Positions 1 to 64,000 of a stretch of DNA of 64,000 nucleotides are shown in pieces. The DNA comes from Streptomyces sp. NBC_00513 (GTDB lineage: Bacteria; Actinomycetota; Actinomycetes; Streptomycetales; Streptomycetaceae): assembly GCF_041431415.1 (NCBI RefSeq), contig NZ_CP107845.1, forward strand, positions 2,356,001 through 2,420,000, given 5' to 3'. The notes below the pieces were generated by a model. The model did not search any database. It was given only the letters and a program-made list of their open reading frames with translations, and was not told where the DNA came from. The first letter of the stretch is position 1, and every line of letters starts with the position of its first letter. Made by a program: the position numbers and the translations under genes.

Positions 1-1
1 G

Positions 2-406
2 ATCCAGTTGATCCGTACCGGCCCGCCGAAGATGTCCCTCTACTCCCTGAAGCAGATCGACGAGGCGGCCAACGCGGTGGAGTTCTACGTCCACGCGGAG
101 GACGTCCGGCGGGCCCGGCCCGACTGGTCGCCGCGGGCGCTGGACCCCGTGTTCTCGGACTCCCTCTGGTCCCGCCTGGAGAAGCTGGCCCGGCTGACGG
201 GCCGCCGCTCCCCGGTGGGGCTGGTCCTGCGCCGCCCGAACGGCCAGACGACGGTGGCGCACAAGGGCACCCCGGTGGTGACGGTCACGGGCGAGCCGGG
301 CGAACTCACGCTGTTCTGCTTCGGCCGCCAGTCCTCGGCGGCGGTGGAGCTGGACGGTCCGGCGGAGGCCGTCGCGAAGCTGACGACGGCGCAGCTGGGC
401 CTGTAG
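2..406 (+). CDS. C-terminal part of a TIGR03085-like putative metal-binding protein (5' end outside window)
   Basis: The reading frame is open from the first bases of the window to a TAG stop, so the start codon lies upstream and only about 134 C-terminal residues are visible. The remaining sequence resembles the C-terminal half of the TIGR03085 family, actinobacterial proteins related to the DinB/mycothiol-dependent maleylpyruvate isomerase group. The metal-binding helical bundle would lie in the missing part. A TTG at 8 and an ATG at 32 are in frame but are probably internal. The gene converges on the MFS transporter gene with a 72-bp gap. The family assignment is from recall of sequence style, and the biochemical function is unknown. 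Confidence 0.6.
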   Translation: MQLIRTGPPKMSLYSLKQIDEAANAVEFYVHAEDVRRARPDWSPRALDPVFSDSLWSRLEKLARLTGRRSPVGLVLRRPNGQTTVAHKGTPVVTVTGEPGELTLFCFGRQSSAAVELDGPAEAVAKLTTAQLGL

Positions 407-460
407 CGCCCGGCGGGCGTGTGCGGGGCCGCCGGGTCGGCGGAGGGCCCGGGCCCCGGC

Positions 461-484
461 GGTCAGGCGGTCAGGCGGTCAGGC
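461..484. repeat. Three tandem copies of the 8-mer GGTCAGGC across a stop codon
   Basis: GGTCAGGC is repeated three times without interruption. The minus-strand stop codon of the MFS transporter gene (TGA, 479-481) lies in the third copy, and each unit also carries a TCA that reads as TGA in another frame. A unit gain or loss would change only the 3' end of the gene. Confidence 0.8.
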
Positions 485-1681
485 GAAGGCGAGTTCCGCC
501 CTGCGGACCTCGCGGGCCGAGGTGCCGACCACCGCTCCCGCCATGCTCAGCAGGCCGCCGGCCACGAACACCGGGGTGATGCCCCACAGGTCCACCGCCA
601 GGCCGAAAACGGGGTAGGACAGCGGGGCCAGGCCCACCGCCGTGAAGGCCATGACCGAGCTGACCCGGCCCAGGTACGCGGGGTCGGTGGAGGTCTGGAT
701 CAGGGCGACGGCCAGGCCTCCGCAGATTCCGCAGACCAGGCCGGTCAGCAGCGAGACGGCGACCGCGGTCGGCAGGCCGGGGGCCAGGGCGAGGCTGCCG
801 ATGCCGGCCGAGCCGACGATCAGGGTGAGGTTCTGCACCGCGCCCGCGCGGGGGAACCGGGGCACCAGCGTCAGGACCAGGGCGCTGGACGCCGCACCCG
901 CCCCGAAGGCGCCGATGATCCAGCCGACCCCGCCGGCGCCCCAGTCCCGCTCCTCGGCCAGCAGGATCAGCCCCAGGGTGAGCGGCGCGGAGGTGCCGAG
1001 CTGGCTCAGCGCGCCGGACACCGTCAGCGGACCGATCACCGGGTGCCGCCGGATGTAGGCGAGCCCGGACAGCAACTGCCGCCAGGGGGTCTGCCCCGCC
1101 GAGGGGTCCTCGGAGTCCCGCACCGTGGGGGCGATCCGTACGGCCAGCAGCAGCACCAGGGAGAGCCCGAACAGCGCGGCGGCCACGCCGAAGGCGGCTC
1201 CCACGCCGCCCAGGCCGATCGCGAGGCCCGCCACCGGCGGCCCCGCGGTGTGCCCGACGCGTTCGGCGAGGCTGCGCAGCCCCTGGACCCGCACCAGCTG
1301 TCCGGGGCCGGCGATGCGGGGCGGCAGCGCGCCGACCGCCGGCATGAACAGCGCGTCGACGGCCCCGAAGACCAGGGCCACCGTCACCAGGACCCACAGC
1401 CCGGGTGAGGCGAGCGCGACGATCAGGGCGAGCGCGAGGATGACCGCGCAGCGCACGGCGTCGGAGGAGACGACCACGAGCCGGGGCCCGAAGCGGTCGG
1501 CGACCACCCCGCCGCCCAGCATGAGCAGGGCCCTCGGGACGGCGCCGGCCGCCATGACCAGCCCGACCTCGGCCGGCCCGGCCACGTGCGCGGCGGTCCA
1601 GCCGAGGGCGAGGAAGTAGATCGCGTCGCCGATCAGCGAGGCGGCGTAGGCGGCCAGCCAACGCCATGTGTTCCGGTTCAA
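479..1681 (-). CDS. MFS transporter, probable drug/small-molecule exporter
   Basis: The 400-residue protein is almost entirely hydrophobic, with about 12 predicted membrane helices and the short charged loop VADRFGPR after helix 2, which is the usual major facilitator motif A position (D-R-x-G). It should act in the cytoplasmic membrane as a proton-coupled exporter; the substrate cannot be read from the sequence. I chose the TTG at 1681 (LNRNTWRW) because a G-rich stretch lies just upstream and the start sits 17 nt after the hisF stop. The frame stays open further upstream, but only through hisF. It is probably read through from the his operon. Confidence 0.8.
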   Translation of the reverse strand: MNRNTWRWLAAYAASLIGDAIYFLALGWTAAHVAGPAEVGLVMAAGAVPRALLMLGGGVVADRFGPRLVVVSSDAVRCAVILALALIVALASPGLWVLVTVALVFGAVDALFMPAVGALPPRIAGPGQLVRVQGLRSLAERVGHTAGPPVAGLAIGLGGVGAAFGVAAALFGLSLVLLLAVRIAPTVRDSEDPSAGQTPWRQLLSGLAYIRRHPVIGPLTVSGALSQLGTSAPLTLGLILLAEERDWGAGGVGWIIGAFGAGAASSALVLTLVPRFPRAGAVQNLTLIVGSAGIGSLALAPGLPTAVAVSLLTGLVCGICGGLAVALIQTSTDPAYLGRVSSVMAFTAVGLAPLSYPVFGLAVDLWGITPVFVAGGLLSMAGAVVGTSAREVRRAELAFA

Positions 1682-1698
1682 CGCAGCCCCCCGGGGCG

Positions 1699-2454
1699 TC
1701 AGCGCACCGGGTGGCCGGCCCCCCGCAGCGCGTCCTTGACCTGGCCGATGCGCAGGTCGCCGAAGTGGAACACCGACGCGGCGAGTACCGCGTCCGCGCC
1801 GGCCTCGATGGCCGGCGGGAAGTGCTCCAGCCTGCCGGCGCCGCCGGAGGCGATCACCGGGACCGTGACGTGCCTGCGCACGGCCGCGATCATCTCCGTG
1901 TCGTAGCCGTCCTTCGTACCGTCCGCGTCCATGGAGTTCAACAGGATTTCCCCGGCGCCCAGTTCGGCCGCCCGGTGGGCCCATTCCACGGCGTCGATGC
2001 CGGCGCTCCGCCGGCCGCCGTGGGTGGTGACCTCGAAGGAGCCGGAGGCGGTGCGGCGGGCGTCCACGGACAGCACGAGCACCTGCCGACCGAACCGCTC
2101 GGCGATCTCCCGGATCAGCTCGGGGCGGGCGATGGCGGCCGTGTTGACGCCCACCTTGTCGGCGCCCGCCCGCAGCAGTTTGTCGACGTCGTCGGCGGTG
2201 CGCACGCCGCCGCCGACGGTCAGCGGGATGAAGACCTGTTCGGCGGTGCGGCGCACCACGTCGTAGGTGGTCTCGCGGTTGCCGGAGGAAGCGGTGATGT
2301 CGAGGAACGTCAGCTCGTCGGCGCCCTCGGCGTCGTAGAGCTTGGCCATCTCCACCGGGTCGCCGGCGTCGCGCAGATTCTGGAAGTTGACTCCCTTGAC
2401 CACGCGGCCGTTGTCCACGTCCAGGCAGGGGATCACCCGTACGGCGAGGGTCAT
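1699..2454 (-). CDS. hisF: Imidazole glycerol phosphate synthase cyclase subunit HisF
   Basis: HisF is the (beta/alpha)8-barrel cyclase that takes ammonia from HisH and converts PRFAR to imidazole glycerol phosphate and AICAR. The 251-residue length is normal. The two catalytic aspartates are visible: D12 in [12 protein letters not shown] and D131 in VLSVDARR. The phosphate-binding GGGVRT (81-86) and ASGGAG motifs are also present. The ATG overlaps the TGA of the upstream ridA gene by four bases (ATGA), so translation is likely coupled. It is the last histidine gene of the operon. Confidence 0.97.
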
Positions 2455-2846
2455 GCGGAGGCTCCTGAGGGACCGAAGGCTTCGACCTCCACCTCGACGA
2501 CCATGGAGGGGTCGACGAAACCGGAGACGATGATCATGGATGCTGCGGGCCGCACCGCGTCGAACAGCTCCTTGTGGGCGCGGCCGACGTCCTCCACGTC
2601 GCGGGCGTGCGTGAGGTACATGCGGGTGCGCACCACGTGCTCGGGGCCGAGCCCGGCCTGCTCCAGGGCCTTGAAGGCCACGCCGAAGGCCGTGATGGCC
2701 TGGTCGTACGGGCCACCCCCGTCGACGGCGGTGCAGCCGGAGACGAGGACCAGGCCGTTGGGGAGCTGTACGGCGCGCGAGTAGCCGATGACGTCCTCGT
2801 AGGCGCCACCGGAGGAGATGCGTCGTACCTGGTCGGAAGAGCTCAT
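2451..2846 (-). CDS. RidA/YjgF-family reactive intermediate deaminase
   Basis: A 131-residue protein of the RidA (YjgF/YER057c/UK114) family, trimeric enzymes that hydrolyse reactive enamines and imines made by PLP enzymes. The family arginine is in VVRTRMYL, and the C-terminal strand [13 protein letters not shown] matches the subunit core. The ATG at 2846 overlaps the priA stop (ATGA) and its own stop overlaps the hisF start (ATGA), so it is firmly part of the his operon. Its placement between priA and hisF suggests a metabolite clean-up role during histidine synthesis, or for the PLP enzyme HisC. That role is inference. Confidence 0.88.
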
Positions 2847-3571
2847 GCGGAGACCACCTTCAGGGCTTCTTCCAGGGTGAAGGCCTTGGCGTACAGGGCC
2901 TTGCCGACGATGGCGCCCTCGACGCCCTGCGGGACGAGCGCGGACAGGGCCCGCAGGTCGTCCAGCGAGGAGATGCCGCCGGAGGCCACGACGGGCCGGT
3001 CGGTGGCGGCGCAGACGTTCTTCAGCAGCTCCAGGTTGGGGCCGGTCAGCGTGCCGTCCTTGCCGATGTCGGTGACGACGTAGCGGGCGCAGCCCTCGGA
3101 GTCCAGGCGGGCGAGGGTCTCGTAGAGGTCGCCGCCCTCGCTGGTCCAGCCGCGGCCCTTGAGGGTGGTGCCGCGCACGTCGAGGCCGACCGCGATCCTG
3201 TCGCCGTGCTCGGCGATGGCCTTGGCGGCCCACTCGGGGGTCTCCAGGGCGGCGGTGCCCAGGTTGACGCGGGTGCAGCCGGTGGCGAGGGCCGCGGCGA
3301 GCGAGGCGTCGTCGCGGATGCCGCCGGAGAGTTCGACCTTGACGTCCATGGCGCCGGTGATCTCGGCGACCAGGGCGCGGTTGTCGCCGGTGCCGAAGGC
3401 GGCGTCGAGGTCGACCAGGTGGAGCCACTCGGCGCCGGAGGCCTGCCAGGCGAGGGCCGCCTCCAGCGGGGAGCCGTAGGAGGTCTCGCTGCCGGAGACC
3501 CCGTGGACGAGGCGGACGGCCTGTCCGTCGCGGACGTCGACCGCGGGGAGGAGTTCAAGGGTCTTCGGCAT
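2843..3571 (-). CDS. priA: Bifunctional HisA/TrpF isomerase PriA
   Basis: In actinomycetes that lack a separate trpF, PriA performs the Amadori rearrangement of both ProFAR (histidine) and phosphoribosylanthranilate (tryptophan). The 242-residue beta/alpha barrel shows the acid/base pair D12 ([10 protein letters not shown]) and D168 (VTDIGKDGT). It also shows D131 with the [10 protein letters not shown] loop and the phosphate-binding GGI motifs ([15 protein letters not shown]). The ATG shares one base with the hisH stop (TGATG). Naming it priA rather than hisA follows its close similarity to Streptomyces PriA; dual activity is family knowledge, not something visible here. Confidence 0.95.
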
Positions 3572-4230
3572 CAGAGGGTCTCGATCCAGTTGGTGAGGAG
3601 CCGGGCCCCGGCGTCGCCGGACTTCTCGGGGTGGAACTGGGTGGCCCACAGGGCCCCGTTCTCCACCGCCGCGACGAAGGGCTCGCCGTGGGTGGCCCAG
3701 GTGACCTTGGGGGCGCGGATCAGCGGGTTGGTGACTTCCAGGCTCCAGTCGCGCGCCGCGTACGAGTGGACGAAGTAGAAGCGGGCGTCCGCGTCCAGGC
3801 CGGCGAAGGCCTGGCTGTCGGCCGGCGCGTCGACGGTGTTCCACCCCATGTGCGGGACGACGGGGGCCTTGAGCGGTCCGACCGTACCGGGCCACTCGTC
3901 GAGGCCCTCGGTCTCCACGCCGTGTTCGATGCCGCGCTCGAAGAGGATCTGCATGCCCACGCAGATGCCCATGACGGGGCGGCCGCCGGAGAGCCGGCGG
4001 CCGATGATCCAGTCGCCGCGGGCGTCCTTGAGGCCCCGCATGCAGGCGGCGAAGGCGCCGACGCCGGGGACGAGGAGTCCGTCGGCGTCCATGGCCTTGT
4101 CGTAGTCGCGGGTGATCTCGACGTCGGCGCCGACGCGCGCGAGGGCGCGTTCGGCGGAGCGGACGTTGCCGAAGCCGTAGTCGAAGACGACGACCTTCTT
4201 GGTCGGTCTGGCGGGACCAGCAGCGCTCAT
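3571..4230 (-). CDS. hisH: Imidazole glycerol phosphate synthase glutaminase subunit HisH
   Basis: Class I glutamine amidotransferase that supplies ammonia to HisF. The catalytic triad is recognisable: C90 in MGICVGMQ, H200 and E202 in TQFHPEKSG. It is 219 residues, with a short extended N-terminus. The ATG is preceded by a strong ribosome-binding site (AAGGAGG, about 6 nt away). This is the gene just downstream of the inserted TnpB element, whose coding strand is opposite, so hisH either depends on read-through across about 1.36 kb of element or on a new promoter between 4246 and 4394. Confidence 0.97.
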
Positions 4231-4394
4231 CCCAAACCTCCTTGCGTGAAAACTCCCGGCTGCAGCCAGGTAGGAAACGCGTCCACGGCTCGGGACCGCG
4301 CCCAGGCGCGGTGCCGCTGCGTGAAGCCGTGACCTGTACTTGTGTTCGGATCGTGACCGCCCCTAGCGTCCGGGGCGTGGGAACTTCTTCTCTG

Positions 4395-5594
4395 GTGAAG
4401 CGGGCGTTCAAGTACCGCTTCTATCCGACCGACGCGCAGGCGGCCGGGCTGTCGCGGACGTTCGGGTGTGTACGGAAGGTCTACAACCTGGCTCTGGCCG
4501 CCCGCGCGGATGCCTGGACCCGCCAGGAGCGTATGGGGTACGGACAGACGTCGGCGCTGCTCACGACGTGGAAGCGGACCGAGGAGCTGGCGTACCTGGC
4601 CGAGGTCTCCTCGGTGCCGTTGCAGCAGGCACTGCGGCATCTGCAGAGTGCGTTCGCGGGGTTTTGGGGAAAGCGGGCGAAGTACCCCCGCTTCAAGTCG
4701 AAGCGGAAGTCCCGGGCCTCGGCCGAGTACACGCGCAGTGCGTTCCGCTACGCCGACGGTCACCTGACGCTCGCGAAGATGGCCGAGCCGTTGGACATCG
4801 TGTGGTCGCGCCCCCTCCCGGCTGGGGCGGCACCGAGCACCGTGACGGTCTCCCGGGACAGTGCCGGGCGCTGGTTCGTGTCCCTGTTGTGCGAGGACAC
4901 CCCTGCCCCGATGCCCGCCACCACGAATGCGGTGGGCATCGACGTCGGACTGACCGTACTGGCCACCCTCTCGACCGGCGAGAAGATCCCCAATCCCCGA
5001 CATGAGCGCAGGGAACGCGACCGGCTGGCGCGTGCACAAAGGGCGCTGGCCCGGAAGGAGATGGGAAGCAAGAACCGAGCCAAGGCCCGCACCCGCGTGG
5101 CCAGGATCCACGCCCTCATTGCCGATCGCCGCCGGGATCATCTGCACAAACTGACGACTCGACTCGTGCGCGAAAACCAAACGCTCGTGATCGAGGACCT
5201 CACCGTCAAGAACTTGCTGAGGAATCACACGCTCGCCCGGGCCGTCAGCGATGCGGGCTGGCGTGAGCTGCGCTCCATGCTGGAGTACAAGGCGGCCTGG
5301 TACGGACGGGTGCTGGTCACCACCGACCGGTGGTTCCCCAGCACACGCCTGTGCTCGGTCTGCGGGACCTCGGCCGACACGATGCCCCTGCACGTCCGCG
5401 AGTGGACGTGCGAGAACTGCGGAACGACCCACGACCGGGACGGGAACGCCGCGATCAATCTTCTGGCCGCCGGGCTGGCGGTCGCTGCCTGTGGAGCGGG
5501 TGTAAGACCTCATCGGGAGTCCTCCTCTCGGTTGGGGCGGTCCGTGGTGAAACAGGAAACCCCACCCGTGAGGGTGGGACTCCCCTCCTCTTAG
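4395..5594 (+). CDS. tnpB: TnpB family RNA-guided endonuclease (OrfB of IS605/IS1341 type)
   Basis: TnpB proteins are RNA-guided DNA nucleases, ancestors of Cas12, that keep IS200/IS605 elements in place. The 399-residue protein has the N-terminal helical domain ([11 protein letters not shown]) and a split RuvC domain with all acidic residues present: D183 ([10 protein letters not shown]), E267 ([10 protein letters not shown]) and D347/D349 ([11 protein letters not shown]). A zinc ribbon has two CxxC pairs (C320/C323 and C339/C342). I chose the GTG at 4395; the frame is open further upstream, but those residues do not look like TnpB. The gene is full length and looks active, while its tail ([13 protein letters not shown]) overlaps the likely guide-RNA region. 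It runs antisense to the his operon. Confidence 0.92.
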
Positions 5595-5610
5595 GGAGGG
5601 AAGGAGGTCA
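5440..5610 (+). ncRNA. Candidate TnpB guide RNA (reRNA/omega RNA) region
   Basis: In this family the guide RNA overlaps the 3' end of tnpB and runs to the right end of the element, with the guide taken from the sequence just outside it. Here the zone holds a strong GC hairpin at 5561-5578 and an imperfect one at about 5581-5601, just before the likely right end near 5607-5610. The predicted guide would begin near 5611 inside the last codons of the small membrane-protein gene. The boundaries are inferred, not observed. Confidence 0.4.
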
Positions 5611-5775
5611 ATCCCAAATTCCTTGGATCCGCAGGACTCCGGCGGCGAGACACATCGCGGAGCCGATGGCGAGCAGGACGACCAGCGACAGGGGCATCTT
5701 CTGCTTGTGGAAGGAGTAGACGCCACCGGCGAGGAAGAGGCCGACGACGATCAGGATGGTGTTGAGGCCGGTCAC
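5608..5775 (-). CDS. 55-residue two-helix membrane protein in the his operon
   Basis: A very small protein with two hydrophobic segments (about residues 4-20 and 28-46) joined by a short basic loop (YSFHKQKM). It is probably a hairpin in the cytoplasmic membrane. The GTG start at 5775 is two bases after the hisB stop, with no good ribosome-binding site, so it is probably translated by coupling to hisB. A longer frame upstream runs through hisB and is not used. I do not recognise a named family; I recall a similar small membrane protein at this site in other Streptomyces. The stop codon (5608-5610) lies at or inside the edge of the TnpB element, so the C-terminus may have been altered by insertion. 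Confidence 0.75.
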   Translation of the reverse strand: MTGLNTILIVVGLFLAGGVYSFHKQKMPLSLVVLLAIGSAMCLAAGVLRIQGIWD

Positions 5776-5777
5776 GG

Positions 5778-6371
5778 TTAGAGGGCGCCCTTCGTGGAGG
5801 GCAGGATCCCGGCGGCGCGCGGGTCGAACTCGGCCGCGTAGCGCAGGGCGCGGGCCAGCGCCTTGAACTGGCACTCCACGATGTGGTGGGCGTTGCGCCC
5901 GTACGGGACGTGGATGTGCAGGGCGATCTGGGCCTGCGCGACGAAGGACTCGAAGATGTGCCGGGTCATCGTCGTGTCGTAGGTGCCGATCATCGGCGCC
6001 ATGTTCTCGGGCTCGGTGTGCACGAGGTAGGGGCGGCCGGACAGGTCGACGGTCACCTGGGCGAGCGACTCGTCCAGCGGGACGGTGCAGTTGCCGAAGC
6101 GGTAGATGCCCACCTTGTCGCCGAGGGCCTGCTTGAAGGCGGCGCCGAGCGCGAGGGCGCTGTCCTCGATGGTGTGGTGGCTGTCGATGTGCAGGTCGCC
6201 CTCGGTCTTGACGGTGAGGTCGAAGAGGCCGTGGCGGCCGAGCTGGTCGAGCATGTGGTCGTAGAAGCCCACGCCCGTCGAGACGTCGACCTTGCCGGTG
6301 CCGTCGAGGTTTATCTCGACGACGACCGAGGTCTCCTTCGTGGTCCGTTCGACCCGTCCGATGCGGCTCAT
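5778..6371 (-). CDS. hisB: Imidazoleglycerol-phosphate dehydratase HisB
   Basis: This enzyme dehydrates imidazole glycerol phosphate to imidazole acetol phosphate using two manganese ions. At 197 residues it is the monofunctional form, with no phosphatase domain. The metal-binding signatures HHTIED (65-70) and HHIVE (162-166) and the substrate segment [12 protein letters not shown] are present. The ATG overlaps the hisC stop by four bases (ATGA). Confidence 0.98.
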
Positions 6372-7489
6372 GCGTGCTGCTCCTTCTTCAGTGCGCGAAC
6401 CGCTTCCAGGAACGCGTCGTTCTCGGCCGGGGTGCCCGCGGTGACCCGCAGCCATCCCGGCACGCCGTTGTCCCGGACCAGGACGCCCTGGTCGAGGATC
6501 TTTTCCCAAGCGGTGTGGGAGTCGTCGAACTTCCCGAACTGGATGAAGTTCGCGTCGGACTCGGTGACCTCGAAGCCGATGGCCCGCAGCTCCTCGACGA
6601 GGCGGTCGCGCTCGGCCTTGAGCTGCTCCACGTAGCCGAGGAGGGTGTCGGTGTGCTCCAGCGCGGCCAGCGCGGTCGCCTGGGTGACGGCCGACAGGTG
6701 GTACGGCAGGCGTACGAGCTGCACGGCGTCGACCACGGCGGGGTGCGCGGCCAGGTAGCCCAGGCGCAGCCCGGCGGCGCCGAAGGCCTTGGACATGGTC
6801 CGGGAGACCACCAGGCACGGGCGGCCCTCGATGAGCGGCAGGAGCGAGTCGTGGTGGCTGAACTCCACGTACGCCTCGTCGACGACGACGAGGGAGGCCG
6901 AACCTCGATCGGCACGCGCGGCCTGGGCGGCCTCGTACAGGGCGAGGACCGTCTCGGCTCCGACGGCGGTGCCCGTGGGGTTGTTGGGCGAGGTGATGAA
7001 GACGACGTCCGGCGCGTGCTCGGCGATGGCCCGCTCCGCCGCCTCCGCGTCGATGGTGAAGTCGTCCCGGCGCGGGCCGGAGATCCACCCGGTGCCGGTG
7101 CCGCGGGCGATCAGCGCGTGCATGGAGTACGAGGGCTCGAAGCCCATCGCGGTGCGGCCGGGGCCGCCGAAGGCCTGGAGGAGCTGTTGGAGGACCTCGT
7201 TGGATCCGTTGGCGGCCCAGACGTTCTCGCGCGCGACGGGGTGCTTGCCGGTACGGGTGAGGTACGCGGCCAGCTCGGTCCGCAGCTCGATCGCGTCCCG
7301 GTCGGGGTAGCGGTTGAGGGTGCGGGCGGCTTCGGCCACGCGTTCGGCGATCCGCCGCACCAGCTCCTCGGGGAGCTCGTACGGGTTCTCGTTGGTGTTC
7401 AGCTGGACGGGCACGTCGAGCTGCGGGGCGCCGTAGGGGGACTTGCCGCGCAGCTCGTCGCGGATGGGGAGGTCGTCGATGCCGGTCAT
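6368..7489 (-). CDS. hisC: Histidinol-phosphate aminotransferase HisC
   Basis: PLP-dependent class I/II aminotransferase that converts imidazole acetol phosphate to histidinol phosphate with glutamate. It has 373 residues. The Schiff-base lysine is K234 in [23 protein letters not shown] (31-36) and TSPNNPTG (166-173) are the usual substrate and cofactor segments, and VVDEAY holds the PLP-binding aspartate. The ATG at 7489 overlaps the hisD stop (ATGA); an in-frame ATG eight codons upstream is less likely. Confidence 0.97.
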
Positions 7490-8808
7490 GCCTGGGGGAC
7501 CTTCCATCCGAAGCGCGCCTTGAGGGCCGCGCCGTGCGCGGGCAGGTCCTCGGCCTCGGCGAGCGTCACCACGTGGTGGGTGACCTCGGCGAGGGCGTCC
7601 CGCGTGTAGTCGACGATGTGGATGCCGCGCAGGAAGGACTGCACGGACAGGCCGGAGGAGTGGCAGGCGCAGCCGCCGGTGGGCAGCACGTGGTTCGAGC
7701 CCGCGCAGTAGTCGCCGAGGGAGACCGGGGCCCAGGGGCCGACGAAGATCGCGCCGGCGTTGCGGACCCGGGCGGCCCAGGCGGCCGCGTCGGCGGTCTG
7801 GATCTCCAGGTGCTCGGCGCCGTACGCGTCGACGACCTTGAGGCCGTCCTCCAGGCTGTCCACCAGGACGATCGCGGACTGCCGGCCGGCGAGCGCGGGC
7901 TTGATCCGGTCCTCGACGTGCTTGGTGGCGGCGACCTGCGGCTCCAGCTCCCGTTCCACGGCGTCCGCGAGCTCGACGGAGTCCGTGACGAGGACGGCGG
8001 CGGCCAGCGGGTCGTGCTCGGCCTGGCTGATCAGGTCGGCGGCGACGTGCACCGGGTCGGCCGTGGAGTCCGCGAGGACGGCGATCTCGGTGGGGCCGGC
8101 CTCGGTGTCGATGCCGATCTTCCCGGTGAAGTAGCGCTTGGCGGCGGCGACCCAGATGTTGCCGGGGCCGGTCACCATGTTCGCCGGGGCGCACTCGTCC
8201 GTGCCGTACGCGAACATCGCGACGGCCTGGGCGCCACCGGCCGCGTACACCTCGTCCACGCCGAGCAGCGCGCAGGCGGCGAGGATCGTGGGGTGCGGCA
8301 GACCGTCGAATTCTTTTTGCGGCGGGGACGCGAGCGCGATGGACTCGACGCCCGCCTCCTGGGCCGGCACCACGTTCATCACGACGGAGGACGGGTACAC
8401 CGAGCGGCCGCCGGGCGCGTATAGGCCCACCCGCTCGACCGGAACCCACTTCTCGGTCACAGTTCCGCCGGGGACCACCTGGGTGGTGTGCTCGCCGCGG
8501 CGCTGGTTGCGGTGCACGATCCGGGCGCGCCGGATGGACTCCTCCAGGGCGGCGCGCACGGCCGGGTCCAGCTGCTCCAGGGCGGCCTTGAGGGCCTGCG
8601 CGGGCACCCGGACCTGCGAGAGCTCGACCCCGTCGAACTTCCGCGCGTAGTCGATCAGCGCCGCCGTGCCACGATGATGGACGTCCTCGCAGATGGGCCG
8701 CACCTTGTCCAGGGCGGCTTCCACGTCGAACTCGGCACGGGGCAGCAGATCGCGCAGGGCGCCACCCTCGGGGAGGGTGTCACCGCGCAGGTCGATACGA
8801 GAGATCAC
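7486..8808 (-). CDS. hisD: Histidinol dehydrogenase HisD
   Basis: Zinc enzyme that oxidises histidinol to histidine in two NAD-dependent steps, the last reactions of the pathway. It has 440 residues, which is normal. Family segments include [26 protein letters not shown] and [13 protein letters not shown] [15 protein letters not shown], and the histidine pair in SNHVLPTGG. The GTG start at 8808 follows a weak ribosome-binding site (GGCAGG). It is the first gene of the operon and is transcribed away from the gene at 8935, so the his promoter must be in 8809-8934. Confidence 0.97.
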
Positions 8809-8848
8809 CTGCCAATTCTCTCAGACCGTTTCCCGGCACCGTTCGCCC

Positions 8849-8865
8849 GTATCACTGGCTGATAC
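8849..8865. promoter_or_regulatory. Palindrome GTATCA-N5-TGATAC between hisD and its divergent neighbour
   Basis: A perfect 6-bp inverted repeat with a 5-bp spacer lies in the 126-bp region from which hisD and the gene at 8935 diverge. Its size and placement suit a dimeric repressor site. No regulator is assigned. Confidence 0.4.
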
Positions 8866-8934
8866 ACGCCCCGGACGTCACCGCCGCCCCTTAGCGTTCC
8901 CCTGGGTGTGACGGACGAGCGGAGGGGGACCGCC

Positions 8935-10533
8935 ATGGCCGAGGCGCGCGCGGGCGGGGAGCCCGCCGACGCGACCGCCGCCGAGCTGCGGATGTGGCAG
9001 GCGTACCGGACGGGCGGTGTCTGCGACCTCAGTGCGCGCGCCGCCGGCCGGGACGACCCGCATTCCGACCGGGCCTGGGGTCCGGAGCGCACCGTCCGGG
9101 CCGGGACGGTCGCCCTGCTGCTGCTCCACGGCCCGCCGCCGGTACCGGGCCGGGTCGCCTCGTTGAAGCTGCGCGGGGTGCGGATCAGCGGGCGGCTCGA
9201 CCTGTCCGGGGGCACCGTCGAGCCGTACGTGGAGTTCCAGTCCTGCCGCTTCGACAGCGAGATCCAGCTGTCCGAGGCCCGGTTCGGCACGTTGCGCCTG
9301 GTCAACTGCGCGATCCCGCGGCTGGAGGCGGCTCGGCTGCACACCGAGGGCGATCTGCACCTGCCGCGGTGCCGCGTGGCGCGGGGCATACGGCTGACCG
9401 ACGCGCAGATCGGCACCGACCTGTTGATCAGCCAGGCGGTGGTGCAGCGCGACAGCAAGGGTCGGGCCATCGCCGCCGACGGGATGGCGGTGGCGCAGGA
9501 CTTCCAGGGCGAGATGCTGGAGGCGTACGGGGAGGTCAGTCTGCGCGGCGCGAAGGTCGGCGTGTCGATGAGCCTGCGCGGGGCCCGGCTGCGCAACCCG
9601 TCGGGGCGGCGCGCGCTGAACGCCCCGCAGCTCACCGTGGAGCGGACCCTGTACCTGACCTCGGTCGCCCTGGACCACTCCCCCGGTGATTCCGGGACCC
9701 ACACGCCCCCGTACGGGCTGGGCGAGACCCCGCTCGGCGGTCGGCGGGCGCGGGCCTTCGAGTGCGAGGGAGGGATGCGGCTGGACGACGGGCGGTTCGG
9801 CGACGCGATCGACTTCTACGGGGCCCGGTTCCTCCTGTCGGCGGAACAGGAGCTCTCCCTGCGGCGGATCCAGACGCCGGAGCTGCGGTTCGTCGGCGAG
9901 CAGCCGGAGCGGGGAAAGGTGGTGCTGTCCGGGGCCAAGGTGGTCAAGCTGGTCGACATGTCGACCAGCTGGCCGGGCCCGGGTCGGCTGTCGATGGAGG
10001 GCTGCTCGTACGAGTTGCTCGCGCCCCGGGGTCACTTCCCGCTGGCCCGCCGGCTGGCCTGGGTGGAGGCCGCCACGCCCGACTACTCGCCGGAGCCGTA
10101 CGAGCGGCTCGCGGCGGTCCTGCGGGCGAGCGGCGAGGACGCGGACGCCCGGATGGTGCTGTTGGCCAAGCAGCGCCGTCGCCGGGCCACGCTGCCGCCC
10201 GCGGCGAAGGCCTGGGGGTACCTCCAGGACTGGACGGTGGTGTACGGCTACCGGCCGGGCCGGGCGGCGCTGTGGATGGCGGTGCTGTGGGCGGCGGGCT
10301 CGCTGCTGTTCTCCCGGCTCGACCCGCCCGCGATCAAGGCGGACGAGCATCCGCACTGGAACGCCGCCCTGTACGCGCTCGATCTGCTGCTCCCGGTCGT
10401 CGATTTCGGGCAGGAGGGGCAGTGGGATCTGCGGGGTGGTTGGCAGTGGGGGGCGGCGGCCCTGGTCGTACTGGGGTGGATCCTGGCCACGACGGTGGCG
10501 GCGGGCGCGTCCCGGCTGCTGCGGCGGGGGTGA
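8935..10533 (+). CDS. Beta-helix-like membrane-anchored protein of unknown function
   Basis: A 532-residue protein. Residues of roughly 60-330 show repeating short strands of about 20 residues (LRGVRISGRLDLSG, LRLVNCAIPRLEAA, IRLTDAQIGTDLLIS) like a pentapeptide or beta-helix fold. A helical region follows (about 350-420), then two membrane segments near 444-461 and 507-527, separated by a loop. Such proteins are annotated in Streptomyces as membrane-associated oxidoreductase-like, but I see no cofactor motif to support that. I chose the ATG at 8935 because GGAGGGGG lies 5 nt upstream; an in-frame GTG nine codons earlier lacks this. It diverges from hisD. Confidence 0.7.
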   Translation: MAEARAGGEPADATAAELRMWQAYRTGGVCDLSARAAGRDDPHSDRAWGPERTVRAGTVALLLLHGPPPVPGRVASLKLRGVRISGRLDLSGGTVEPYVEFQSCRFDSEIQLSEARFGTLRLVNCAIPRLEAARLHTEGDLHLPRCRVARGIRLTDAQIGTDLLISQAVVQRDSKGRAIAADGMAVAQDFQGEMLEAYGEVSLRGAKVGVSMSLRGARLRNPSGRRALNAPQLTVERTLYLTSVALDHSPGDSGTHTPPYGLGETPLGGRRARAFECEGGMRLDDGRFGDAIDFYGARFLLSAEQELSLRRIQTPELRFVGEQPERGKVVLSGAKVVKLVDMSTSWPGPGRLSMEGCSYELLAPRGHFPLARRLAWVEAATPDYSPEPYERLAAVLRASGEDADARMVLLAKQRRRRATLPPAAKAWGYLQDWTVVYGYRPGRAALWMAVLWAAGSLLFSRLDPPAIKADEHPHWNAALYALDLLLPVVDFGQEGQWDLRGGWQWGAAALVVLGWILATTVAAGASRLLRRG

Positions 10534-10567
10534 CCGCTGCGGCCCCGCGGCCACTACCCTGTGCCTC

Positions 10568-11305
10568 GTGACCACCGTTCGCCTGCCACTCTTCCCGCTG
10601 AACTCGGTGCTGTTCCCGGGCCTCGTGTTGCCGCTGAACATCTTCGAGGAGCGCTATCGCGCCATGATGCGCGAGCTGCTGAAGACGAGCGAGGACGAGC
10701 CGCGACGCTTCGCGGTCGTCGCGATCCGCGACGGCCGGGAGGTCGCGCCGACCGCGCCCGGCCTGCCCGATCCGACGGCGCTGCCCGAGCGGGGCCCGAC
10801 GGCCGGTTTCGGCGCGGACCCGATCCAGGCGTTCCACCGGGTGGGTTGCGTCGCGGACGCCGCGACGATCCGGGAGCGGGAGGACGGCAGTTTCGAGGTG
10901 CTGGCCACCGGGACCTCCCGGGTCCGCCTGCTGTCGGTCGACGCGTCGGGGCCGTTCCTGGTCGCGGAGCTGGAGGAACTCCCCGAGGACTCGGGCGAGG
11001 GCGCGGGAGCGCTGGCCGAGGGCGTGCTGCGGGCGTTCCGGAACTACCAGAAGCGGCTGGCGGGGGCCCGTGAGCGGTCGCTGACGGGCGCCGAGCTGCC
11101 GGACGAGCCGTCGGTGGTCTCGTACCTGGTCGCCGCGGCGGCGGTGCTCGACATCCCGGCGAAGCAGCGGCTGCTCCAGGCGCCGGACACGGCGACCCGG
11201 CTCGCCGAGGAGCTGAAGCTGCTGCGCGCCGAGACGGCCGTGATCCGCCATCTGCCGTCGCTGCCCGCGGTGGACCTGACGCGCGCGCCGACGAGCCCGA
11301 ACTGA
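10568..11305 (+). CDS. LON peptidase substrate-binding domain protein
   Basis: The 245-residue protein starts with the sequence typical of a free-standing Lon N-terminal domain (VRLPLFPLNSVLFPGLVLPLNIFEERY) and has no ATPase or protease domain. The family is widespread, and its function is unproven; substrate or peptide binding is assumed from the domain. The GTG start at 10568 is 34 nt after the previous stop. Its TGA shares one base with the ATG of the next gene (TGATG), so the two are very likely co-translated. Confidence 0.88.
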   Translation: MTTVRLPLFPLNSVLFPGLVLPLNIFEERYRAMMRELLKTSEDEPRRFAVVAIRDGREVAPTAPGLPDPTALPERGPTAGFGADPIQAFHRVGCVADAATIREREDGSFEVLATGTSRVRLLSVDASGPFLVAELEELPEDSGEGAGALAEGVLRAFRNYQKRLAGARERSLTGAELPDEPSVVSYLVAAAAVLDIPAKQRLLQAPDTATRLAEELKLLRAETAVIRHLPSLPAVDLTRAPTSPN

Positions 11306-11796
11306 TGGCGAGGAAGAAGTCCGGGGCGGCGACCCCGGCCATAGCGGCCCTCACCGCGGCGGCGGCGGAGTTCACGGTGCACTCCTACGAGCACGACCCC
11401 GCGCACCCTTCGTACGGCCAGGAGGCCGCGGAGGCGATGGGGGTGTCCCCCACGCAGGTGTTCAAGACGCTCGTCACGGACGTGGACGGGGTGCTGACGG
11501 TGGCGGTGGTCCCGGTGTCGGGGTCGCTGGACCTGAAGGCCCTGGCGGTGGCCGTGGGCGCCAAGCGGGCCTCGATGGCCGATCCGGCCCTGGCGGAACG
11601 CACCACGGGCTACGTCCTGGGCGGCATCTCGCCGCTGGGTCAGCGCAAGCGGCTGCGTACGGTGCTGGACGCCTCGGCGACCGCCCATCCCACGATCTGC
11701 GTCTCGGCGGGCCGTCGCGGCCTGGAGGTCGAACTCCCGGCGGCGACGCTGACGGAGCTCCTGGGGGCCGTGCTGGCCCCCATCTCGCGCCCGTAG
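11305..11796 (+). CDS. ybaK: YbaK/EbsC-type Cys-tRNA(Pro) deacylase
   Basis: YbaK-type proteins hydrolyse cysteine mischarged onto tRNA(Pro) in trans. The 163-residue length is right for a stand-alone editing domain. Family segments include QVFKTLVTDVDG, with the conserved lysine in FKTL, and GYVLGGISPLGQRKRLRTVLD, containing the GGISPxG motif. It overlaps the LON-domain gene by one base and ends before a strong bidirectional hairpin. Confidence 0.92.
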   Translation: MARKKSGAATPAIAALTAAAAEFTVHSYEHDPAHPSYGQEAAEAMGVSPTQVFKTLVTDVDGVLTVAVVPVSGSLDLKALAVAVGAKRASMADPALAERTTGYVLGGISPLGQRKRLRTVLDASATAHPTICVSAGRRGLEVELPAATLTELLGAVLAPISRP

Positions 11797-11802
11797 CCCG
11801 TT

Positions 11803-11828
11803 CGGCCCGACCCTTCGGGGTCGGGCCG
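11803..11828. terminator. Bidirectional hairpin terminator, perfect 11-bp stem
   Basis: CGGCCCGACCC and its complement flank a TTCG tetraloop, between the convergent ybaK gene and the DUF2567-like gene. There is no T-run, as is usual in Streptomyces. Confidence 0.85.
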
Positions 11829-11837
11829 TCGGTGTGT

Positions 11838-12500
11838 TCAGGGGCGGGGCGGCTCGGGCGACGGGTCGTTGGCGTGGGCGTGCGCGGGCGGGTAGGTCGC
11901 GCCGTACCACTCGATGTCCGGCTCGGGGTCCTTCGGCGTGAACGCGGCCGTCAGCCCCAGGTGGGCGGCCACCGCGACCATCGGCCACGCCAGCAGCACC
12001 CCGTGGGCCAGCAACTGGAGCGGCGCGTCGAAGGGCACGCCCTTGCCGGCCTTCAGCGCGGCCACCGCCAGGTCGGACGTGGGGCCGAGCCACAGGCCCA
12101 GGCGCCATCCCACCAGCGCGGCGAAGCAGGACCCCACCGCGAGCCCGACGACGAGCGGTACGCCGCCCCGGCGCCGCCACAGGAAGGTTCCCACCCCGCT
12201 CAGCAGCCCGAATCCGGCGGAGAGCAGCAGGAAAGTGGCGTCGGACCCGACCCGGGCCTCGCTCTCGGTGTCCCGCAGGAAGACGGCCTCCCCGTTGGAG
12301 ACGTACTGGACCCTGGGCGCGAGCCAGACCCACAACAGCCCGAGCAGGACGCCCGCCACCGCCACCACCAGGGCGACGCCGGCCCCGTCTCGGACATCGG
12401 CGGGGGTGATTCCCCCGGCGGCGTCGCGCGGCTTCTCGGGCGGGAGCGCCGGCGGGTCGAACGGGGACGGCGGCGGGGTCACGGCTTCGGTCACCCCCAC
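11838..12500 (-). CDS. DUF2567-like integral membrane protein
   Basis: A 220-residue protein with a proline-rich cytoplasmic N-terminus (PPPSPFDPPALPPEKP), about four membrane segments and a short proline-rich C-terminus. The segment between helices 1 and 2 (PRVQYVSNGEAVFLRDTESEARVGSDATF) matches my memory of the actinobacterial DUF2567 family. Function is unknown. The start is GTG at 12500 or the in-frame GTG at 12494; neither has a convincing ribosome-binding site. Confidence 0.65.
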   Translation of the reverse strand: MGVTEAVTPPPSPFDPPALPPEKPRDAAGGITPADVRDGAGVALVVAVAGVLLGLLWVWLAPRVQYVSNGEAVFLRDTESEARVGSDATFLLLSAGFGLLSGVGTFLWRRRGGVPLVVGLAVGSCFAALVGWRLGLWLGPTSDLAVAALKAGKGVPFDAPLQLLAHGVLLAWPMVAVAAHLGLTAAFTPKDPEPDIEWYGATYPPAHAHANDPSPEPPRP

Positions 12501-12528
12501 ATCGTGCCAGGTGCGGCGGGCACCGGCC

Positions 12529-13299
12529 TCAGCGGACCGCCGCGCGGCGGTACGCCCAGGTGGCGACGGCGAGGGACAGCGCGCCGACCACCGCGCACAC
12601 CCCGAGGTCGAGGAGGACCGCCGCCCAGTCGGGGTGCGGCTCGAAGGTGCGGGCGAAGGCCTCGACGCCGTACGTGGACGGCAGCAGGTCCCGCGCCCAG
12701 ACGACGATCTCGGGCATCCGCTCGGGCGGCAGGACGCCCAGCAGCAGCGCGGCCGACATGCCGAGCTGTCCGGCCAGCGTGGCCAGTTCCTGCCGGGGGG
12801 CCAGCAGACCGAGCGCGGCGCCGAGTCCGGCCAGCGCGGCGCCGGCGAGCGGCACCACGGCGGCCAGGATCCACAGCCCGCTCATGGGCAGTCCGAACAG
12901 CAGGCAGCCGAAGAGGGCGGTGACCAGGGTCCCCGGCAGGGTGAAAGAGGCGTAGGCGGCGGCCGCGCCGAGGACGACGGACGCGGGCGGCACCGGCAGG
13001 GTCGCGTAGTGGTCGAGCCCGCCACTGGCCCGGAGCTGCCCGAAGTACTGCGCGAGCAGGTTCAGCGCGACGAAGGCGACGACCAGGACGGACGAGCCGG
13101 CGACGACGGCGCGGGCCTCGGAGCCCCCGTCGACCACGCCCCGCATCAGGATCATGATCCCGACGGACTGGAAGGTGGCCACGAACAGCAGCGGGATCCG
13201 CGCCACGCGCGCCCGGGACAACTGCGCCCGGTACACGGCGGCCAGCGCCGGGAAGAAGCGGGCTCGGGGAGCCAGCACTCCGACAGCGGCGGCACTCAC
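12529..13299 (-). CDS. ABC-2 type transporter permease
   Basis: A 256-residue membrane protein with about six helices, of the ABC-2 exporter permease type (for example LRASGGLDHYATLPVPPASVVLG before a helix). It pairs with the ATPase encoded immediately upstream, whose TGA overlaps this GTG start by four bases (GTGA). The pair should form an exporter in the cytoplasmic membrane; the substrate is not evident. Confidence 0.88.
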   Translation of the reverse strand: MSAAAVGVLAPRARFFPALAAVYRAQLSRARVARIPLLFVATFQSVGIMILMRGVVDGGSEARAVVAGSSVLVVAFVALNLLAQYFGQLRASGGLDHYATLPVPPASVVLGAAAAYASFTLPGTLVTALFGCLLFGLPMSGLWILAAVVPLAGAALAGLGAALGLLAPRQELATLAGQLGMSAALLLGVLPPERMPEIVVWARDLLPSTYGVEAFARTFEPHPDWAAVLLDLGVCAVVGALSLAVATWAYRRAAVR

Positions 13300-14336
13300 G
13301 ACTTGACCAGCCCCTTCGATACGCGCCCGCCCAGGGCCAGGTAGACGTCTTCCAGGCTCGGCGTGGCCAGAGTGAAGTCGTCGAGCGCGGCGAAGGCGGG
13401 GCTGCCGGTCACGGCGGCGACCGCGGCGCGCGCCTCGTCGGGGCCCAGCCTCAGCACCCACCGCCGTCCCGACTCGACGGCCCGCGGGGCCAGCGCCGCG
13501 ACCTCCGGCACCTCCAGCGGGGCGGTGGTCCGCCACACCAGTTCCAGCCTGACCTCGCCGGAGACCTTGGCCTTCAGTCCGGCCGGGGTGTCGCAGGCGA
13601 TGACCTTGCCCTGGTCGATGACGGCGACCCGGTCCAGCACGGTCTCGGCCTCTATGACGTTGTGGGTGACGAGCAGGACGGTGGCGCCGCACTGGGCGCG
13701 GCGCCGGTCCACGGCGGCCCATACGGCCCGTCGGGCGACCGGGTCCATGCCGGTGGTGGGTTCGTCGAGGACCAGGACGGCCCGTTCACCGACGAGGGCG
13801 GCGGCGAAGCAGGCCAGCCGGCGTTGTCCGCCGGAGAGTTTCTTCAGGGGCCGGCCGGCGATCCCGGTCAGACCGAGTTCCTCCAGGACCTCGTCGCGCG
13901 CGGCCCGTGCGGCCCGCGCGTCGAGCCCGCGCAGCCGTCCCGTGGTCTCGGCGGCCAGGGACACCGTGAGCTCGTCCAGGGCGGTGGATTCCTGCCCGAG
14001 GTAGGCGAGCAGGCGGGAGGCGCGCTCGGGGTGGCGTACGAGGTCGTGGCCGAGCAGGGTGACGGAGCCCCCGTCGGGCCTCATGAGGCCGGTCAGCTGG
14101 CGGACGAGCGTGGACTTGCCGGCGCCGTTCGGCCCGAGGAGGCCGAAGATCTCGCCGCGCCCCACGTCCAGGGAGATCCCGTCGGTGGCGCGGGTCTCGG
14201 GCAGGGCGGGCGCGCCGCGCCGGCCGCGTACGGCGGGATACGTCTTGACCAGGTCACGCACCGCGCAAACCACGTCGGAGGCCGCTTCCGCGGCTGCTGC
14301 CGTGCCCTGCCTCGCTGATGCTGTGCCCGTACTCAC
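13296..14336 (-). CDS. ABC transporter ATP-binding protein (ABC-2 exporter type)
   Basis: A 346-residue ATPase with Walker A GPNGAGKS (68-75), signature LSGGQ (167-171), Walker B VLVLDEPTTGMDP with D191/E192, and the switch histidine in VTHN. The C-terminal extension after the ATPase resembles the accessory domain of drug and lipid exporter ATPases. I chose the GTG at 14336 (VSTGTASARQ); the residues upstream in the open frame are arginine- and threonine-rich and unlike protein. The downstream gene encodes its permease. Confidence 0.92.
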   Translation of the reverse strand: MSTGTASARQGTAAAAEAASDVVCAVRDLVKTYPAVRGRRGAPALPETRATDGISLDVGRGEIFGLLGPNGAGKSTLVRQLTGLMRPDGGSVTLLGHDLVRHPERASRLLAYLGQESTALDELTVSLAAETTGRLRGLDARAARAARDEVLEELGLTGIAGRPLKKLSGGQRRLACFAAALVGERAVLVLDEPTTGMDPVARRAVWAAVDRRRAQCGATVLLVTHNVIEAETVLDRVAVIDQGKVIACDTPAGLKAKVSGEVRLELVWRTTAPLEVPEVAALAPRAVESGRRWVLRLGPDEARAAVAAVTGSPAFAALDDFTLATPSLEDVYLALGGRVSKGLVKS

Positions 14337-14364
14337 GAGGGAGCAGCCTACGCGGCTTCCGCCC

Positions 14365-15657
14365 TCACTCGGCCGCCGGGGGCGTCGGCGACCCCGGCGG
14401 CGCGGGCACCGCAGGGGGCGGACCGGCCACGTGTTCGGCGGCCGCCCGGACGTCGATCTCCCGCCAGAAGCCGGCCCGGATGGCGTAGCGGTCGTGCTCG
14501 TCGATCTGGTCGTCCTTGTGCGCGAGGAGTCCGAAGCGGGCGGCGTAACGCAGCAGCTCACCGTCGATGCGGTGCGGGATCCGGGGGTACATGGTGGCCA
14601 GTTTCTGGAGGTGGACGCTCTCGGGGAGCCGTTCCATCCAGCGTCGGGCGAAGACCTGGCCGACCTCGAAGGGGTCGCCGCCGACGGTGGTGATGTCCTC
14701 CTCGCGGTCGGCCCAGCGCTGCTCGGCGGAGGTGAGTTGGGCGAGGGTGGGCAGCGAGGCGGTCTCGGCGGGTTCCCCGAGCGGTCCCGCCCGGTCGACC
14801 CAGCCCTTGTCGGAGGACCAGCGCAGGGCGCTGCCGGCGGGGGCGGCCGACTGGCCGTTGTGGGTGGCGGGGGCGGCGGCCCCGGGGGCGCGCAGGGCGG
14901 CCAGGTCCTTGGGCGTGGGAACGGGCCGGGCGCCCTCGGTGACGGGCGGTACGGGCGCGCCGCGCTCGGCGGTGTCCGCCGGGGTGGTGGAGGCGCCGTT
15001 GCGGGCGGCCTCGGCCAGGGCCGCCTCGGGCAGCGGCGCGGAGAGGATCGCGGCGATCTCCGGGCGTGGCGCGGGGGCCGGGGAGCACAGGCCGGCGAGG
15101 TCCTTGGCGCGGACGGCGCGGGTGATCCAGGCGCGGTCCAGGACCCGGCGTTCGTCGGCCTCGGCGACGAGGTCCTCGGACTGGTTGTAGTCCCCGTCGG
15201 CGGCCTGGACGGCCCACAGGTGGACGGCGACCCCGTGTTCCTTGGCGGACATCAGGCCGGGCAGCAGATCGCCGTCGCCGGTCACCAGGACCACGTCGGA
15301 ACAGGCGCGGTTGCGGGCCAGCTCGGTGAGCTCGGCGTGCATGGCCGCGTCCACGCCCTTCTGGGCCCAGCGGCCGTCGCTGCGGGTCAGCGCACCGAGC
15401 CGTACGGTGACCCGGGGCATCACGCGCAGCCTGCGGTGTTCGGGCTGGGGCACCCGGTCGGGCGCGCCGTCGAACCAGTAGATCCGCAGCAGGGGTTGTT
15501 CGGTGTCCGCCTCCGCGCGTTCGCGCAGGCCCTGGATGAGGGCGGCGTGGTCGACGGTGATGCGGGAGCGGGAGGGCTCCCCTGCGAGAAGGCTCGCGGC
15601 GGCGCCCAGCAGATAGCCGGCGTCCACCAGGACGACGCAGCGGTCCACGCGTTCCAC
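14365..15657 (-). CDS. NYN domain (PIN-like nuclease fold) protein
   Basis: The N-terminal 200 residues form an NYN domain, a PIN-like predicted RNase fold. Acidic residues are D12 in CVVLVDAGYLLG, the aspartate in QKGVDAAMHAEL and those in VVLVTGDGDLLPG. A proline/alanine-rich linker (about 215-290) leads to a C-terminal conserved region (about 300-405). The linker and C-terminal region are widespread in Streptomyces homologues. RNA cleavage is the inferred role; the target is unknown. The start is GTG at 15657 (VERVDRC) or the GTG three codons later, which has better spacing from GAGGG. Confidence 0.82.
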   Translation of the reverse strand: MERVDRCVVLVDAGYLLGAAASLLAGEPSRSRITVDHAALIQGLRERAEADTEQPLLRIYWFDGAPDRVPQPEHRRLRVMPRVTVRLGALTRSDGRWAQKGVDAAMHAELTELARNRACSDVVLVTGDGDLLPGLMSAKEHGVAVHLWAVQAADGDYNQSEDLVAEADERRVLDRAWITRAVRAKDLAGLCSPAPAPRPEIAAILSAPLPEAALAEAARNGASTTPADTAERGAPVPPVTEGARPVPTPKDLAALRAPGAAAPATHNGQSAAPAGSALRWSSDKGWVDRAGPLGEPAETASLPTLAQLTSAEQRWADREEDITTVGGDPFEVGQVFARRWMERLPESVHLQKLATMYPRIPHRIDGELLRYAARFGLLAHKDDQIDEHDRYAIRAGFWREIDVRAAAEHVAGPPPAVPAPPGSPTPPAAE

Positions 15658-15868
15658 CCTCTTCCGTGGGGGTCCTCTGGATATTCCCCGAGTCTGCCCG
15701 ACCGCAAGGACGTTGACGGCCGGAACTCGATCATCGGCGTGGCGTATCTCCCGGCGACCGGAAGACGGGGCACCGACTACGCGCAGTAATGATCCAAAAT
15801 GCGCGCTTTGTGGTGCTGTGTGAGTGTGAAGGCGGCCCTGGCCCCTACACCCCCCACGGAGGCTTCCC

Positions 15869-16039
15869 ATGGCCAAGAACAAGAACCGCCAGCAGCCCGC
15901 CAAGCCCCAGGACCGCTCGTCGGCGCAGGATCCGGGCAAGAGCTCGATGGAATCCACGCCCGAGCCCTCGCCGTCGTCCGCGCCGAGTCCGATGCACATG
16001 GCCGGCAAGCGCAAGGAAAAGAAGTTCGGCCACAACTGA
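15869..16039 (+). CDS. 56-residue hydrophilic basic-ended protein
   Basis: A short gene with a good ribosome-binding site (GGAGG, 7 nt before ATG). The protein begins MAKNKNRQQP, has a Ser/Pro-rich middle and ends AGKRKEKKFGHN. It has no cysteines, no hydrophobic segment and is predicted to be disordered. Small proteins with the same MAKNKN start and FGHN end are, as I recall, common in Streptomyces; function is unknown. It is followed by a strong hairpin (16105-16139). Confidence 0.8.
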   Translation: MAKNKNRQQPAKPQDRSSAQDPGKSSMESTPEPSPSSAPSPMHMAGKRKEKKFGHN

Positions 16040-16104
16040 CACCACCGACACCACCGACCCGACCGACGACCGCCACGACCCGCGTCGCGTCGGCCGGACA
16101 GGAC

Positions 16105-16139
16105 GAAGGGCGCGCCCGGTTTCCCCGGGCGCGCCCTTC
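16105..16139. terminator. Bidirectional hairpin terminator, 15-bp stem
   Basis: GAAGGGCGCGCCCGG and its exact complement surround a 5-nt loop. It lies between the convergent 56-residue gene and dnaE. Confidence 0.85.
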
Positions 16140-16140
16140 C

Positions 16141-16194
16141 TCGTTCTCGTGCGCGGCATCGTTCTCGTGCGCGGCATCGTTCTCGTGCGCGGCG
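16141..16194. repeat. Three tandem 18-bp repeats next to the dnaE stop
   Basis: The unit TCGTTCTCGTGCGCGGCA occurs three times in a row, the last with one mismatch. The following bases (16191-16230) contain two copies of GGCGTGCCGCCG. The array lies in the 100-bp gap between the hairpin and the dnaE stop codon and encodes nothing recognisable. Confidence 0.85.
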
Positions 16195-16239
16195 TGCCGC
16201 CGCGGCGTCTCGTACGTGGCGTGCCGCCGTCGGCAGCGA

Positions 16240-19200
16240 CTAGCCGGCCAGGCAGGACGGGCCGAGCAGCACCTTGAGGTCGCCGAACAGCGCCGGGTCG
16301 GGCTTGACGCGGTGCTTGTCGAGGCGGAGCACGGTCGTGGTGCGCGGCCCCTGGAGCTTGATCCGCACCTCGGTGTTGCCGTGGTGGTGGCGCAGGATCT
16401 CGCCCAGACGGGTCACCATCGGCGGGGTCACCTTGACCGTCGGGATGGTGAGGACGACGGGCGCGTTGGTGCCGGCCGAGGAGAGGTCGGGGACCATCAT
16501 CTCCATCGCCACGAGCCGCGGGACGTCCTCGCGCTTGTCGAGGCGGCCCTTGACGAAGACGACCGTGTCCTCGACCAGCTGGGTGGAGACGAGCTGGTAG
16601 GTGGCCGGGAAGAACATGCACTCGATGGAGCCGGCGAGGTCCTCGACGGTGGCGATGGCCCAGGCGTTGCCCTGCTTGGTCATCTTGCGCTGGAGGCCCG
16701 AGATGATGCCGCCGATGGTGACGACCGCGCCGTCGGAGTGCTCGCCGCCGGTGAGCTGGGAGATGCCCGCGTCCGTCTTGTCGGAGAGGACGTGTTCCAG
16801 GCCGAAGAGCGGGTGGTCGGAGACGTAGAGGCCGAGCATCTCGCGTTCCTGGGCGAGCAGGTAGGACTTCTCCCACTCCACGTCGGAGAACTCGACGTCG
16901 AGTCCGAAGCCCGGCTCGTCGCTCGCGCCCTCGTCGCCCATGCCGCCGAAGAGGTCGAACTGTCCCTCGGCCTCCTTGCGCTTCACCGCGACCACGTTGT
17001 CGATCATCGGTTCGTGGTGGGCGACCAGGCCCTTGCGCGTGTGGCCCATCTCGTCGAAGGCGCCGGCCTTGATCAGCGACTCGACGGTCCGCTTGTTGCA
17101 GACGACGGCCTCGACCTTGTCCAGGAAGTCGGGGAAGGTCGAGTACTTCCCCTTGGCCTTCCTCGTCTTGATGATCGAGTCGACGACGTTGTTGCCGACG
17201 TTGCGGACGGCGGTGAGGCCGAAGAGGATCACGTCGTCGCCCTGGGCGGCGAAGTTCGGCTCGGACTCGTTCACGTTCGGCGGGAGCACCTTGATGCCCA
17301 TGCGCCGGCACTCGTTCAGGTAGATCGCGGACTTGTCCTTGTCGTCCTTGACCGAGGTGAGCAGGCCCGCCATGTACTCGGCGGGGAAGTTCGCCTTGAG
17401 GTAGGCGGTCCAGTAGGAGACCAGTCCGTACGCGGCCGAGTGCGCCTTGTTGAAGGCGTAGCCGGCGAAGGGGACCAGGACGTCCCACAGGGCCTGGATC
17501 GCCTTGTCGTTGTACCCGTTCTTGCGGGCGCCCTCCTGGAAGATGGTGAAGTTCTTCGCCAGCTCCTCGGGCTTCTTCTTGCCCATCACGCGGCGCAGGA
17601 TGTCGGCCTCGCCGAGCGAGTAGCCGGCGATGATCTGCGCGGCCTTCTGCACCTGCTCCTGGTACACGATCAGGCCGTAGGTGACCGCCAGCACCTCTTC
17701 GAGGGGCTTCTCCAGGTCCGGGTGGATCGGGGTGATCTCCTGCTGCTTGTTCTTGCGCAGGGCGTAGTTCGTGTGCGAGTTCATGCCCATCGGGCCCGGC
17801 CGGTACAGGGCCGAGACGGCGGAGATGTCCTCGAAGTTGTCGGGCTTCATCAGGCGCAGCAGGGAGCGCATGGGGCCGCCGTCGAACTGGAAGACGCCGA
17901 GGGTGTCACCGCGGCCGAGCAGTTCGAAGGTCTTGGGGTCGTCGAGCGGGAGGCCGAGGAGATCGATGTCGATCCCCTTGTTGGCCTTCACCATCTTGAC
18001 GGCGTCGTCCATGATCGTGAGGTTGCGCAGGCCGAGGAAGTCCATCTTCAGCAGGCCGAGCGACTCGCAGCTCGGGTAGTCCCACTGGGTGATGGTGACG
18101 CCGTCGGTGTGCCGCACCCAGACGGGCACGTGGTCGGTGATCGTCTCGCTGGACATGATCACGCCGGCGGCGTGCACGCCCATCTGCCGGACCAGGCCCT
18201 CCACACCGCGGGCGGTGTCGATGACCTTCTTCACGTCGGGCTCGTTCTCGTACATCCCGCGGATCTCGCCGGCCTCGCCGTAGCGCGGGTGCGTCGGGTC
18301 GAGGATGCCGGAGAGCGGGATGCCCTTGCCGAGGACGTCGGCGGGCATGGCCTTGGTGAGCCGGTCGCCCATGGCGTACGGGTAGCCGAGGACGCGGGCG
18401 GAGTCCTTGATCGCGTTCTTGGCCTTGATGGTGCCGTAGGTACCGATCATGGCGACCTTGTCGGCGCCGTACTTCTCGGTGACGTACCTGATCACTTCGA
18501 CGCGCCTGCGCTCGTCGAAGTCGATGTCGACATCGGGCATGGAGACGCGCTCGGGGTTCAGGAAGCGCTCGAAGATCAGACCGTGGGTGAGCGGGTCGAG
18601 GTCGGTGATGCCCATGGCGTACGCGACGATCGAGCCGGCCGCGGAGCCTCGTCCGGGGCCGACCGCGATGCCCTGGTTCTTGGCCCACATGATGAAGTCG
18701 GCGACCACGAGGAAGTAGCCGGGGAAGCCCATCGAGATGATCGTGTCCATCTCGTACTCGGCCTGCTTCATCCGGTCGTCCGGAATGCCTCCCGGGTAGC
18801 GGCGGTCCATGCCGCGCATGGTCTCCTCGCGGAACCAGGTGACCTCGGTGTAGCCGTCCGGGATGTCGAACTTCGGCATCAGGTTCCGGAACTGGAACAT
18901 GCCCTCGGTGTCGACCTGCTCCGCGACCAGCCGGGTGTTGGCGCAGCCTTCCTGCCAGGCGTCCGAGGAGTCGATGGCGTACATCTCCTCCGTGGACTTC
19001 AGGTAGTAGCCGGTGCCGTCGAAGCGGAAGCGGTCCGGGTCGGAGAGGTTCTTGCCGGTCTGGATGCAGAGCAGGGCGTCGTGGGCGGTCGCCTCGGCGG
19101 CGTAGGTGTAGTGCGAGTCGTTCGTGACCAGCGGCGGGATGCCGAGCTTCTTGCCGATCTCCAGCAGTCCGTCGCGGACCCGGCGCTCGATCTCGATGCC

Positions 19201-19782
19201 GTGGTCCATCAGCTCCAGGAAGTACCGCTCCTTGCCGAAGATGTCCTGGTACTCGGAGGCGGCCTTGAGGGCCTCGTCGAACTGGCCGAGGCGCAGTCGG
19301 GTCTGGAGCTCGCCGGAGGGGCAGCCCGTGGAGGCGATCAGCCCCTCGGACCACTTGGAGATGGTCTCCTTGTCCATCCGGGGCCACTTCGTGAGCCAGC
19401 CCTCGGCGTACGCGTCGGAGGACAGCCGGAAGAGGTTGTTCAGGCCGGTCGCGTTCGCCGCCCAGATCGTCTTGTGCGTGTATCCACCCGAACCGGACAC
19501 GTCGTCGCGCTTCTGGTGCGGTTGCCCCCACTGGATCCTGCGCTTGTTGCGGCGGGACTCCGGCGCGACGTACGCCTCGATGCCGATGATCGGGGTGACC
19601 CCGGCCTTCTTCGCGGTGTGGAAGAAGTCATAGGCGCCGTGCAGGTTGCCGTGATCGGACATGGCGATGTGCGACATGCCCATCTCGTTGCACGCGTTGA
19701 ACATGTCCTTCAGCCGCGCGGCACCGTCCAGCAGCGAATACTGGGTGTGGACGTGCAGGTGCGTGAACGGCGCCTTGGTCAC
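16240..19782 (-). CDS. dnaE: DNA polymerase III alpha subunit, DnaE1 type
   Basis: The 1180-residue replicative polymerase subunit. It has an N-terminal PHP domain (HLHVHTQYSLLDGA, residues 8-21), the polymerase core with the catalytic metal-binding aspartates in PDVDIDFD (416-423) and GPGRGSAAGS just before, then the finger and beta-clamp regions and a C-terminal OB domain (about 1020-1110). The length is normal for actinobacterial DnaE1. The GTG at 19782 follows GGAGGA by 8 nt; the longer open frame upstream overlaps the divergent gene's leader and is not used. It diverges from the DUF2252 gene over 169 bp. Confidence 0.97.
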   Translation of the reverse strand: MTKAPFTHLHVHTQYSLLDGAARLKDMFNACNEMGMSHIAMSDHGNLHGAYDFFHTAKKAGVTPIIGIEAYVAPESRRNKRRIQWGQPHQKRDDVSGSGGYTHKTIWAANATGLNNLFRLSSDAYAEGWLTKWPRMDKETISKWSEGLIASTGCPSGELQTRLRLGQFDEALKAASEYQDIFGKERYFLELMDHGIEIERRVRDGLLEIGKKLGIPPLVTNDSHYTYAAEATAHDALLCIQTGKNLSDPDRFRFDGTGYYLKSTEEMYAIDSSDAWQEGCANTRLVAEQVDTEGMFQFRNLMPKFDIPDGYTEVTWFREETMRGMDRRYPGGIPDDRMKQAEYEMDTIISMGFPGYFLVVADFIMWAKNQGIAVGPGRGSAAGSIVAYAMGITDLDPLTHGLIFERFLNPERVSMPDVDIDFDERRRVEVIRYVTEKYGADKVAMIGTYGTIKAKNAIKDSARVLGYPYAMGDRLTKAMPADVLGKGIPLSGILDPTHPRYGEAGEIRGMYENEPDVKKVIDTARGVEGLVRQMGVHAAGVIMSSETITDHVPVWVRHTDGVTITQWDYPSCESLGLLKMDFLGLRNLTIMDDAVKMVKANKGIDIDLLGLPLDDPKTFELLGRGDTLGVFQFDGGPMRSLLRLMKPDNFEDISAVSALYRPGPMGMNSHTNYALRKNKQQEITPIHPDLEKPLEEVLAVTYGLIVYQEQVQKAAQIIAGYSLGEADILRRVMGKKKPEELAKNFTIFQEGARKNGYNDKAIQALWDVLVPFAGYAFNKAHSAAYGLVSYWTAYLKANFPAEYMAGLLTSVKDDKDKSAIYLNECRRMGIKVLPPNVNESEPNFAAQGDDVILFGLTAVRNVGNNVVDSIIKTRKAKGKYSTFPDFLDKVEAVVCNKRTVESLIKAGAFDEMGHTRKGLVAHHEPMIDNVVAVKRKEAEGQFDLFGGMGDEGASDEPGFGLDVEFSDVEWEKSYLLAQEREMLGLYVSDHPLFGLEHVLSDKTDAGISQLTGGEHSDGAVVTIGGIISGLQRKMTKQGNAWAIATVEDLAGSIECMFFPATYQLVSTQLVEDTVVFVKGRLDKREDVPRLVAMEMMVPDLSSAGTNAPVVLTIPTVKVTPPMVTRLGEILRHHHGNTEVRIKLQGPRTTTVLRLDKHRVKPDPALFGDLKVLLGPSCLAG

Positions 19783-19951
19783 GGTGGAGTCCTCCGGGCG
19801 GGAGTGAGGGGGGCAGCCTCGAAGTCTACGTCTCCCGAGTGACAGAAAACGGGCACCGACGGGTACGGTCATCCGTTGCAGACCCAGGGACGGTGTCCGA
19901 TTCCACACCTTCCGCACGCGATCGATCCAGCGCCACCAGGAGGCACCCGCC

Positions 19952-21277
19952 ATGGCGGTTCCCGAGACGACGAACGAGCAGCGCGCCGAGCAGATACTCG
20001 ATGTGTTCGACACCGCCTTCGGTGAGCTCCTCGCCGCCGACCCCGCTGCCTTCCAGGTGAAGTTCCGCAAGATGGCGGCGTCCGCGTTCGCCTTCTACCG
20101 GGGGACGGCCTGCCTCTTCTACGCCGACCTGGAGCGCGACCGGCACGGCGGCCCGTACCTGGACGAGCGGACCGGCCGGGTGTGGATCCACGGCGATCTG
20201 CACGCCGAGAACTTCGGCACGTACATGGACTCCAACGGCCGCCTCGTCTTCAACGTCAACGACTTCGACGAGGCCTACGTCGGCCCGTTCACCTGGGACC
20301 TGAAGCGCTTCGCCGCCTCCGTCGCCCTGATCGGCTACACCAAGGCGCTCAGCGACGAGCAGATCAGCGGGCTCGTGCGGATCTACGCGGCCGCCTACCG
20401 GGAGCGGATCCACGCCCTGGCCACCGGCGCCAAGCACGAGGAGGTCCCCTCCTTCACCCTGGACACCGCCGACGGCCCGCTGCTGGCCGCCCTGCGCGCC
20501 GCCCGCGCGCGGACCCGCTTCTCGCTCCTCGACTCGATGACGGAGATCCGGGACTACGAGCGCCGCTTCACGGCGGGCCCCGGCACCATCGAGCTGGACG
20601 CGGCCACCCGGTACAAGGTGCTGGCCGCCTTCGACGGGTACCTGGAGACCCTGCCGGAGGAGTCCCTGGTGCGCCCGGACTCCTACCGGGTCAAGGACGT
20701 GGTGGGGCGGCGGGGCGTCGGGATCGGCTCGGCCGGCCTGCCCTCGTACAACATCCTGCTGGAGGGGCACAGCGACGCCCTGGAGAACGACGTCGTGATC
20801 TACCTCAAGCAGGCGCAGACCCCGGCGGTGTCCCGGCACATCACCGAGCGGTCGGTGCGGGACTACTTCCAGCACGAGGGACACCGCACGGTGATCTCGC
20901 AGCGGGCCCTCCAGGCGCACGCCGACCCGTGGCTGGGTTGGACGGAGCTGGACGGCTCCGGGCAGCTGGTGGCGGAGGTCTCCCCGTACGCGGTGGACCT
21001 GGACTGGTCGGACCTGGACGACCCCGAGGAGATCGCGGCGGTGGTCGCCGACCTGGGTCGGGCCACGGCGACGATGCACGCGGCGGCGGACGCGGCGGAG
21101 AGCGGCCAGTCCCTGGTGCCCTTCTCCACGGAGCGGGCCATCGACGCGGCCATCGCCGCCGACGAGGTCGGCTTCCCGGAGCTGCTGGTCGACTTCGCCC
21201 ACGCCTACGGGGCCCGGGCGCGCGCCGACCACCAGATCTTCGTCGACCTGTTCCGCAACGGCCGGATCACGTCGTAG
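19952..21277 (+). CDS. DUF2252 family protein (kinase-like fold)
   Basis: A 441-residue protein with the DUF2252 hallmarks: HGDLHAENFGTY (residues about 87-98) and FNVNDFDEAYVGPFTWDLKR. These look like the catalytic and metal-binding loops of aminoglycoside-phosphotransferase-like kinases. RGVGIGSAGLPSYNILLEG is also family-typical. No substrate is known. AGGAGG lies 8 nt before the ATG. It is transcribed divergently from dnaE. Confidence 0.9.
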   Translation: MAVPETTNEQRAEQILDVFDTAFGELLAADPAAFQVKFRKMAASAFAFYRGTACLFYADLERDRHGGPYLDERTGRVWIHGDLHAENFGTYMDSNGRLVFNVNDFDEAYVGPFTWDLKRFAASVALIGYTKALSDEQISGLVRIYAAAYRERIHALATGAKHEEVPSFTLDTADGPLLAALRAARARTRFSLLDSMTEIRDYERRFTAGPGTIELDAATRYKVLAAFDGYLETLPEESLVRPDSYRVKDVVGRRGVGIGSAGLPSYNILLEGHSDALENDVVIYLKQAQTPAVSRHITERSVRDYFQHEGHRTVISQRALQAHADPWLGWTELDGSGQLVAEVSPYAVDLDWSDLDDPEEIAAVVADLGRATATMHAAADAAESGQSLVPFSTERAIDAAIAADEVGFPELLVDFAHAYGARARADHQIFVDLFRNGRITS

Positions 21278-21339
21278 CGGGCGGGCCGTCGGGAACCCGG
21301 GGCCTCCGATTCACAGGGAGTCGTGAAAGACTCGCGGCG

Positions 21340-22029
21340 ATGGACATATCAGGGGCAGGACTCCGGGGGCTGCGAGCCGCGCTGTTCAGCGCGTTCGTCG
21401 TGCTGCTCTCCGCGGGCTCGCACGTCCTCATGTCCCGGGTGCCGTTGCCGCCCGCACTGGTGGTCGGCTCCTTCGCGGGGGTGTTCGCCCTGGCGTTCGC
21501 GCTGGCCGGCCGGGAGCGCGGCTTCGGCCCGATCGCCGGGTTGCTGGTGCCGCTGGAGCTGGCGGCCGACACCGTCTTCACCGCCGGGCAGCACCTCTGT
21601 TACGGCCCCGCGGGCGGCCCGGTCGCCGGTCCGCTGCGGGCGCTGGGCCTGGACGAACTGTGCGGGGGCACCCCGGTCGGCGGGCAGCTGGCCGGCGTGC
21701 CCGGCTCCGTGACCGACGCGGGAGCGCTGTCCGCGGCGGCGGGGCCCTGGACGCCCTGGCTGCTGCTGGGCGGGCACGTCGCGGTCGGGATGCTGGCCGC
21801 CGCGTGGCTGCGGTACGGCGAACGGGCGCTGGGCCGGCTGCTGCGGGCCGTGGCCGCCTTCGCCTTCCGTCCGCTGCTGTTGGCGGTGACCTCCGTCGCG
21901 GCGGTCGCCGGTCCGGCACGCCGGCGGGCATGCCCGCCCGGGCCGGGCTCGGGTGCCCGTACCCGGTTCCCGGCACATTCCGTGGGGCGGCGGGGACCGC
22001 CCGTGCGCGGGACGCTCGCGAGCGTCTGA
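21340..22029 (+). CDS. Polytopic membrane protein of unknown function
   Basis: A 229-residue protein with about five hydrophobic segments (roughly 12-30, 38-57, 62-82, 135-160 and 170-190). Two cysteines (C87, C108) lie in the loop after the third segment, and the C-terminus is arginine/proline-rich. The ATG at 21340 has no clear ribosome-binding site, so the start is uncertain. It precedes a DsbA-like protein gene by 46 bp, so a shared redox role is possible but unproven. Confidence 0.65.
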   Translation: MDISGAGLRGLRAALFSAFVVLLSAGSHVLMSRVPLPPALVVGSFAGVFALAFALAGRERGFGPIAGLLVPLELAADTVFTAGQHLCYGPAGGPVAGPLRALGLDELCGGTPVGGQLAGVPGSVTDAGALSAAAGPWTPWLLLGGHVAVGMLAAAWLRYGERALGRLLRAVAAFAFRPLLLAVTSVAAVAGPARRRACPPGPGSGARTRFPAHSVGRRGPPVRGTLASV

Positions 22030-22075
22030 CACGCGTACGGCAATCCCCCCTCTTCCACACCCCACGGAGATCACG

Positions 22076-22870
22076 ATGAGTTCACGCAACAGCCAGGCGA
22101 ACAAGGCGGCGGCCCGCGATCGACTGCGCGTCGAGCGCGAGAAGCAGGCCAAGAAGGACAAGGCGCGCCGGCAGCTGATCGTCGCCGGCGCGGTGGTGGC
22201 CACGTTGGCCCTGGCCGGCGGTGTCGGCTACGCGGTCGTGCAGGCCAACCAGCCCGACCACTGGGAGAAGGCGGCCTCGGCGGAGCTGGTCAAGCCCAAG
22301 AACACCTCGGGCGACAACGGCACCACGGTCGTCATCGGCAAGCCCGAGGCGAAGAAGACCCTGGACCTGTACGAGGACTCGCGCTGCCCGGCGTGCGCCG
22401 CCTTCGAGCAGACCAGCGGCGAGCAGATCAAGAAGGACGTGGACGCGGGCAAGTTCAAGCTCCGCTACTTCGGCGCGACCTTCATCGACAACGCCGCCCA
22501 GGGCGAGGGTTCGAAGAACGCGCTGAGCGCGCTGGGCGCGGCGCTGAACGTCAGCCCGGACGCCTTCCTCGCGTACAAGGGGGCGCTCTACTCCAAGGAC
22601 CTGCACCCCGAGGAGACCGTCGACAGCTTCGCCAAGGACGACTACCTGATCAAGGTCGCGGACACGGTCCCGGCGCTCAAGGGCAACGCCGAGTTCAAGA
22701 AGGCCGTCGAGGACGGCACCTATGACCGGTGGGCGCTGGAGATGTCGAAGGTCTTCAACAAGTCCGAGGTGAAGGGCACGCCGACGCTGATGATGGACGG
22801 CAAGAAGATCGAGACCCCCTCGACGGCGGAGGCGTACACCGCGGCGATCGAGAAGGCTCTCGCGGGCTGA
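22076..22870 (+). CDS. Membrane-anchored DsbA-like thioredoxin-fold protein
   Basis: A 264-residue protein: a lysine/arginine-rich cytoplasmic N-terminus (1-33), one membrane anchor (about 34-55), and an extracytoplasmic thioredoxin-fold domain with the active site CPAC in DSRCPACAAFEQ. The cis-proline loop is in VKGTPTLMMDGK. This is the DsbA/DSBA-like group 4 (BdbD-like) type that oxidises or isomerises thiols outside the membrane. GGAG lies 6 nt before the ATG. A strong hairpin follows the gene. Confidence 0.9.
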   Translation: MSSRNSQANKAAARDRLRVEREKQAKKDKARRQLIVAGAVVATLALAGGVGYAVVQANQPDHWEKAASAELVKPKNTSGDNGTTVVIGKPEAKKTLDLYEDSRCPACAAFEQTSGEQIKKDVDAGKFKLRYFGATFIDNAAQGEGSKNALSALGAALNVSPDAFLAYKGALYSKDLHPEETVDSFAKDDYLIKVADTVPALKGNAEFKKAVEDGTYDRWALEMSKVFNKSEVKGTPTLMMDGKKIETPSTAEAYTAAIEKALAG

Positions 22871-22901
22871 CCCTCCCCGGTCCCGGCAACGGGCGGACGA
22901 G

Positions 22902-22938
22902 AACGGGCGGACGAACTCCTGGAGTTCGTCCGCCCGTT
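22902..22938 (+). terminator. Long hairpin terminator after the DsbA-like gene
   Basis: Complementary 18-nt arms (AACGGGCGGACGAACTCC and its inverse) are separated by one base, so the real loop takes some arm bases. It separates the DsbA-like gene from phoD. Confidence 0.85.
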
Positions 22939-22940
22939 GC

Positions 22941-22988
22941 CTTTCCATGTCTGTACCGACGGTATACCGGTCAGTAATATGACCGCCC
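22941..22988 (+). promoter_or_regulatory. Probable phoD promoter region with palindrome CGGTATACCG
   Basis: A -10-like TAATAT (22974-22979) lies 9 bp before the phoD GTG, so the leader would be very short. Just upstream is the 10-bp palindrome CGGTATACCG (22960-22969). Slightly further up, GTTCGTCCGCC (22924-22934) resembles one unit of a Streptomyces PHO box but overlaps the terminator arm; a good second unit is not visible. Confidence 0.35.
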
Positions 22989-24650
22989 GTGACCAGTCAA
23001 CTCTCCTCTTCCCCCGCCGCGACAAACCCGCGCCGCCGTACGGTGGTTCTGGGCGCCGCGGCCGCGGCCGCGCTCGCGCCGATCGCCACGCTGGGCCTCT
23101 CGCCCGCCCATGCGGCCGAGACCGCCCCCGCCTTCCCGCACGGCATCGCCTCCGGCGACCCGCTGCCCGACGGGGTCCTGCTGTGGACCCGCGTCACCCC
23201 CTCCCCCGAAGCCGTCCCCGGCTCCGGCCTCGGCCCTGCCACCGCGGTGGGCTGGGAGGTCGCCGAGGACCGCAACTTCGCCCGGGTCGTGGCGAGCGGC
23301 GCCGTCACGGCGACCGCCGCGTCCGACCACACGGTCAAGGTGGACGTGCGCGGCCTGCGCCCGCACACCCCGTACTGGTACCGCTTCACGGCGGGGGCGA
23401 CCGTCTCCGCGATCGGGCGCACCCTGACCGCCCCGCCCGTCGACGCGGCGACGCCGGGGATCCGCTTCGGCGTGGTCTCCTGCGCGAACTGGGAGTCCGG
23501 GTACTTCTCCGCGTACCGGCACCTGGCGGCCCGCACCGACCTGGACGCGGTCCTGCACCTGGGCGACTACGTGTACGAGTACGCCTCCGGGGCCTATCCC
23601 GAGGCGAAGTACGTCGTGCGCCCGCACCAGCCGCGCCACGAGATCGTCTCGTTGGCCGACTACCGGACCCGGCACGGCACGTACAAGACCGACGCGGACC
23701 TCCAGGCGCTGCACGCGGCGCACCCCGTCGTCGCGATATGGGACGACCACGAGTTCGCCAACGACGCCTGGTCCGGCGGCGCCGAGAACCACACCCCCGG
23801 CGCGGAGGGCGACTGGGCGGCCCGTGCGGCCGCCGCGAAGCAGGCGTACTTCGAGTGGATGCCGGTGCGCGCCTCCATAGCCGGCACCGTCTACCGGCGG
23901 CTGCGCTTCGGCAGTCTCGTCGACCTGCACCTGCTGGACCTGCGGACCTTCCGCTCGCAGCAGGTCAAGGTGGGCAGCGGCGCGGTGGACGACCCGGAGC
24001 GCACCATCACCGGGCGGGCGCAGTTGGACTGGCTCAAGTCGGGGCTGGCGAACTCGAACGCCACCTGGAAGCTGGTCGGCACCTCGGTGATGATCTCACC
24101 GGTGGCGTTCGGCTCACTGCCCGCGCACCTGCTCAAGCCCCTCACGAAGCTGCTGGGCCTGCCCGAGGGCGGTCTCACGATCAGCACGGACCAGTGGGAC
24201 GGCTACACGGACGACCGCAAGGAACTCCTGGGCCACCTGAAGGACCGCGGCATCAAGAACACGGTCTTCCTGACCGGTGACATCCACATGGCGTGGGCGA
24301 ACGACGTCCCGGTGAACATGGCGACGTATCCGGGCTCGGGCACGACGGCGACCGAGTTCGTGGTGACGTCGGTGACCTCCGACAACATCGACGACATCCT
24401 GCACGTGCCGGCGGACACCGCCTCGCTGGTCGCCGAGGCGGCCATCAAGGCCGCCAACTGGCACGTGAAGTGGCTGGACATGGACTCTCACGGGTACGGC
24501 GTCCTGGACGTGACGGGCGAGCGCTCACAGATGGACTACTTCGTGGTCTCGGACAAGCGAAGGCAGGACGCGCGCTCCACGTGGGCCCGTTCGTACCGCA
24601 CCCTGAACGGGACGCAGAAGGTCGAGCGGGCCGACCGCCCGGTTTCCTGA
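22989..24650 (+). CDS. phoD: Secreted alkaline phosphatase D (PhoD), Tat-exported
   Basis: PhoD is an extracellular calcium/iron phosphodiesterase-phosphatase used under phosphate limitation. The 553-residue precursor has a Tat signal peptide (RRRTVVL at 15-21, hydrophobic core, cleavage likely after AHA42). An N-terminal PhoD domain follows, then the metallophosphatase core ([40 protein letters not shown]). In Streptomyces, phoD is under PhoR-PhoP control by family knowledge. The GTG start fits the signal peptide length. The gene is flanked by hairpins on both sides, so it is probably monocistronic. Confidence 0.95.
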
Positions 24651-24674
24651 CATTCCATCAATTTTGCTGCTCAG

Positions 24675-24704
24675 AGGGGCGCTTGGTTCACACCAGGCGC
24701 CCCT
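24675..24704 (+). terminator. Hairpin terminator after phoD
   Basis: AGGGGCGC and GCGCCCCT form an 8-bp stem, extended by GGT/ACC inside, and are followed by TTCGTCTC. Confidence 0.75.
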
Positions 24705-24827
24705 TTCGTCTCTCACGCAACAAATCTTTAACCGCCGAGATCTTGCCATCCTTATGACATGCCCACGTAAGCTCGCGCCGGCGTGAGGAAGTCCCTCACC
24801 CCCCACCACGCTTCGCGAGGAGTACAC

Positions 24828-25826
24828 GTGCGCGCTCTCGCCCGCATATCCCCCCTTCTCCGCCGCCGCATCACGGGTACGGCCCTGTTGGCCGGAACCC
24901 TGGCGTTCGCCCCGCTGACGGCCCCCACCTCCGTCGCCGCGGCGCCCACCGCCAAGACCCCGGCGCAGGCCTGTCTCGAACAGGCCGGCGGCACCGCCGC
25001 CAACGCCCGGGTCGCGCGCCCGCGCGACCACCAGGCCGCCGACCCGAACGAGGTGACGGACGCCCAGGTCAAGGCCATGGACGCCGACCTCAAGAGAAGA
25101 CTCGGTCAGTCGACCCCGCAGCAGCTCGACGGCATGCGTGCCCGGGTCGCCGCCACCACGACCATCCCGGTCTACGTGCACGTCATCCACTCCGGTGCGA
25201 CCGGAAAGCTGACCGCCGCGCAGATCAACAGCCAGCTCGCCGTCCTCAACTCGGCCTACGCCGGCCAGGGCAGCGGCAACGTCAACTCCGGCTTCCAGTT
25301 CTCGCTGGCCGGGACCGACTACACCGACAACGCGACCTGGTACAACGTCTCGGACGGCACCACCGCCGAGAAGAACATGAAGAACGCCCTGCGCAAGGGC
25401 GGCAAGAACGCCCTGAACCTCTACACCGCCAACCTCGGCGGCGGGCTCCTCGGCTGGGCCACCTTCCCGAGCTCCTACGCCTCCCAGCCCAAGATGGACG
25501 GCGTGGTCATCCTCAACAGCTCGATCCCCGGCGGCTCCTCCGCCAACTACAACCAGGGCGACACCGCCACCCACGAGGTCGGCCACTGGCTCGGCCTTTA
25601 CCACACCTTCCAGGGCGGCTGCTCGGGCAGCGGCGACTCGGTCTCCGACACCCCGGCCGAGGCGAGCGCCGCGTTCGAGTGCCCGACCGGCCGCGACACC
25701 TGCGGTGCGAGCGGAGCGGACCCGATCCACAACTTCATGGACTACACGTACGACTCCTGCATGTACCAGTTCACGAGCGGCCAGGTGTCGCGCATGAAGA
25801 GCATGTGGACGGCCTACCGGGCCTGA
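24828..25826 (+). CDS. Secreted M43-family zinc metalloprotease
   Basis: A 332-residue precursor with a Sec-type signal peptide (basic start, hydrophobic [13 protein letters not shown], cleavage near residue 38), a propeptide and a catalytic domain. The metzincin zinc site [11 protein letters not shown] has H249, E250, H253 and H259, and the Met-turn is at NFMDYTYD (M304). Cysteines around C265-C311 suit the M43 (pappalysin/cytophagalysin) fold. I chose the GTG at 24828 because GAGGAG lies upstream; the frame is open 15 codons further but without a ribosome-binding site. The substrate is unknown. Confidence 0.92.
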
Positions 25827-25836
25827 CGCACGTGAC

Positions 25837-25872
25837 AGGGGCCCGGCCGGGCGTCCATCCGGCCGGGCCCCT
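25837..25872. terminator. Bidirectional hairpin terminator, 14-bp stem
   Basis: AGGGGCCCGGCCGG and its complement flank an 8-nt loop, between the convergent protease and hydrolase genes. Confidence 0.88.
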
Positions 25873-25889
25873 TCGCGCGCACCCGCCCC

Positions 25890-26459
25890 CTACAGCCCGT
25901 CGAGGAAGGACAGCGCGACCTTCCAGGTCTGCTCGGCGGCCTCCGCGTCGTAGTCGTCGAGATCGGGATCGGTGAACAGGTGCCCGGCGCCCGGGTAGCC
26001 GTGGACCTCCACGTCCGCCCCGGCCCGGCGCATCCCCAGGTACCAGGCGGTCAGCCAGTCGTGCGGCTCGAAGGGGTCCGGGTCCGCCACGTGCAGCTGC
26101 ACCGGCAGGTCGTCCGCCGAGGCGTCGTCGTCCAGGTCGGACGTACCGTGCAGGAGGAGCAGCCCGCGCGCCTTCTCGTCGTGCAGGGCCAGGTGCTGCG
26201 CCACGGAGGCGCCGAAGGAGAACCCCGCGTAGACCAGGCCCCGGTCCGAGTAGGGGGCGGCGGCCAGGATCGCGCGCTTGAGCAGTTCGTCACGGCCGAT
26301 CTCGTCCCGGTGAGCCATGCCCTCCTCGACGTTCCCGAACGTGCGCCCCTCGAACAGGTCGGGCACGTGGACCTCGTGCCCCGCCGCGCGCAGCCGGTCG
26401 GCCGCCGCGTGCACTGCGGGCCGCAGCCCGTACGTCGAATGGAAGAGCATGATGTTCAT
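25890..26459 (-). CDS. Dienelactone hydrolase family protein
   Basis: A 189-residue alpha/beta hydrolase. The nucleophile elbow is GFSFGA (a serine in place of the cysteine used by classical dienelactone hydrolases), followed by an aspartate (HVADPDPFEP) and the catalytic histidine in YPGAGHLF. The true substrate is unknown; the family acts on small esters or lactones. It starts with ATG at 26459 and diverges from the mechanosensitive channel gene with a 50-bp gap. Confidence 0.88.
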   Translation of the reverse strand: MNIMLFHSTYGLRPAVHAAADRLRAAGHEVHVPDLFEGRTFGNVEEGMAHRDEIGRDELLKRAILAAAPYSDRGLVYAGFSFGASVAQHLALHDEKARGLLLLHGTSDLDDDASADDLPVQLHVADPDPFEPHDWLTAWYLGMRRAGADVEVHGYPGAGHLFTDPDLDDYDAEAAEQTWKVALSFLDGL

Positions 26460-26509
26460 ATCCCCATCGTGCCAGTTTCCCGGGTCCCCTTCCGGTTAGG
26501 TTCACGGGC

Positions 26510-27565
26510 ATGGATATGGAGAACGTCCTGCGCCCCGTCGTGGTCATCGGCGGCGCGGTGGTCCTCACGCTCGTCGCTGCCTGGCTGCTTGACCTGCTGC
26601 TCCGCCGGGCCGACGCCCGCCACGGCGAGACACCCCTGTGGGGGCTGCTGCGCCGGTGCGGTCCACCCTTCCGGATCGTCCTGTGCACGGCCCTGCTGAG
26701 GGCCGCCTACCCCCAGACCAGGATCCTCACGGATCACCGGGACGGCGTGGGCCGGGCCCTCACCCTGGTGCTGATCGCCTCGACCGCCTGGCTGCTGATC
26801 CGGATCGCCACCGCCGTCGTCGACTCGACGTACACGCGCTACGCGGCCGGCGCCGGCGACGCCGCCCGGGTCCGCCGGGTCCGCACCCAGGTCACGCTGA
26901 TCCAGCGGGTCGTGACCGCGGTGGTCGTCGTCGTGGCCATCGCCTCCATGCTGCTGACCTTCCCCGCGATGCGCACGGTCGGCGCCTCGATGCTGGCGTC
27001 CGCGGGCGTCCTCGGCATCGTGGCGGGCATCGCCGCCCAGTCCGCGCTGGGCAACCTCTTCGCCGGCCTCCAGATCGCCTTCGGCGACACCGTCCGCATC
27101 GGGGACACCGTGGTCGTGGACAAGGAGTGGGGCACGGTCGAGGAGATCACCCTCACCTTCCTCGTGGTCCGCACCTGGGACGAGCGCCGGATCACGATGC
27201 CGGTCTCGTACTTCACCGGCAAGCCGTACGAGAACTGGTCGCGCGGCGGGGCCCAGATGACCGGCACGGTCTTCCTGCACCTGGACCACTCGGCGCCGAT
27301 CCCGCTGCTGCGCGAGCAGTTGTCGGAGATCCTCAAGGAGACGCCGGAGTGGGACGGTCGCGCGAGCGGTCTGGTCGTCACCGACTCCACCCCGAACACG
27401 ATCCAGGTCCGGGCCACGGTCACCGCGAAGGACGCCGACGACATCTGGACCGTGCGCTGCGTGGTCCGCGAGCGCCTGATCACCTGGCTGGTGGACCACC
27501 ACCCGTACGCCCTCCCCCACGTGAACACCGCCGACGCGGTGCAACAGCCCCCGCTCGCCCCCTAA
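26510..27565 (+). CDS. MscS-type mechanosensitive ion channel
   Basis: A 351-residue membrane protein with about four helices. The third is the pore-lining helix, rich in Gly and Ala (ASMLASAGVLGIVAGIAAQSALGNLFAGLQ), followed by the beta domain (VDKEWGTVEEITLTFLVVRTWDERRITMP) typical of MscS. It should release solutes upon hypo-osmotic shock. ATGs at 26510 and 26516 are both possible starts. It overlaps the convergent antiporter gene by four bases. Confidence 0.93.
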   Translation: MDMENVLRPVVVIGGAVVLTLVAAWLLDLLLRRADARHGETPLWGLLRRCGPPFRIVLCTALLRAAYPQTRILTDHRDGVGRALTLVLIASTAWLLIRIATAVVDSTYTRYAAGAGDAARVRRVRTQVTLIQRVVTAVVVVVAIASMLLTFPAMRTVGASMLASAGVLGIVAGIAAQSALGNLFAGLQIAFGDTVRIGDTVVVDKEWGTVEEITLTFLVVRTWDERRITMPVSYFTGKPYENWSRGGAQMTGTVFLHLDHSAPIPLLREQLSEILKETPEWDGRASGLVVTDSTPNTIQVRATVTAKDADDIWTVRCVVRERLITWLVDHHPYALPHVNTADAVQQPPLAP

Positions 27566-29154
27566 GGGCTGCGCAGGCTGCGGACGTCGAGGTGGCGGAG
27601 CACCCGGTCCACGATCTCCGGGTCCGAACCCGGTTCGCTGCGCGCCGAAAGCACCTCGTGCCGGGCGGCGGACATCATCTCGCGCTGGATCCGCTGGACG
27701 TCCCGGATCCGCTCGACCCGCTTCGCGTACGCCTCCCGCCGTTCCTCGTCGACCATGTCGGGGCTGATCCTGGCGCCCACGTCGTAGGCCCGCCGGTACA
27801 GGGTCTCCACCAGGTCCTCGGGGAGGTCCTCCGCCGCCTCGATCTCCTTCAGCCGCTGCTTCGCGGCCTTGGCGGCGCGGATCGCCAGCCGGCGCTCGGT
27901 CTCCTTCTCCGCGTCCTCGTCGGCCTCCACCCCCAGCCGGCGCACCAGCCAGGGCAGGGTCAGGCCCTGGCAGACCAGCGTCGCCATGATCACGGCGAAG
28001 GCGATGAAGATGATCTGGTCCCGCGCCGGGAAGGGGTCCCCGCCGTCCACCTTCAGCGGGATGGCCAGAGCCAGCGCCACCGAGGCCACGCCGCGCATCC
28101 CGGCCCACCACATGACGACGCTCTCCCGCCAGCTCACCGGGATCTCCTCGTCGTAGTCACGCCGGTTGTGCAGCTTCTTCGCCAGCCAGCCGGCCGGCAA
28201 CAGCCACGCCAGTCGTACGCCGACCACCACGGCGACCACGATCCCCGCCCAGCCGGCCATCTCTCCCACACGGTCCCCCGCGACGCCGAACACGTGGTGC
28301 AGTTCGAGTCCGATCAGGCCGAACGCGACGCCGGTGACCAGCATGTCGACGATCTCCCAGAACGTGTGCCCGGCGAGGCGTCCGAGCACGTCGTCGGCGT
28401 CGGTCGCGTACTCGGCGAGGAACAGCGCGGTGGTCAGCACGGCCAGCACGCCCGAGCCCTGGAGTTCCTCGGCGACCACGTACGCCACGAACGGCACCAG
28501 CAGCGTCAGCCCGATCTGCAGGGTGACCTCGCCGAGCCTGCCCATGAGCCGGTTCGTGGCCCAGCCGAGCGCGAGCCCCACGGCCACCGCGACCACGGCG
28601 GAGAGCACGAACTCCCCGAGCGCGTCGGGCCAGGAGAAGCTGCCGCTGACGGCGGCGGCGATGGCCACGTGGTAGAGCACGATGGCGGTGACGTCGTTGA
28701 AGAGCCCCTCGCCCTCCAGGATGGAGACCATGCGGCGCGGCAGCCCGAGCGCGCCGGCGACGGCGGTGGCCGCGACCGGGTCGGGCGGCGCGACGAGCGC
28801 GCCGAGCGCGACGGCCGCGGCGATGGGCAGGCCGGGGACGGCGGCGTGCGCGACGGCGGCCACGGCGGCGGTGGTCACGAAGACCAGGGCCACGGCCAGC
28901 AGCAGGATGGGGCGCACGTTGGCGGCGAACTGTCGCCAGGAGGTGCGCTGCACGGAGGCGTACAGCAGCGGTGGGAGCACCAGCGGCAGGATGTACTCGG
29001 GCGGGATGTCGACGTTCGGCACGGCCGGCACGAGGGCCAGCACCACCCCGCCGATGGTCATCAGCACGGGCGAGGGCAACCCGAGCCGGTCCCCGAGCGG
29101 TACGGTCACCACGGCCCCGAGCAACAACACGAAAAACAGAGCAAGCTGGTCCAC
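27562..29154 (-). CDS. Na+/H+ antiporter, CPA1 type
   Basis: A 530-residue protein with about 12 membrane helices and the CPA1 ion-binding aspartates in ALGALVAPPDPVAATAV and EGLFNDVTAI. A charged cytoplasmic tail (residues about 415-530) resembles NhaP/YjcE-like transporters. It should exchange cytoplasmic Na+ (or K+) for protons. The start is GTG at 29154, with GGGAG very close. Upstream is an intergenic dispersed repeat. Confidence 0.93.
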   Translation of the reverse strand: MDQLALFFVLLLGAVVTVPLGDRLGLPSPVLMTIGGVVLALVPAVPNVDIPPEYILPLVLPPLLYASVQRTSWRQFAANVRPILLLAVALVFVTTAAVAAVAHAAVPGLPIAAAVALGALVAPPDPVAATAVAGALGLPRRMVSILEGEGLFNDVTAIVLYHVAIAAAVSGSFSWPDALGEFVLSAVVAVAVGLALGWATNRLMGRLGEVTLQIGLTLLVPFVAYVVAEELQGSGVLAVLTTALFLAEYATDADDVLGRLAGHTFWEIVDMLVTGVAFGLIGLELHHVFGVAGDRVGEMAGWAGIVVAVVVGVRLAWLLPAGWLAKKLHNRRDYDEEIPVSWRESVVMWWAGMRGVASVALALAIPLKVDGGDPFPARDQIIFIAFAVIMATLVCQGLTLPWLVRRLGVEADEDAEKETERRLAIRAAKAAKQRLKEIEAAEDLPEDLVETLYRRAYDVGARISPDMVDEERREAYAKRVERIRDVQRIQREMMSAARHEVLSARSEPGSDPEIVDRVLRHLDVRSLRSP

Positions 29155-29190
29155 AGCTCCCAGCCTGCCCCATCCGCCCCCCGAGCCCCG

Positions 29191-29236
29191 CCAGCCCCGC
29201 CGGCTTTCCGGGCGCGGGGTCCGGGGCGGAGCCCCG
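29191..29236. repeat. Copy of a dispersed Streptomyces intergenic repeat
   Basis: The segment begins CCAGCCCCGCCGG and continues with GCGCGGGGTCCGGGGC, then GGAGCCCCG. It matches the sequences at 36050-36096 and 36140-36184. The last part can fold (GGGGTCCGG/GGAGCCCC). It lies between the antiporter start and the GNAT stop. Confidence 0.8.
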
Positions 29237-29271
29237 CGGCGACACCCGACGCCCGGCCGGTACCGGACGAC

Positions 29272-29736
29272 CTACGGCAGACGGCGCCGCATCGACCGGT
29301 GCGGGATGCCCGCGTCCTGGAACTCCGGCCCGTAGGCCTCGTATCCGAGCCGCTCGTAGAAGGCGAGGGCGTGGGTCTGCGCGCCCAGGTCGACGGCGGT
29401 CAGCCCCAACCTCGCGGCCTCCACCTCGATCGCACGGACCAGCGCCGCGCCGACGCCCAGTCCGCGCGCGGACTTCGCGACGGCCAGCCGCCCGAGGGAG
29501 CCGATCTCCGCGGCGCCCGTCTTGCCGAGCGCCCCCGGCCCGTGCAGCAGCCGGCCGGTGCCCAGCGATTCCCCGTCCGGCCCCTCGGCCAGCACGTGCA
29601 CGGCCATCGCGTCGTATGCGTCGTACTCGATCGACTCCGGCACGGACTGTTCGACCACGAACACCTCGGTGCGCACGGCGAAGCAGGCCGCCAGGTCGGC
29701 GTCGCAGGAGGCCACGCGCACCTGGTACGAGGTCAC
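29272..29736 (-). CDS. GNAT family N-acetyltransferase
   Basis: A 154-residue acyl-CoA transferase. The acetyl-CoA pyrophosphate loop is recognisable ([21 protein letters not shown]), and the C-terminal [20 protein letters not shown] is typical of the ElaA/YjcF-like group. The substrate is not known. The GTG at 29736 overlaps the stop of the pseudouridine synthase gene by four bases (GTGA). The longer upstream frame is Arg/Gly/Pro-rich and rejected. Confidence 0.9.
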
Positions 29737-30674
29737 TCGCTCTCCGCCCGGATCACGTCCAGGGCGTGCTGGAGGTCCGCCGGGTAGCCGCTCTCGAACT
29801 CCACCCATCGGCCGTCCGACGGGTGCTCGAAACCGAGCCGCACCGCGTGCAGCCACTGCCGGGTCAGCCCCAGTCGCTTCGCGACCGTCGGGTCGGCGCC
29901 GTACGTCAGGTCACCGACGCAGGGGTGCCGGTGCGCGGACATGTGCACGCGGATCTGGTGCGTGCGGCCGGTCTCCAGCTTGATGTCCAGCAGGGAGGCC
30001 GCACGGAAGGCCTCGATCAGGTCGTAGTGGGTGACCGAGGGCTTGCCCTCCTGGGTCACGGCCCACTTGTAGTCGGCGCTGGGGTGACGGCCGATGGGCG
30101 CGTCGATGGTGCCGCTCATCGGGTCCGGGTGGCCCTGCACCAGCGCGTGGTAGCGCTTGTCGACCACGCGCTCGCGGAACTGGTTCTTCAGCGAGGTGTA
30201 CGCCCGCTCCGACTTCGCGACGGCCATCAGGCCGGACGTGCCGACGTCGAGCCGGTGCACGACGCCCTGGCGCTCGGAGGCGCCGGAGGTCGAGATCCGG
30301 TAGCCGGCCGCGGCGAGGCCACCGATGACGGTGGTGCCGGTCCAGCCGGGGCTCGGGTGGGCGGCGACGCCCACCGGCTTCATGATGACGACGATGTCGT
30401 CGTCGTCGTGGACGATCTCCATGCCGGGGACCGGTTCGGCCACCAGCTCGACGGGCCGCGGCGGCGCGGGCATCTCGACTTCGAGCCAGGCGCCACCGTG
30501 CACGCGCTCGGACTTCCCGACGACACTGCCGTCGACCGACACCTTCCCCGCGGCCGCGAGATCGGCCGCCTTCGTCCGGGAGAACCCGAACATACGGGCG
30601 ATGGCGGCGTCGACGCGCTCGCCCTCCAGGCCATCGGGAACGGGCAGGGTTCGGATCTCGGGAATCGTACTCAC
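29733..30674 (-). CDS. RluA/RluD family pseudouridine synthase
   Basis: A 313-residue enzyme converting uridine to pseudouridine, most likely in 23S rRNA (RluD-like). It has an N-terminal S4 RNA-binding domain ([32 protein letters not shown]). The catalytic aspartate is in [13 protein letters not shown], and [14 protein letters not shown] is the RluA motif. The GTG at 30674 ([11 protein letters not shown]) is the chosen start. It sits directly downstream of lspA, as in many actinobacteria. Confidence 0.94.
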
Positions 30675-30727
30675 CTGTCGAGTATGCAGGACGGGGCGCG
30701 GGAGCCTTCCCGCGAGCCGCCCCGCGA

Positions 30728-31288
30728 TCAGTCCTTGTGGACCGTGCCGTCCGGGTCGAGACCCCTGAACGACAGCAGGACGATCAGGATCCCGCCGCAC
30801 ACGATCGCCGAGTCCGCGAGGTTGAAGACGGCGAAGTGGGCGGGCGCGATGAAGTCGACGACCGCTCCCCGGAAGACCCCCGGCGAACGGAAGATCCGGT
30901 CGGTCAGGTTGCCCAACGCCCCGCCCAGCAGCAGGCCCAGCGCAATCGCCCACGGCAGGCTGTAGAGCTTGCGCGCCAGTCGGACGATCACCACGATCAC
31001 GGTGGCCGCGATGCAGGTGAAGATGATCGTGAAGGCCTCGCCGAAGCCGAAGGCGGCCCCGGGGTTGCGGATCGCCGAGAACTTCAGCAGCTCACCGATG
31101 ATCTCGATGGGCTGCTCGTGCTCCAGTTTCGCGACGACCAGCATCTTGCTGCCGAGGTCGATCAGGTACGCCAGCGTCGCCACCACCAGCAGTGCCACGA
31201 TCCGCCGGCGCCCCTTGGGCGCGGTCGATTCGGGCTCGGTGTCGTCCCCGACCTCCGGCGTACCGATGATGCGCTCCGCCTCTGCCAC
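30728..31288 (-). CDS. lspA: Lipoprotein signal peptidase LspA
   Basis: Signal peptidase II cleaves prolipoproteins after lipidation, in the cytoplasmic membrane. The 186-residue protein has four membrane helices and the catalytic aspartates D130 (GNLTDR) and D159 (FNLADS). The first 28 residues are an acidic/basic cytoplasmic extension ([19 protein letters not shown]) longer than in E. coli. The GTG at 31288 follows GAGGGA by 6 nt. It precedes rluD by 53 nt. Confidence 0.95.
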
Positions 31289-31349
31289 GTGAGTCCCTCG
31301 AACTAGCTCGAACCAGGTTCCGGCGAAACCGCCCTGCCAGGTTCCTGGA

Positions 31350-31378
31350 CCCTGACGAGACACGAGGGTACGTCAGGG
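31350..31378 (-). terminator. Possible hairpin between the DksA-like gene and lspA
   Basis: CCCTGACG and CGTCAGGG form an 8-bp stem with a 13-nt loop. It may end or attenuate transcription from the DksA-like gene; there is no T-run. Confidence 0.45.
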
Positions 31379-31396
31379 CGCCCGCCCGCCGCCCGG

Positions 31397-32176
31397 CTAG
31401 TGCCGCCGCTCCTGCCTCTGCTTGCAGTCCACACAGAGCGTGGCGCGCGGAAATGCCTGCATCCGGGCCTTTCCGATGGGCTTTCCGCAGGTCTCGCAGA
31501 GACCGTAGGTGCCCGCCTCCAGCCGTTCCAGCGCGCGTTCCGTCTGCTCCAGCATCAGGCTGGCGTTCGCCGCGAGGGCCAGTTCGGACTCCCGGGTGAT
31601 GTTCTTGGTGCCGGTGTCCGCCTGGTCGTCCCCCGCGCCGTCGCCCGAGTCCCGCATCAGCCCGGAGATGGCCGCGTCGGAGGCCTGGAGCTCGGCCCTC
31701 AGGCGCAGCACCTCGCTCTCCAGCTCGGCCCGGGCCTCGGCGACCTCCGCCGGCGTCCAGGGGTCCTCTCCCGGGCGTACGGGGAGCTCTCCGGGGGTGG
31801 CGGCCACCGCACCGCCCCGCGCCTTGGGCAGTCCACTGGTGGCGGCAGCGGCCGTCTTCCTGGCCGTGCCGGTGCTCTTCTTGGCGACCACTTTCCGGGC
31901 TCCCGTCTCTGACGCGGCATGCGCCGCCCCCTCGGTCGCGGCCCGTTTGGCCGTGACCTTCTTCGCCGTCGACTTCTCGGCGGCGGCCACCTTGGCGGTG
32001 GTCGCCGACTTCCTCGCGGATGCCTTTCTCGCGGGCGCCTTCCGCACGGCGGCCGTCTTCTCGGGCGCCGCCTCGGCGGGAGCCGGCGCCGGTGCCCCGA
32101 CCTCGGTTCCGACCTCGGTTCCGACAGCCTTCCCGACAGCCTTCTTGGTAGTCCCGGCGGTCTTCTTCGCCACCAT
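31397..32176 (-). CDS. DksA/TraR-type zinc-finger protein with Ala/Lys-rich N-terminal tail
   Basis: A 259-residue protein in two parts. Residues 1-130 are a low-complexity Ala/Lys/Thr-rich tail with KK and AKK repeats like histone H1 and Hup tails. A coiled-coil-forming stretch (about 150-215, EVAEARAELESEVLRLRAEL) and the C-terminal zinc finger follow (C227, C230, C248, C251 in CETCGKP and CVDCK). DksA/TraR proteins bind RNA polymerase in its secondary channel; the basic tail could bind DNA or RNA. The ATG at 32176 follows AAGGGG. It diverges from the ileS T-box region. Confidence 0.88.
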   Translation of the reverse strand: MVAKKTAGTTKKAVGKAVGTEVGTEVGAPAPAPAEAAPEKTAAVRKAPARKASARKSATTAKVAAAEKSTAKKVTAKRAATEGAAHAASETGARKVVAKKSTGTARKTAAAATSGLPKARGGAVAATPGELPVRPGEDPWTPAEVAEARAELESEVLRLRAELQASDAAISGLMRDSGDGAGDDQADTGTKNITRESELALAANASLMLEQTERALERLEAGTYGLCETCGKPIGKARMQAFPRATLCVDCKQRQERRH

Positions 32177-32452
32177 GGCCGCGGCCCCTTCACATACTGT
32201 GATCATTGCTCGCGAATCGTGCCGGAACGATAAATCGACGCCGGCCCCGCGGCAACGGGGCGCGCATCCCGCGAGGTCAACCTGCATCCGTTGTGCCCAT
32301 CCGGCGGCCCGGTAATCCGCCCCTCCCGCCCCACCGGAACCGGGACCGGCGCGTCAGCCCATCCGGGTCACTCCGCCCCGCGCCCCGCGGCCCCGCGCCC
32401 CCGCCCGGAATATCGGTCGGCCGCGCGCGGCGTCGGCCCGTACACTGGGCCC
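32177..32452. promoter_or_regulatory. Divergent promoter region, DksA-like gene and ileS
   Basis: About 276 bp without a gene. Near its right end is a -10-like TACACT (32441-32446) about 7 bp before the start of the T-box leader; no convincing -35 is visible. The left part must hold the promoter of the DksA-like gene; none is obvious. The centre (32290-32430) is extremely GC-rich. Confidence 0.4.
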
Positions 32453-32747
32453 AGCGAGAGGCATGGATGGGGACGAGTAGCGTCGGACGCAGCCAGGAGC
32501 GACCCGGGGACGGTGAGAGCCCGGGGGCGAGCGCGATGCGAAGGATCACCCCGGAGCCGCCGGAAGAAAGCCGTCACGATCACGGATCCCGCACGGATCC
32601 CCGTACGGGAAGTAGAACCGGCTTCGCACCCCAATGAGGGGGCCATCGGATCCGTCCGACGGCCAAGGAGGGTGGTACCGCGGGAGCGCGTCAAGGCTCT
32701 CGTCCCTCCGGACGGAAGTGACATCCCGCCGGAGGAAGAGTTCAGCC
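32453..32747 (+). promoter_or_regulatory. T-box riboswitch of ileS, probably translational
   Basis: The 14-base T-box core AGGGTGGTACCGCG (32669-32682) is present. Its TGGT can pair with the 3' ACCA of uncharged tRNA(Ile). An isoleucine codon ATC at 32565-ish (GGATCACC) is a candidate specifier; the stem I arrangement is not resolved here. Downstream, CCTCCGG (32705-32711) can pair with CCGGAGG (32729-32735), which contains the ileS ribosome-binding site, so the SD would be sequestered until uncharged tRNA binds. No T-run terminator follows, which favours translational control as described for actinobacterial ileS leaders. Confidence 0.88.
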
Positions 32748-32749
32748 TC

Positions 32750-35700
32750 ATGACCACACCGCCGCAGTACCGCCCGGTACCCGCCCAGGTCGACCTGCCC
32801 GCCCTCGAACACGCCGTCCTGGAGTTCTGGCGCGAGAGCAAGACCTTCGCCAAGACGCTGGAGCAGTCCGAGGGCCGCCCCGAGTGGGTCTTCTACGAGG
32901 GCCCGCCCACCGCGAACGGCATGCCCGGCGCGCACCACATCGAGGCCCGCGTCTTCAAGGACGTCTTCCCCCGCTTCCGCACCATGCGCGGCTACCACGT
33001 GGCCCGCAAGGCCGGCTGGGACTGCCACGGCCTGCCCGTCGAGCTCGCGGTCGAGAAGGAACTCGGCTTCAACGGCAAGCAGGACATCGAGGCGTACGGC
33101 ATCGCCGAGTTCAACTCCAAGTGCCGCGAGTCGGTGACCCGTCACACCGACGCGTTCGCCGAGCTCACGACCCGCATGGGCTACTGGGTCGACCTGGACG
33201 ACGCCTACCGGACCATGGACCCCGAGTACGTGGAGTCCGTGTGGTGGTCGCTGAAGGAGATCTTCAACAAGGGTCTGCTCACCCAGGACCACCGCGTCGC
33301 CCCCTGGTGCCCGCGCTGCGGCACCGGCCTCTCCGACCACGAGCTGGCCCAGGGCTACGAGACGGTCGTCGACCCCTCGGTCTACGTCCGATTCCCGCTG
33401 ACCTCCGGCCCCCTCGCGGGCGACGCCGCGCTGCTTGTGTGGACGACGACCCCGTGGACCCTGGTGTCCAACACGGCCGTCGCCACGCACCCCGAGGTCA
33501 CGTACGTCGTCGCCACCAACGGCGAGGAGCGCCTCGTCGTCGCCGAGCCGCTGCTGGAGAAGTCCCTCGGCGAGGGCTGGGAGGCCACCGGCGAGACCTT
33601 CACCGGCAAGGAGATGGAGCGCTGGACGTACCGGCGCCCCTTCGACCTCGTCGAGTTCCCGGAGCCCGCCCACTACGTCGTGAACGCCGAGTACGTCACG
33701 ACCGAGGACGGCACCGGTCTGGTCCACCAGTCCCCCGCCTTCGGCGCCGACGACCTCGCGGTCTGCCGCGCCTACGGCCTGCCGGTCGTGAACCCGGTCC
33801 GCCCCGACGGCACCTTCGAGGAGGACGTCCCGCTCGTCGGCGGCGTCTTCTTCAAGAAGGCCGACGAGAAGCTGACCGCCGACCTCGACGCGCGCGGCCT
33901 GCTCTTCAAGCACATCGCCTACGAGCACAGCTACCCGCACTGCTGGCGCTGCCACACCGCGCTGCTCTACTACGCGCAGCCGTCCTGGTACATCCGCACC
34001 ACCGCCGTCAAGGACGCGATGCTGCGGGAGAACGAGAAGACGAACTGGTTCCCGGACTCGGTGAAGCAGGGCCGCTTCGGCGACTGGCTGAACAACAACA
34101 TCGACTGGGCGCTCTCCCGGAACCGCTACTGGGGCACGCCGCTGCCGATCTGGCGCTGCGAGGAGAACCACCTCACCTGCGTCGGTTCCCGCGCCGAGCT
34201 GGGCGAGCTGTCCGGCACCGACCAGTCGGGCCTGGACCCGCACCGCCCGTACATCGACGACATCACCTTCACCTGCACGCACGAGGGCTGCTCCCTCGAA
34301 GCCGTGCGCGTCCCGGAGGTCATCGACGCCTGGTACGACTCGGGTTCGATGCCGTTCGCGCAGTGGGGCTACCCGCACAAGAACAAGGAGATCTTCGAGA
34401 AGCGCTACCCGGCGCAGTTCATCTCGGAGGCCATCGACCAGACGCGCGGGTGGTTCTACACGCTGATGGCGGTCGGCACCCTCGTCTTCGACAAGTCCTC
34501 CTACGAGAACGTGGTCTGCCTGGGGCACATCCTCGCCGAGGACGGCCGCAAGATGTCCAAGCACCTGGGCAACACCCTCGAACCGATCCAGCTGATGGAC
34601 CAGCACGGCGCGGACGCCGTGCGCTGGTTCATGGCGGCCGGCGGCTCCCCGTGGGCGGCCCGGCGCGTGGGCCACGGCACGATCCAGGAGGTCGTCCGCA
34701 AGACGCTCCTCACGTACTGGAACACGGTGGCCTTCCAGGCCCTGTACGCCCGCACGTCGAACTGGGCGCCGTCGGCGGCCGACCCGGCGCCCGCGGACCG
34801 CACGGTCCTGGACCGCTGGCTGCTCTCCGAGCTGCACACCCTCACCTCCGAGGTCACGGAGGCGATGGAGTCCTACGACACCCAGCGCGCCGGCAAGCTT
34901 CTGTCGTCCTTCGTGGACGACCTGTCGAACTGGTACGTCCGCCGCTCGCGCCGCCGCTTCTGGCAGGGCGACAAGGCGGCCCTGCGCACCCTCCACGACG
35001 TGGTGGAGACGGTGACCCGGCTGTTGGCCCCGCTCACCCCCTTCATCACGGAGCGGGTCTGGCAGGACATGGTCGTCCCGGTCACCCCGGACGCCCCGGA
35101 GTCCGTCCACCTCTCGACGTGGCCGACCGCGGACACCACCGCGATCGACCCGGAGCTGTCGCGGCAGATGCTGTTGGTCCGCCGCCTGGTGGAGCTGGGC
35201 CGCGCGACCCGCGCGGAGTCGGGCGTCAAGACCCGCCAGCCGCTGTCCCGGGCCCTGGTCGGCGCGACCGGTTTCGACGCCCTGACCCCGGAGCTCCGGG
35301 CCCAGATCACGGAGGAGCTGAACGTCTCCTCGCTGGCCTCCCTGTCCGAGGTCGGCGGGTCCCTCGTGGACACGACGGCGAAGGCCAACTTCCGTGCGCT
35401 CGGCAAGCGGTTCGGCAAGGGCGTGCAGGACGTCGCCAAGGCCGTGGCCGCGGCGGACGCGGCGGGGCTCTCGCTGGCCCTGCGCTCCGGTGAGGCCTCG
35501 GTCGAGGTGAACGGCGAGACCGTGACCCTCACCCCGGAGGAGGTCATCATCACCGAGACCCCGCGCGAGGGCTGGTCGGTGGCGTCCGATTCCGGGGCGA
35601 CCGTCGCCCTGGACCTGGAGATCACCCCGGAGTTGCGGCTGGCGGGCCTGGCCCGCGACGCGATCCGCCTGATCCAGGAGGCCCGGAAGAACTCCGGTCT

Positions 35701-35896
35701 GGACGTGGCGGACCGGATCGCCCTGCGGTGGTCCTCGGCGGACCCGGAGCTCGTGACGGCCCTGACGGACCACGCGGAGCTCATCGCGGAGGAGGTCCTG
35801 GCCACGGACTTCGCGACCGGCGAGGCCGACGCGTCCTACGGCGACCCGTTCACGGACGAACCCCTCGGCCTGACGTTCCGCCTCCGCAAGGCGTAA
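32750..35896 (+). CDS. ileS: Isoleucyl-tRNA synthetase with altered GxHH signature
   Basis: Class I aminoacyl-tRNA synthetase charging tRNA(Ile). It has 1048 residues, with the nucleotide-binding fold, the editing domain (about 200-400), KMSKS as K601-M-S-K-H605 (DGRKMSKHLGN), an anticodon-binding domain and a long C-terminal part. It is of the eukaryote-like type 2 rather than the E. coli type. The HxGH motif is changed: GPPTANGMPGAHH has G60-A61-H62-H63, so positions 1 and 3 are swapped. As I recall, a subset of type 2 enzymes with GxHH is reported to be strongly mupirocin-resistant. ATG at 32750, SD GGAGGAA inside the T-box sequestrator. Confidence 0.97.
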   Translation: MTTPPQYRPVPAQVDLPALEHAVLEFWRESKTFAKTLEQSEGRPEWVFYEGPPTANGMPGAHHIEARVFKDVFPRFRTMRGYHVARKAGWDCHGLPVELAVEKELGFNGKQDIEAYGIAEFNSKCRESVTRHTDAFAELTTRMGYWVDLDDAYRTMDPEYVESVWWSLKEIFNKGLLTQDHRVAPWCPRCGTGLSDHELAQGYETVVDPSVYVRFPLTSGPLAGDAALLVWTTTPWTLVSNTAVATHPEVTYVVATNGEERLVVAEPLLEKSLGEGWEATGETFTGKEMERWTYRRPFDLVEFPEPAHYVVNAEYVTTEDGTGLVHQSPAFGADDLAVCRAYGLPVVNPVRPDGTFEEDVPLVGGVFFKKADEKLTADLDARGLLFKHIAYEHSYPHCWRCHTALLYYAQPSWYIRTTAVKDAMLRENEKTNWFPDSVKQGRFGDWLNNNIDWALSRNRYWGTPLPIWRCEENHLTCVGSRAELGELSGTDQSGLDPHRPYIDDITFTCTHEGCSLEAVRVPEVIDAWYDSGSMPFAQWGYPHKNKEIFEKRYPAQFISEAIDQTRGWFYTLMAVGTLVFDKSSYENVVCLGHILAEDGRKMSKHLGNTLEPIQLMDQHGADAVRWFMAAGGSPWAARRVGHGTIQEVVRKTLLTYWNTVAFQALYARTSNWAPSAADPAPADRTVLDRWLLSELHTLTSEVTEAMESYDTQRAGKLLSSFVDDLSNWYVRRSRRRFWQGDKAALRTLHDVVETVTRLLAPLTPFITERVWQDMVVPVTPDAPESVHLSTWPTADTTAIDPELSRQMLLVRRLVELGRATRAESGVKTRQPLSRALVGATGFDALTPELRAQITEELNVSSLASLSEVGGSLVDTTAKANFRALGKRFGKGVQDVAKAVAAADAAGLSLALRSGEASVEVNGETVTLTPEEVIITETPREGWSVASDSGATVALDLEITPELRLAGLARDAIRLIQEARKNSGLDVADRIALRWSSADPELVTALTDHAELIAEEVLATDFATGEADASYGDPFTDEPLGLTFRLRKA

Positions 35897-35910
35897 CCCC
35901 ACCCCACCCC

Positions 35911-35948
35911 GACGGCCCGCGCCCCCCACCCGGGAGCCGCGGGCCGTC
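35911..35948 (+). terminator. Hairpin terminator after ileS
   Basis: GACGGCCCGCG and CGCGGGCCGTC form an 11-bp stem 15 nt after the ileS stop, with a 16-nt loop and the sequence GCCTTTCCCC after it. Confidence 0.8.
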
Positions 35949-35974
35949 GCCTTTCCCCTCCCCGCCGAACACCC

Positions 35975-36184
35975 CCAGCCCCGCCGGCACTCTCCAGCCC
36001 CGCCGGCCCCTCCAGCCCCGCCGGCACTCTCCAGCCCCGCCGGGACACCTCCAGCCCCGCCGGCGTTTGAGGCGCGGGGTCCGGGGCGGAGCCCCGGGGG
36101 GTCCCGCCCCGCCGAACACCCCCGGCTCCGCCGGCACTCTCCAGCCCCGCCGGCGTTTGAGGCGCGGGTCTGGGCGGAGCCCAG
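35975..36184. repeat. Array of Streptomyces intergenic repeats between ileS and divIVA
   Basis: The core CCAGCCCCGCCGG occurs at 35975, 35994, 36012, 36031 and 36051 (spacing 18-20 bp, unit like CCAGCCCCGCCGGCACTCT), then again at 36141. The copies at 36050-36096 and 36140-36184 extend with GGCGTTTGAGGCGCGGG and GGGGCGGAGCCCCG or a close variant. The 433-bp gap 35897-36329 holds this array and two terminators; no gene is seen. Confidence 0.85.
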
Positions 36185-36255
36185 GGACCCGGCCCCGCGC
36201 AGCGCCCCCGCCCCGCCCCAGAGCACCGGCACCGGCCCGGACACGGAAACGCAAA

Positions 36256-36299
36256 CGGGCCGGGCCCGGTACCCCCTGAGGGGAACCGGGCCCGGCCCG
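36256..36299. terminator. Bidirectional hairpin terminator, 15-bp stem
   Basis: CGGGCCGGGCCCGGT and its complement flank a 14-nt loop, itself containing CCCCTGAGGGG. It lies between the ileS side and the convergent divIVA gene. Confidence 0.85.
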
Positions 36300-36329
36300 A
36301 GAGACTGCCGACAGACGCGGCGGCGGCGC

Positions 36330-37547
36330 CTAGTTGTCGTCCTCGTCGATCAGGAAGCCACGCATCGGCGACGGCGCCTGCATCGGCTGCGGAGCAGCAG
36401 GCCGCACCGGAGCCATCGGCTGGGTCATCGCCGGGGACATCTGCTGCTGGCCACCGTAGGACGGGCCGCTCATCGGGGACGGGCCACCCATCGGGGAGGG
36501 ACCGCCCATGGGGGACGGGCCACCCATCGACTGCCCCATCGCACCGGCCGGAGCCATGGACGGCGACGGCGGCAGCGCGGGACCGGCCGGGTTGCGCGGC
36601 GGGGCCAGCGAGTCGTCGGCCTGGGTCTCCAGCTGACGCAGCTGGGACTCCAGGTAGGACTTCAGGCGCGTACGGTACTCACGCTCGAAGCCTCGCAGGT
36701 CCTCGACCTTGCGCTCCAGCGTGGCGCGGGCGGACTCCAAGGAGCCCATCGCGACGCGGTGCTTCTCCTGCGCGTCCCGCTCCAGCGCGTCGGCCTTGGC
36801 ACGGGCGTCCCGCTCCAGACCCTCGGCGCGCGAACGGGCCTCGCCGACGATCTTGTTGGCCTCGGAACGGGCCTCCGCGATGGCCTGGTCGGCGGTCTGC
36901 TGCGCGAGCGACAGGACGCGGGCGGCGCTGTCGCCACCGGGGCCCTGCTGCGGAAGCTGCTGGTGCTGCTGGTGCATCTGCTGGCCCATGGGCTGCATCT
37001 GCTGCCCCATCGGCTGCATCTGCTGGCCCATCGGCTGGCCGAGCGGGTTCTGGCCGCCCATGGACTGCTGCTGCATCTGCTGCATCTGCTGGGGCTGCTG
37101 CATCTGCTGCGGCTGGCCCATCTGCTGCTGGCCACCCATGTTGTGCTGCTGCATGGGGCCGCCCATCGGGCCGGGACCCTGCTGGCCCTGTCCACCGGGG
37201 CCGGGGGGCAACTGCGGCTGACCGCCGGGCAGCTGGGGCGGGCCCATCTGCGGCTGCTGCTGCTGCGGCGGGCCGGATATGGCCGCGGGCACGGGTGCGC
37301 CGGGCCCACCGGGGCCACGCTGGTCCTGGGGTTCGGGCTTGCGCATGCCCTGTTGCTGCTGGTTCTGCGCGGCGGCGCGTGTGGCGGCGGCCAGCTTGGC
37401 GCGCAGGTCCTCGTTCTCGCGCAGCAGGCGCGTCAGTTCGGACTCGACCTCGTCGAGGAAGGCGTCGACCTCGTCCTCGTCATAGCCTTCTCGCAGGCGG
37501 ACGGTCGTGAACTGCTTGTTCCGCACGTCCTCGGGAGTCAGCGGCAT
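36330..37547 (-). CDS. divIVA: DivIVA, polar growth determinant
   Basis: DivIVA marks hyphal tips and drives apical wall growth in Streptomyces. The 405-residue protein begins with the membrane-binding DivIVA domain (MPLTPEDVRNKQFTTVRLREGYDEDEVDAFLDEVE). It then has a short coiled coil (about 34-60), a long Gln/Pro/Met/Gly-rich linker (about 65-205) with MGQQMQP repeats, the main coiled coil (about 208-310) and a tail with four near-identical GGPSPM units. It ends FLIDEDDN. The linker length and Q-richness are typical of Streptomyces homologues. The ATG at 37547 follows GAGGTGAAGAAG. Confidence 0.95.
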   Translation of the reverse strand: MPLTPEDVRNKQFTTVRLREGYDEDEVDAFLDEVESELTRLLRENEDLRAKLAAATRAAAQNQQQQGMRKPEPQDQRGPGGPGAPVPAAISGPPQQQQPQMGPPQLPGGQPQLPPGPGGQGQQGPGPMGGPMQQHNMGGQQQMGQPQQMQQPQQMQQMQQQSMGGQNPLGQPMGQQMQPMGQQMQPMGQQMHQQHQQLPQQGPGGDSAARVLSLAQQTADQAIAEARSEANKIVGEARSRAEGLERDARAKADALERDAQEKHRVAMGSLESARATLERKVEDLRGFEREYRTRLKSYLESQLRQLETQADDSLAPPRNPAGPALPPSPSMAPAGAMGQSMGGPSPMGGPSPMGGPSPMSGPSYGGQQQMSPAMTQPMAPVRPAAPQPMQAPSPMRGFLIDEDDN

Positions 37548-37629
37548 GTCTTCTTCACCTCTACGTAGTCGTCGGCAGTCGGCAAGACCGTATCGGGACT
37601 GTCCCCGGGTTCGCGGGGAAGCACATCGT

Positions 37630-37926
37630 TCACTGGCCGCTCGCACCAGCGCGCGCGAAAGTGATCAGGATGTAAACGATGATCATCAGAACGAAGAAGG
37701 ACAGGTCGAGTGCCACGCCCCCGAGACGCAACGGCGGAATGAAACGCCGAAGAAGCTTGAGTGGTGGGTCGGTGGCGGTGTAGGTGGCCTCCAGAACGAC
37801 CACCATCGCCTTGCCGGGTGTCCATGAACGTGCGAACTGGAACACATAGTCCATGACCAGTCGGAAGATCAGGATGCCCAGAAAACACGACAGCGCGATG
37901 TAGACCACTTCCATTGCGATGCCCAT
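37630..37926 (-). CDS. YggT family small membrane protein
   Basis: A 98-residue protein with two membrane segments (about 4-28 and 73-93) and the family stretch between them (FARSWTPGKAMVVVLEATYTATDPPLKLLRRFIPPLRLGG contains the TDP-LR-IPP signature). YggT proteins are next to sepF in most Gram-positive division clusters, and their role is unknown. The start is ATG at 37926 or the in-frame ATG at 37914. Confidence 0.9.
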   Translation of the reverse strand: MGIAMEVVYIALSCFLGILIFRLVMDYVFQFARSWTPGKAMVVVLEATYTATDPPLKLLRRFIPPLRLGGVALDLSFFVLMIIVYILITFARAGASGQ

Positions 37927-37986
37927 CCCGCGCTTCCCTCTCCCCTGCTCCCGCTCTGTTCCCGGCCCCGTGTCTGACGGATCGGT

Positions 37987-38595
37987 CTAGCTTTGGTTGA
38001 AGAACCCGCCCTCCGCGATGCGGGCCTTGTCCTCCGCCGTGACATCGACGTTAGCAGGAGACAGCAGGAACACCTTCTGCGTCACGCGTTCAATGCTGCC
38101 GTGCAGACCGAAGACGAGGCCGGCCGCGAAGTCGACCAGACGCTTCGCGTCGGTGTCGTCCATCTCCGTGAGGTTCATGATCACCGGAGTGCCCTCACGG
38201 AAGTGTTCCCCGATGGTACGGGCCTCGTTGTAGGTCCGGGGGTGCAGCGTCGTGATGCGGTACGGCTCCCGCTCGGAGACGACCTTGGGCATGATCACGG
38301 GTGCGTTCTTCTCCAGGTTGGTGCGGTCAGGTGTGATGGACGCCACGGGGGCAATTCGCGCCGGACGTCCGTTTTCCACCGGCATCGGGATGGGTTCCCG
38401 CTGTGCCGGGGGCTGTACTGCTCGTACCGGTTCGTCCGTTACGGGCGGTTGGTGCGCGGGCTGCTGACGCCGGCGATCCCGCTCCGGCTCCGGCTCGGGT
38501 TCGAACTCGTCATCGGGGTCGTACCCCGGGTTGTCGTACCGGTCGTCCTCCACGAGGCCGAGGTAGACCGCCATCTTGCGCATCGCGCCGGCCAT
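37987..38595 (-). CDS. sepF: SepF, FtsZ membrane anchor
   Basis: SepF tethers FtsZ to the membrane in Gram-positive bacteria lacking FtsA. The 202-residue protein has an N-terminal amphipathic anchor ([14 protein letters not shown]), an acidic/Pro-rich linker (about 20-80) and the globular SepF domain (about 105-195; [42 protein letters not shown]). GGAGGA lies 9 nt before the ATG. It sits in the conserved order ftsZ-pgeF-yggS-sepF-yggT-divIVA. Confidence 0.95.
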
Positions 38596-38761
38596 TCTCC
38601 GAGTCCTCCGCTCTGTGGTGGATCGCCCTGTCGCAGGTGTCGCCGTGCCACCAAAGTCGCTGTGTCACCAAAGTCACCAACTGCCCGCGATCCACGTGGT
38701 CTGTCCGCTCATCTGCGGAAATGACCATATTTTCTGCTGTGGTCCGACTTTCTTCGCGACG

Positions 38762-39481
38762 TTACCCGAGCCGGGGTCTCGCGCCGAGTACCGCAGTGCC
38801 GACGCGTACATGTGTCGCACCCGCCAGCACCGCCTGTTCCAGGTCGGCGCTCATTCCCGCCGACACCATCGTGGCAGCAGGATGGTCGGCGCGCAGGCTG
38901 GATGACAATTCCATCAGCCGCGCGAAGGCGGCCTGTTCGCGACCCGCGTACGGCCCCGCCAGCGGGGCCACGGTCATGAGGCCGTCGATCCGCAGTCCCG
39001 GCGCCGCCGCCACGAGGTCCGCCAACTCCGGGAGGAGGTCCGGCGCCGTCCCGCCCCGGGCCCCCCGCTCCCCCGACTCGGCGTCGAGGGCGATCTGCAC
39101 GAGGCAGCCGAGTTCCCGTCCGGCGGCCGTGGCGGCCACCGAGAGCGCGGTGACCAGTTTCGGCCGGTCGACCGACTGCACCACTCGCGCGTATCCCGCC
39201 ACGGAACGGACTTTGTTCGTCTGCAACTGGCCCACGAAATGCCAGTCGAGCGCCAGGTCCGCGCAGGCCGCGGCCTTGGGGGCGGCGTCCTGGTCACGAT
39301 TTTCCGCAACATGACGGACACCCAGGTCCGCCAGCAGTCGTACGTCGCTCGCCGGGTAGGTCTTGGTGACCACGATGAGGGTCACCTCCTCCCGTTCCCG
39401 CCCCGCCGCCGCGCACGCCGCCGCGATGCGCTCCTCGACCCGCGCGAGGTTCGCCGCGAGCTCGGCCTTACGATCCGTCAT
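38762..39481 (-). CDS. yggS: YggS/PLPBP pyridoxal phosphate homeostasis protein
   Basis: A single-domain alanine-racemase-fold PLP protein that buffers PLP and amino/keto acid pools rather than catalysing a known reaction. The cofactor lysine is K40 in LIVVTKTYPA. HFVGQLQTNKVR and GMSADLEQAVLAGATHVRVGTAVLG are family-typical. It has 239 residues. It follows pgeF by 3 nt and is separated from sepF by 166 bp, which hold no recognised feature. Confidence 0.95.
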   Translation of the reverse strand: MTDRKAELAANLARVEERIAAACAAAGREREEVTLIVVTKTYPASDVRLLADLGVRHVAENRDQDAAPKAAACADLALDWHFVGQLQTNKVRSVAGYARVVQSVDRPKLVTALSVAATAAGRELGCLVQIALDAESGERGARGGTAPDLLPELADLVAAAPGLRIDGLMTVAPLAGPYAGREQAAFARLMELSSSLRADHPAATMVSAGMSADLEQAVLAGATHVRVGTAVLGARPRLG

Positions 39482-39484
39482 CCC

Positions 39485-40219
39485 TCAGTCCAACCAGACA
39501 TATCCGGCAAGCCGCCCGGTCACCCGGTCACGGCGGTACGAGAAGTGGTCCCGTGACTCCAGTGTGCAGACCGGGGAGCGGTCGGCGTTCGCCACCCCCG
39601 CCCGCGCCAACTGTGCGTGCACGCCGGCGACCACGTCCACGGCCGGTGTCCCCCAGCTCGTCTCGGCCCATGCCGCCGGCACCACTTCCGCGACCGCGTC
39701 CCGCATCTCGGCGGGCACTTCGTAGCAGCGGCCGCAGACCGCCGGTCCCGTACGGGCGACCAGCCGTCCGGGGTCGGCCCCGAGGGCGATCATCGCCTCG
39801 ACGGCGGCGGGCACCACTCCGGCGACCAGCCCGGGCCGCCCCGCGTGGGCCGCTCCCGCGATCCCGGCGACCGGGTCGGCCAGCAGGACCGGCACGCAGT
39901 CGGCCGTGAGCACCGCCAGGGCCAGTCCGCGACGGGCGGTCACCACCGCGTCCACCGAGGGGATCGCCTCCCGGTCGGCGTCCCACGGGCCGTCCACCAC
40001 CGCGACGTCCCGACCGTGCACCTGGTTCATCCAGATCACCAGGTCGGGAGCGAGGCCGAGGGACTTCGCCGCGGTCGCCCGGTTCGCGCGAACGGCGGCC
40101 GGGTCGTCTCCGACCGCGCCGCCGAGATTGAGCTCCTCGTACGGAACGGCGCTCACCCCGCCCCACCTGTCGGTGAAGGCGAAGTGCGCGCCGTTCTCGT
40201 CGTGCTGTCCCAGGATCAC
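39485..40219 (-). CDS. pgeF: PgeF-type peptidoglycan editing factor / YfiH laccase-domain protein
   Basis: The 244-residue protein has the YfiH metal-site residues: VHGRDV (histidine), [12 protein letters not shown] (cysteine) and [10 protein letters not shown] (histidine). Family members remove wrongly incorporated L-Ser or act as purine nucleosidase/oxidase; in division clusters an envelope-related role is assumed. The GTG at 40219 overlaps the ftsZ stop by four bases (GTGA). Normally GAAHAGWRG carries a Trp; here it reads GRPGL, a small departure from the usual motif. Confidence 0.9.
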
Positions 40220-41421
40220 TTCAAGAAGTCCGGGACATCCAGCTCTTCCGCCGGGCTGTCCTGGTACGGACGGGCCGTCGGGACGTGGGCCGGCGGCGGG
40301 AACTCGTTCGCCGGCTCCGGCTCGACCGGAGCCTGGGGCTCCTCACGCGGGGTGACCGAGCCGAGCCCGCCGAAGGCCGGGCGGACCGGCTCGGCGGCGC
40401 GGACCGGTGCCGGGGCCGGCTCCTCGCGCTTGGTGGAGGCCGCGCCGATGACGTTGTCCCGGCGGGCCGGGGGCTGTCCTCCGTCGAACCCGGCGGCGAT
40501 GACGGTGACCCGCACCTCGTCACCGAGCGCGTCGTCGATGACGGCGCCGAAGATGATGTTCGCCTCGGGGTGCGCGGCCTCGCTCACCAGCTGCGCGGCC
40601 TCGTTGATCTCGAAGAGACCGAGGTCCGAGCCACCGGAGATGGAGAGCAGCACGCCGCGGGCGCCGTCGATGGACGCCTCCAGCAGGGGCGAGGAGATCG
40701 CCATCTCGGCCGCGGCCACGGCGCGGTCGTCGCCGCGGGCCGAGCCGATGCCCATGAGGGCGGAGCCGGCCTCGGACATCACGGACTTGACGTCCGCGAA
40801 GTCGAGGTTGATCAGGCCGGGGGTGGTGATGAGATCGGTGATGCCCTGGACGCCGGACAGCAGGACCTGGTCGGCCGACTTGAAGGCGTCGAGCACGCTG
40901 ACCTGGCGGTCCGAGATGGACAGCAGGCGGTCGTTGGGGATGACGATGAGGGTGTCGACCTCTTCGCGGAGCTCGGCGATGCCGTCCTCCGCCTGGTTCG
41001 CGCGGCGCCGGCCCTCGAAGGTGAACGGTCGGGTGACCACACCGATCGTCAGGGCTCCCAGGGAGCGCGCGATGTTGGCGACGACAGGTGCGCCGCCCGT
41101 GCCGGTTCCGCCGCCTTCACCGGCGGTGACGAAGACCATGTCGGCCCCCTTGAGGACCTCCTCGATCTCCTCGCGGTGGTCCTCTGCCGCCTTCCGGCCG
41201 ACGGCCGGGTTGGCGCCGGCGCCGAGGCCCCGGGTGAGTTCACGGCCGACGTCGAGCTTGACGTCGGCGTCGCTCATCAACAGCGCTTGGGCGTCCGTGT
41301 TGATGGCGATGAACTCGACGCCCTTGAGACCGACCTCGATCATTCGGTTGATGGCATTGACACCACCGCCGCCGACACCGATGACCTTGATGACTGCGAG
41401 GTAGTTCTGCGGTGCTGCCAC
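40216..41421 (-). CDS. ftsZ: Cell division GTPase FtsZ
   Basis: Tubulin homologue that forms the division ring, and in Streptomyces the sporulation ladders. The 401-residue protein has the GTP-binding loop GGGGTGTG region ([16 protein letters not shown]), the T7 loop [11 protein letters not shown] and a C-terminal variable Pro/Glu linker ending in [11 protein letters not shown], the peptide bound by SepF. The GTG at 41421 follows GAGAGG by 8 nt. A long non-coding region with palindromes precedes it (41422-41699). Confidence 0.98.
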
Positions 41422-41699
41422 GTCGAAGGCCTCTCGCCTCGAGTTACGTGTCGCCGCCTCGCGGGCCTGCGTTGCGACGACTGATGCCGAAATTGGGCCG
41501 GTTCGTACACGCCGACCCGAACCCTAACCCTGAAGTTTAGGGTTATGAGTGTGTCTGTTCCTTGGACTCTCCGAACAGGACACTAAGTCGACAAGTAGCG
41601 CGTGTTCAACGAACACGCCGAACCTCCCGTTTTTCTTTTCACCCTATGTGATCACCCGTATCGCTGGCCAACCAGGGTGCGTCGCTGTTCGACTCGACG
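41422..41699 (-). promoter_or_regulatory. ftsQ-ftsZ intergenic region with palindromes
   Basis: 278 bp, of lower GC than its surroundings. It contains the perfect palindrome CGTGTTC-AAC-GAACACG (41601-41617) and an inverted repeat AACCCTAA / TTAGGGTT (41520-41527 and 41537-41544) with an extra CCCTAACCC nearby. A pyrimidine run TTTTTCTTTTC (41629-41639, plus strand) is also present. Streptomyces ftsZ is known to have several promoters here, including a sporulation-specific one; I cannot assign -10/-35 boxes with certainty. Confidence 0.55.
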
Positions 41700-42542
41700 T
41701 CAACTCCCGGACACCGCCGGGGCGGTGGGGACACTCACGTCGAAGTGGTCAGCCTTGGGCGAGGCCTTCAGCAGGGCGGTCAGCGCCCGCCCTTTCGCTT
41801 CACCCAGTTCGCCGCTTCCCCACACCACGGTTCGCCCCTTGGTGAGCGCCAGCACGACCGAGTCGTACGACTCCACCCTGACCTGCAACGTCTCCTTCGC
41901 GACGGCCTCGGGGAGGCCGCCCGCGATGTCCACCGCCTCGCGCAGCAGCCGCTGCTCGTCGAAACGACGGGCGCTGGGTGACCGTTCCGCTGCCAATTCG
42001 AGGACGGGAACGCCTCCGGGTGCTTTCGCAACCGTGTCGAATCGCACACCCGAAGAGTCCACTTCGACGAAGTCCGTGCCCTTCTTGATGAGCAGCACGG
42101 GTTTGCGTTCCGTCACTTTCAGGCTGATTCCACGCGGCCACGACCGCGTCACATCGACCGAATCGATGCGGGGCAGCCGCTCGCGCAGCCGGCTCGCGAT
42201 CTCGTCCGTGTCGATGCTCACCAGCGGCGCGCCGACCGGGACGGCCGCGGCCGACACCACCTGCCGTGACGTGAGCACCTCGGTGCCGGTGGAGGTGACC
42301 TTCTCGACGCGGAGCCAGGAGGACCCGTAGAGCACCCAGGTGCCGCCGGCGGCGAGGAGCACCGCGCCGGCCAGGGAGGCCAGTACGAGGACCCGGCGCC
42401 GTTTGACGCCGGGCCCCCGCGGGCCGGATCCCTTCGACGGCTTGGGACGCCTGCCCGGCTTGGGAGGGCCGGGGTTCCTGCCCTTGCGGGCGTCCCCGTC
42501 GGAACCGGGTGTCCCGCGCTGTGCGGTCGTCGCTCCGGCCAC
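41700..42542 (-). CDS. ftsQ: Division protein FtsQ
   Basis: A bitopic divisome protein of 280 residues. A basic proline-rich cytoplasmic tail (1-45) and one membrane helix (about 51-70) are followed by a POTRA domain (about 75-145; VEKVTSTGTEVLTSRQV) and a beta domain. It connects FtsL/FtsB with FtsI/FtsW outside the membrane. The GTG at 42542 follows AGGAGG by 7 nt. Confidence 0.93.
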   Translation of the reverse strand: MAGATTAQRGTPGSDGDARKGRNPGPPKPGRRPKPSKGSGPRGPGVKRRRVLVLASLAGAVLLAAGGTWVLYGSSWLRVEKVTSTGTEVLTSRQVVSAAAVPVGAPLVSIDTDEIASRLRERLPRIDSVDVTRSWPRGISLKVTERKPVLLIKKGTDFVEVDSSGVRFDTVAKAPGGVPVLELAAERSPSARRFDEQRLLREAVDIAGGLPEAVAKETLQVRVESYDSVVLALTKGRTVVWGSGELGEAKGRALTALLKASPKADHFDVSVPTAPAVSGS

Positions 42543-42572
42543 TCCTGTGCCTCCTGGGTCAGTGCTCCCGCC

Positions 42573-43667
42573 TCAGCGGGCTCTGCGTGCGGCGATGGCC
42601 TCGTAGACCAGGCCGACGAGCAGGTCGTCGGCGTCCCGGCGGCCGAACTCGGCGGCGGCGCGGGACATCTCGTAGAGGCGGTGCGGGTCGGCGAGCACCG
42701 GGAGGACCTGACTGAGCACCCATTCGGGCGTCAGCTCCGCGTCGTCCACGAGCAGGCCGCCACCGGCCTTGACCACCGGCTGGGCGTTGAGCCGCTGTTC
42801 ACCGTTGCCGATCGGCAACGGTACGTAGGCGGCGGGCAGCCCGACGGCGGAGAGTTCGGCGACGGTCATCGCACCCGCGCGGCACAGCATCATGTCGGCG
42901 GCGGCGTACGCGAGATCCATCCGGTCCACGTACGGTACCGGCACATAAGGCGGCATCCCGGGCATGTTGTCGACACGCGGCAGTTCGTTCTTCGGCCCGA
43001 CGGCGTGCAGGATCTGGATCCCGGAGCGCTGGAGGGTCGGAGCGACCTGCTGGATCACCTCGTTGAGGCGCCGTGCGCCCTGCGAGCCGCCGGAGACCAG
43101 CAGCGTCGGCAGGTTGGGGTCCAGGCCGAACGCGGCGCGCGCCTCGGGGCGCACGGCGGCCCGGTCCAGGGTCGAGATGGACCGTCGCAGCGGGATGCCC
43201 ACGTAGCGGGCCCCCCGCAGCTTGCTGTCCGGGGTGGACACGGCGACGGCGTGCGCGTACCGGGAGCCGATCTTGTTGGCCAGTCCGGGCCGGGCGTTGG
43301 CCTCGTGGACGATGATCGGCACCCCGAGCCGCTTGGCGGCCAGGTAGCCGGGCAGCGCCACGTAGCCGCCGAAGCCGACCACGCAGTCGGCCTTGGTGCG
43401 CGTGAGGATCTCCTCGGCCGCCTTGATGGTGCCGCGCAGCCGTCCCGGGACGGTGATCAGCTCAGGGGTGGGCTTGCGGGGCAACGGTACGGCGGGGATC
43501 AGGCCCAGCTCGTAGCCGCGTTCCGGCACCAGGCGGGTTTCCAGTCCGCGCTCCGTGCCGAGGGCGGTGATGCCCACTGAAGGGTCCTGCCTGCGCAGGG
43601 CGTCCGCGAGGGCGAGCGCCGGCTCGATGTGGCCGGCGGTCCCCCCACCGGCGAGTACGACATGCAC
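42573..43667 (-). CDS. murG: MurG, lipid II synthase
   Basis: GT28 glycosyltransferase that adds GlcNAc to lipid I at the cytoplasmic membrane face. It has 364 residues. The N-terminal loop [18 protein letters not shown], the second loop [16 protein letters not shown] and the nucleotide-binding [13 protein letters not shown] and [24 protein letters not shown] are all family motifs. It starts 6 nt after the ftsW stop. Confidence 0.97.
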
Positions 43668-43673
43668 CGAAAT

Positions 43674-45053
43674 TCACCGCTCTCCGGACGGACGCTTCTT
43701 GACGCGCCGTCTCATCGACTTCCATCTCAGCCCGATCCGCGGCCGGCCGGTCTTCGGCTGCCGCATCGCGAGTGCCGCGCGCGCCGCCGGCTCCTCACGC
43801 GCGAAGGCGATGAGCAGTCCGACCGCGAACATGGTCGGCAGCAGGGCCGACCCTCCGTAGGAGAACAGCGGGAGCGGGACCCCGGCGATCGGCAACAGGC
43901 CGAGCACCGCACCGATATTGATCACGGCCTGCGCCGTGATCCATGTGGTCACGCCTCCCGCGGCATACCGTACGAAGGGGTCCTCCGTGCGTCCGGCCAC
44001 GCGGATACCCGCATAGCCTAGAGCCGCGAACAGGGCGAGCACCGACAGCGTCCCCGCCAGACCCAGTTCCTCGCCGGTGATGGCGAAGATGAAGTCGGTG
44101 TGGGCTTCCGGTAGTTGGCCCCATTTTTCCACACTGGCACCCAGCCCGGAACCGAACCATCCCCCGGACGCGAGGGCGTAGGTTCCGTGGACGGCCTGCC
44201 AGCAAAGGTCGTTCTTGCCCGGTTCTGTCGCACCGAGGCAGGCGAGCCGGTCCATCCGGTGCGGACTCGTCCTGATCAGCAGTGCGATGATCACACCCGC
44301 GAACGCGAGAACGCCCACGAACATCCGGGTGGGCGCGCCCGCCAGCCAGAGCAGGCCGAAGAGGATGGCCCCGAGAATCATCGCGGTGCCCATGTCGCCG
44401 CCGAGCATGATGAGTCCGAGCAGCAGGAAGGCGACCGGGACCAGCGGCACCAGCAGGTGCTTCCACTGGCTCAGCAGCCCCTTGTCGCCCTTGCGGGCCA
44501 GCAGGTCGGCCCCCCACAGGATCAGCGCCAGTTTGCCGAACTCGCTGGGCTGGAGCATGAACGGGCCGCCCAGGGAGAGCCAGTTCCGGTTGCCGTTGAT
44601 CGACACTCCTATCCCGGGGAGCTGTACCAGGACCATCAGGAAGAGGGTCCCGGCCAGCACCGGGTAGGACAGGGCCCGGTGGAGCTTGACGGGCATGCGG
44701 GAGGCGGCCAGCAGCAGGACGGCGCCGATGACGGCCGCGAGGAACTGCTTCTTGAAGAAGTACGCGTCTCCCAGGCCGAGCTGGAGCGCCTTGATCATGG
44801 AGGCCGAGTAGACCATCACGAGGCCGAGCACGGTGATCAACAGCGAGCTGCCGAAGATCAGGTAATACGCCGTGAGCGGACGGTCCCAGGCTTTGCGCAA
44901 CTGCTGTTGCGTACGCCGGAGCCCGGCGAGCGGCCCCCGCCCGCCGGGCCGCTTCCCACCGATCACCGGGCGCTTGCGCCCCTGCGCCTTGACGGCCTTG
45001 ACGGCCTTCGCCGCGGACGGCCGCCGCCCCGGCAGTACTTGCTTGGCCGGCAT
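43674..45053 (-). CDS. ftsW: FtsW, septal peptidoglycan polymerase
   Basis: A SEDS-family lipid II polymerase that works with FtsI. The 459-residue protein has a basic cytoplasmic N-terminus (1-62), ten membrane helices, a large extracytoplasmic loop (about 280-330) with EAHTDFIFAITGEELG, and the conserved aspartate in it. The usual VPLPLFSYGGSALL motif is near the C-terminus. I chose the ATG at 45053 (MPAKQVLPGRRP), preceded by GGAGGGG; the longer open frame overlaps murD. Confidence 0.95.
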   Translation of the reverse strand: MPAKQVLPGRRPSAAKAVKAVKAQGRKRPVIGGKRPGGRGPLAGLRRTQQQLRKAWDRPLTAYYLIFGSSLLITVLGLVMVYSASMIKALQLGLGDAYFFKKQFLAAVIGAVLLLAASRMPVKLHRALSYPVLAGTLFLMVLVQLPGIGVSINGNRNWLSLGGPFMLQPSEFGKLALILWGADLLARKGDKGLLSQWKHLLVPLVPVAFLLLGLIMLGGDMGTAMILGAILFGLLWLAGAPTRMFVGVLAFAGVIIALLIRTSPHRMDRLACLGATEPGKNDLCWQAVHGTYALASGGWFGSGLGASVEKWGQLPEAHTDFIFAITGEELGLAGTLSVLALFAALGYAGIRVAGRTEDPFVRYAAGGVTTWITAQAVINIGAVLGLLPIAGVPLPLFSYGGSALLPTMFAVGLLIAFAREEPAARAALAMRQPKTGRPRIGLRWKSMRRRVKKRPSGER

Positions 45054-45121
45054 CTGTGATCTTCCCCTCCACTCGTGCGAGGCGAGCAGCCGGTCGGGAA
45101 GGACACCTGCCCTGGTTCGAC

Positions 45122-46534
45122 CTAGGCGCTCTCGGCGGCCAGTTCGCGCACCGCGTCGGCGAATGCGTCCCCACGCTCGTTGTAGTTCGCGAACATGTCC
45201 ATCGAGGCACAGGCAGGTGCCAGCAGGACCGTGTCGCCGCGCTCGGCGAGACGGGCCGCTTCCCGGACCGCCGCGAGCATCGCCCCAGTGTCGGTCCGGT
45301 CGAGGTCCACGACGGGTACCTGCGGGGCGTGTCGCGCCAGCGCGTCCGCGATCAGGGCCCGGTCGGCACCCATCAGGACCACGGCCCGCAGACGCGCGGC
45401 CGACTTCCGCACGAGCTCGTCGAAGGTCGCGCCCTTGGCGAGGCCGCCGGCGATCCACACGACCGGCTCGAAGGCCGCCAGGGAGGCCTCCGCCGCGTGG
45501 GTGTTGGTGGCCTTGGAGTCGTCGATGTACGTGACCCCGTCCACCTCGTCCACGTGCGCGACCCGGTGGGCGTCCGGCCGGAAGTCCCGCAGGCCGTCGC
45601 GGACCGCGCGCGGTTCGACGCCGAAGGCGCGGGCCAGGGCCGCCGCGGCGAGCGCGTTGGCGATGTTGTGCGGGGCGGGCGGGTTGACGTCCTCGACCTG
45701 CGCGAGTTCCTGGGCGTTCTTCTGCCGGTTCTCCACGAAGGCCCGGTCCACCAGGATCCCGTCGACCACGCCCAGCATGGAGGGGCCGGGGGCGCCGAGG
45801 GTGAAGCCGATCGCCCGGCAGCCCTCCTCGACGTCGGCTTCCACGACGAGGTCCTCGGTGGCCCGGTCGGCGACGTTGTAGACGCAGGCCACCGTGTTGC
45901 CCTCGTAGATGCGGCCCTTGTCGGCGGCGTACGCCTCCATCGAGCCGTGCCAGTCGAGGTGGTCGGGGGCCAGGTTGAGGACGGCCGCCGAGTGGGCGCG
46001 CACGGAGGGCGCCCAGTGGAGCTGGTAGCTGGAGAGCTCGACGGCGAGGACGTCGTACGCCTCGCCGCCGGTCACCACGTCGATGATCGGGGTGCCGATG
46101 TTGCCGACGGCCGCGGTCTTGAGACCCGCGGCCCGCAGGATCGACGCGAGCATCTGGGTGGTCGTCGTCTTGCCGTTGGTGCCGGTGATCGCGAGCCAGG
46201 GGGCCGCGTCGGGGCCCCGCAGGAGCCAGGCGATCTCCACGTCCCCGACGACCTCGACACCGACCTCGGCGGCCGCGGCGAACAACGGGCTGTCGGGCTT
46301 CCAGCCGGGCGAGGTGACGACCAGATCGGTGCCCTCGGGCAGGGTCGTGGCGTCCGCGAGGCGCACGGAGATGCCCGCCGCCTCCAGCTCCGCCGCCCGG
46401 GCCCGGTGGCCCTCGCTGTCGCCGCCGTCGACGACGGTCACCGAAGCGCCGAGGCCGGCCAGGGCGCGGGCGGCACTGATGCCGCTCACGCCGAGGCCGG
46501 CGACGGTGATGTTCTTGCCGTGCCAGGAGGTCAC
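45122..46534 (-). CDS. murD: UDP-MurNAc-L-Ala:D-Glu ligase MurD
   Basis: ATP-dependent ligase that adds D-glutamate to UDP-MurNAc-L-alanine. It has 470 residues, with a Rossmann N-terminus (TVAGLGVSGISAARAL), the P-loop ITGTNGKTTTTQM, VLNLAPDHLDWHGSMEAY and the C-terminal DDSKATNTHAAEASL motif. The GTG at 46534 overlaps the mraY stop (GTGA) as elsewhere in the cluster; an ATG five codons upstream (46549) is an alternative. Confidence 0.95.
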   Translation of the reverse strand: MTSWHGKNITVAGLGVSGISAARALAGLGASVTVVDGGDSEGHRARAAELEAAGISVRLADATTLPEGTDLVVTSPGWKPDSPLFAAAAEVGVEVVGDVEIAWLLRGPDAAPWLAITGTNGKTTTTQMLASILRAAGLKTAAVGNIGTPIIDVVTGGEAYDVLAVELSSYQLHWAPSVRAHSAAVLNLAPDHLDWHGSMEAYAADKGRIYEGNTVACVYNVADRATEDLVVEADVEEGCRAIGFTLGAPGPSMLGVVDGILVDRAFVENRQKNAQELAQVEDVNPPAPHNIANALAAAALARAFGVEPRAVRDGLRDFRPDAHRVAHVDEVDGVTYIDDSKATNTHAAEASLAAFEPVVWIAGGLAKGATFDELVRKSAARLRAVVLMGADRALIADALARHAPQVPVVDLDRTDTGAMLAAVREAARLAERGDTVLLAPACASMDMFANYNERGDAFADAVRELAAESA

Positions 46535-47601
46535 TTGTCGGCTGCCCATCCCGCGTAGAAGAGACCGAGACCCACGATCACGCACATGCCCTGGATGATC
46601 CAGAAGCGGACCACCACGAGGACCTCGGACCACCCCTTGAGTTCGAAGTGGTGCTGGAGTGGCGCCATCCGGAAGACACGCTTGCCGGTCAGCTTGAAGG
46701 AGCCGACCTGGATGACGACCGACATCGTGATGAGCACGAAGAGGCCGCCGAGGAGGGCCATCAGGAACTCCGTGCGGGAGCAGATGGCGAGGCCGGCGAG
46801 CGCGCCGCCGAGCGCCAGCGAACCGGTGTCACCCATGAAGATCTTGGCGGGCGAGGTGTTCCACCACAGGAAGCCGAAGCAGGCTCCCATGAGGGCGGAG
46901 GCGACGACCGCGAGGTCCAGCGGGTCGCGCACCTCGAAGCAGGCGGCCGGGTTGGTCAGGGTCTGCGCGTTGGCGCAGGACTCCTGGTACTGCCAGACGC
47001 CGATGAAGGTGTAGGCGCCGAAGACCATCACGGCGGCGCCGGTGGCCAGTCCGTCCAGGCCGTCGGTCAGGTTCACGCCGTTGGACATCGCCAGGATCAT
47101 GAACAGGGCCCAGACGACGAACAGCACCGGACCGAGCGCCCAGCCGAAGTCCGTGACGAACGACAGCTTGGTCGAGGCCGGGGTCAGCCCCTTCGAGTCC
47201 TTGAACTGGAGGGCGAGCACCGCGAAGGCGATGCCGACGATCAGCTGGCCGGACATCTTGGCCTTGGCCCGCAGACCGAGCGAGCGCCTCTTGACGATCT
47301 TGATGTAGTCGTCGAGGTAGCCGACCAGTCCCATGCCGGCCATCAGGAAGAGGACGAGCAGTCCGGAGAAGCTCACCTCTTCCCCGGTGATGACCTTCGT
47401 CAGGGCGTACGCGATGAGCGTCGCCAGGATGAAGGAGATGCCACCCATGGTGGGTGTGCCCTTCTTCCCGGCGTGGCCGCGGGGGCCGTCGTCGCGGATG
47501 AACTGGCCGTAGCCCTTGCGGGCCAGCAGCTTGATCAGGAGAGGGGTGCCGATGAGGGTCAGGAACAGACCGATCACACCGGCGAAGAGAATCTGCCTCA
47601 T
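46531..47601 (-). CDS. mraY: MraY, phospho-MurNAc-pentapeptide translocase
   Basis: Makes lipid I from UDP-MurNAc-pentapeptide and undecaprenyl phosphate. The 356-residue protein has ten membrane helices and the family loops DDGPRGHAGKKGTPTMGG, DDYIK (the aspartate pair), NLTDGLDGLATG and FMGDTGSLALGGALA. PLQHHFELKGW near the C-terminus holds the catalytic histidines. Its ATG overlaps the murF stop (ATGA). Confidence 0.98.
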   Translation of the reverse strand: MRQILFAGVIGLFLTLIGTPLLIKLLARKGYGQFIRDDGPRGHAGKKGTPTMGGISFILATLIAYALTKVITGEEVSFSGLLVLFLMAGMGLVGYLDDYIKIVKRRSLGLRAKAKMSGQLIVGIAFAVLALQFKDSKGLTPASTKLSFVTDFGWALGPVLFVVWALFMILAMSNGVNLTDGLDGLATGAAVMVFGAYTFIGVWQYQESCANAQTLTNPAACFEVRDPLDLAVVASALMGACFGFLWWNTSPAKIFMGDTGSLALGGALAGLAICSRTEFLMALLGGLFVLITMSVVIQVGSFKLTGKRVFRMAPLQHHFELKGWSEVLVVVRFWIIQGMCVIVGLGLFYAGWAADK

Positions 47602-49022
47602 CGGTCGGCGACCTCGCCCTCGCGCTCCAGCAACGCAAGCGCGACCCGCTCCAGGCCGATCGACCTGGAAGCCTTCACCAGCACGACGTCACCCGGGCGC
47701 AGTTCACTGCGCAACAGGTCGACCGCCGCCTGCGCGTCGGACACGAGCACCGACTCCTCACCCCACGAACCCTCGTTATATGCGCCCAGTTGCAGCCAGG
47801 ACGCTTCCCTGCCCCCGACTGCGACGAGCCTGCTCACGTTGAGCCGGACGGCGAGCCGTCCCACCGCGTCGTGCTCGGCCAGCGATGCGTCACCCAACTC
47901 GGCCATGGGACCGAGCACCGCCCACGTGCGTCCCCCGTCGGCCCTCGCGGAGCCGCCCATCGCGGCAAGCGCGCGCAGAGCGGCCCGCATGGACTCGGGG
48001 TTCGCGTTGTAGGCGTCGTTGACGATCGTCACGCCGTCCGCTCGCTCGGTGACCTCCATCCGCCACCGGGACAACGTGCCCGCCCCGGAGAGCGCGGTGG
48101 CGATCTCCGGAGTGGACATGCCCAGTACATGGGCGACGGCGGCCGCGGCGAGCGCGTTCGACACGTGGTGCTCACCGTACAGCCGCAAGGTCACATCGCC
48201 GCACCCGGAGGGTGTGTGGAGTGTGAAGGCGGGCGTTCCCCCGGCCGTCATCCGTACGTCCGTGGCCCGGACGTCGGCGTCCTCGGCCTCGCCGAAGAGG
48301 ACCGTACGGGCCTTCGTGCGGGCGGACATGGCGCGCACGAGCGGGTCGTCGGCGTTCAGGACGGCGACGCCCCCGTCGGCCTCGGACGGCAGGGCCTCGA
48401 CCAGTTCGCCCTTGGCCTGGGCGATCTGCTCGCGGCCGCCGAACTCCCCGATGTGGGCGGTGCCGACGTTGAGGACCAGGCCGATGCGCGGCGGGGTCAG
48501 GCCGGTGAGGTAGGCGATGTGGCCGATCCCGCGGGCACCCATCTCCAGCACCAGGTGCCGGGTGTCCTCGGTGGCCTTGAGGGCGGTGAGCGGCAGGCCG
48601 ATCTCGTTGTTGAGGGAGTCGGGCGTCCACACGGTGGGTGCGTGCTGTTGCAGCACCTGGGCGATGAGGTCCTTGGTGGAGGTCTTGCCGGCCGAGCCGG
48701 TCAGGGCCACCACGTCGGTGCCGAGGCGTTCGACGACGGCGCGGGCGAGGGCGCCGAGCGCCTTCTCCACGTCGGGGACGACGATCGCGGGTACGCCGAC
48801 GGGGCGGGCGGCGAGGACGGCGGTGGCGCCGGCCGCGACCGCGCGCTCCGCGTAGTCGTGGCCGTCGACGTGCTCGCCCTGGAAGGCGGCGAACAGGCTG
48901 CCGGCCTCCACCTGACGGGAGTCGATGACCACGGCCCCGCTGATCCGCACCGCCGGATCCGGTATGTCGTGGGGCCGCCCGCCGGTGATGTCGGCGATCT
49001 CGGCGAGGGAAAGGGCGATCAC
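47598..49022 (-). CDS. murF: UDP-MurNAc-tripeptide:D-Ala-D-Ala ligase MurF
   Basis: Last cytoplasmic ligase of the peptide stem. It has 474 residues, with a MurF-type N-terminal domain, the ATP loop TGSAGKTSTKDLIAQVL, LEMGARGIGHIAYLTGLTPP, and NDAYNANPESMRAALRAL. The GTG at 49022 overlaps the murE stop by four bases (GTGA). Confidence 0.97.
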   Translation of the reverse strand: MIALSLAEIADITGGRPHDIPDPAVRISGAVVIDSRQVEAGSLFAAFQGEHVDGHDYAERAVAAGATAVLAARPVGVPAIVVPDVEKALGALARAVVERLGTDVVALTGSAGKTSTKDLIAQVLQQHAPTVWTPDSLNNEIGLPLTALKATEDTRHLVLEMGARGIGHIAYLTGLTPPRIGLVLNVGTAHIGEFGGREQIAQAKGELVEALPSEADGGVAVLNADDPLVRAMSARTKARTVLFGEAEDADVRATDVRMTAGGTPAFTLHTPSGCGDVTLRLYGEHHVSNALAAAAVAHVLGMSTPEIATALSGAGTLSRWRMEVTERADGVTIVNDAYNANPESMRAALRALAAMGGSARADGGRTWAVLGPMAELGDASLAEHDAVGRLAVRLNVSRLVAVGGREASWLQLGAYNEGSWGEESVLVSDAQAAVDLLRSELRPGDVVLVKASRSIGLERVALALLEREGEVADR

Positions 49023-50734
49023 TGGTTCACCTCGGCCTGCGTGGTTGCGTGGTGCGGGGCCTCGGTGCGCGCCTCGATGGCCGCGCGCAGGACCTCGCGG
49101 TCGTCGAAGGGGCGTACGACGCCCGCGGTGTCCTGGCCCTGTTCGTGGCCCTTGCCCGCGACCAGCACCGTGTCACCGGGCCGGGCGCTCGCGACGGCCG
49201 CGGCGATGGCCGCGGCCCGGTCGGCGTCGACGAGGACGGCGCCGCGTTCGGCGGGGGGCACGGACACGGCGCCCTCGAACATCGCGGCCAGGATGGCGAG
49301 GGGGTCCTCGGAGCGCGGGTTGTCGGAGGTGAGCACGGCGACGTCGGCGAACCGCGCGGCCGCGGCGCCCATCGGGGCCCGCTTGGTGGTGTCGCGGTCG
49401 CCGCCGCAGCCGAGCACGATGTGCAGCCGGCCCTCGGTGACCTCGCGCAGGGCGCGCAGCACCGATTCGACGGCGTCGGTCTTGTGGGCGTAGTCGACGA
49501 CGGCGAGGAACGGTTGTCCCGCGTCGACGCGTTCCAGCCGGCCGGGCACCCCGGGGACCGCGGCGACGCCGTCGGCGGCGGTCTGCGGGTCGATGCCGGC
49601 GGCGGCGAGGGTGACGATCGCGGCGACGGTGTTGGCGACGTTGAACGGGCCGGGCAGCGGCGCGGTGGCGCGTACGCGCTGTCCGTCCGGGCCGACGAGG
49701 GTCAGCGTGGAGTCGGCGGCCCCCAGGACCACGTCCTCGGCGCGCCAGTCGGCGGCCGGGTCGCCCGTGGCCGAGAAGGTGACGATCGGGATCGTCGCCT
49801 CCTTGGCGAGGCGGCGGCCGTACTCGTCGTCGGCGTTCACCACTCCGAGGCGGGCGCGGCGCTCGGTGAAGAGCTGCGCCTTGGCCTGGAAGTAGTCCTC
49901 CATGTCGGAGTGGAACTCCATGTGTTCCGGGCTCAGGTTGTTGAAGACGGCGACGTCGAAGACGCAGCCGTCGACCCGGCCGAGCACGAGTGCGTGGCTG
50001 GAGACCTCCATGGCCACGGCCTCGACCCCGCGTTCGCGCATGACGGCGAACAGGGCCTGGAGGTCGGTGGCCTCGGGGGTGGTGCGCTCGGACTTGATGC
50101 GTTCGTCGCCGATGCGCATCTCGACGGTGCCGACGAGGCCGGTGGCCCAGCCGGCGGCGCGCAGGCCGCCCTCGACCAGGTACGCGGTGGTGGTCTTGCC
50201 GGAGGTGCCGGTGATGCCGAGCTGGAGGAGGGCCTCGCCCGGCCGGCCGTAGATCGCGGCGGCGAGCTCTCCCATGCGGGCGCGCGGGTCGGCGACGGCG
50301 AGCACCGGCAGTCCGGTCGCCGCGGCGCGTTCGGCGCCGGCGGGATCGGTCAGCACGGCGGCGGCGCCGAGGGCGGCCGCCTGGGCCGCGAAGTCCGCGC
50401 CGTGCGCCTTGGCGCCGGGGAGGGCCGCGTAGAGGTCGCCGGGGCGCACCGCACGGGAGTCGTGCGTGATGCCGGTGATCCGCGGACCCGTCGGCTCGCC
50501 GGCGGCTTCGAGGTCCACCAGGGCCGCGAGCTCGGGCAGCGGGGTGGGGCGCACGGACACGGGGCGGGGCGCTCCCGGCGGCGCTGCCGGGGCGTCTTTC
50601 CGGGTGGTTCTGGGCTGATCAGCGTGGGACACGGCGGTGAGCGTACCGGGCGCGGTGGCCCCGTCGCGAAGCGAGGTCCCGGCCGCGGGGCCGGTGGCCG
50701 ACTGGTTCCCGGGTTTGGGGGTGATCGTTGTCAC
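49019..50734 (-). CDS. murE: UDP-MurNAc-dipeptide ligase MurE
   Basis: Adds the third peptide residue, in Streptomyces LL-diaminopimelate by family knowledge. The 571-residue protein has an unusually long N-terminal extension (about 1-65; Thr/Ala/Pro-rich) before the Mur domain. The motif DSRAVRPGDLYAALPG, the P-loop GTSGKTTTAYLVEGGL and the C-terminal TSDNPRSEDPLAI, which contains the DNPR diaminopimelate motif, are visible. A GAGG lies 10 nt before the GTG at 50734. It follows ftsI after 37 nt. Confidence 0.96.
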   Translation of the reverse strand: MTTITPKPGNQSATGPAAGTSLRDGATAPGTLTAVSHADQPRTTRKDAPAAPPGAPRPVSVRPTPLPELAALVDLEAAGEPTGPRITGITHDSRAVRPGDLYAALPGAKAHGADFAAQAAALGAAAVLTDPAGAERAAATGLPVLAVADPRARMGELAAAIYGRPGEALLQLGITGTSGKTTTAYLVEGGLRAAGWATGLVGTVEMRIGDERIKSERTTPEATDLQALFAVMRERGVEAVAMEVSSHALVLGRVDGCVFDVAVFNNLSPEHMEFHSDMEDYFQAKAQLFTERRARLGVVNADDEYGRRLAKEATIPIVTFSATGDPAADWRAEDVVLGAADSTLTLVGPDGQRVRATAPLPGPFNVANTVAAIVTLAAAGIDPQTAADGVAAVPGVPGRLERVDAGQPFLAVVDYAHKTDAVESVLRALREVTEGRLHIVLGCGGDRDTTKRAPMGAAAARFADVAVLTSDNPRSEDPLAILAAMFEGAVSVPPAERGAVLVDADRAAAIAAAVASARPGDTVLVAGKGHEQGQDTAGVVRPFDDREVLRAAIEARTEAPHHATTQAEVNQ

Positions 50735-50771
50735 TGATGGTGCCTCACGCTTTTCTGGCTGGGCGGCGGGT

Positions 50772-52796
50772 TCACTGGCCGGGCTGCGGGCCTGGCCGGG
50801 TACTGGGCTGCGGTGCGGGCTGCGGGCCCGGTTCGAAGGTGACCGGCAGTCCGGCGGGGGCGGTGCCGGTGGGGGCGATCCGGAGGGTCTTGAGGGCGAA
50901 CTCCATGACCTTCTTGTAGATGGGTCCGCAGATCTGGCCGCCGAAGTAGCTGCCCTTGGTGGGGTTCTGGATGGCGCAGTACACGGTGACGCGCGGGCTG
51001 TCGGCGGGCGCGAAGCCGGCGAACGAGGCGGTGTAGCCCTTGTAGCGGCCGGTGGCCGGGTCGACGCGGTTGGAGGTGCCGGTCTTGCCGCCGACGCGGT
51101 AGCCGGGGATGCGCGCCTTGGTGCCGGTGCCGTCCTGGTCGTCGACCACGGATTCGAGCATGGCGGCGAGGGTCTTGGCGGTGCCCTGGCTGATCACCTT
51201 GGTCTGCTCGGGGGCGGGGGCCGGGGTGAAGCGGCCGTCGGGTCCCCTGCTGCCGCGGACCAGGGTCGGCTCGATCCGGACGCCGCCGTTGGCGATGGTG
51301 GAGTACACGGAGGCCGCCTGGACGGCGTTGAGGGAGAGGCCCTGGCCGAAGGGGATCGTGTACTGCTGGGACGTGGACCAGGCCTCGGGCCTGGCGAGGA
51401 TGCCGCGGGTTTCGCCGGGGTAGTCCAGGCCGGTGGGCTGCCCGATGCCGAACTTGGTCAGGTACCCGTACAGGACCTTGTTGGCCTCGGGCTGGGTGGC
51501 GCCGAGCCGGCCGGTGGCCAGGATGGTGCCGATGTTCGAGGACTTGGCGAGCACCCCGTTGAGGGTCAGGTACCAGGTGGGGTGGTCCACGTCGTCCTTG
51601 AAGAGGCGGTCGCCGCGGTGGAGGCGGTTGGGGACCTCGACGGGGGTCGCCGGGGTGGCCTTCTTCTCCTCCAGGACGGCGGCCATCGACATCACCTTGG
51701 CGGTGGAGCCGGGCTCGTACACGTCCTGGAGGGCGGCGTTGCCCATGGCGGTGGAGCGGGCCTTCGACAGGTCGTTGGGGTCGAAGCCGGGGGCGTTGGC
51801 CATGGCCAGCACCTCGCCGGTGCGGGTGTCCTGCACGACGACGTAGCCGCGGTCGGCGCCGGACTTCTCGACCTGTTCGGCGATGGCGCTCTGCGCGGCC
51901 CACTGGATGTCGCGGTCGATGGTCAGCTCGATGTCCTCGCCGGGCACCGCGGCCTTCTCGCTGGACTCGGCGGTGGGGACGCGGCGGCCGCCGGACTGGG
52001 CGTAGGTGAGGCTGCCGTCCTTGCCGGAGAGCTTCTTGTCGAGGGAGGACTCCAGGCCGCCGCCGCCCTTGCCCTCGGCGTTGACGTAACCCAGTATCCC
52101 GGCGGCGAGGTCGCCGTTCGGGTACACGCGCTTGCTGCTGTCCTCCTTGAACACGCCCGCGATGACGTTGGCGCCGGGGCCGTTGTTGCGCTTGTCGGCG
52201 GCCGCCTTGTCCGCGAAGACCTTCTTGAGGTCCTTGATCTGGTTCCAGACCTGGGGGGTCTGGCGGCGGGCGAGGATGACGTAGCGGGAGTTCTTCGTCT
52301 CCAGGAGCTTGGCAATCTCCTTGGCGTCCTTGCCGAGGATCGGCGCGAGGAGGGCCGCGGCCTGCGCGGGGGCGTCCGGGGCCTTGCTCTCCTGCGCGGT
52401 GAACATCTTCGGGTCGGCGGTGATGTCGTACGCGTCGACGCTCGTGGCCAGTGCCACGCCCTTGCGGTCGGTGATCTCCCCGCGTTCGGCGGCAAGGGTG
52501 TAGCTGGTGAAGCGGTTCTCGGAGGCCTTGGCGGAGTAGGCGGAGGCGTCGACGGCCTGTACCTGGAGCAGCCGCACCACGAAGGCGATCATGACCAGGG
52601 TCAGTCCGACGCCGACGAGGCGCAGGCGGGGTTTGGGGTTCCCGAGCCTGATGGTGTGGGCCGTGCGGGCCGGGACCGGCCTGCGGGTGGCGGGGCGGGA
52701 CGCGGGACGCGCCGTGGCCCTGGCCCGGTCACCGCCGGTGGGCCGGGGCCGGCCGGGGCCCGGCACCCGCCGCCGGGGCGGCTCCTGGGGGCTCAC
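50772..52796 (-). CDS. ftsI: FtsI (PBP3-type) septal transpeptidase
   Basis: Monofunctional class B penicillin-binding protein for septal cross-linking. The 674-residue protein has a Pro/Arg-rich cytoplasmic tail (1-55), one membrane helix (about 59-76), a PBP dimer domain and a transpeptidase domain. The catalytic motifs are S364-x-x-K367 (EPGSTAKVM), KSSN (SxN) and KTGTSN. The C-terminus is Pro/Gln-rich. The GTG at 52796 is preceded only by GGTGG, but its A overlaps the stop of a 35-codon ORF (GTGA), suggesting coupled translation. Confidence 0.95.
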   Translation of the reverse strand: MSPQEPPRRRVPGPGRPRPTGGDRARATARPASRPATRRPVPARTAHTIRLGNPKPRLRLVGVGLTLVMIAFVVRLLQVQAVDASAYSAKASENRFTSYTLAAERGEITDRKGVALATSVDAYDITADPKMFTAQESKAPDAPAQAAALLAPILGKDAKEIAKLLETKNSRYVILARRQTPQVWNQIKDLKKVFADKAAADKRNNGPGANVIAGVFKEDSSKRVYPNGDLAAGILGYVNAEGKGGGGLESSLDKKLSGKDGSLTYAQSGGRRVPTAESSEKAAVPGEDIELTIDRDIQWAAQSAIAEQVEKSGADRGYVVVQDTRTGEVLAMANAPGFDPNDLSKARSTAMGNAALQDVYEPGSTAKVMSMAAVLEEKKATPATPVEVPNRLHRGDRLFKDDVDHPTWYLTLNGVLAKSSNIGTILATGRLGATQPEANKVLYGYLTKFGIGQPTGLDYPGETRGILARPEAWSTSQQYTIPFGQGLSLNAVQAASVYSTIANGGVRIEPTLVRGSRGPDGRFTPAPAPEQTKVISQGTAKTLAAMLESVVDDQDGTGTKARIPGYRVGGKTGTSNRVDPATGRYKGYTASFAGFAPADSPRVTVYCAIQNPTKGSYFGGQICGPIYKKVMEFALKTLRIAPTGTAPAGLPVTFEPGPQPAPQPSTRPGPQPGQ

Positions 52797-52900
52797 GCGG
52801 CCACCGCCGGCACGGCTCGGACGGCGGCTCCGGCCGGGGCGCCGCCCGGCGTACGAGGCGGGGGCGGGCTGGGGGGAAGCCCCGCGGGGGTCCGCGTCAC
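52793..52900 (-). CDS. Candidate 35-residue Pro/Ala-rich microprotein or coupling ORF between ftsL and ftsI
   Basis: A GTG at 52900 lies four bases after the ftsL stop, with the ribosome-binding-like GGAAGG a few bases upstream. Its frame runs 35 codons (VTRTPAGLPP..., ending PAVAA) and stops at a TGA that overlaps the ftsI GTG by four bases. The product has no hydrophobic helix and is rich in Pro, Ala, Arg and Gly. Codon use is not informative at this size. It may be a real small protein, or only a short translated leader that brings ribosomes to the ftsI start. Confidence 0.35.
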   Translation of the reverse strand: MTRTPAGLPPSPPPPRTPGGAPAGAAVRAVPAVAA

Positions 52901-52904
52901 GACG

Positions 52905-53420
52905 TCACCTTCCAGGGGTCTGGCTGGGCTGGGGGGTCCCGCTCGCCGCGGACGGGTTCGGCGCGGGCGGCCCGCTCGTCGCGGCGGACGGGGCGCCGGA
53001 GGGCGCTGCGGACACCGCGGGCTGCGCGACCGGCGCGGGGGACGGCGGGGGCGGCGCCTGCGCCTGCGAGGCGGTGCCCGCGACCTTCCCGTCCGGGCCG
53101 ATGAAGACGGGGCTGCCGCCCGGCACCAGGCCCAGTTCGTGCGCCCGTCGCTGGAGCGCGTCGGGGGCCGAGTAGCCGTCCACGTCCCGCTGGAGTGCCT
53201 GCTCCTCGTCGGTCAGCACGAGGGTCTCCTTCTTCAGCTGCGTGAGCTGGAAGGAGCCCTGGTTCAGCGCGGAGTTCAGCAACAGCAGGCTGATCAGGCC
53301 GCCGCCCAGCAGGGCGACGACCAACAGCACGAACGGCATCCGGGCCGCCTGACCCGCTCCGCTCCCCGCTCCGGCGCCGGCGGCGACGCCGGGCCGCAGC
53401 CGTCCTCCGCGCTTGATCAC
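52905..53420 (-). CDS. ftsL: FtsL-like divisome protein
   Basis: A 171-residue bitopic protein. It has a short basic cytoplasmic tail, one membrane helix (about 30-51, [19 protein letters not shown]) and a leucine-rich coiled coil (about 55-85; [20 protein letters not shown]). A Pro/Ala/Ser-rich tail about 70 residues long follows, longer than in most FtsL. It should form a complex with FtsQ and an FtsB/DivIC-like protein to activate FtsW-FtsI. The GTG at 53420 overlaps the rsmH stop (GTGA). Confidence 0.9.
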
Positions 53421-54376
53421 AGTCGCGCCTCGCGGATCCGTTCGACTCCGCGGCACCGGGCGGGAGCCGCCCGCCGGTTCTCGGCGATCTCCTCCTCCGT
53501 GGGGAGCTCGGCGCCGCGCGTGAGGAGTTTGAGCTTGGGCTGGTACTTCTCCGGCACCACCGGCAGTCCGGGGGGCGCGGTGGAGGCGGCGCCCGCCGCG
53601 AAGACCTGCTTGACCAGCCGGTCCTCCAGCGAGTGGTACGACAGCACCGCGATCCGGCCGCCGACCGCGATCCGGTCCACGGCCGCGGGGATGGCCCGCT
53701 CCAGGCCGGACAGCTCGCCGTTGACCTCGATGCGCAGCGCCTGGAAGGTGCGCTTGGCCGGGTTGCCGCCGGTGCGCTTCGCCGCCTGGGGCAGCGAGTC
53801 GCGGATCAGTTCGACCAGCCGGGCGCTGTTGGTGAAGGGTTCCTTCTCCCGCTCCCGGACCACGGCGGAGACGATGCGTTTGGCCTGCTTCTCCTCGCCG
53901 TACTGGCGCAGGATGCGGACCAGCTCGCCGGGGGCGTAGGTGTTGAGGACCTCGGCGGCGCTGATGCCGGTCGTCTGGTCCATGCGCATGTCGAGCGGGG
54001 CGTCCTGGGCGTACGCGAACCCTCGGTCGGCCTCGTCCAGCTGCATCGAGGAGACGCCCAGGTCGAAGAGGATGCCCTGGACCGCGGGGATGCGCAGTCC
54101 GTCGAGCACCTCGGCCAGGTCGGCGTAGATCGCGTGGACGAGGGTGACCCGGTCGCCGAAGGGCGCGAGGCGCTCCCCGGAGAGCCGCAGGGCCTCCTTG
54201 TCTCGGTCGAGGCCGATCAGGTGGGCCTCGGGGAACCGGGTCAGCAGGGCCTCGCTGTGGCCGCCGAGACCGAGGGTGCAGTCGACTACGACGGCCCCCG
54301 GCCTCTCCAGCGCCGGGGCCAACAGGTCCAGGCACCGCTGGAGCATCACCGGGACGTGTCGGGACTCGCTAGTCAA
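53417..54376 (-). CDS. rsmH: 16S rRNA m4C1402 methyltransferase RsmH
   Basis: SAM-dependent N4-methyltransferase of C1402 in 16S rRNA, usually first in dcw clusters (formerly MraW). It has 319 residues. [29 protein letters not shown] (SAM loop), [14 protein letters not shown] and [12 protein letters not shown] are family motifs. The start is an unusual TTG at 54376 with GAGAGGG four bases upstream. It is the promoter-proximal gene of the cluster. Confidence 0.95.
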
Positions 54377-54687
54377 AGCGCCCTCTCAGATAACGGCGCG
54401 GCAGGCGTACGCCGCGCCGCGCACGCGGAGTTTTACCAGGGGGCCGGGCGGCCGGTGAGGGCCGGGCTCCGGCCGGTTCGCGTCACTTTAGTGCAACGGT
54501 CCCCGCGGTCAACGAACCGCCCGGCGCGCCGTCCGCTCCGCTCGCACGGAACCCGCTAATGCCGCGAATCACCCGAACAGCCGCATCCTGCCCACCCTTG
54601 TGGGTTAGCTCACAACAAGGCCGGTTGACCTTCTTTGTCCCTCCTCACTCCATGCCTCCCCCAGCGGTGCCCATTAACGTCTAAGGC
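54377..54687. promoter_or_regulatory. Divergent region: dcw leader and carbonic anhydrase promoter
   Basis: 311 bp without a gene. On the dcw side it holds a promoter (54485-54512) and a leader of about 100 nt with a 9-bp hairpin (54394-54419, CGGCGCGGC/GCCGCGCCG) just before the rsmH ribosome-binding site. On the other side, TTGTG/CACAA (54598-54602 and 54611-54615) and TTGACC (54625-54630) precede the carbonic anhydrase gene; its -10 is unclear. No mraZ is present. Confidence 0.6.
54485..54512 (-). promoter_or_regulatory. Promoter of the dcw cluster (HrdB-like)
   Basis: Read on the minus strand: TTGACC, 16-bp spacer, TAAAGT. This fits the housekeeping sigma consensus (TTGACN, TAnnnT). Transcription should start near 54478. 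Confidence 0.6.
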
Positions 54688-55239
54688 ATGACGACTTCCG
54701 CATCCCTGCCCGCAGAATCCGCAGCCCAGGCGTCCGCCGGTGGGTCCGTCACCGACCGGCTGGTCGAGGCGAACCGTCGCTACGCCTCCGCGTTCGGCGA
54801 TCCCGGTATGGACGCCCGCCCGGTGCTCCAGGTCGCCGTCGTGGCCTGCATGGACGCCCGCCTCGACCTGCACGCCGCCCTCGGTCTGAAGCTGGGCGAC
54901 TGCCACACGATCCGCAACGCGGGCGGTGTGGTCACCGACGACACGATCCGTTCGCTCACCATCAGCCAGCGGGCGCTGGGCACCCGCGCGGTCATACTCA
55001 TCCACCACACCGGCTGCGGTCTCGAAAGTCTGACCGAGGACTTCCGGCACGAGCTGGAGGACGAGGTCGGCCAGCGCCCCGCCTGGGCCGTCGAGGCCTT
55101 CCGGGACGTGGACCAGGACGTGCGCCAGTCCATGCAGCGGGTTCGGACGAACCCCTTCCTGCCCTTCCGCGACGATGTGCGAGGCTTCGTCTTCGACGTG
55201 CACACCGGGCTCCTGCGGGAGATCGATCCCGCCTCTTGA
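54688..55239 (+). CDS. Beta-class carbonic anhydrase
   Basis: Interconverts CO2 and bicarbonate. The 183-residue protein shows the zinc ligands and the active-site pair: C54, D56 and R58 in ACMDARLD, with H107 and C110 in IHHTGCG. It is a small (type II-like) beta-CA of the actinobacterial kind, with a disordered start (1-20). It is transcribed divergently from the division cluster. Confidence 0.95.
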   Translation: MTTSASLPAESAAQASAGGSVTDRLVEANRRYASAFGDPGMDARPVLQVAVVACMDARLDLHAALGLKLGDCHTIRNAGGVVTDDTIRSLTISQRALGTRAVILIHHTGCGLESLTEDFRHELEDEVGQRPAWAVEAFRDVDQDVRQSMQRVRTNPFLPFRDDVRGFVFDVHTGLLREIDPAS

Positions 55240-55397
55240 GTGACACAAGGCCGTAACGCCGTCAAGAATGCGGGGTGACGCCACCCGGGAGTGTTCCCGG
55301 GCCGGCGTCCGCACTCTCGCGATGCAGAGGTGTCGGGGTGGGCCGGTTCATGCGTCAAGAGCGTGATCGGCCCGGAACAAGGGCCGAGGAGAACAAG

Positions 55398-56407
<1,010 letters not shown>

Positions 56408-56408
<1 letters not shown>

Positions 56409-57772
56409 TGAGCGCCGGTGCCCCGAGCGGCGCCGGTGGCGCGGGGCGGGGCGGGACCGGTCTGCGCGCCTCGCTGTCGGGACTGACCACGCGCGGCCGC
56501 TCGTTCCTGGCCGCCGGGATCGCGGCCGCCGCGTGCGCGTACGTACTCGGACAGGGCGAGCTGCTCCGGGTCGGACTGCTGCTGGCCCTGCTCCCCCTGA
56601 TCTGTGTCGTCGCCCTGCACCGCACCCGCCACCGGGTCTCCGGCAGCCGCCGGCTGACCCCGGGCCGGGTGCCCGCGGGCGGTGAGGCCAGGGTGCAGCT
56701 GCGCATGGACAACACCTCCAGGATGCCCACCGGGCTGCTGATGCTCCAGGACCGGGTGCCGTACGTGCTGGGGCCCCGGCCCCGCTTCGTCCTGGACCGG
56801 GTCGAGCCCGGGGGGCGCCGCGAGGTGTCCTACCGGGTCCGCTCCGACCTGCGCGGCCGCTACCCGCTGGGCCCGCTCCAGCTCCGGCTGACCGACCCCT
56901 TCGGGATGGTCGAGTTGACCCGTTCCTTCAGCACGTACGACACCCTCACCGTCATCCCGCGCACCGAGGCCCTGCCCGCGGTCCGCCTGACCGGCGAGGC
57001 CAACGGCCACGGCGACGGCAGCCGCCGCTCCCTGGCCCTGGCCGGGGACGACGACGTGATCCCGCGCGAGTACCGGCGCGGCGACGACCTGCGTCGGGTG
57101 CACTGGCGCTCCACCGCCCGCTACGGCGAGCTGATGGTGCGCCGCGAGGAGCAGCCCCAGCGCATCAAGGCCACGGTCCTGCTCGACACCCGGGCGGACG
57201 CCTACCAGGGCGCCGGCCCGGACTCCGCCTTCGAGTGGGCCGTGTCGGGGGCCGCCTCCACCCTGGTGCACCTGCTGGAGCAGGGGTTCTCGGTGCGGCT
57301 GCTGACCGACAACGGCACCTCGGTCCCCGGCGACGCCGCCGGCGGCTTCTCCTCCGGCGGGCACGATCCCGCCGAGGCGGCCGGGCTGATGCTGGACACC
57401 CTCGCGGTCATCGGGCACTCCGACGAGAGCGGGCTGTCCAAGGCCCACGACGCGCTCCGCGGCGGCGGAGCGGGCGGAGGCTTCGGCGGGGCGGGCTCCG
57501 ACGGGCTCCTCATCGCCTTCCTCGGCGACCTGGACGACGTACAGACCGAGATGGCGAGCAGGATGCGGCAGCGCAGCGGGGGCGCGGTGGCGTTCGTGCT
57601 GGACTCCGCGGCCTGGACGGGCGGGCCCTCACGGGTCGAGACACGGCTGGGCCGGCTGCGCGACGCGGGCTGGACGGCACTGGCCGCCCCGCCCGGGGTG
57701 GCCTTCGGCGATCTGTGGCGGCAGGCCGGGAACGCTCCGCTCGGCACGGCGACTTCCGGAGGTTGGGGATGA
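56408..57772 (+). CDS. DUF58 family membrane protein
   Basis: A 454-residue protein with two N-terminal membrane helices (about 35-70) and a DUF58 segment around 225-265 (DDVIPREYRRGDDLRRVHWRSTARYGELMVRREE), with a VWA-like domain after it. It forms part of the conserved moxR-DUF58-transglutaminase operon; function is inferred from context. The ATG overlaps the moxR stop by one base, and its own stop overlaps the next ATG (ATGA). Confidence 0.9.
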
Positions 57773-60183
57773 GCGGGCGCGCACGACTGACGCTCTTCGC
57801 GATGCTGGCCACACTGCTGACCTCCTGGTCGCTGGCCCCGCTGGTGGAGTCCTCCGGCTGGCTGGTGCAGGCGGCGGTACTGCTCGGCGTGCAGAGCGCC
57901 GTGGGGGCCGGGGCCCGGCGGATCCCGCTGGCGCGGTCACTGACGGTGGCGGCGCAGCTCCTGGTGACACTGCTGCTGCTCGCCTTCCTCTTCGCGGGGA
58001 AGGCCGAGTCGCCCTCCGGCGGGCTGTCGGGCTACCTGCTCACGGACTTCGGGTCGCTGTTCCGGCAGGGGGTGCGCGATGTCGGCGAGTTCGCCATACC
58101 GGCGCCGCTGACGGACGGCATCCGGCTGCTGCTGCTCTCCGGGGTGCTGCTGATCGGTCTGCTGGTGGACATGCTGGCCGTCACGATGCGGACGGCCGCG
58201 GCGGCCGGGCTGCCGCTGTTGGCGCTGTACTCGGTGGCCGCCGGGCTGTCGGCCGGTCAGGGCGGCGCCTGGTTCTCCTTCCTGTTGGCGGGCTGCGGCT
58301 TCCTGATGCTGCTGTTGACCGAGGGGCGGGACCGGCTCGCGCAGTGGGGCCGGGTCTTCGGCGCGGCGCCGGGCGGGCGCGTCTCGGCCGCTTCCGGATA
58401 CGGGGGCGGCAAGGACGGCACCCGCGCCGTGGCCCCGGTGCGCACCGGCCGGCGGATCGGTGTGGTCACGCTCGGTCTGGCGCTGGCCGTGCCGGCGGTG
58501 CTGCCGTCGCTCGGCGGCGGCATGCTGGGCTCCGGGGACGACGGCGGTGCGGGCAACGGCGCGGGCGGCGGGACGATCTCGGCGGTGAACCCGCTGGTGT
58601 CGCTCCAGGGCAGCCTGAACGCGCAGGACAACCGGGTGGTGCTGCGGTACCGCACGGACAGTCCCCAGCAGTCCGAGCAGTACCTGCGCATCCTCGCGCT
58701 CGACGAGTTCAACGGGGTCAAGTGGGAGGCCTCCGGGCGTCCCCTGACGGATGTGCCGGAGAGGTTGCCGAACCCGCAGGGTCTCGGCGGTGAGGTGCGC
58801 CAGAACGCGGCCGAGGTGCGGACGACCGTGTCGGCGGCCCAGACGTACGCGCAGCGCTACCTGCCGATGCCGTACCCGGCGACGCAGGTGGACATCGGCG
58901 GGAAGTGGCGGTTCGAGCCGGCCGGCCGGACCCTGGTCGGGGACCAGTTGGGCAAGGACCGCTTCCAGAACGTGCAGGGCGCCCAGTACACGGTGCGCAG
59001 CCTGCTGCTCCAGCCGACGGCCTCGCAGTTGCGCGACGCCCCCGAACCGGACCCGGCGGTCCGGTCCGAGTACACGAAGCTGCCGCCCAACCTGCCGCCG
59101 GTCGTCGCCGAGACGGCCCGGAAGGTCACCCGGGGCGCGACGGACGACTACACGCGGGCGGTCCGGCTCCAGGACTTCTTCGCGGTGAGCGGCGGGTTCC
59201 GCTACGACACCACGGTGAGCTCCGGTTCGGGTTCGCAGGCCATCGCCCGGTTCCTGAACGACAAGGAGGGCTTCTGCGTCCACTTCTCGTTCTCGATGGC
59301 GGCGATGGCCCGCTCGCTGAACATCCCGGCGCGGGTCGCGGTCGGCTTCACCCCGGGCTCCAAGCAGGCCGACGGCAGCGTGAACGTGTCGCTGCGGGAC
59401 GCGCACGCGTGGCCCGAGCTGTACTTCGAGGGCGTGGGCTGGACCCGGTTCGAGCCGACCCCCCGGTCCGGCATCTCGGTACCGGACTACAGCCGGGCCG
59501 CGCAGCCGACCGCGCAGCCGTCCGCCCCGGCGGCGCTGCCCTCGCCGGGCGCGTCGGCGCCTTCGGCGGCCCCGTCGAAGGCGGAGGACTGCCCGCCGGA
59601 GCTGAAGAAGCTCGGCGAGTGCGGCGGGCCCGTGCTCTCGCAGGGCGGGAACTCCGACGGTGGGGTGACGCCGCTGTCGGTCCTGGGCTGGACGGCCGCG
59701 GGGGTCCTCGTCCTGGGTCTGCCGCTGCTGCCGCTGCTGTGGCGGCGCAGGATCCGGACGCGGCGGCTGGCGGCCGGCGACGTGCTGCTCGCCTGGCGCG
59801 AGTTGGGCGACGCGGCCTGGGACGTGAACATCCCGCCGGACGAGGCCCTGTCCCCCCGCCGGGCGGCGGGGCGGGTGGTCGTCCTGGGCCGGCTGGAGGA
59901 CGAGGCGGCGCAGGCCGTGCACCGGGTCGCGGGCGCGGTGGAACGGGCGCTGTACGCCCCGCCGGGCGCGGACACCTCGTACGAGGGTCTGGCGGACGAC
60001 GTCCTGCTGGCGAGTGCCGCGCTGCTCGCGACCGTGTCGCGGGGCACCCGGGTACGGGCCCTGTTGCTGCCCCGTTCCCTGGTTCGGCTCTCCTGGGCCG
60101 CTTCGACCCGCTGGTCGGGCGTGACCGCCCGGGGCGCGGCGCTGTCCGGTCGGATCCGGCTCCCGCTGCGCGACCGGGGCTGA
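57769..60183 (+). CDS. TgpA-like transglutaminase-domain membrane protein
   Basis: An 804-residue protein with about five N-terminal membrane helices (1-200) and a large extracytoplasmic part that includes a transglutaminase-like domain (about 430-570). C503 lies in EGFCVHFSFSMAAMARSL and H546 in DAHAWPELYFEG. A Pro/Ala/Ser linker, one more helix (about 635-655) and a cytoplasmic DUF4129-like tail follow. The TgpA group is thought to act on envelope peptides, but the reaction is unproven. The ATG overlaps the previous stop (ATGA). Confidence 0.9.
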   Translation: MSGRARLTLFAMLATLLTSWSLAPLVESSGWLVQAAVLLGVQSAVGAGARRIPLARSLTVAAQLLVTLLLLAFLFAGKAESPSGGLSGYLLTDFGSLFRQGVRDVGEFAIPAPLTDGIRLLLLSGVLLIGLLVDMLAVTMRTAAAAGLPLLALYSVAAGLSAGQGGAWFSFLLAGCGFLMLLLTEGRDRLAQWGRVFGAAPGGRVSAASGYGGGKDGTRAVAPVRTGRRIGVVTLGLALAVPAVLPSLGGGMLGSGDDGGAGNGAGGGTISAVNPLVSLQGSLNAQDNRVVLRYRTDSPQQSEQYLRILALDEFNGVKWEASGRPLTDVPERLPNPQGLGGEVRQNAAEVRTTVSAAQTYAQRYLPMPYPATQVDIGGKWRFEPAGRTLVGDQLGKDRFQNVQGAQYTVRSLLLQPTASQLRDAPEPDPAVRSEYTKLPPNLPPVVAETARKVTRGATDDYTRAVRLQDFFAVSGGFRYDTTVSSGSGSQAIARFLNDKEGFCVHFSFSMAAMARSLNIPARVAVGFTPGSKQADGSVNVSLRDAHAWPELYFEGVGWTRFEPTPRSGISVPDYSRAAQPTAQPSAPAALPSPGASAPSAAPSKAEDCPPELKKLGECGGPVLSQGGNSDGGVTPLSVLGWTAAGVLVLGLPLLPLLWRRRIRTRRLAAGDVLLAWRELGDAAWDVNIPPDEALSPRRAAGRVVVLGRLEDEAAQAVHRVAGAVERALYAPPGADTSYEGLADDVLLASAALLATVSRGTRVRALLLPRSLVRLSWAASTRWSGVTARGAALSGRIRLPLRDRG

Positions 60184-60184
60184 G

Positions 60185-60217
60185 CCGGGGCCGCCGGCCC
60201 CTCGGGGTCGGCCCCGG
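60185..60217. terminator. Hairpin terminator after the tgpA-like gene
   Basis: CCGGGGCCG and CGGCCCCGG form a 9-bp stem with a 15-nt loop, 2 nt after the stop. Confidence 0.7.
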
Positions 60218-60232
60218 ACGGAAGTACGCGAA

Positions 60233-60283
60233 AACGCCGGTGCGGCCGGGCTCGTTCCCCCCGAGCCCCGCCGCACCGGCGTT
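60233..60283. terminator. Second, long bidirectional hairpin
   Basis: AACGCCGGTGCGGC and GCCGCACCGGCGTT form a 14-bp stem. An inner stem GGGCTCG/CGAGCCC extends it. It separates the convergent tgpA-like and tetR genes. The rest of the gap (60284-60456) shows nothing clear. Confidence 0.85.
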
Positions 60284-60456
60284 CGTGTCGCGCCGGGTCC
60301 CCCGGATCCCGGCGAGGGACGAGGGCCCGGTCCGTGCCCCCAGTCTGCTGTGTGCGCAGGTGGGAACCCATCCGTACTCGTACTCATCCGGAGGGCTGGG
60401 TACGGATACTCAGTCTCTATGCCGGGACCGTCCCCGGCGGCACCGCCGACCGGGGG

Positions 60457-61104
60457 TCAGCGGCTGCCGCTCACCCGGCCGCGCAGCAGCAGCGACAGCG
60501 CCGAGTGGACGTCGTCCAGGGACCGCTCGCTCTGGAAGGACTGCCAGTCCAGCGCGGCCACCAGCACCATGCCCACCATCGCGGCCGCCGTCAGCGGCAC
60601 GTCGATCTCGGCGCTGAGCTCGCCCCGCTCGACCCCTTCCCGCAGGACGTCCTCCACCACCGCCACCGCCTCGCGGCGGACCACCATCAGCGTGGACTGC
60701 CACGTGCGGTTGGTCCGCCAGAGTTCGGCGACGTACAGCTGGGTGAAGGCCGGGTACCGGTCGATGAAGACCAGGCCCGCGCGGATCATCGCGTCGAGCG
60801 CCTCGATCCGGGTGCCGCCGCGCGCCTCCGTCTCCTCCGCCGCCGTCCGCAGCGAGACGGTCAACAGCCCCACCCCGTGCCGCAGCAGCTCCTCGAAGAG
60901 GTCGTTCTTGCTCGCGAAGTTGTAGTAGACGGTGCCCTTGGCCACGCCCGCCCGTTCGGCGATCTCGTCGACCGTGGTCGCGGAGAAGCCCTGCTCGGCG
61001 ATGAGGGTGACGGCCGCTTCGTAGAGCTTCTGCCGGGTGGCCTGACGTCGACCGCCGCCGGCGGCGGTACCGGTGCTGCTGCTTTCCATGGCGCTGATTC
61101 TCAC
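60457..61104 (-). CDS. TetR/AcrR family transcriptional regulator
   Basis: A 215-residue repressor-type protein. The DNA-binding domain is near residues 20-70 (QKLYEAAVTLIAEQGFSATTVDEIAERAGVAKGTVYYNFASKNDLFEELL). The ligand-binding region has no recognised specificity. It lies 14 nt after the stop of the YhgE-type gene on the same strand, so it probably controls that transporter-like operon. The start is GTG at 61104 or ATG at 61089; neither has a clear ribosome-binding site. Confidence 0.92.
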   Translation of the reverse strand: MRISAMESSSTGTAAGGGRRQATRQKLYEAAVTLIAEQGFSATTVDEIAERAGVAKGTVYYNFASKNDLFEELLRHGVGLLTVSLRTAAEETEARGGTRIEALDAMIRAGLVFIDRYPAFTQLYVAELWRTNRTWQSTLMVVRREAVAVVEDVLREGVERGELSAEIDVPLTAAAMVGMVLVAALDWQSFQSERSLDDVHSALSLLLRGRVSGSR

Positions 61105-61118
61105 AGGTCAACAGCTCT

Positions 61119-63212
61119 CTACAGGCTCAGTTCCGGGTGCAGTCGACTCATCGTCCACACCTGCTTGCCGCGGGCGGCCAGCGCGGTCAGGCCCAGGGCT
61201 CCGACCGTGAAGGCCAGCAGGACCAGGGATCCCTGCCACACCGGGGCGAGGTCGCCGCCGGTGATGAGGCGGCGCAGGCTCTCGACGACGTACGACATGG
61301 GCAGGTACGGGTGGATCCAGTTGAAGAAGGCGGGGCTGGTCTGAACGGGGTACGTGCCGCCCGCCGAGGTCAACTGGAGCATCAGGACGGCGAGGACCAG
61401 GATGCGTCCGGCCGCCCCGAACTTGGCGTTGAGCCACTGGACGATCGCCGCGAAACAGCCGGTGACCAGCATCAGGAAGGCGATGGTGAGCGCGGGCCGG
61501 GCCATCTCCAGGCCGAGGCCCGGGGCCCAGTGGAGCACCGACATCAACAGGGCGACCTGCGCGAAGCCGATGCCGGCCACGGGCAGCCAACCCGCCAGGG
61601 CGACCCGCCAGGGCGAGGCGCCGGCGGCCAGTGCCCGTCGGTTCAGCGGGGCGATCAGCATGTAGGCGACCATCGCGCCGACCCACAGGGAGAGCGGGAT
61701 GAAGTACGGGGCGAAGCCGGTGCCGTAGTTGGGCGCCTTGTGGAGGGACTGGTTGGCGAGCCGGACGGGGTCGGCCATGACCTGGGTGCGGGCGTCGCGG
61801 GCCTGCTGGTCGTAGTCCGGGATCTTGCCGGCGCCGTCGTGCAGGCCGCCGGCGAGTTCGCCGCTGCCGTCGACCAGCTTGTACATGCCGCTGTCGAGGG
61901 TGTGCGCGCCGTCCCCGAGCTTGCCGACGCCCTCGGTGAGGGCGCCGGAGCCGGTGAAGGCGGTGCCGAGGCCGGTGTGCAGCTGCGTCATGCCGGAGGC
62001 GACCTTCTGGGCGCCGGTGTTCAGGGCGTTGACCTTGGCGACGGCCGTGTTGAGGTCGGAGGACAGGCCGGGTGCCTTGTCGGCGAGTTCGCGGGCCTTG
62101 TTCTCCAGGTCGCCGAGCTGACGGCGGAGCTTGCCCATGTCGGTGCCGGAGGCCTTGACGACGTCGTTGACGTCACCGGCCAGCAGGGCGCCCTCGGCGG
62201 TGTCGTCCTTGATCCGCTTCAGGTCGGGGCAGGAGGCCAGGTGCGGCTCGGCGCCCGGGGTGACGCAGTGGGCGGTGTAGTACTTGTCCGCTCCCGTCGC
62301 GGCCCGCTGGGTGACGGCGGCGGCGGCCGGGGCGTTCTTGGCGAAGGAGTCCAGGTGCTTGTTGACCACCTGGGCGGTGTCCGCGACGAGTTCGGCGGTG
62401 GCGGCCAGGGACTTCGGGTCGCTGACGAAGGGCTTCGCCTTGGCGGCGGCCCCGTTGACCTTGTCGGCGAGGGTCTGGGTGCCGGCCGCGAGGTCCTTCG
62501 AACCGGTCTCCAGCTGCCCGGCGGCCGTGTTCAGCTTCTTCAGCCCGCCGTTGAGCTCGCCCGTCTTCTCCTTGGCCGTGTCGAGGCCGTCGGCGAGGTC
62601 CTTGGCGCCCTGCTTGGCCTTGCCGGCGCCGTCCTTGAGCTTGTCGGCGCCGTCGGCGGCCTCGGCGGTCTTGTCGTGCAGGTCGGAGAAGTTGACGAAG
62701 ATCTTGTCGAGGAATCCGCGGGAGGCGTTGGTGGACGCCGCGGAACGGACCTCGGAGAAGACGGTCTTGGAGATCGAGCCGACGATGTAGTTGTTCGCGT
62801 CGTTCGTCCGGACCTGGAGCGCCCCGGTGGTGGGGTCGGCGCCGGAGCTGGAGGCGATCTTCGCGCTGAAGTCGGCGGGCATGGTCAGGGACAGGTAGTA
62901 CTTCCCCTCCTCCAGACCCTCGGCCGCCTTGTCGGCGTCGACCTCGCGCCAGTCGAAGGTCTTGCTGTCGCGCAGCTTCTTGGTGATCTCGTCACCCGCG
63001 GCGAGGTGCTTGCCGTCCACGGTGGCGCCGCGGTCGGAGTTGACGAGGGCCACGGGAACCTTGCCGAGGTTCCCGTAGGGGTTCCAGAAGGACCAGAGGT
63101 ACAGGGCTCCGTAGAGCAGCGGCAGGAGGAGCAGCGCGACGAGAGCGGCCCGGGGCAGCTTCCCCCGCCCGAACCGCTTCAGCTCAAGCGCGGCGAGCTT
63201 CGGCGAGCGCAT
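61119..63212 (-). CDS. YhgE/Pip domain membrane protein (ABC-2 permease-like)
   Basis: A 697-residue protein with one N-terminal helix (about 20-40), a large extracytoplasmic region (about 45-480) and about six C-terminal helices of the ABC-2 type (490-690). The outer region has long heptad stretches (DGADKLKDGAGKAKQGAKDLADGL and related) and many Asp/Gly/Ala repeats typical of YhgE/Pip proteins, which resemble phage-infection and type VII secretion EsaA proteins. The ATG at 63212 overlaps the ABC ATPase gene by 29 nt. Export of an unknown substrate is inferred. Confidence 0.9.
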   Translation of the reverse strand: MRSPKLAALELKRFGRGKLPRAALVALLLLPLLYGALYLWSFWNPYGNLGKVPVALVNSDRGATVDGKHLAAGDEITKKLRDSKTFDWREVDADKAAEGLEEGKYYLSLTMPADFSAKIASSSGADPTTGALQVRTNDANNYIVGSISKTVFSEVRSAASTNASRGFLDKIFVNFSDLHDKTAEAADGADKLKDGAGKAKQGAKDLADGLDTAKEKTGELNGGLKKLNTAAGQLETGSKDLAAGTQTLADKVNGAAAKAKPFVSDPKSLAATAELVADTAQVVNKHLDSFAKNAPAAAAVTQRAATGADKYYTAHCVTPGAEPHLASCPDLKRIKDDTAEGALLAGDVNDVVKASGTDMGKLRRQLGDLENKARELADKAPGLSSDLNTAVAKVNALNTGAQKVASGMTQLHTGLGTAFTGSGALTEGVGKLGDGAHTLDSGMYKLVDGSGELAGGLHDGAGKIPDYDQQARDARTQVMADPVRLANQSLHKAPNYGTGFAPYFIPLSLWVGAMVAYMLIAPLNRRALAAGASPWRVALAGWLPVAGIGFAQVALLMSVLHWAPGLGLEMARPALTIAFLMLVTGCFAAIVQWLNAKFGAAGRILVLAVLMLQLTSAGGTYPVQTSPAFFNWIHPYLPMSYVVESLRRLITGGDLAPVWQGSLVLLAFTVGALGLTALAARGKQVWTMSRLHPELSL

Positions 63213-64000
63213 CGTCCGTCCCCTTCGTGTCGTCGTCGGTGGTGGTGGCCGGCTCGTTGCCGGTGGCGGCCGTGTCCTTGTCGGTGGCGGCCGTGTCGCC
63301 GTCCTCGCCGGTGTCGGGCTCGGCCTCGGCTTCCGGCTCGGCCCCGGGCTCGGCTTCCGGCTTGGCTTCCGGCTCGGGCTCGTCCGTCGGCTCCGGCTTG
63401 CTCTCGGGCTTGGCTCCCCAGGTGATCGCGTGTTCCGCGCCGCCGCCCGACCGGACGGCCGGGGCGGGTGGGGCCTTGGCCTCGGCGCTCGGCACGGCGG
63501 TGGGTTCGACCGCGGTCGCGACCGTGCGCAGCACCAGGACCCCCTCCGGCGCCTCGTCGCACACCGCGAGGACGGTGGTCCCCCGGTCGGCGATCGAGCG
63601 GAGCAGCGCCCACAGTTCGGCGCGCTCGGCGGTGGAGAGCTTGAGGTCGGTGTCGTCGAGGGCCAGCAGTCGGGGCCCGCCCAGCAGGGCGATGGCGACG
63701 GACAGCCGGACGGCCTCCAGCCGCTCCAGGTCGCGGACGGAGGTACGCGGTCCCTTGGGCAGGGTCGCCAGGTCGAGACCCGCGGCCGCGAGGGCCTCCT
63801 CGATCCGGGTCGCGGTGGCGGCACGGCGCTCTCCGCGCGGTCGGAACAGGGCCCGCACGGGACCCTCGTAACGGCGCTGGAGCATGGCCCCCTCGCGCAG
63901 TTGCTCGGCGACGGTGAGCGCCTCGTCGAGGTCGTTGACCCCGGGGACGTGCCCGAGGGCGGCGATCCGCCGCACCGCGCTCATCTTCTTCGGCAGCGAG
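63184..64000 (-). CDS. ABC-type ATPase-like protein, partial, with acidic Pro/Glu tail
   Basis: The 5' end is outside the window. The visible part, about 272 residues, includes a degenerate ATPase core: the equivalent of the signature is RLSVAIALLG, and the Walker B region is LLALDDTDLKLS, with Asp instead of Glu after LLALD. The Walker A should lie before the window edge. From about residue 180 on comes a low-complexity tail with repeated KPE, EPE, PEA motifs and then Thr/Asp-rich sequence. Such soluble partners of YhgE proteins are found in actinobacteria. The ATP hydrolysis ability is uncertain. Confidence 0.8.
   Translation of the reverse strand, partial: SLPKKMSAVRRIAALGHVPGVNDLDEALTVAEQLREGAMLQRRYEGPVRALFRPRGERRAATATRIEEALAAAGLDLATLPKGPRTSVRDLERLEAVRLSVAIALLGGPRLLALDDTDLKLSTAERAELWALLRSIADRGTTVLAVCDEAPEGVLVLRTVATAVEPTAVPSAEAKAPPAPAVRSGGGAEHAITWGAKPESKPEPTDEPEPEAKPEAEPGAEPEAEAEPDTGEDGDTAATDKDTAATGNEPATTTDDDTKGTDDALAEARRA

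Follow-up and report, generated by a model that had tools for sequence, protein, structure and literature searches.

The ileS gene in the window (the whole 64,000-nucleotide stretch of Streptomyces sp. NBC_00513 DNA analysed here) raises the question of whether a cell can rely on an isoleucyl-tRNA synthetase (IleRS) in which the first and third residues of the class I signature HXGH have changed places, the motif being read as GAHH. Rearrangement of a near-invariant catalytic motif without loss of function, giving natural antibiotic insensitivity, has been in print since 2023 (PMC10485003); what is added here is one Streptomyces genome with the altered form only, and the observation that this form is common to the genus as sampled. 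We hold it as very nearly certain that the gene codes for the sole housekeeping type 2 IleRS (IleRS2) of this Streptomyces, swapped in its motif, which would be catalytically competent, would bind mupirocin in the millimolar range and would be under T-box control. Its motif, type, single copy and conservation, and the T-box homology of its leader, are established here; the features are collected in Table 1.

Table 1. Features of the ileS locus, in window coordinates
Feature	Position	Strand	Description or basis
ileS	32750-35896	+	ORF from ATG; 1048 aa + stop; type 2 isoleucyl-tRNA synthetase (IleRS2)
Class I signature GAHH, residues 60-63	32927-32938	+	Translation; aligned to HVGH of 1ile and 8c8v
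Second class I signature KMSKH, residues 601-605	34550-34564	+	Translation; His replaces the last Ser
T-box leader	32455-32710	+	Rfam RF00230, 54.3 bits, E 3.5e-11, full model 1-219
Likely T-box specifier codon ATC (Ile) in GAAGGATCACC	32545-32547	+	Position by script
Candidate hairpin CCTCCGG...CCGGAGG over the ileS ribosome-binding site	32705-32735	+	Arms at 32705 and 32729
dksA/traR zinc-finger protein gene	31397-32287	-	Pfam PF01258
lspA, signal peptidase II	30728-31363	-	Pfam PF01252
divIVA	36330-37646	-	Pfam PF05103

The mechanical first start of the open reading frame lies at 32291; the ATG at 32750 is preceded by CCGGAGGAAGAG, and alignment from residue 1 of the protein starting there is seen in many close relatives. 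The product scores 900.3 bits against the IleRS family model TIGR00392 (curated cut-off 621.4) and comprises the Pfam domains tRNA-synt_1, Anticodon_1, and DUF5915, that is, the class I catalytic, the anticodon-binding, and the DUF5915 domain. Its top matches among solved structures are 1ile (902 bits) and the chains of the 8c8u-8c9d series (888-901 bits); eukaryotic-type and related chains rank next (613-659 bits), and 1ffy (351 bits) and 8c9e/8c9f (337-345 bits) come lower. With labels that follow PMC10485003 in part, we take 1ile to be the Thermus thermophilus IleRS2 and 8c8u-8c9d the Priestia megaterium IleRS2, while 1ffy and 8c9e/8c9f are presumably the IleRS1 of Staphylococcus aureus and P. 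megaterium, respectively. The window IleRS scores higher against the IleRS2 structures than against the IleRS1 ones and is, on these scores, a type 2 enzyme. The NCBIfam models of MupA and MupB give it 760 and 742 bits, below their cut-off of 1900, which rules out an acquired resistance gene of the MupA/MupB type.

The first-pass annotation had placed GAHH at residues 60-63 and KMSKH at 601-605, and the translation from 32750 bears both out, the span 32927-32941 given there for the former also covering the next residue, Ile. The same annotation had called the rest of the enzyme intact; KMSKH is indeed in place, but as a replacement of KMSKS it is itself a second signature variant. In the printed alignments GAHH falls column for column, gap-free, on the HVGH of 1ile and 8c8v; the residues are thus truly substituted and not shifted in register. 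The proposed comparison with IleRS1 and IleRS2, made on solved chains, comes down on the side of the latter by both the placement of the motif and the scores of the chains. The top chain of the 8c8u-8c9d series, 8c8w, reads GVHH and so is presumably an engineered swap mutant of PMC10485003. With Gly in the first and His in the third signature position, the window IleRS falls into the G/AXHH subset described in that paper (Nat Commun 2023), in which 379 IleRSs are surveyed, 86 are G/AXHH IleRS2, no IleRS1 carries the swap, and motif swaps in both directions tie G/AXHH to mupirocin hyper-resistance. This is the study of type 2 GxHH enzymes and mupirocin to which the first-pass annotation had referred. 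Since G/AXHH IleRS2, that of Streptomyces griseus being named among the bearers, are in print (PMC10485003), the window enzyme adds one more instance to a group already described.

The relatives compared are the best 80 of 578 loci, 87-100% identical to the window IleRS; by title 79 belong to Streptomyces and one is an 'Actinobacteria bacterium', and two come from one strain. All 80 read EGPPTANGMPGAHH together with KMSKH, which rules out a sequencing error behind GAHH. That the reading stems from a misplaced start, a shifted frame or a miscalled base, an idea to which we give practically no credence, is contradicted by this agreement and by the gap-free alignment to solved structures. An exact degenerate pattern for GAHH in its context matches in 193 of 199 same-genus genomes, each match standing for the presence of the swapped form in that genome. 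The six misses comprise one GAHH/KMSKH enzyme, in which another codon of the pattern differs, two GTHH/KMSKS, two GTHH/KMSKH, and one genome, 78% complete, with no ileS match. The swap is present in 198 of the 199 genomes and so is not private to the strain, as had been anticipated for close relatives. Two ileS copies that read GAHH lie on two short contigs (ca. 25 kb) of one fragmented assembly, encountered both as L059 with L061 (one named strain) and as L114 with L120 (genome G152); they are probably an assembly duplicate.

The assembly to which the window belongs is a draft of four contigs, 8,621,285 bases (8.62 Mb) in total, with a completeness of 100. A protein search in it returns one full-length match (100% identity), and the other match consists of three pieces of one gene (28-30% identity). 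This second-best gene reads HLGH, PPPNVTGSLHLGH, and KMSKS and is taken to code for a valyl-tRNA synthetase (ValRS), PPPNVTG being a ValRS hallmark. The TIGR00392 model finds one place over the cut-off and eight others at no more than 187 bits; in the control for this search an IleRS was found in 14 of 14 genomes. The search for a second ileS that had been called for thus leaves the window gene as the only IleRS over the cut-off in 8.62 Mb, and a second IleRS is ruled out at the level of the family cut-off in this four-contig, 100%-complete assembly. It follows that, by gene count, the enzyme has the housekeeping role within the G/AXHH subset and the cell relies on the swapped motif. The setting of ileS is judged to be a chromosomal housekeeping region, because its neighbors are lspA, dksA/traR, divIVA, and, also identified by Pfam, sepF and ftsZ. 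It could be argued that the swap has left this gene product weak or without catalysis, as a paralogue beside another IleRS that does the housekeeping: in several class I enzymes activity drops about 1000-fold when the first His is mutated, and conservation of the Gly is strong (PMC10485003). This is highly improbable, given that no other IleRS exceeds the cut-off in an assembly scored as 100% complete, that the motif is conserved in the genus, and that the naturally swapped IleRS2 of Deinococcus radiodurans is active, with a kcat of 45.5 per s in Table 1 of the same paper.

The expression of ileS is probably governed by its leader. At gathering thresholds Rfam finds no RNA in the whole window; a search of 503 bases at a lax threshold returns the T-box, whose 54.3 bits lie below the gathering score of 93, and one snoRNA match at chance level. 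The sequence TGGNACCGCG, which we take to be the conserved T-box motif, is present upstream of ileS at 32673, and GGTGGTACCGCG is found upstream of ileS in all of the best 80 of 578 related loci. The Rfam gathering threshold misses the leader (32455-32735), although the T-box sequence is there in 80 of 80 related loci. A pattern of GAAG and ATCACC with at most one extra base occurs in 78 of these best 80 of 578 loci, the other two lying in doubtful contexts; this count holds for the laxer of two patterns, the stricter one being found in only 30 of 80. From what is generally known of T-boxes, the ATC within it is the likely specifier. In the minimum-free-energy fold predicted for 32668-32760 (z -2.55) the two arms of the candidate hairpin pair with each other, and the hairpin would hide the ileS ribosome-binding site. 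The T-box would sense uncharged tRNA-Ile, and ileS expression would be controlled at translation.

How far the swap extends beyond the genus was read in two samples, with counts arranged by kinship; the first motif table, with its 330 loci, still contains repeats and loci of ValRS. The class sample comprises 148 genomes, the genus contributing 13, and 145 gave a match; outside the genus 125 of 135 were read (seven with fragments only and three without a match were left out), of which 93 are swapped and 32 canonical, the latter reading HYGH with KMSKS. The last residue of KMSKS is His in 91 of the 93 swapped enzymes and in none of the 32 canonical ones. In the phylum sample, 135 of the 136 genomes from outside the class gave a match; 118 were read and 117 have a readable motif, 79 being swapped and 38 canonical. 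Canonical forms are under-counted in it, because the 17 unread matches are mostly low-scoring and type 1-like (the label 'IleRS1-like' follows a threshold on identity and score that we set ourselves and is no family assignment). Of its 79 swapped enzymes, 73 have Ser as the last residue of KMSKS, three have Arg and two His, and in one this residue is unread.

On a FastTree tree of 262 sequences, with the motif columns kept in and three short sequences (L306, L196, L227) left out, the swap state needs three changes and KMSKH five. Two of the three are read as swapped clades, one of them large and the other small and separate (L217-219, L222), and the third as a return to HIGH (L107, L108), the direction being suggested by nesting, as the tree program is blind to gain versus loss. 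The swapped clade of the window enzyme also holds most of the class read, and the swap is carried by whole families. PMC10485003 infers at least two origins for the swap, and the D. radiodurans IleRS2 presumably belongs to a different one of these lineages from the window enzyme.

Several sequences of the survey stand apart. L107 and L108, two of the nine members of family f12 in the tree, are IleRS2 that read HIGH among swapped GXHH neighbors of f12, with placement supports of 97, 97, and 100; listed contamination is 7% for the genome of L107 and 2% for that of L108. They are a candidate for natural reversion to the canonical motif, in addition to the case that PMC10485003 describes for Deinococcus-Thermus. 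L217, L218, L219, and L222 (families f42 and f43) are IleRS2 with GVHH or AVHT that form a clade of their own (support 100), with the KMSKS region altered to GEDMHYS, GEEMHYS, GEEFSKS, and GKEMHGS. In family f66, L232 (genome G417) is the sole GTHH/KMSKH enzyme among 12 read, the other 11 being HYGH/KMSKS; a single IleRS of G417 passes the cut-off, with 68% identity to the window IleRS, and the case suggests gene replacement by transfer from a swapped lineage. The fourth signature position also varies: it is Asn in L202 (HFGN, canonical clade) and in L199 (GVHN with KMSKH, swapped clade), and Thr (HXGT) in 16 of 26 type 1-like IleRS with a readable motif (27 read) of the phylum sample, these 16 being L223-L226, L228, L229, L332, L334, L335, L337-L341, L344, and L346; the count leaves out 14 further low-scoring matches. 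A narrow literature search for motif strings found no paper on HXGT; a laboratory-selected His-to-Gln change at the fourth position is described in PMC10485003. The candidate reversion and the fourth-position changes in type 1-like enzymes are additions of this survey and could be used for testing the tolerance of the site to change.

As regards the second signature, KMSKH as a private oddity of the strain is ruled out, being common to 80 of 80 related loci and 91 of 93 swapped enzymes of the class. It might be supposed that in the class the two signatures changed together, and that the mupirocin insensitivity, like the absence of tRNA-dependent pre-transfer editing reported for S. griseus, stems from the combination of GXHH and KMSKH and not from GXHH by itself; in that case editing or resistance would differ in swapped enzymes that have no KMSKH. 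KMSKS is found in two swapped Streptomyces enzymes (both GTHH). Tight coupling is spoken against by the 73 of 79 swapped IleRS2 outside the class that end in Ser, and since KMSKH needs only five changes on the tree, its agreement with GXHH mostly reflects shared descent, for which reason we consider this reading unlikely.

A better-placed alternative, to which we give somewhat less than an even chance, concerns the origin of the swap: it would have drifted neutrally within the IleRS2 scaffold and become fixed through descent, mupirocin resistance being a by-product that was never selected. It is favored by the three changes needed on the tree of 262 sequences and the carriage of the swap by whole families, as well as by the ability of IleRS2 to accommodate both motif forms (PMC10485003). 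The same paper, however, argues for selection by mupirocin-like antibiotics, and the lone swapped enzyme of f66 hints at movement of these genes from one lineage to another.

Under the preferred reading of the window enzyme as a competent housekeeping IleRS2, Ile-tRNA would be made by a class I site with the first and third signature residues exchanged. In PMC10485003, work on the P. megaterium, T. thermophilus, and D. radiodurans enzymes, including structures, shows the helix tip of IleRS2 to be shifted such that the third-position His takes the place of the first and can provide the imidazole needed for catalysis; the side chain of this His would, in a model of that paper, also clash with bound mupirocin. 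The swap structures there are of engineered P. megaterium mutants, not of a Streptomyces enzyme. From the published helix-tip shift and the clash model we infer that the window enzyme is catalytically competent, with the catalytic geometry as published, and that it binds mupirocin in the millimolar range only, like the S. griseus enzyme.

The closest known system is the S. griseus IleRS2, which resembles the window enzyme in genus, type, and, as reported, non-canonical motif (PMC4861432, PMC10485003); in PMC10485003 the work on S. griseus is the reference given for IleRS2 as a sole gene. The mupirocin Ki of 10 mM was obtained with the S. griseus protein (PMC4861432; J Biol Chem 2016). According to that paper, the enzyme is devoid of tRNA-dependent pre-transfer editing; its authors hypothesise that editing was given up as resistance evolved, so that the trade-off idea is already in print. 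The D. radiodurans IleRS2 likewise has the first and third signature positions swapped and is active, but reads ALHH instead of GAHH; its Ki, in Table 1 of PMC10485003, is 6.6 mM, and 8.1 micromolar when changed to HVGH, a fall given by the paper as 823-fold. The IleRS2 of P. megaterium and the T. thermophilus IleRS, the best solved sequence matches, differ from the window enzyme in their natural motif, HVGH, with Ki values of 1.08 and 0.20 micromolar, which rise on swapping to 460 and 35 micromolar, respectively (same table). Finally, the leader has its counterpart in the T-boxes described upstream of ileS in several Actinobacteria, which act on translation initiation (PMC1262725); as far as their description goes, they share with it the location upstream of ileS and a hairpin over the Shine-Dalgarno site.
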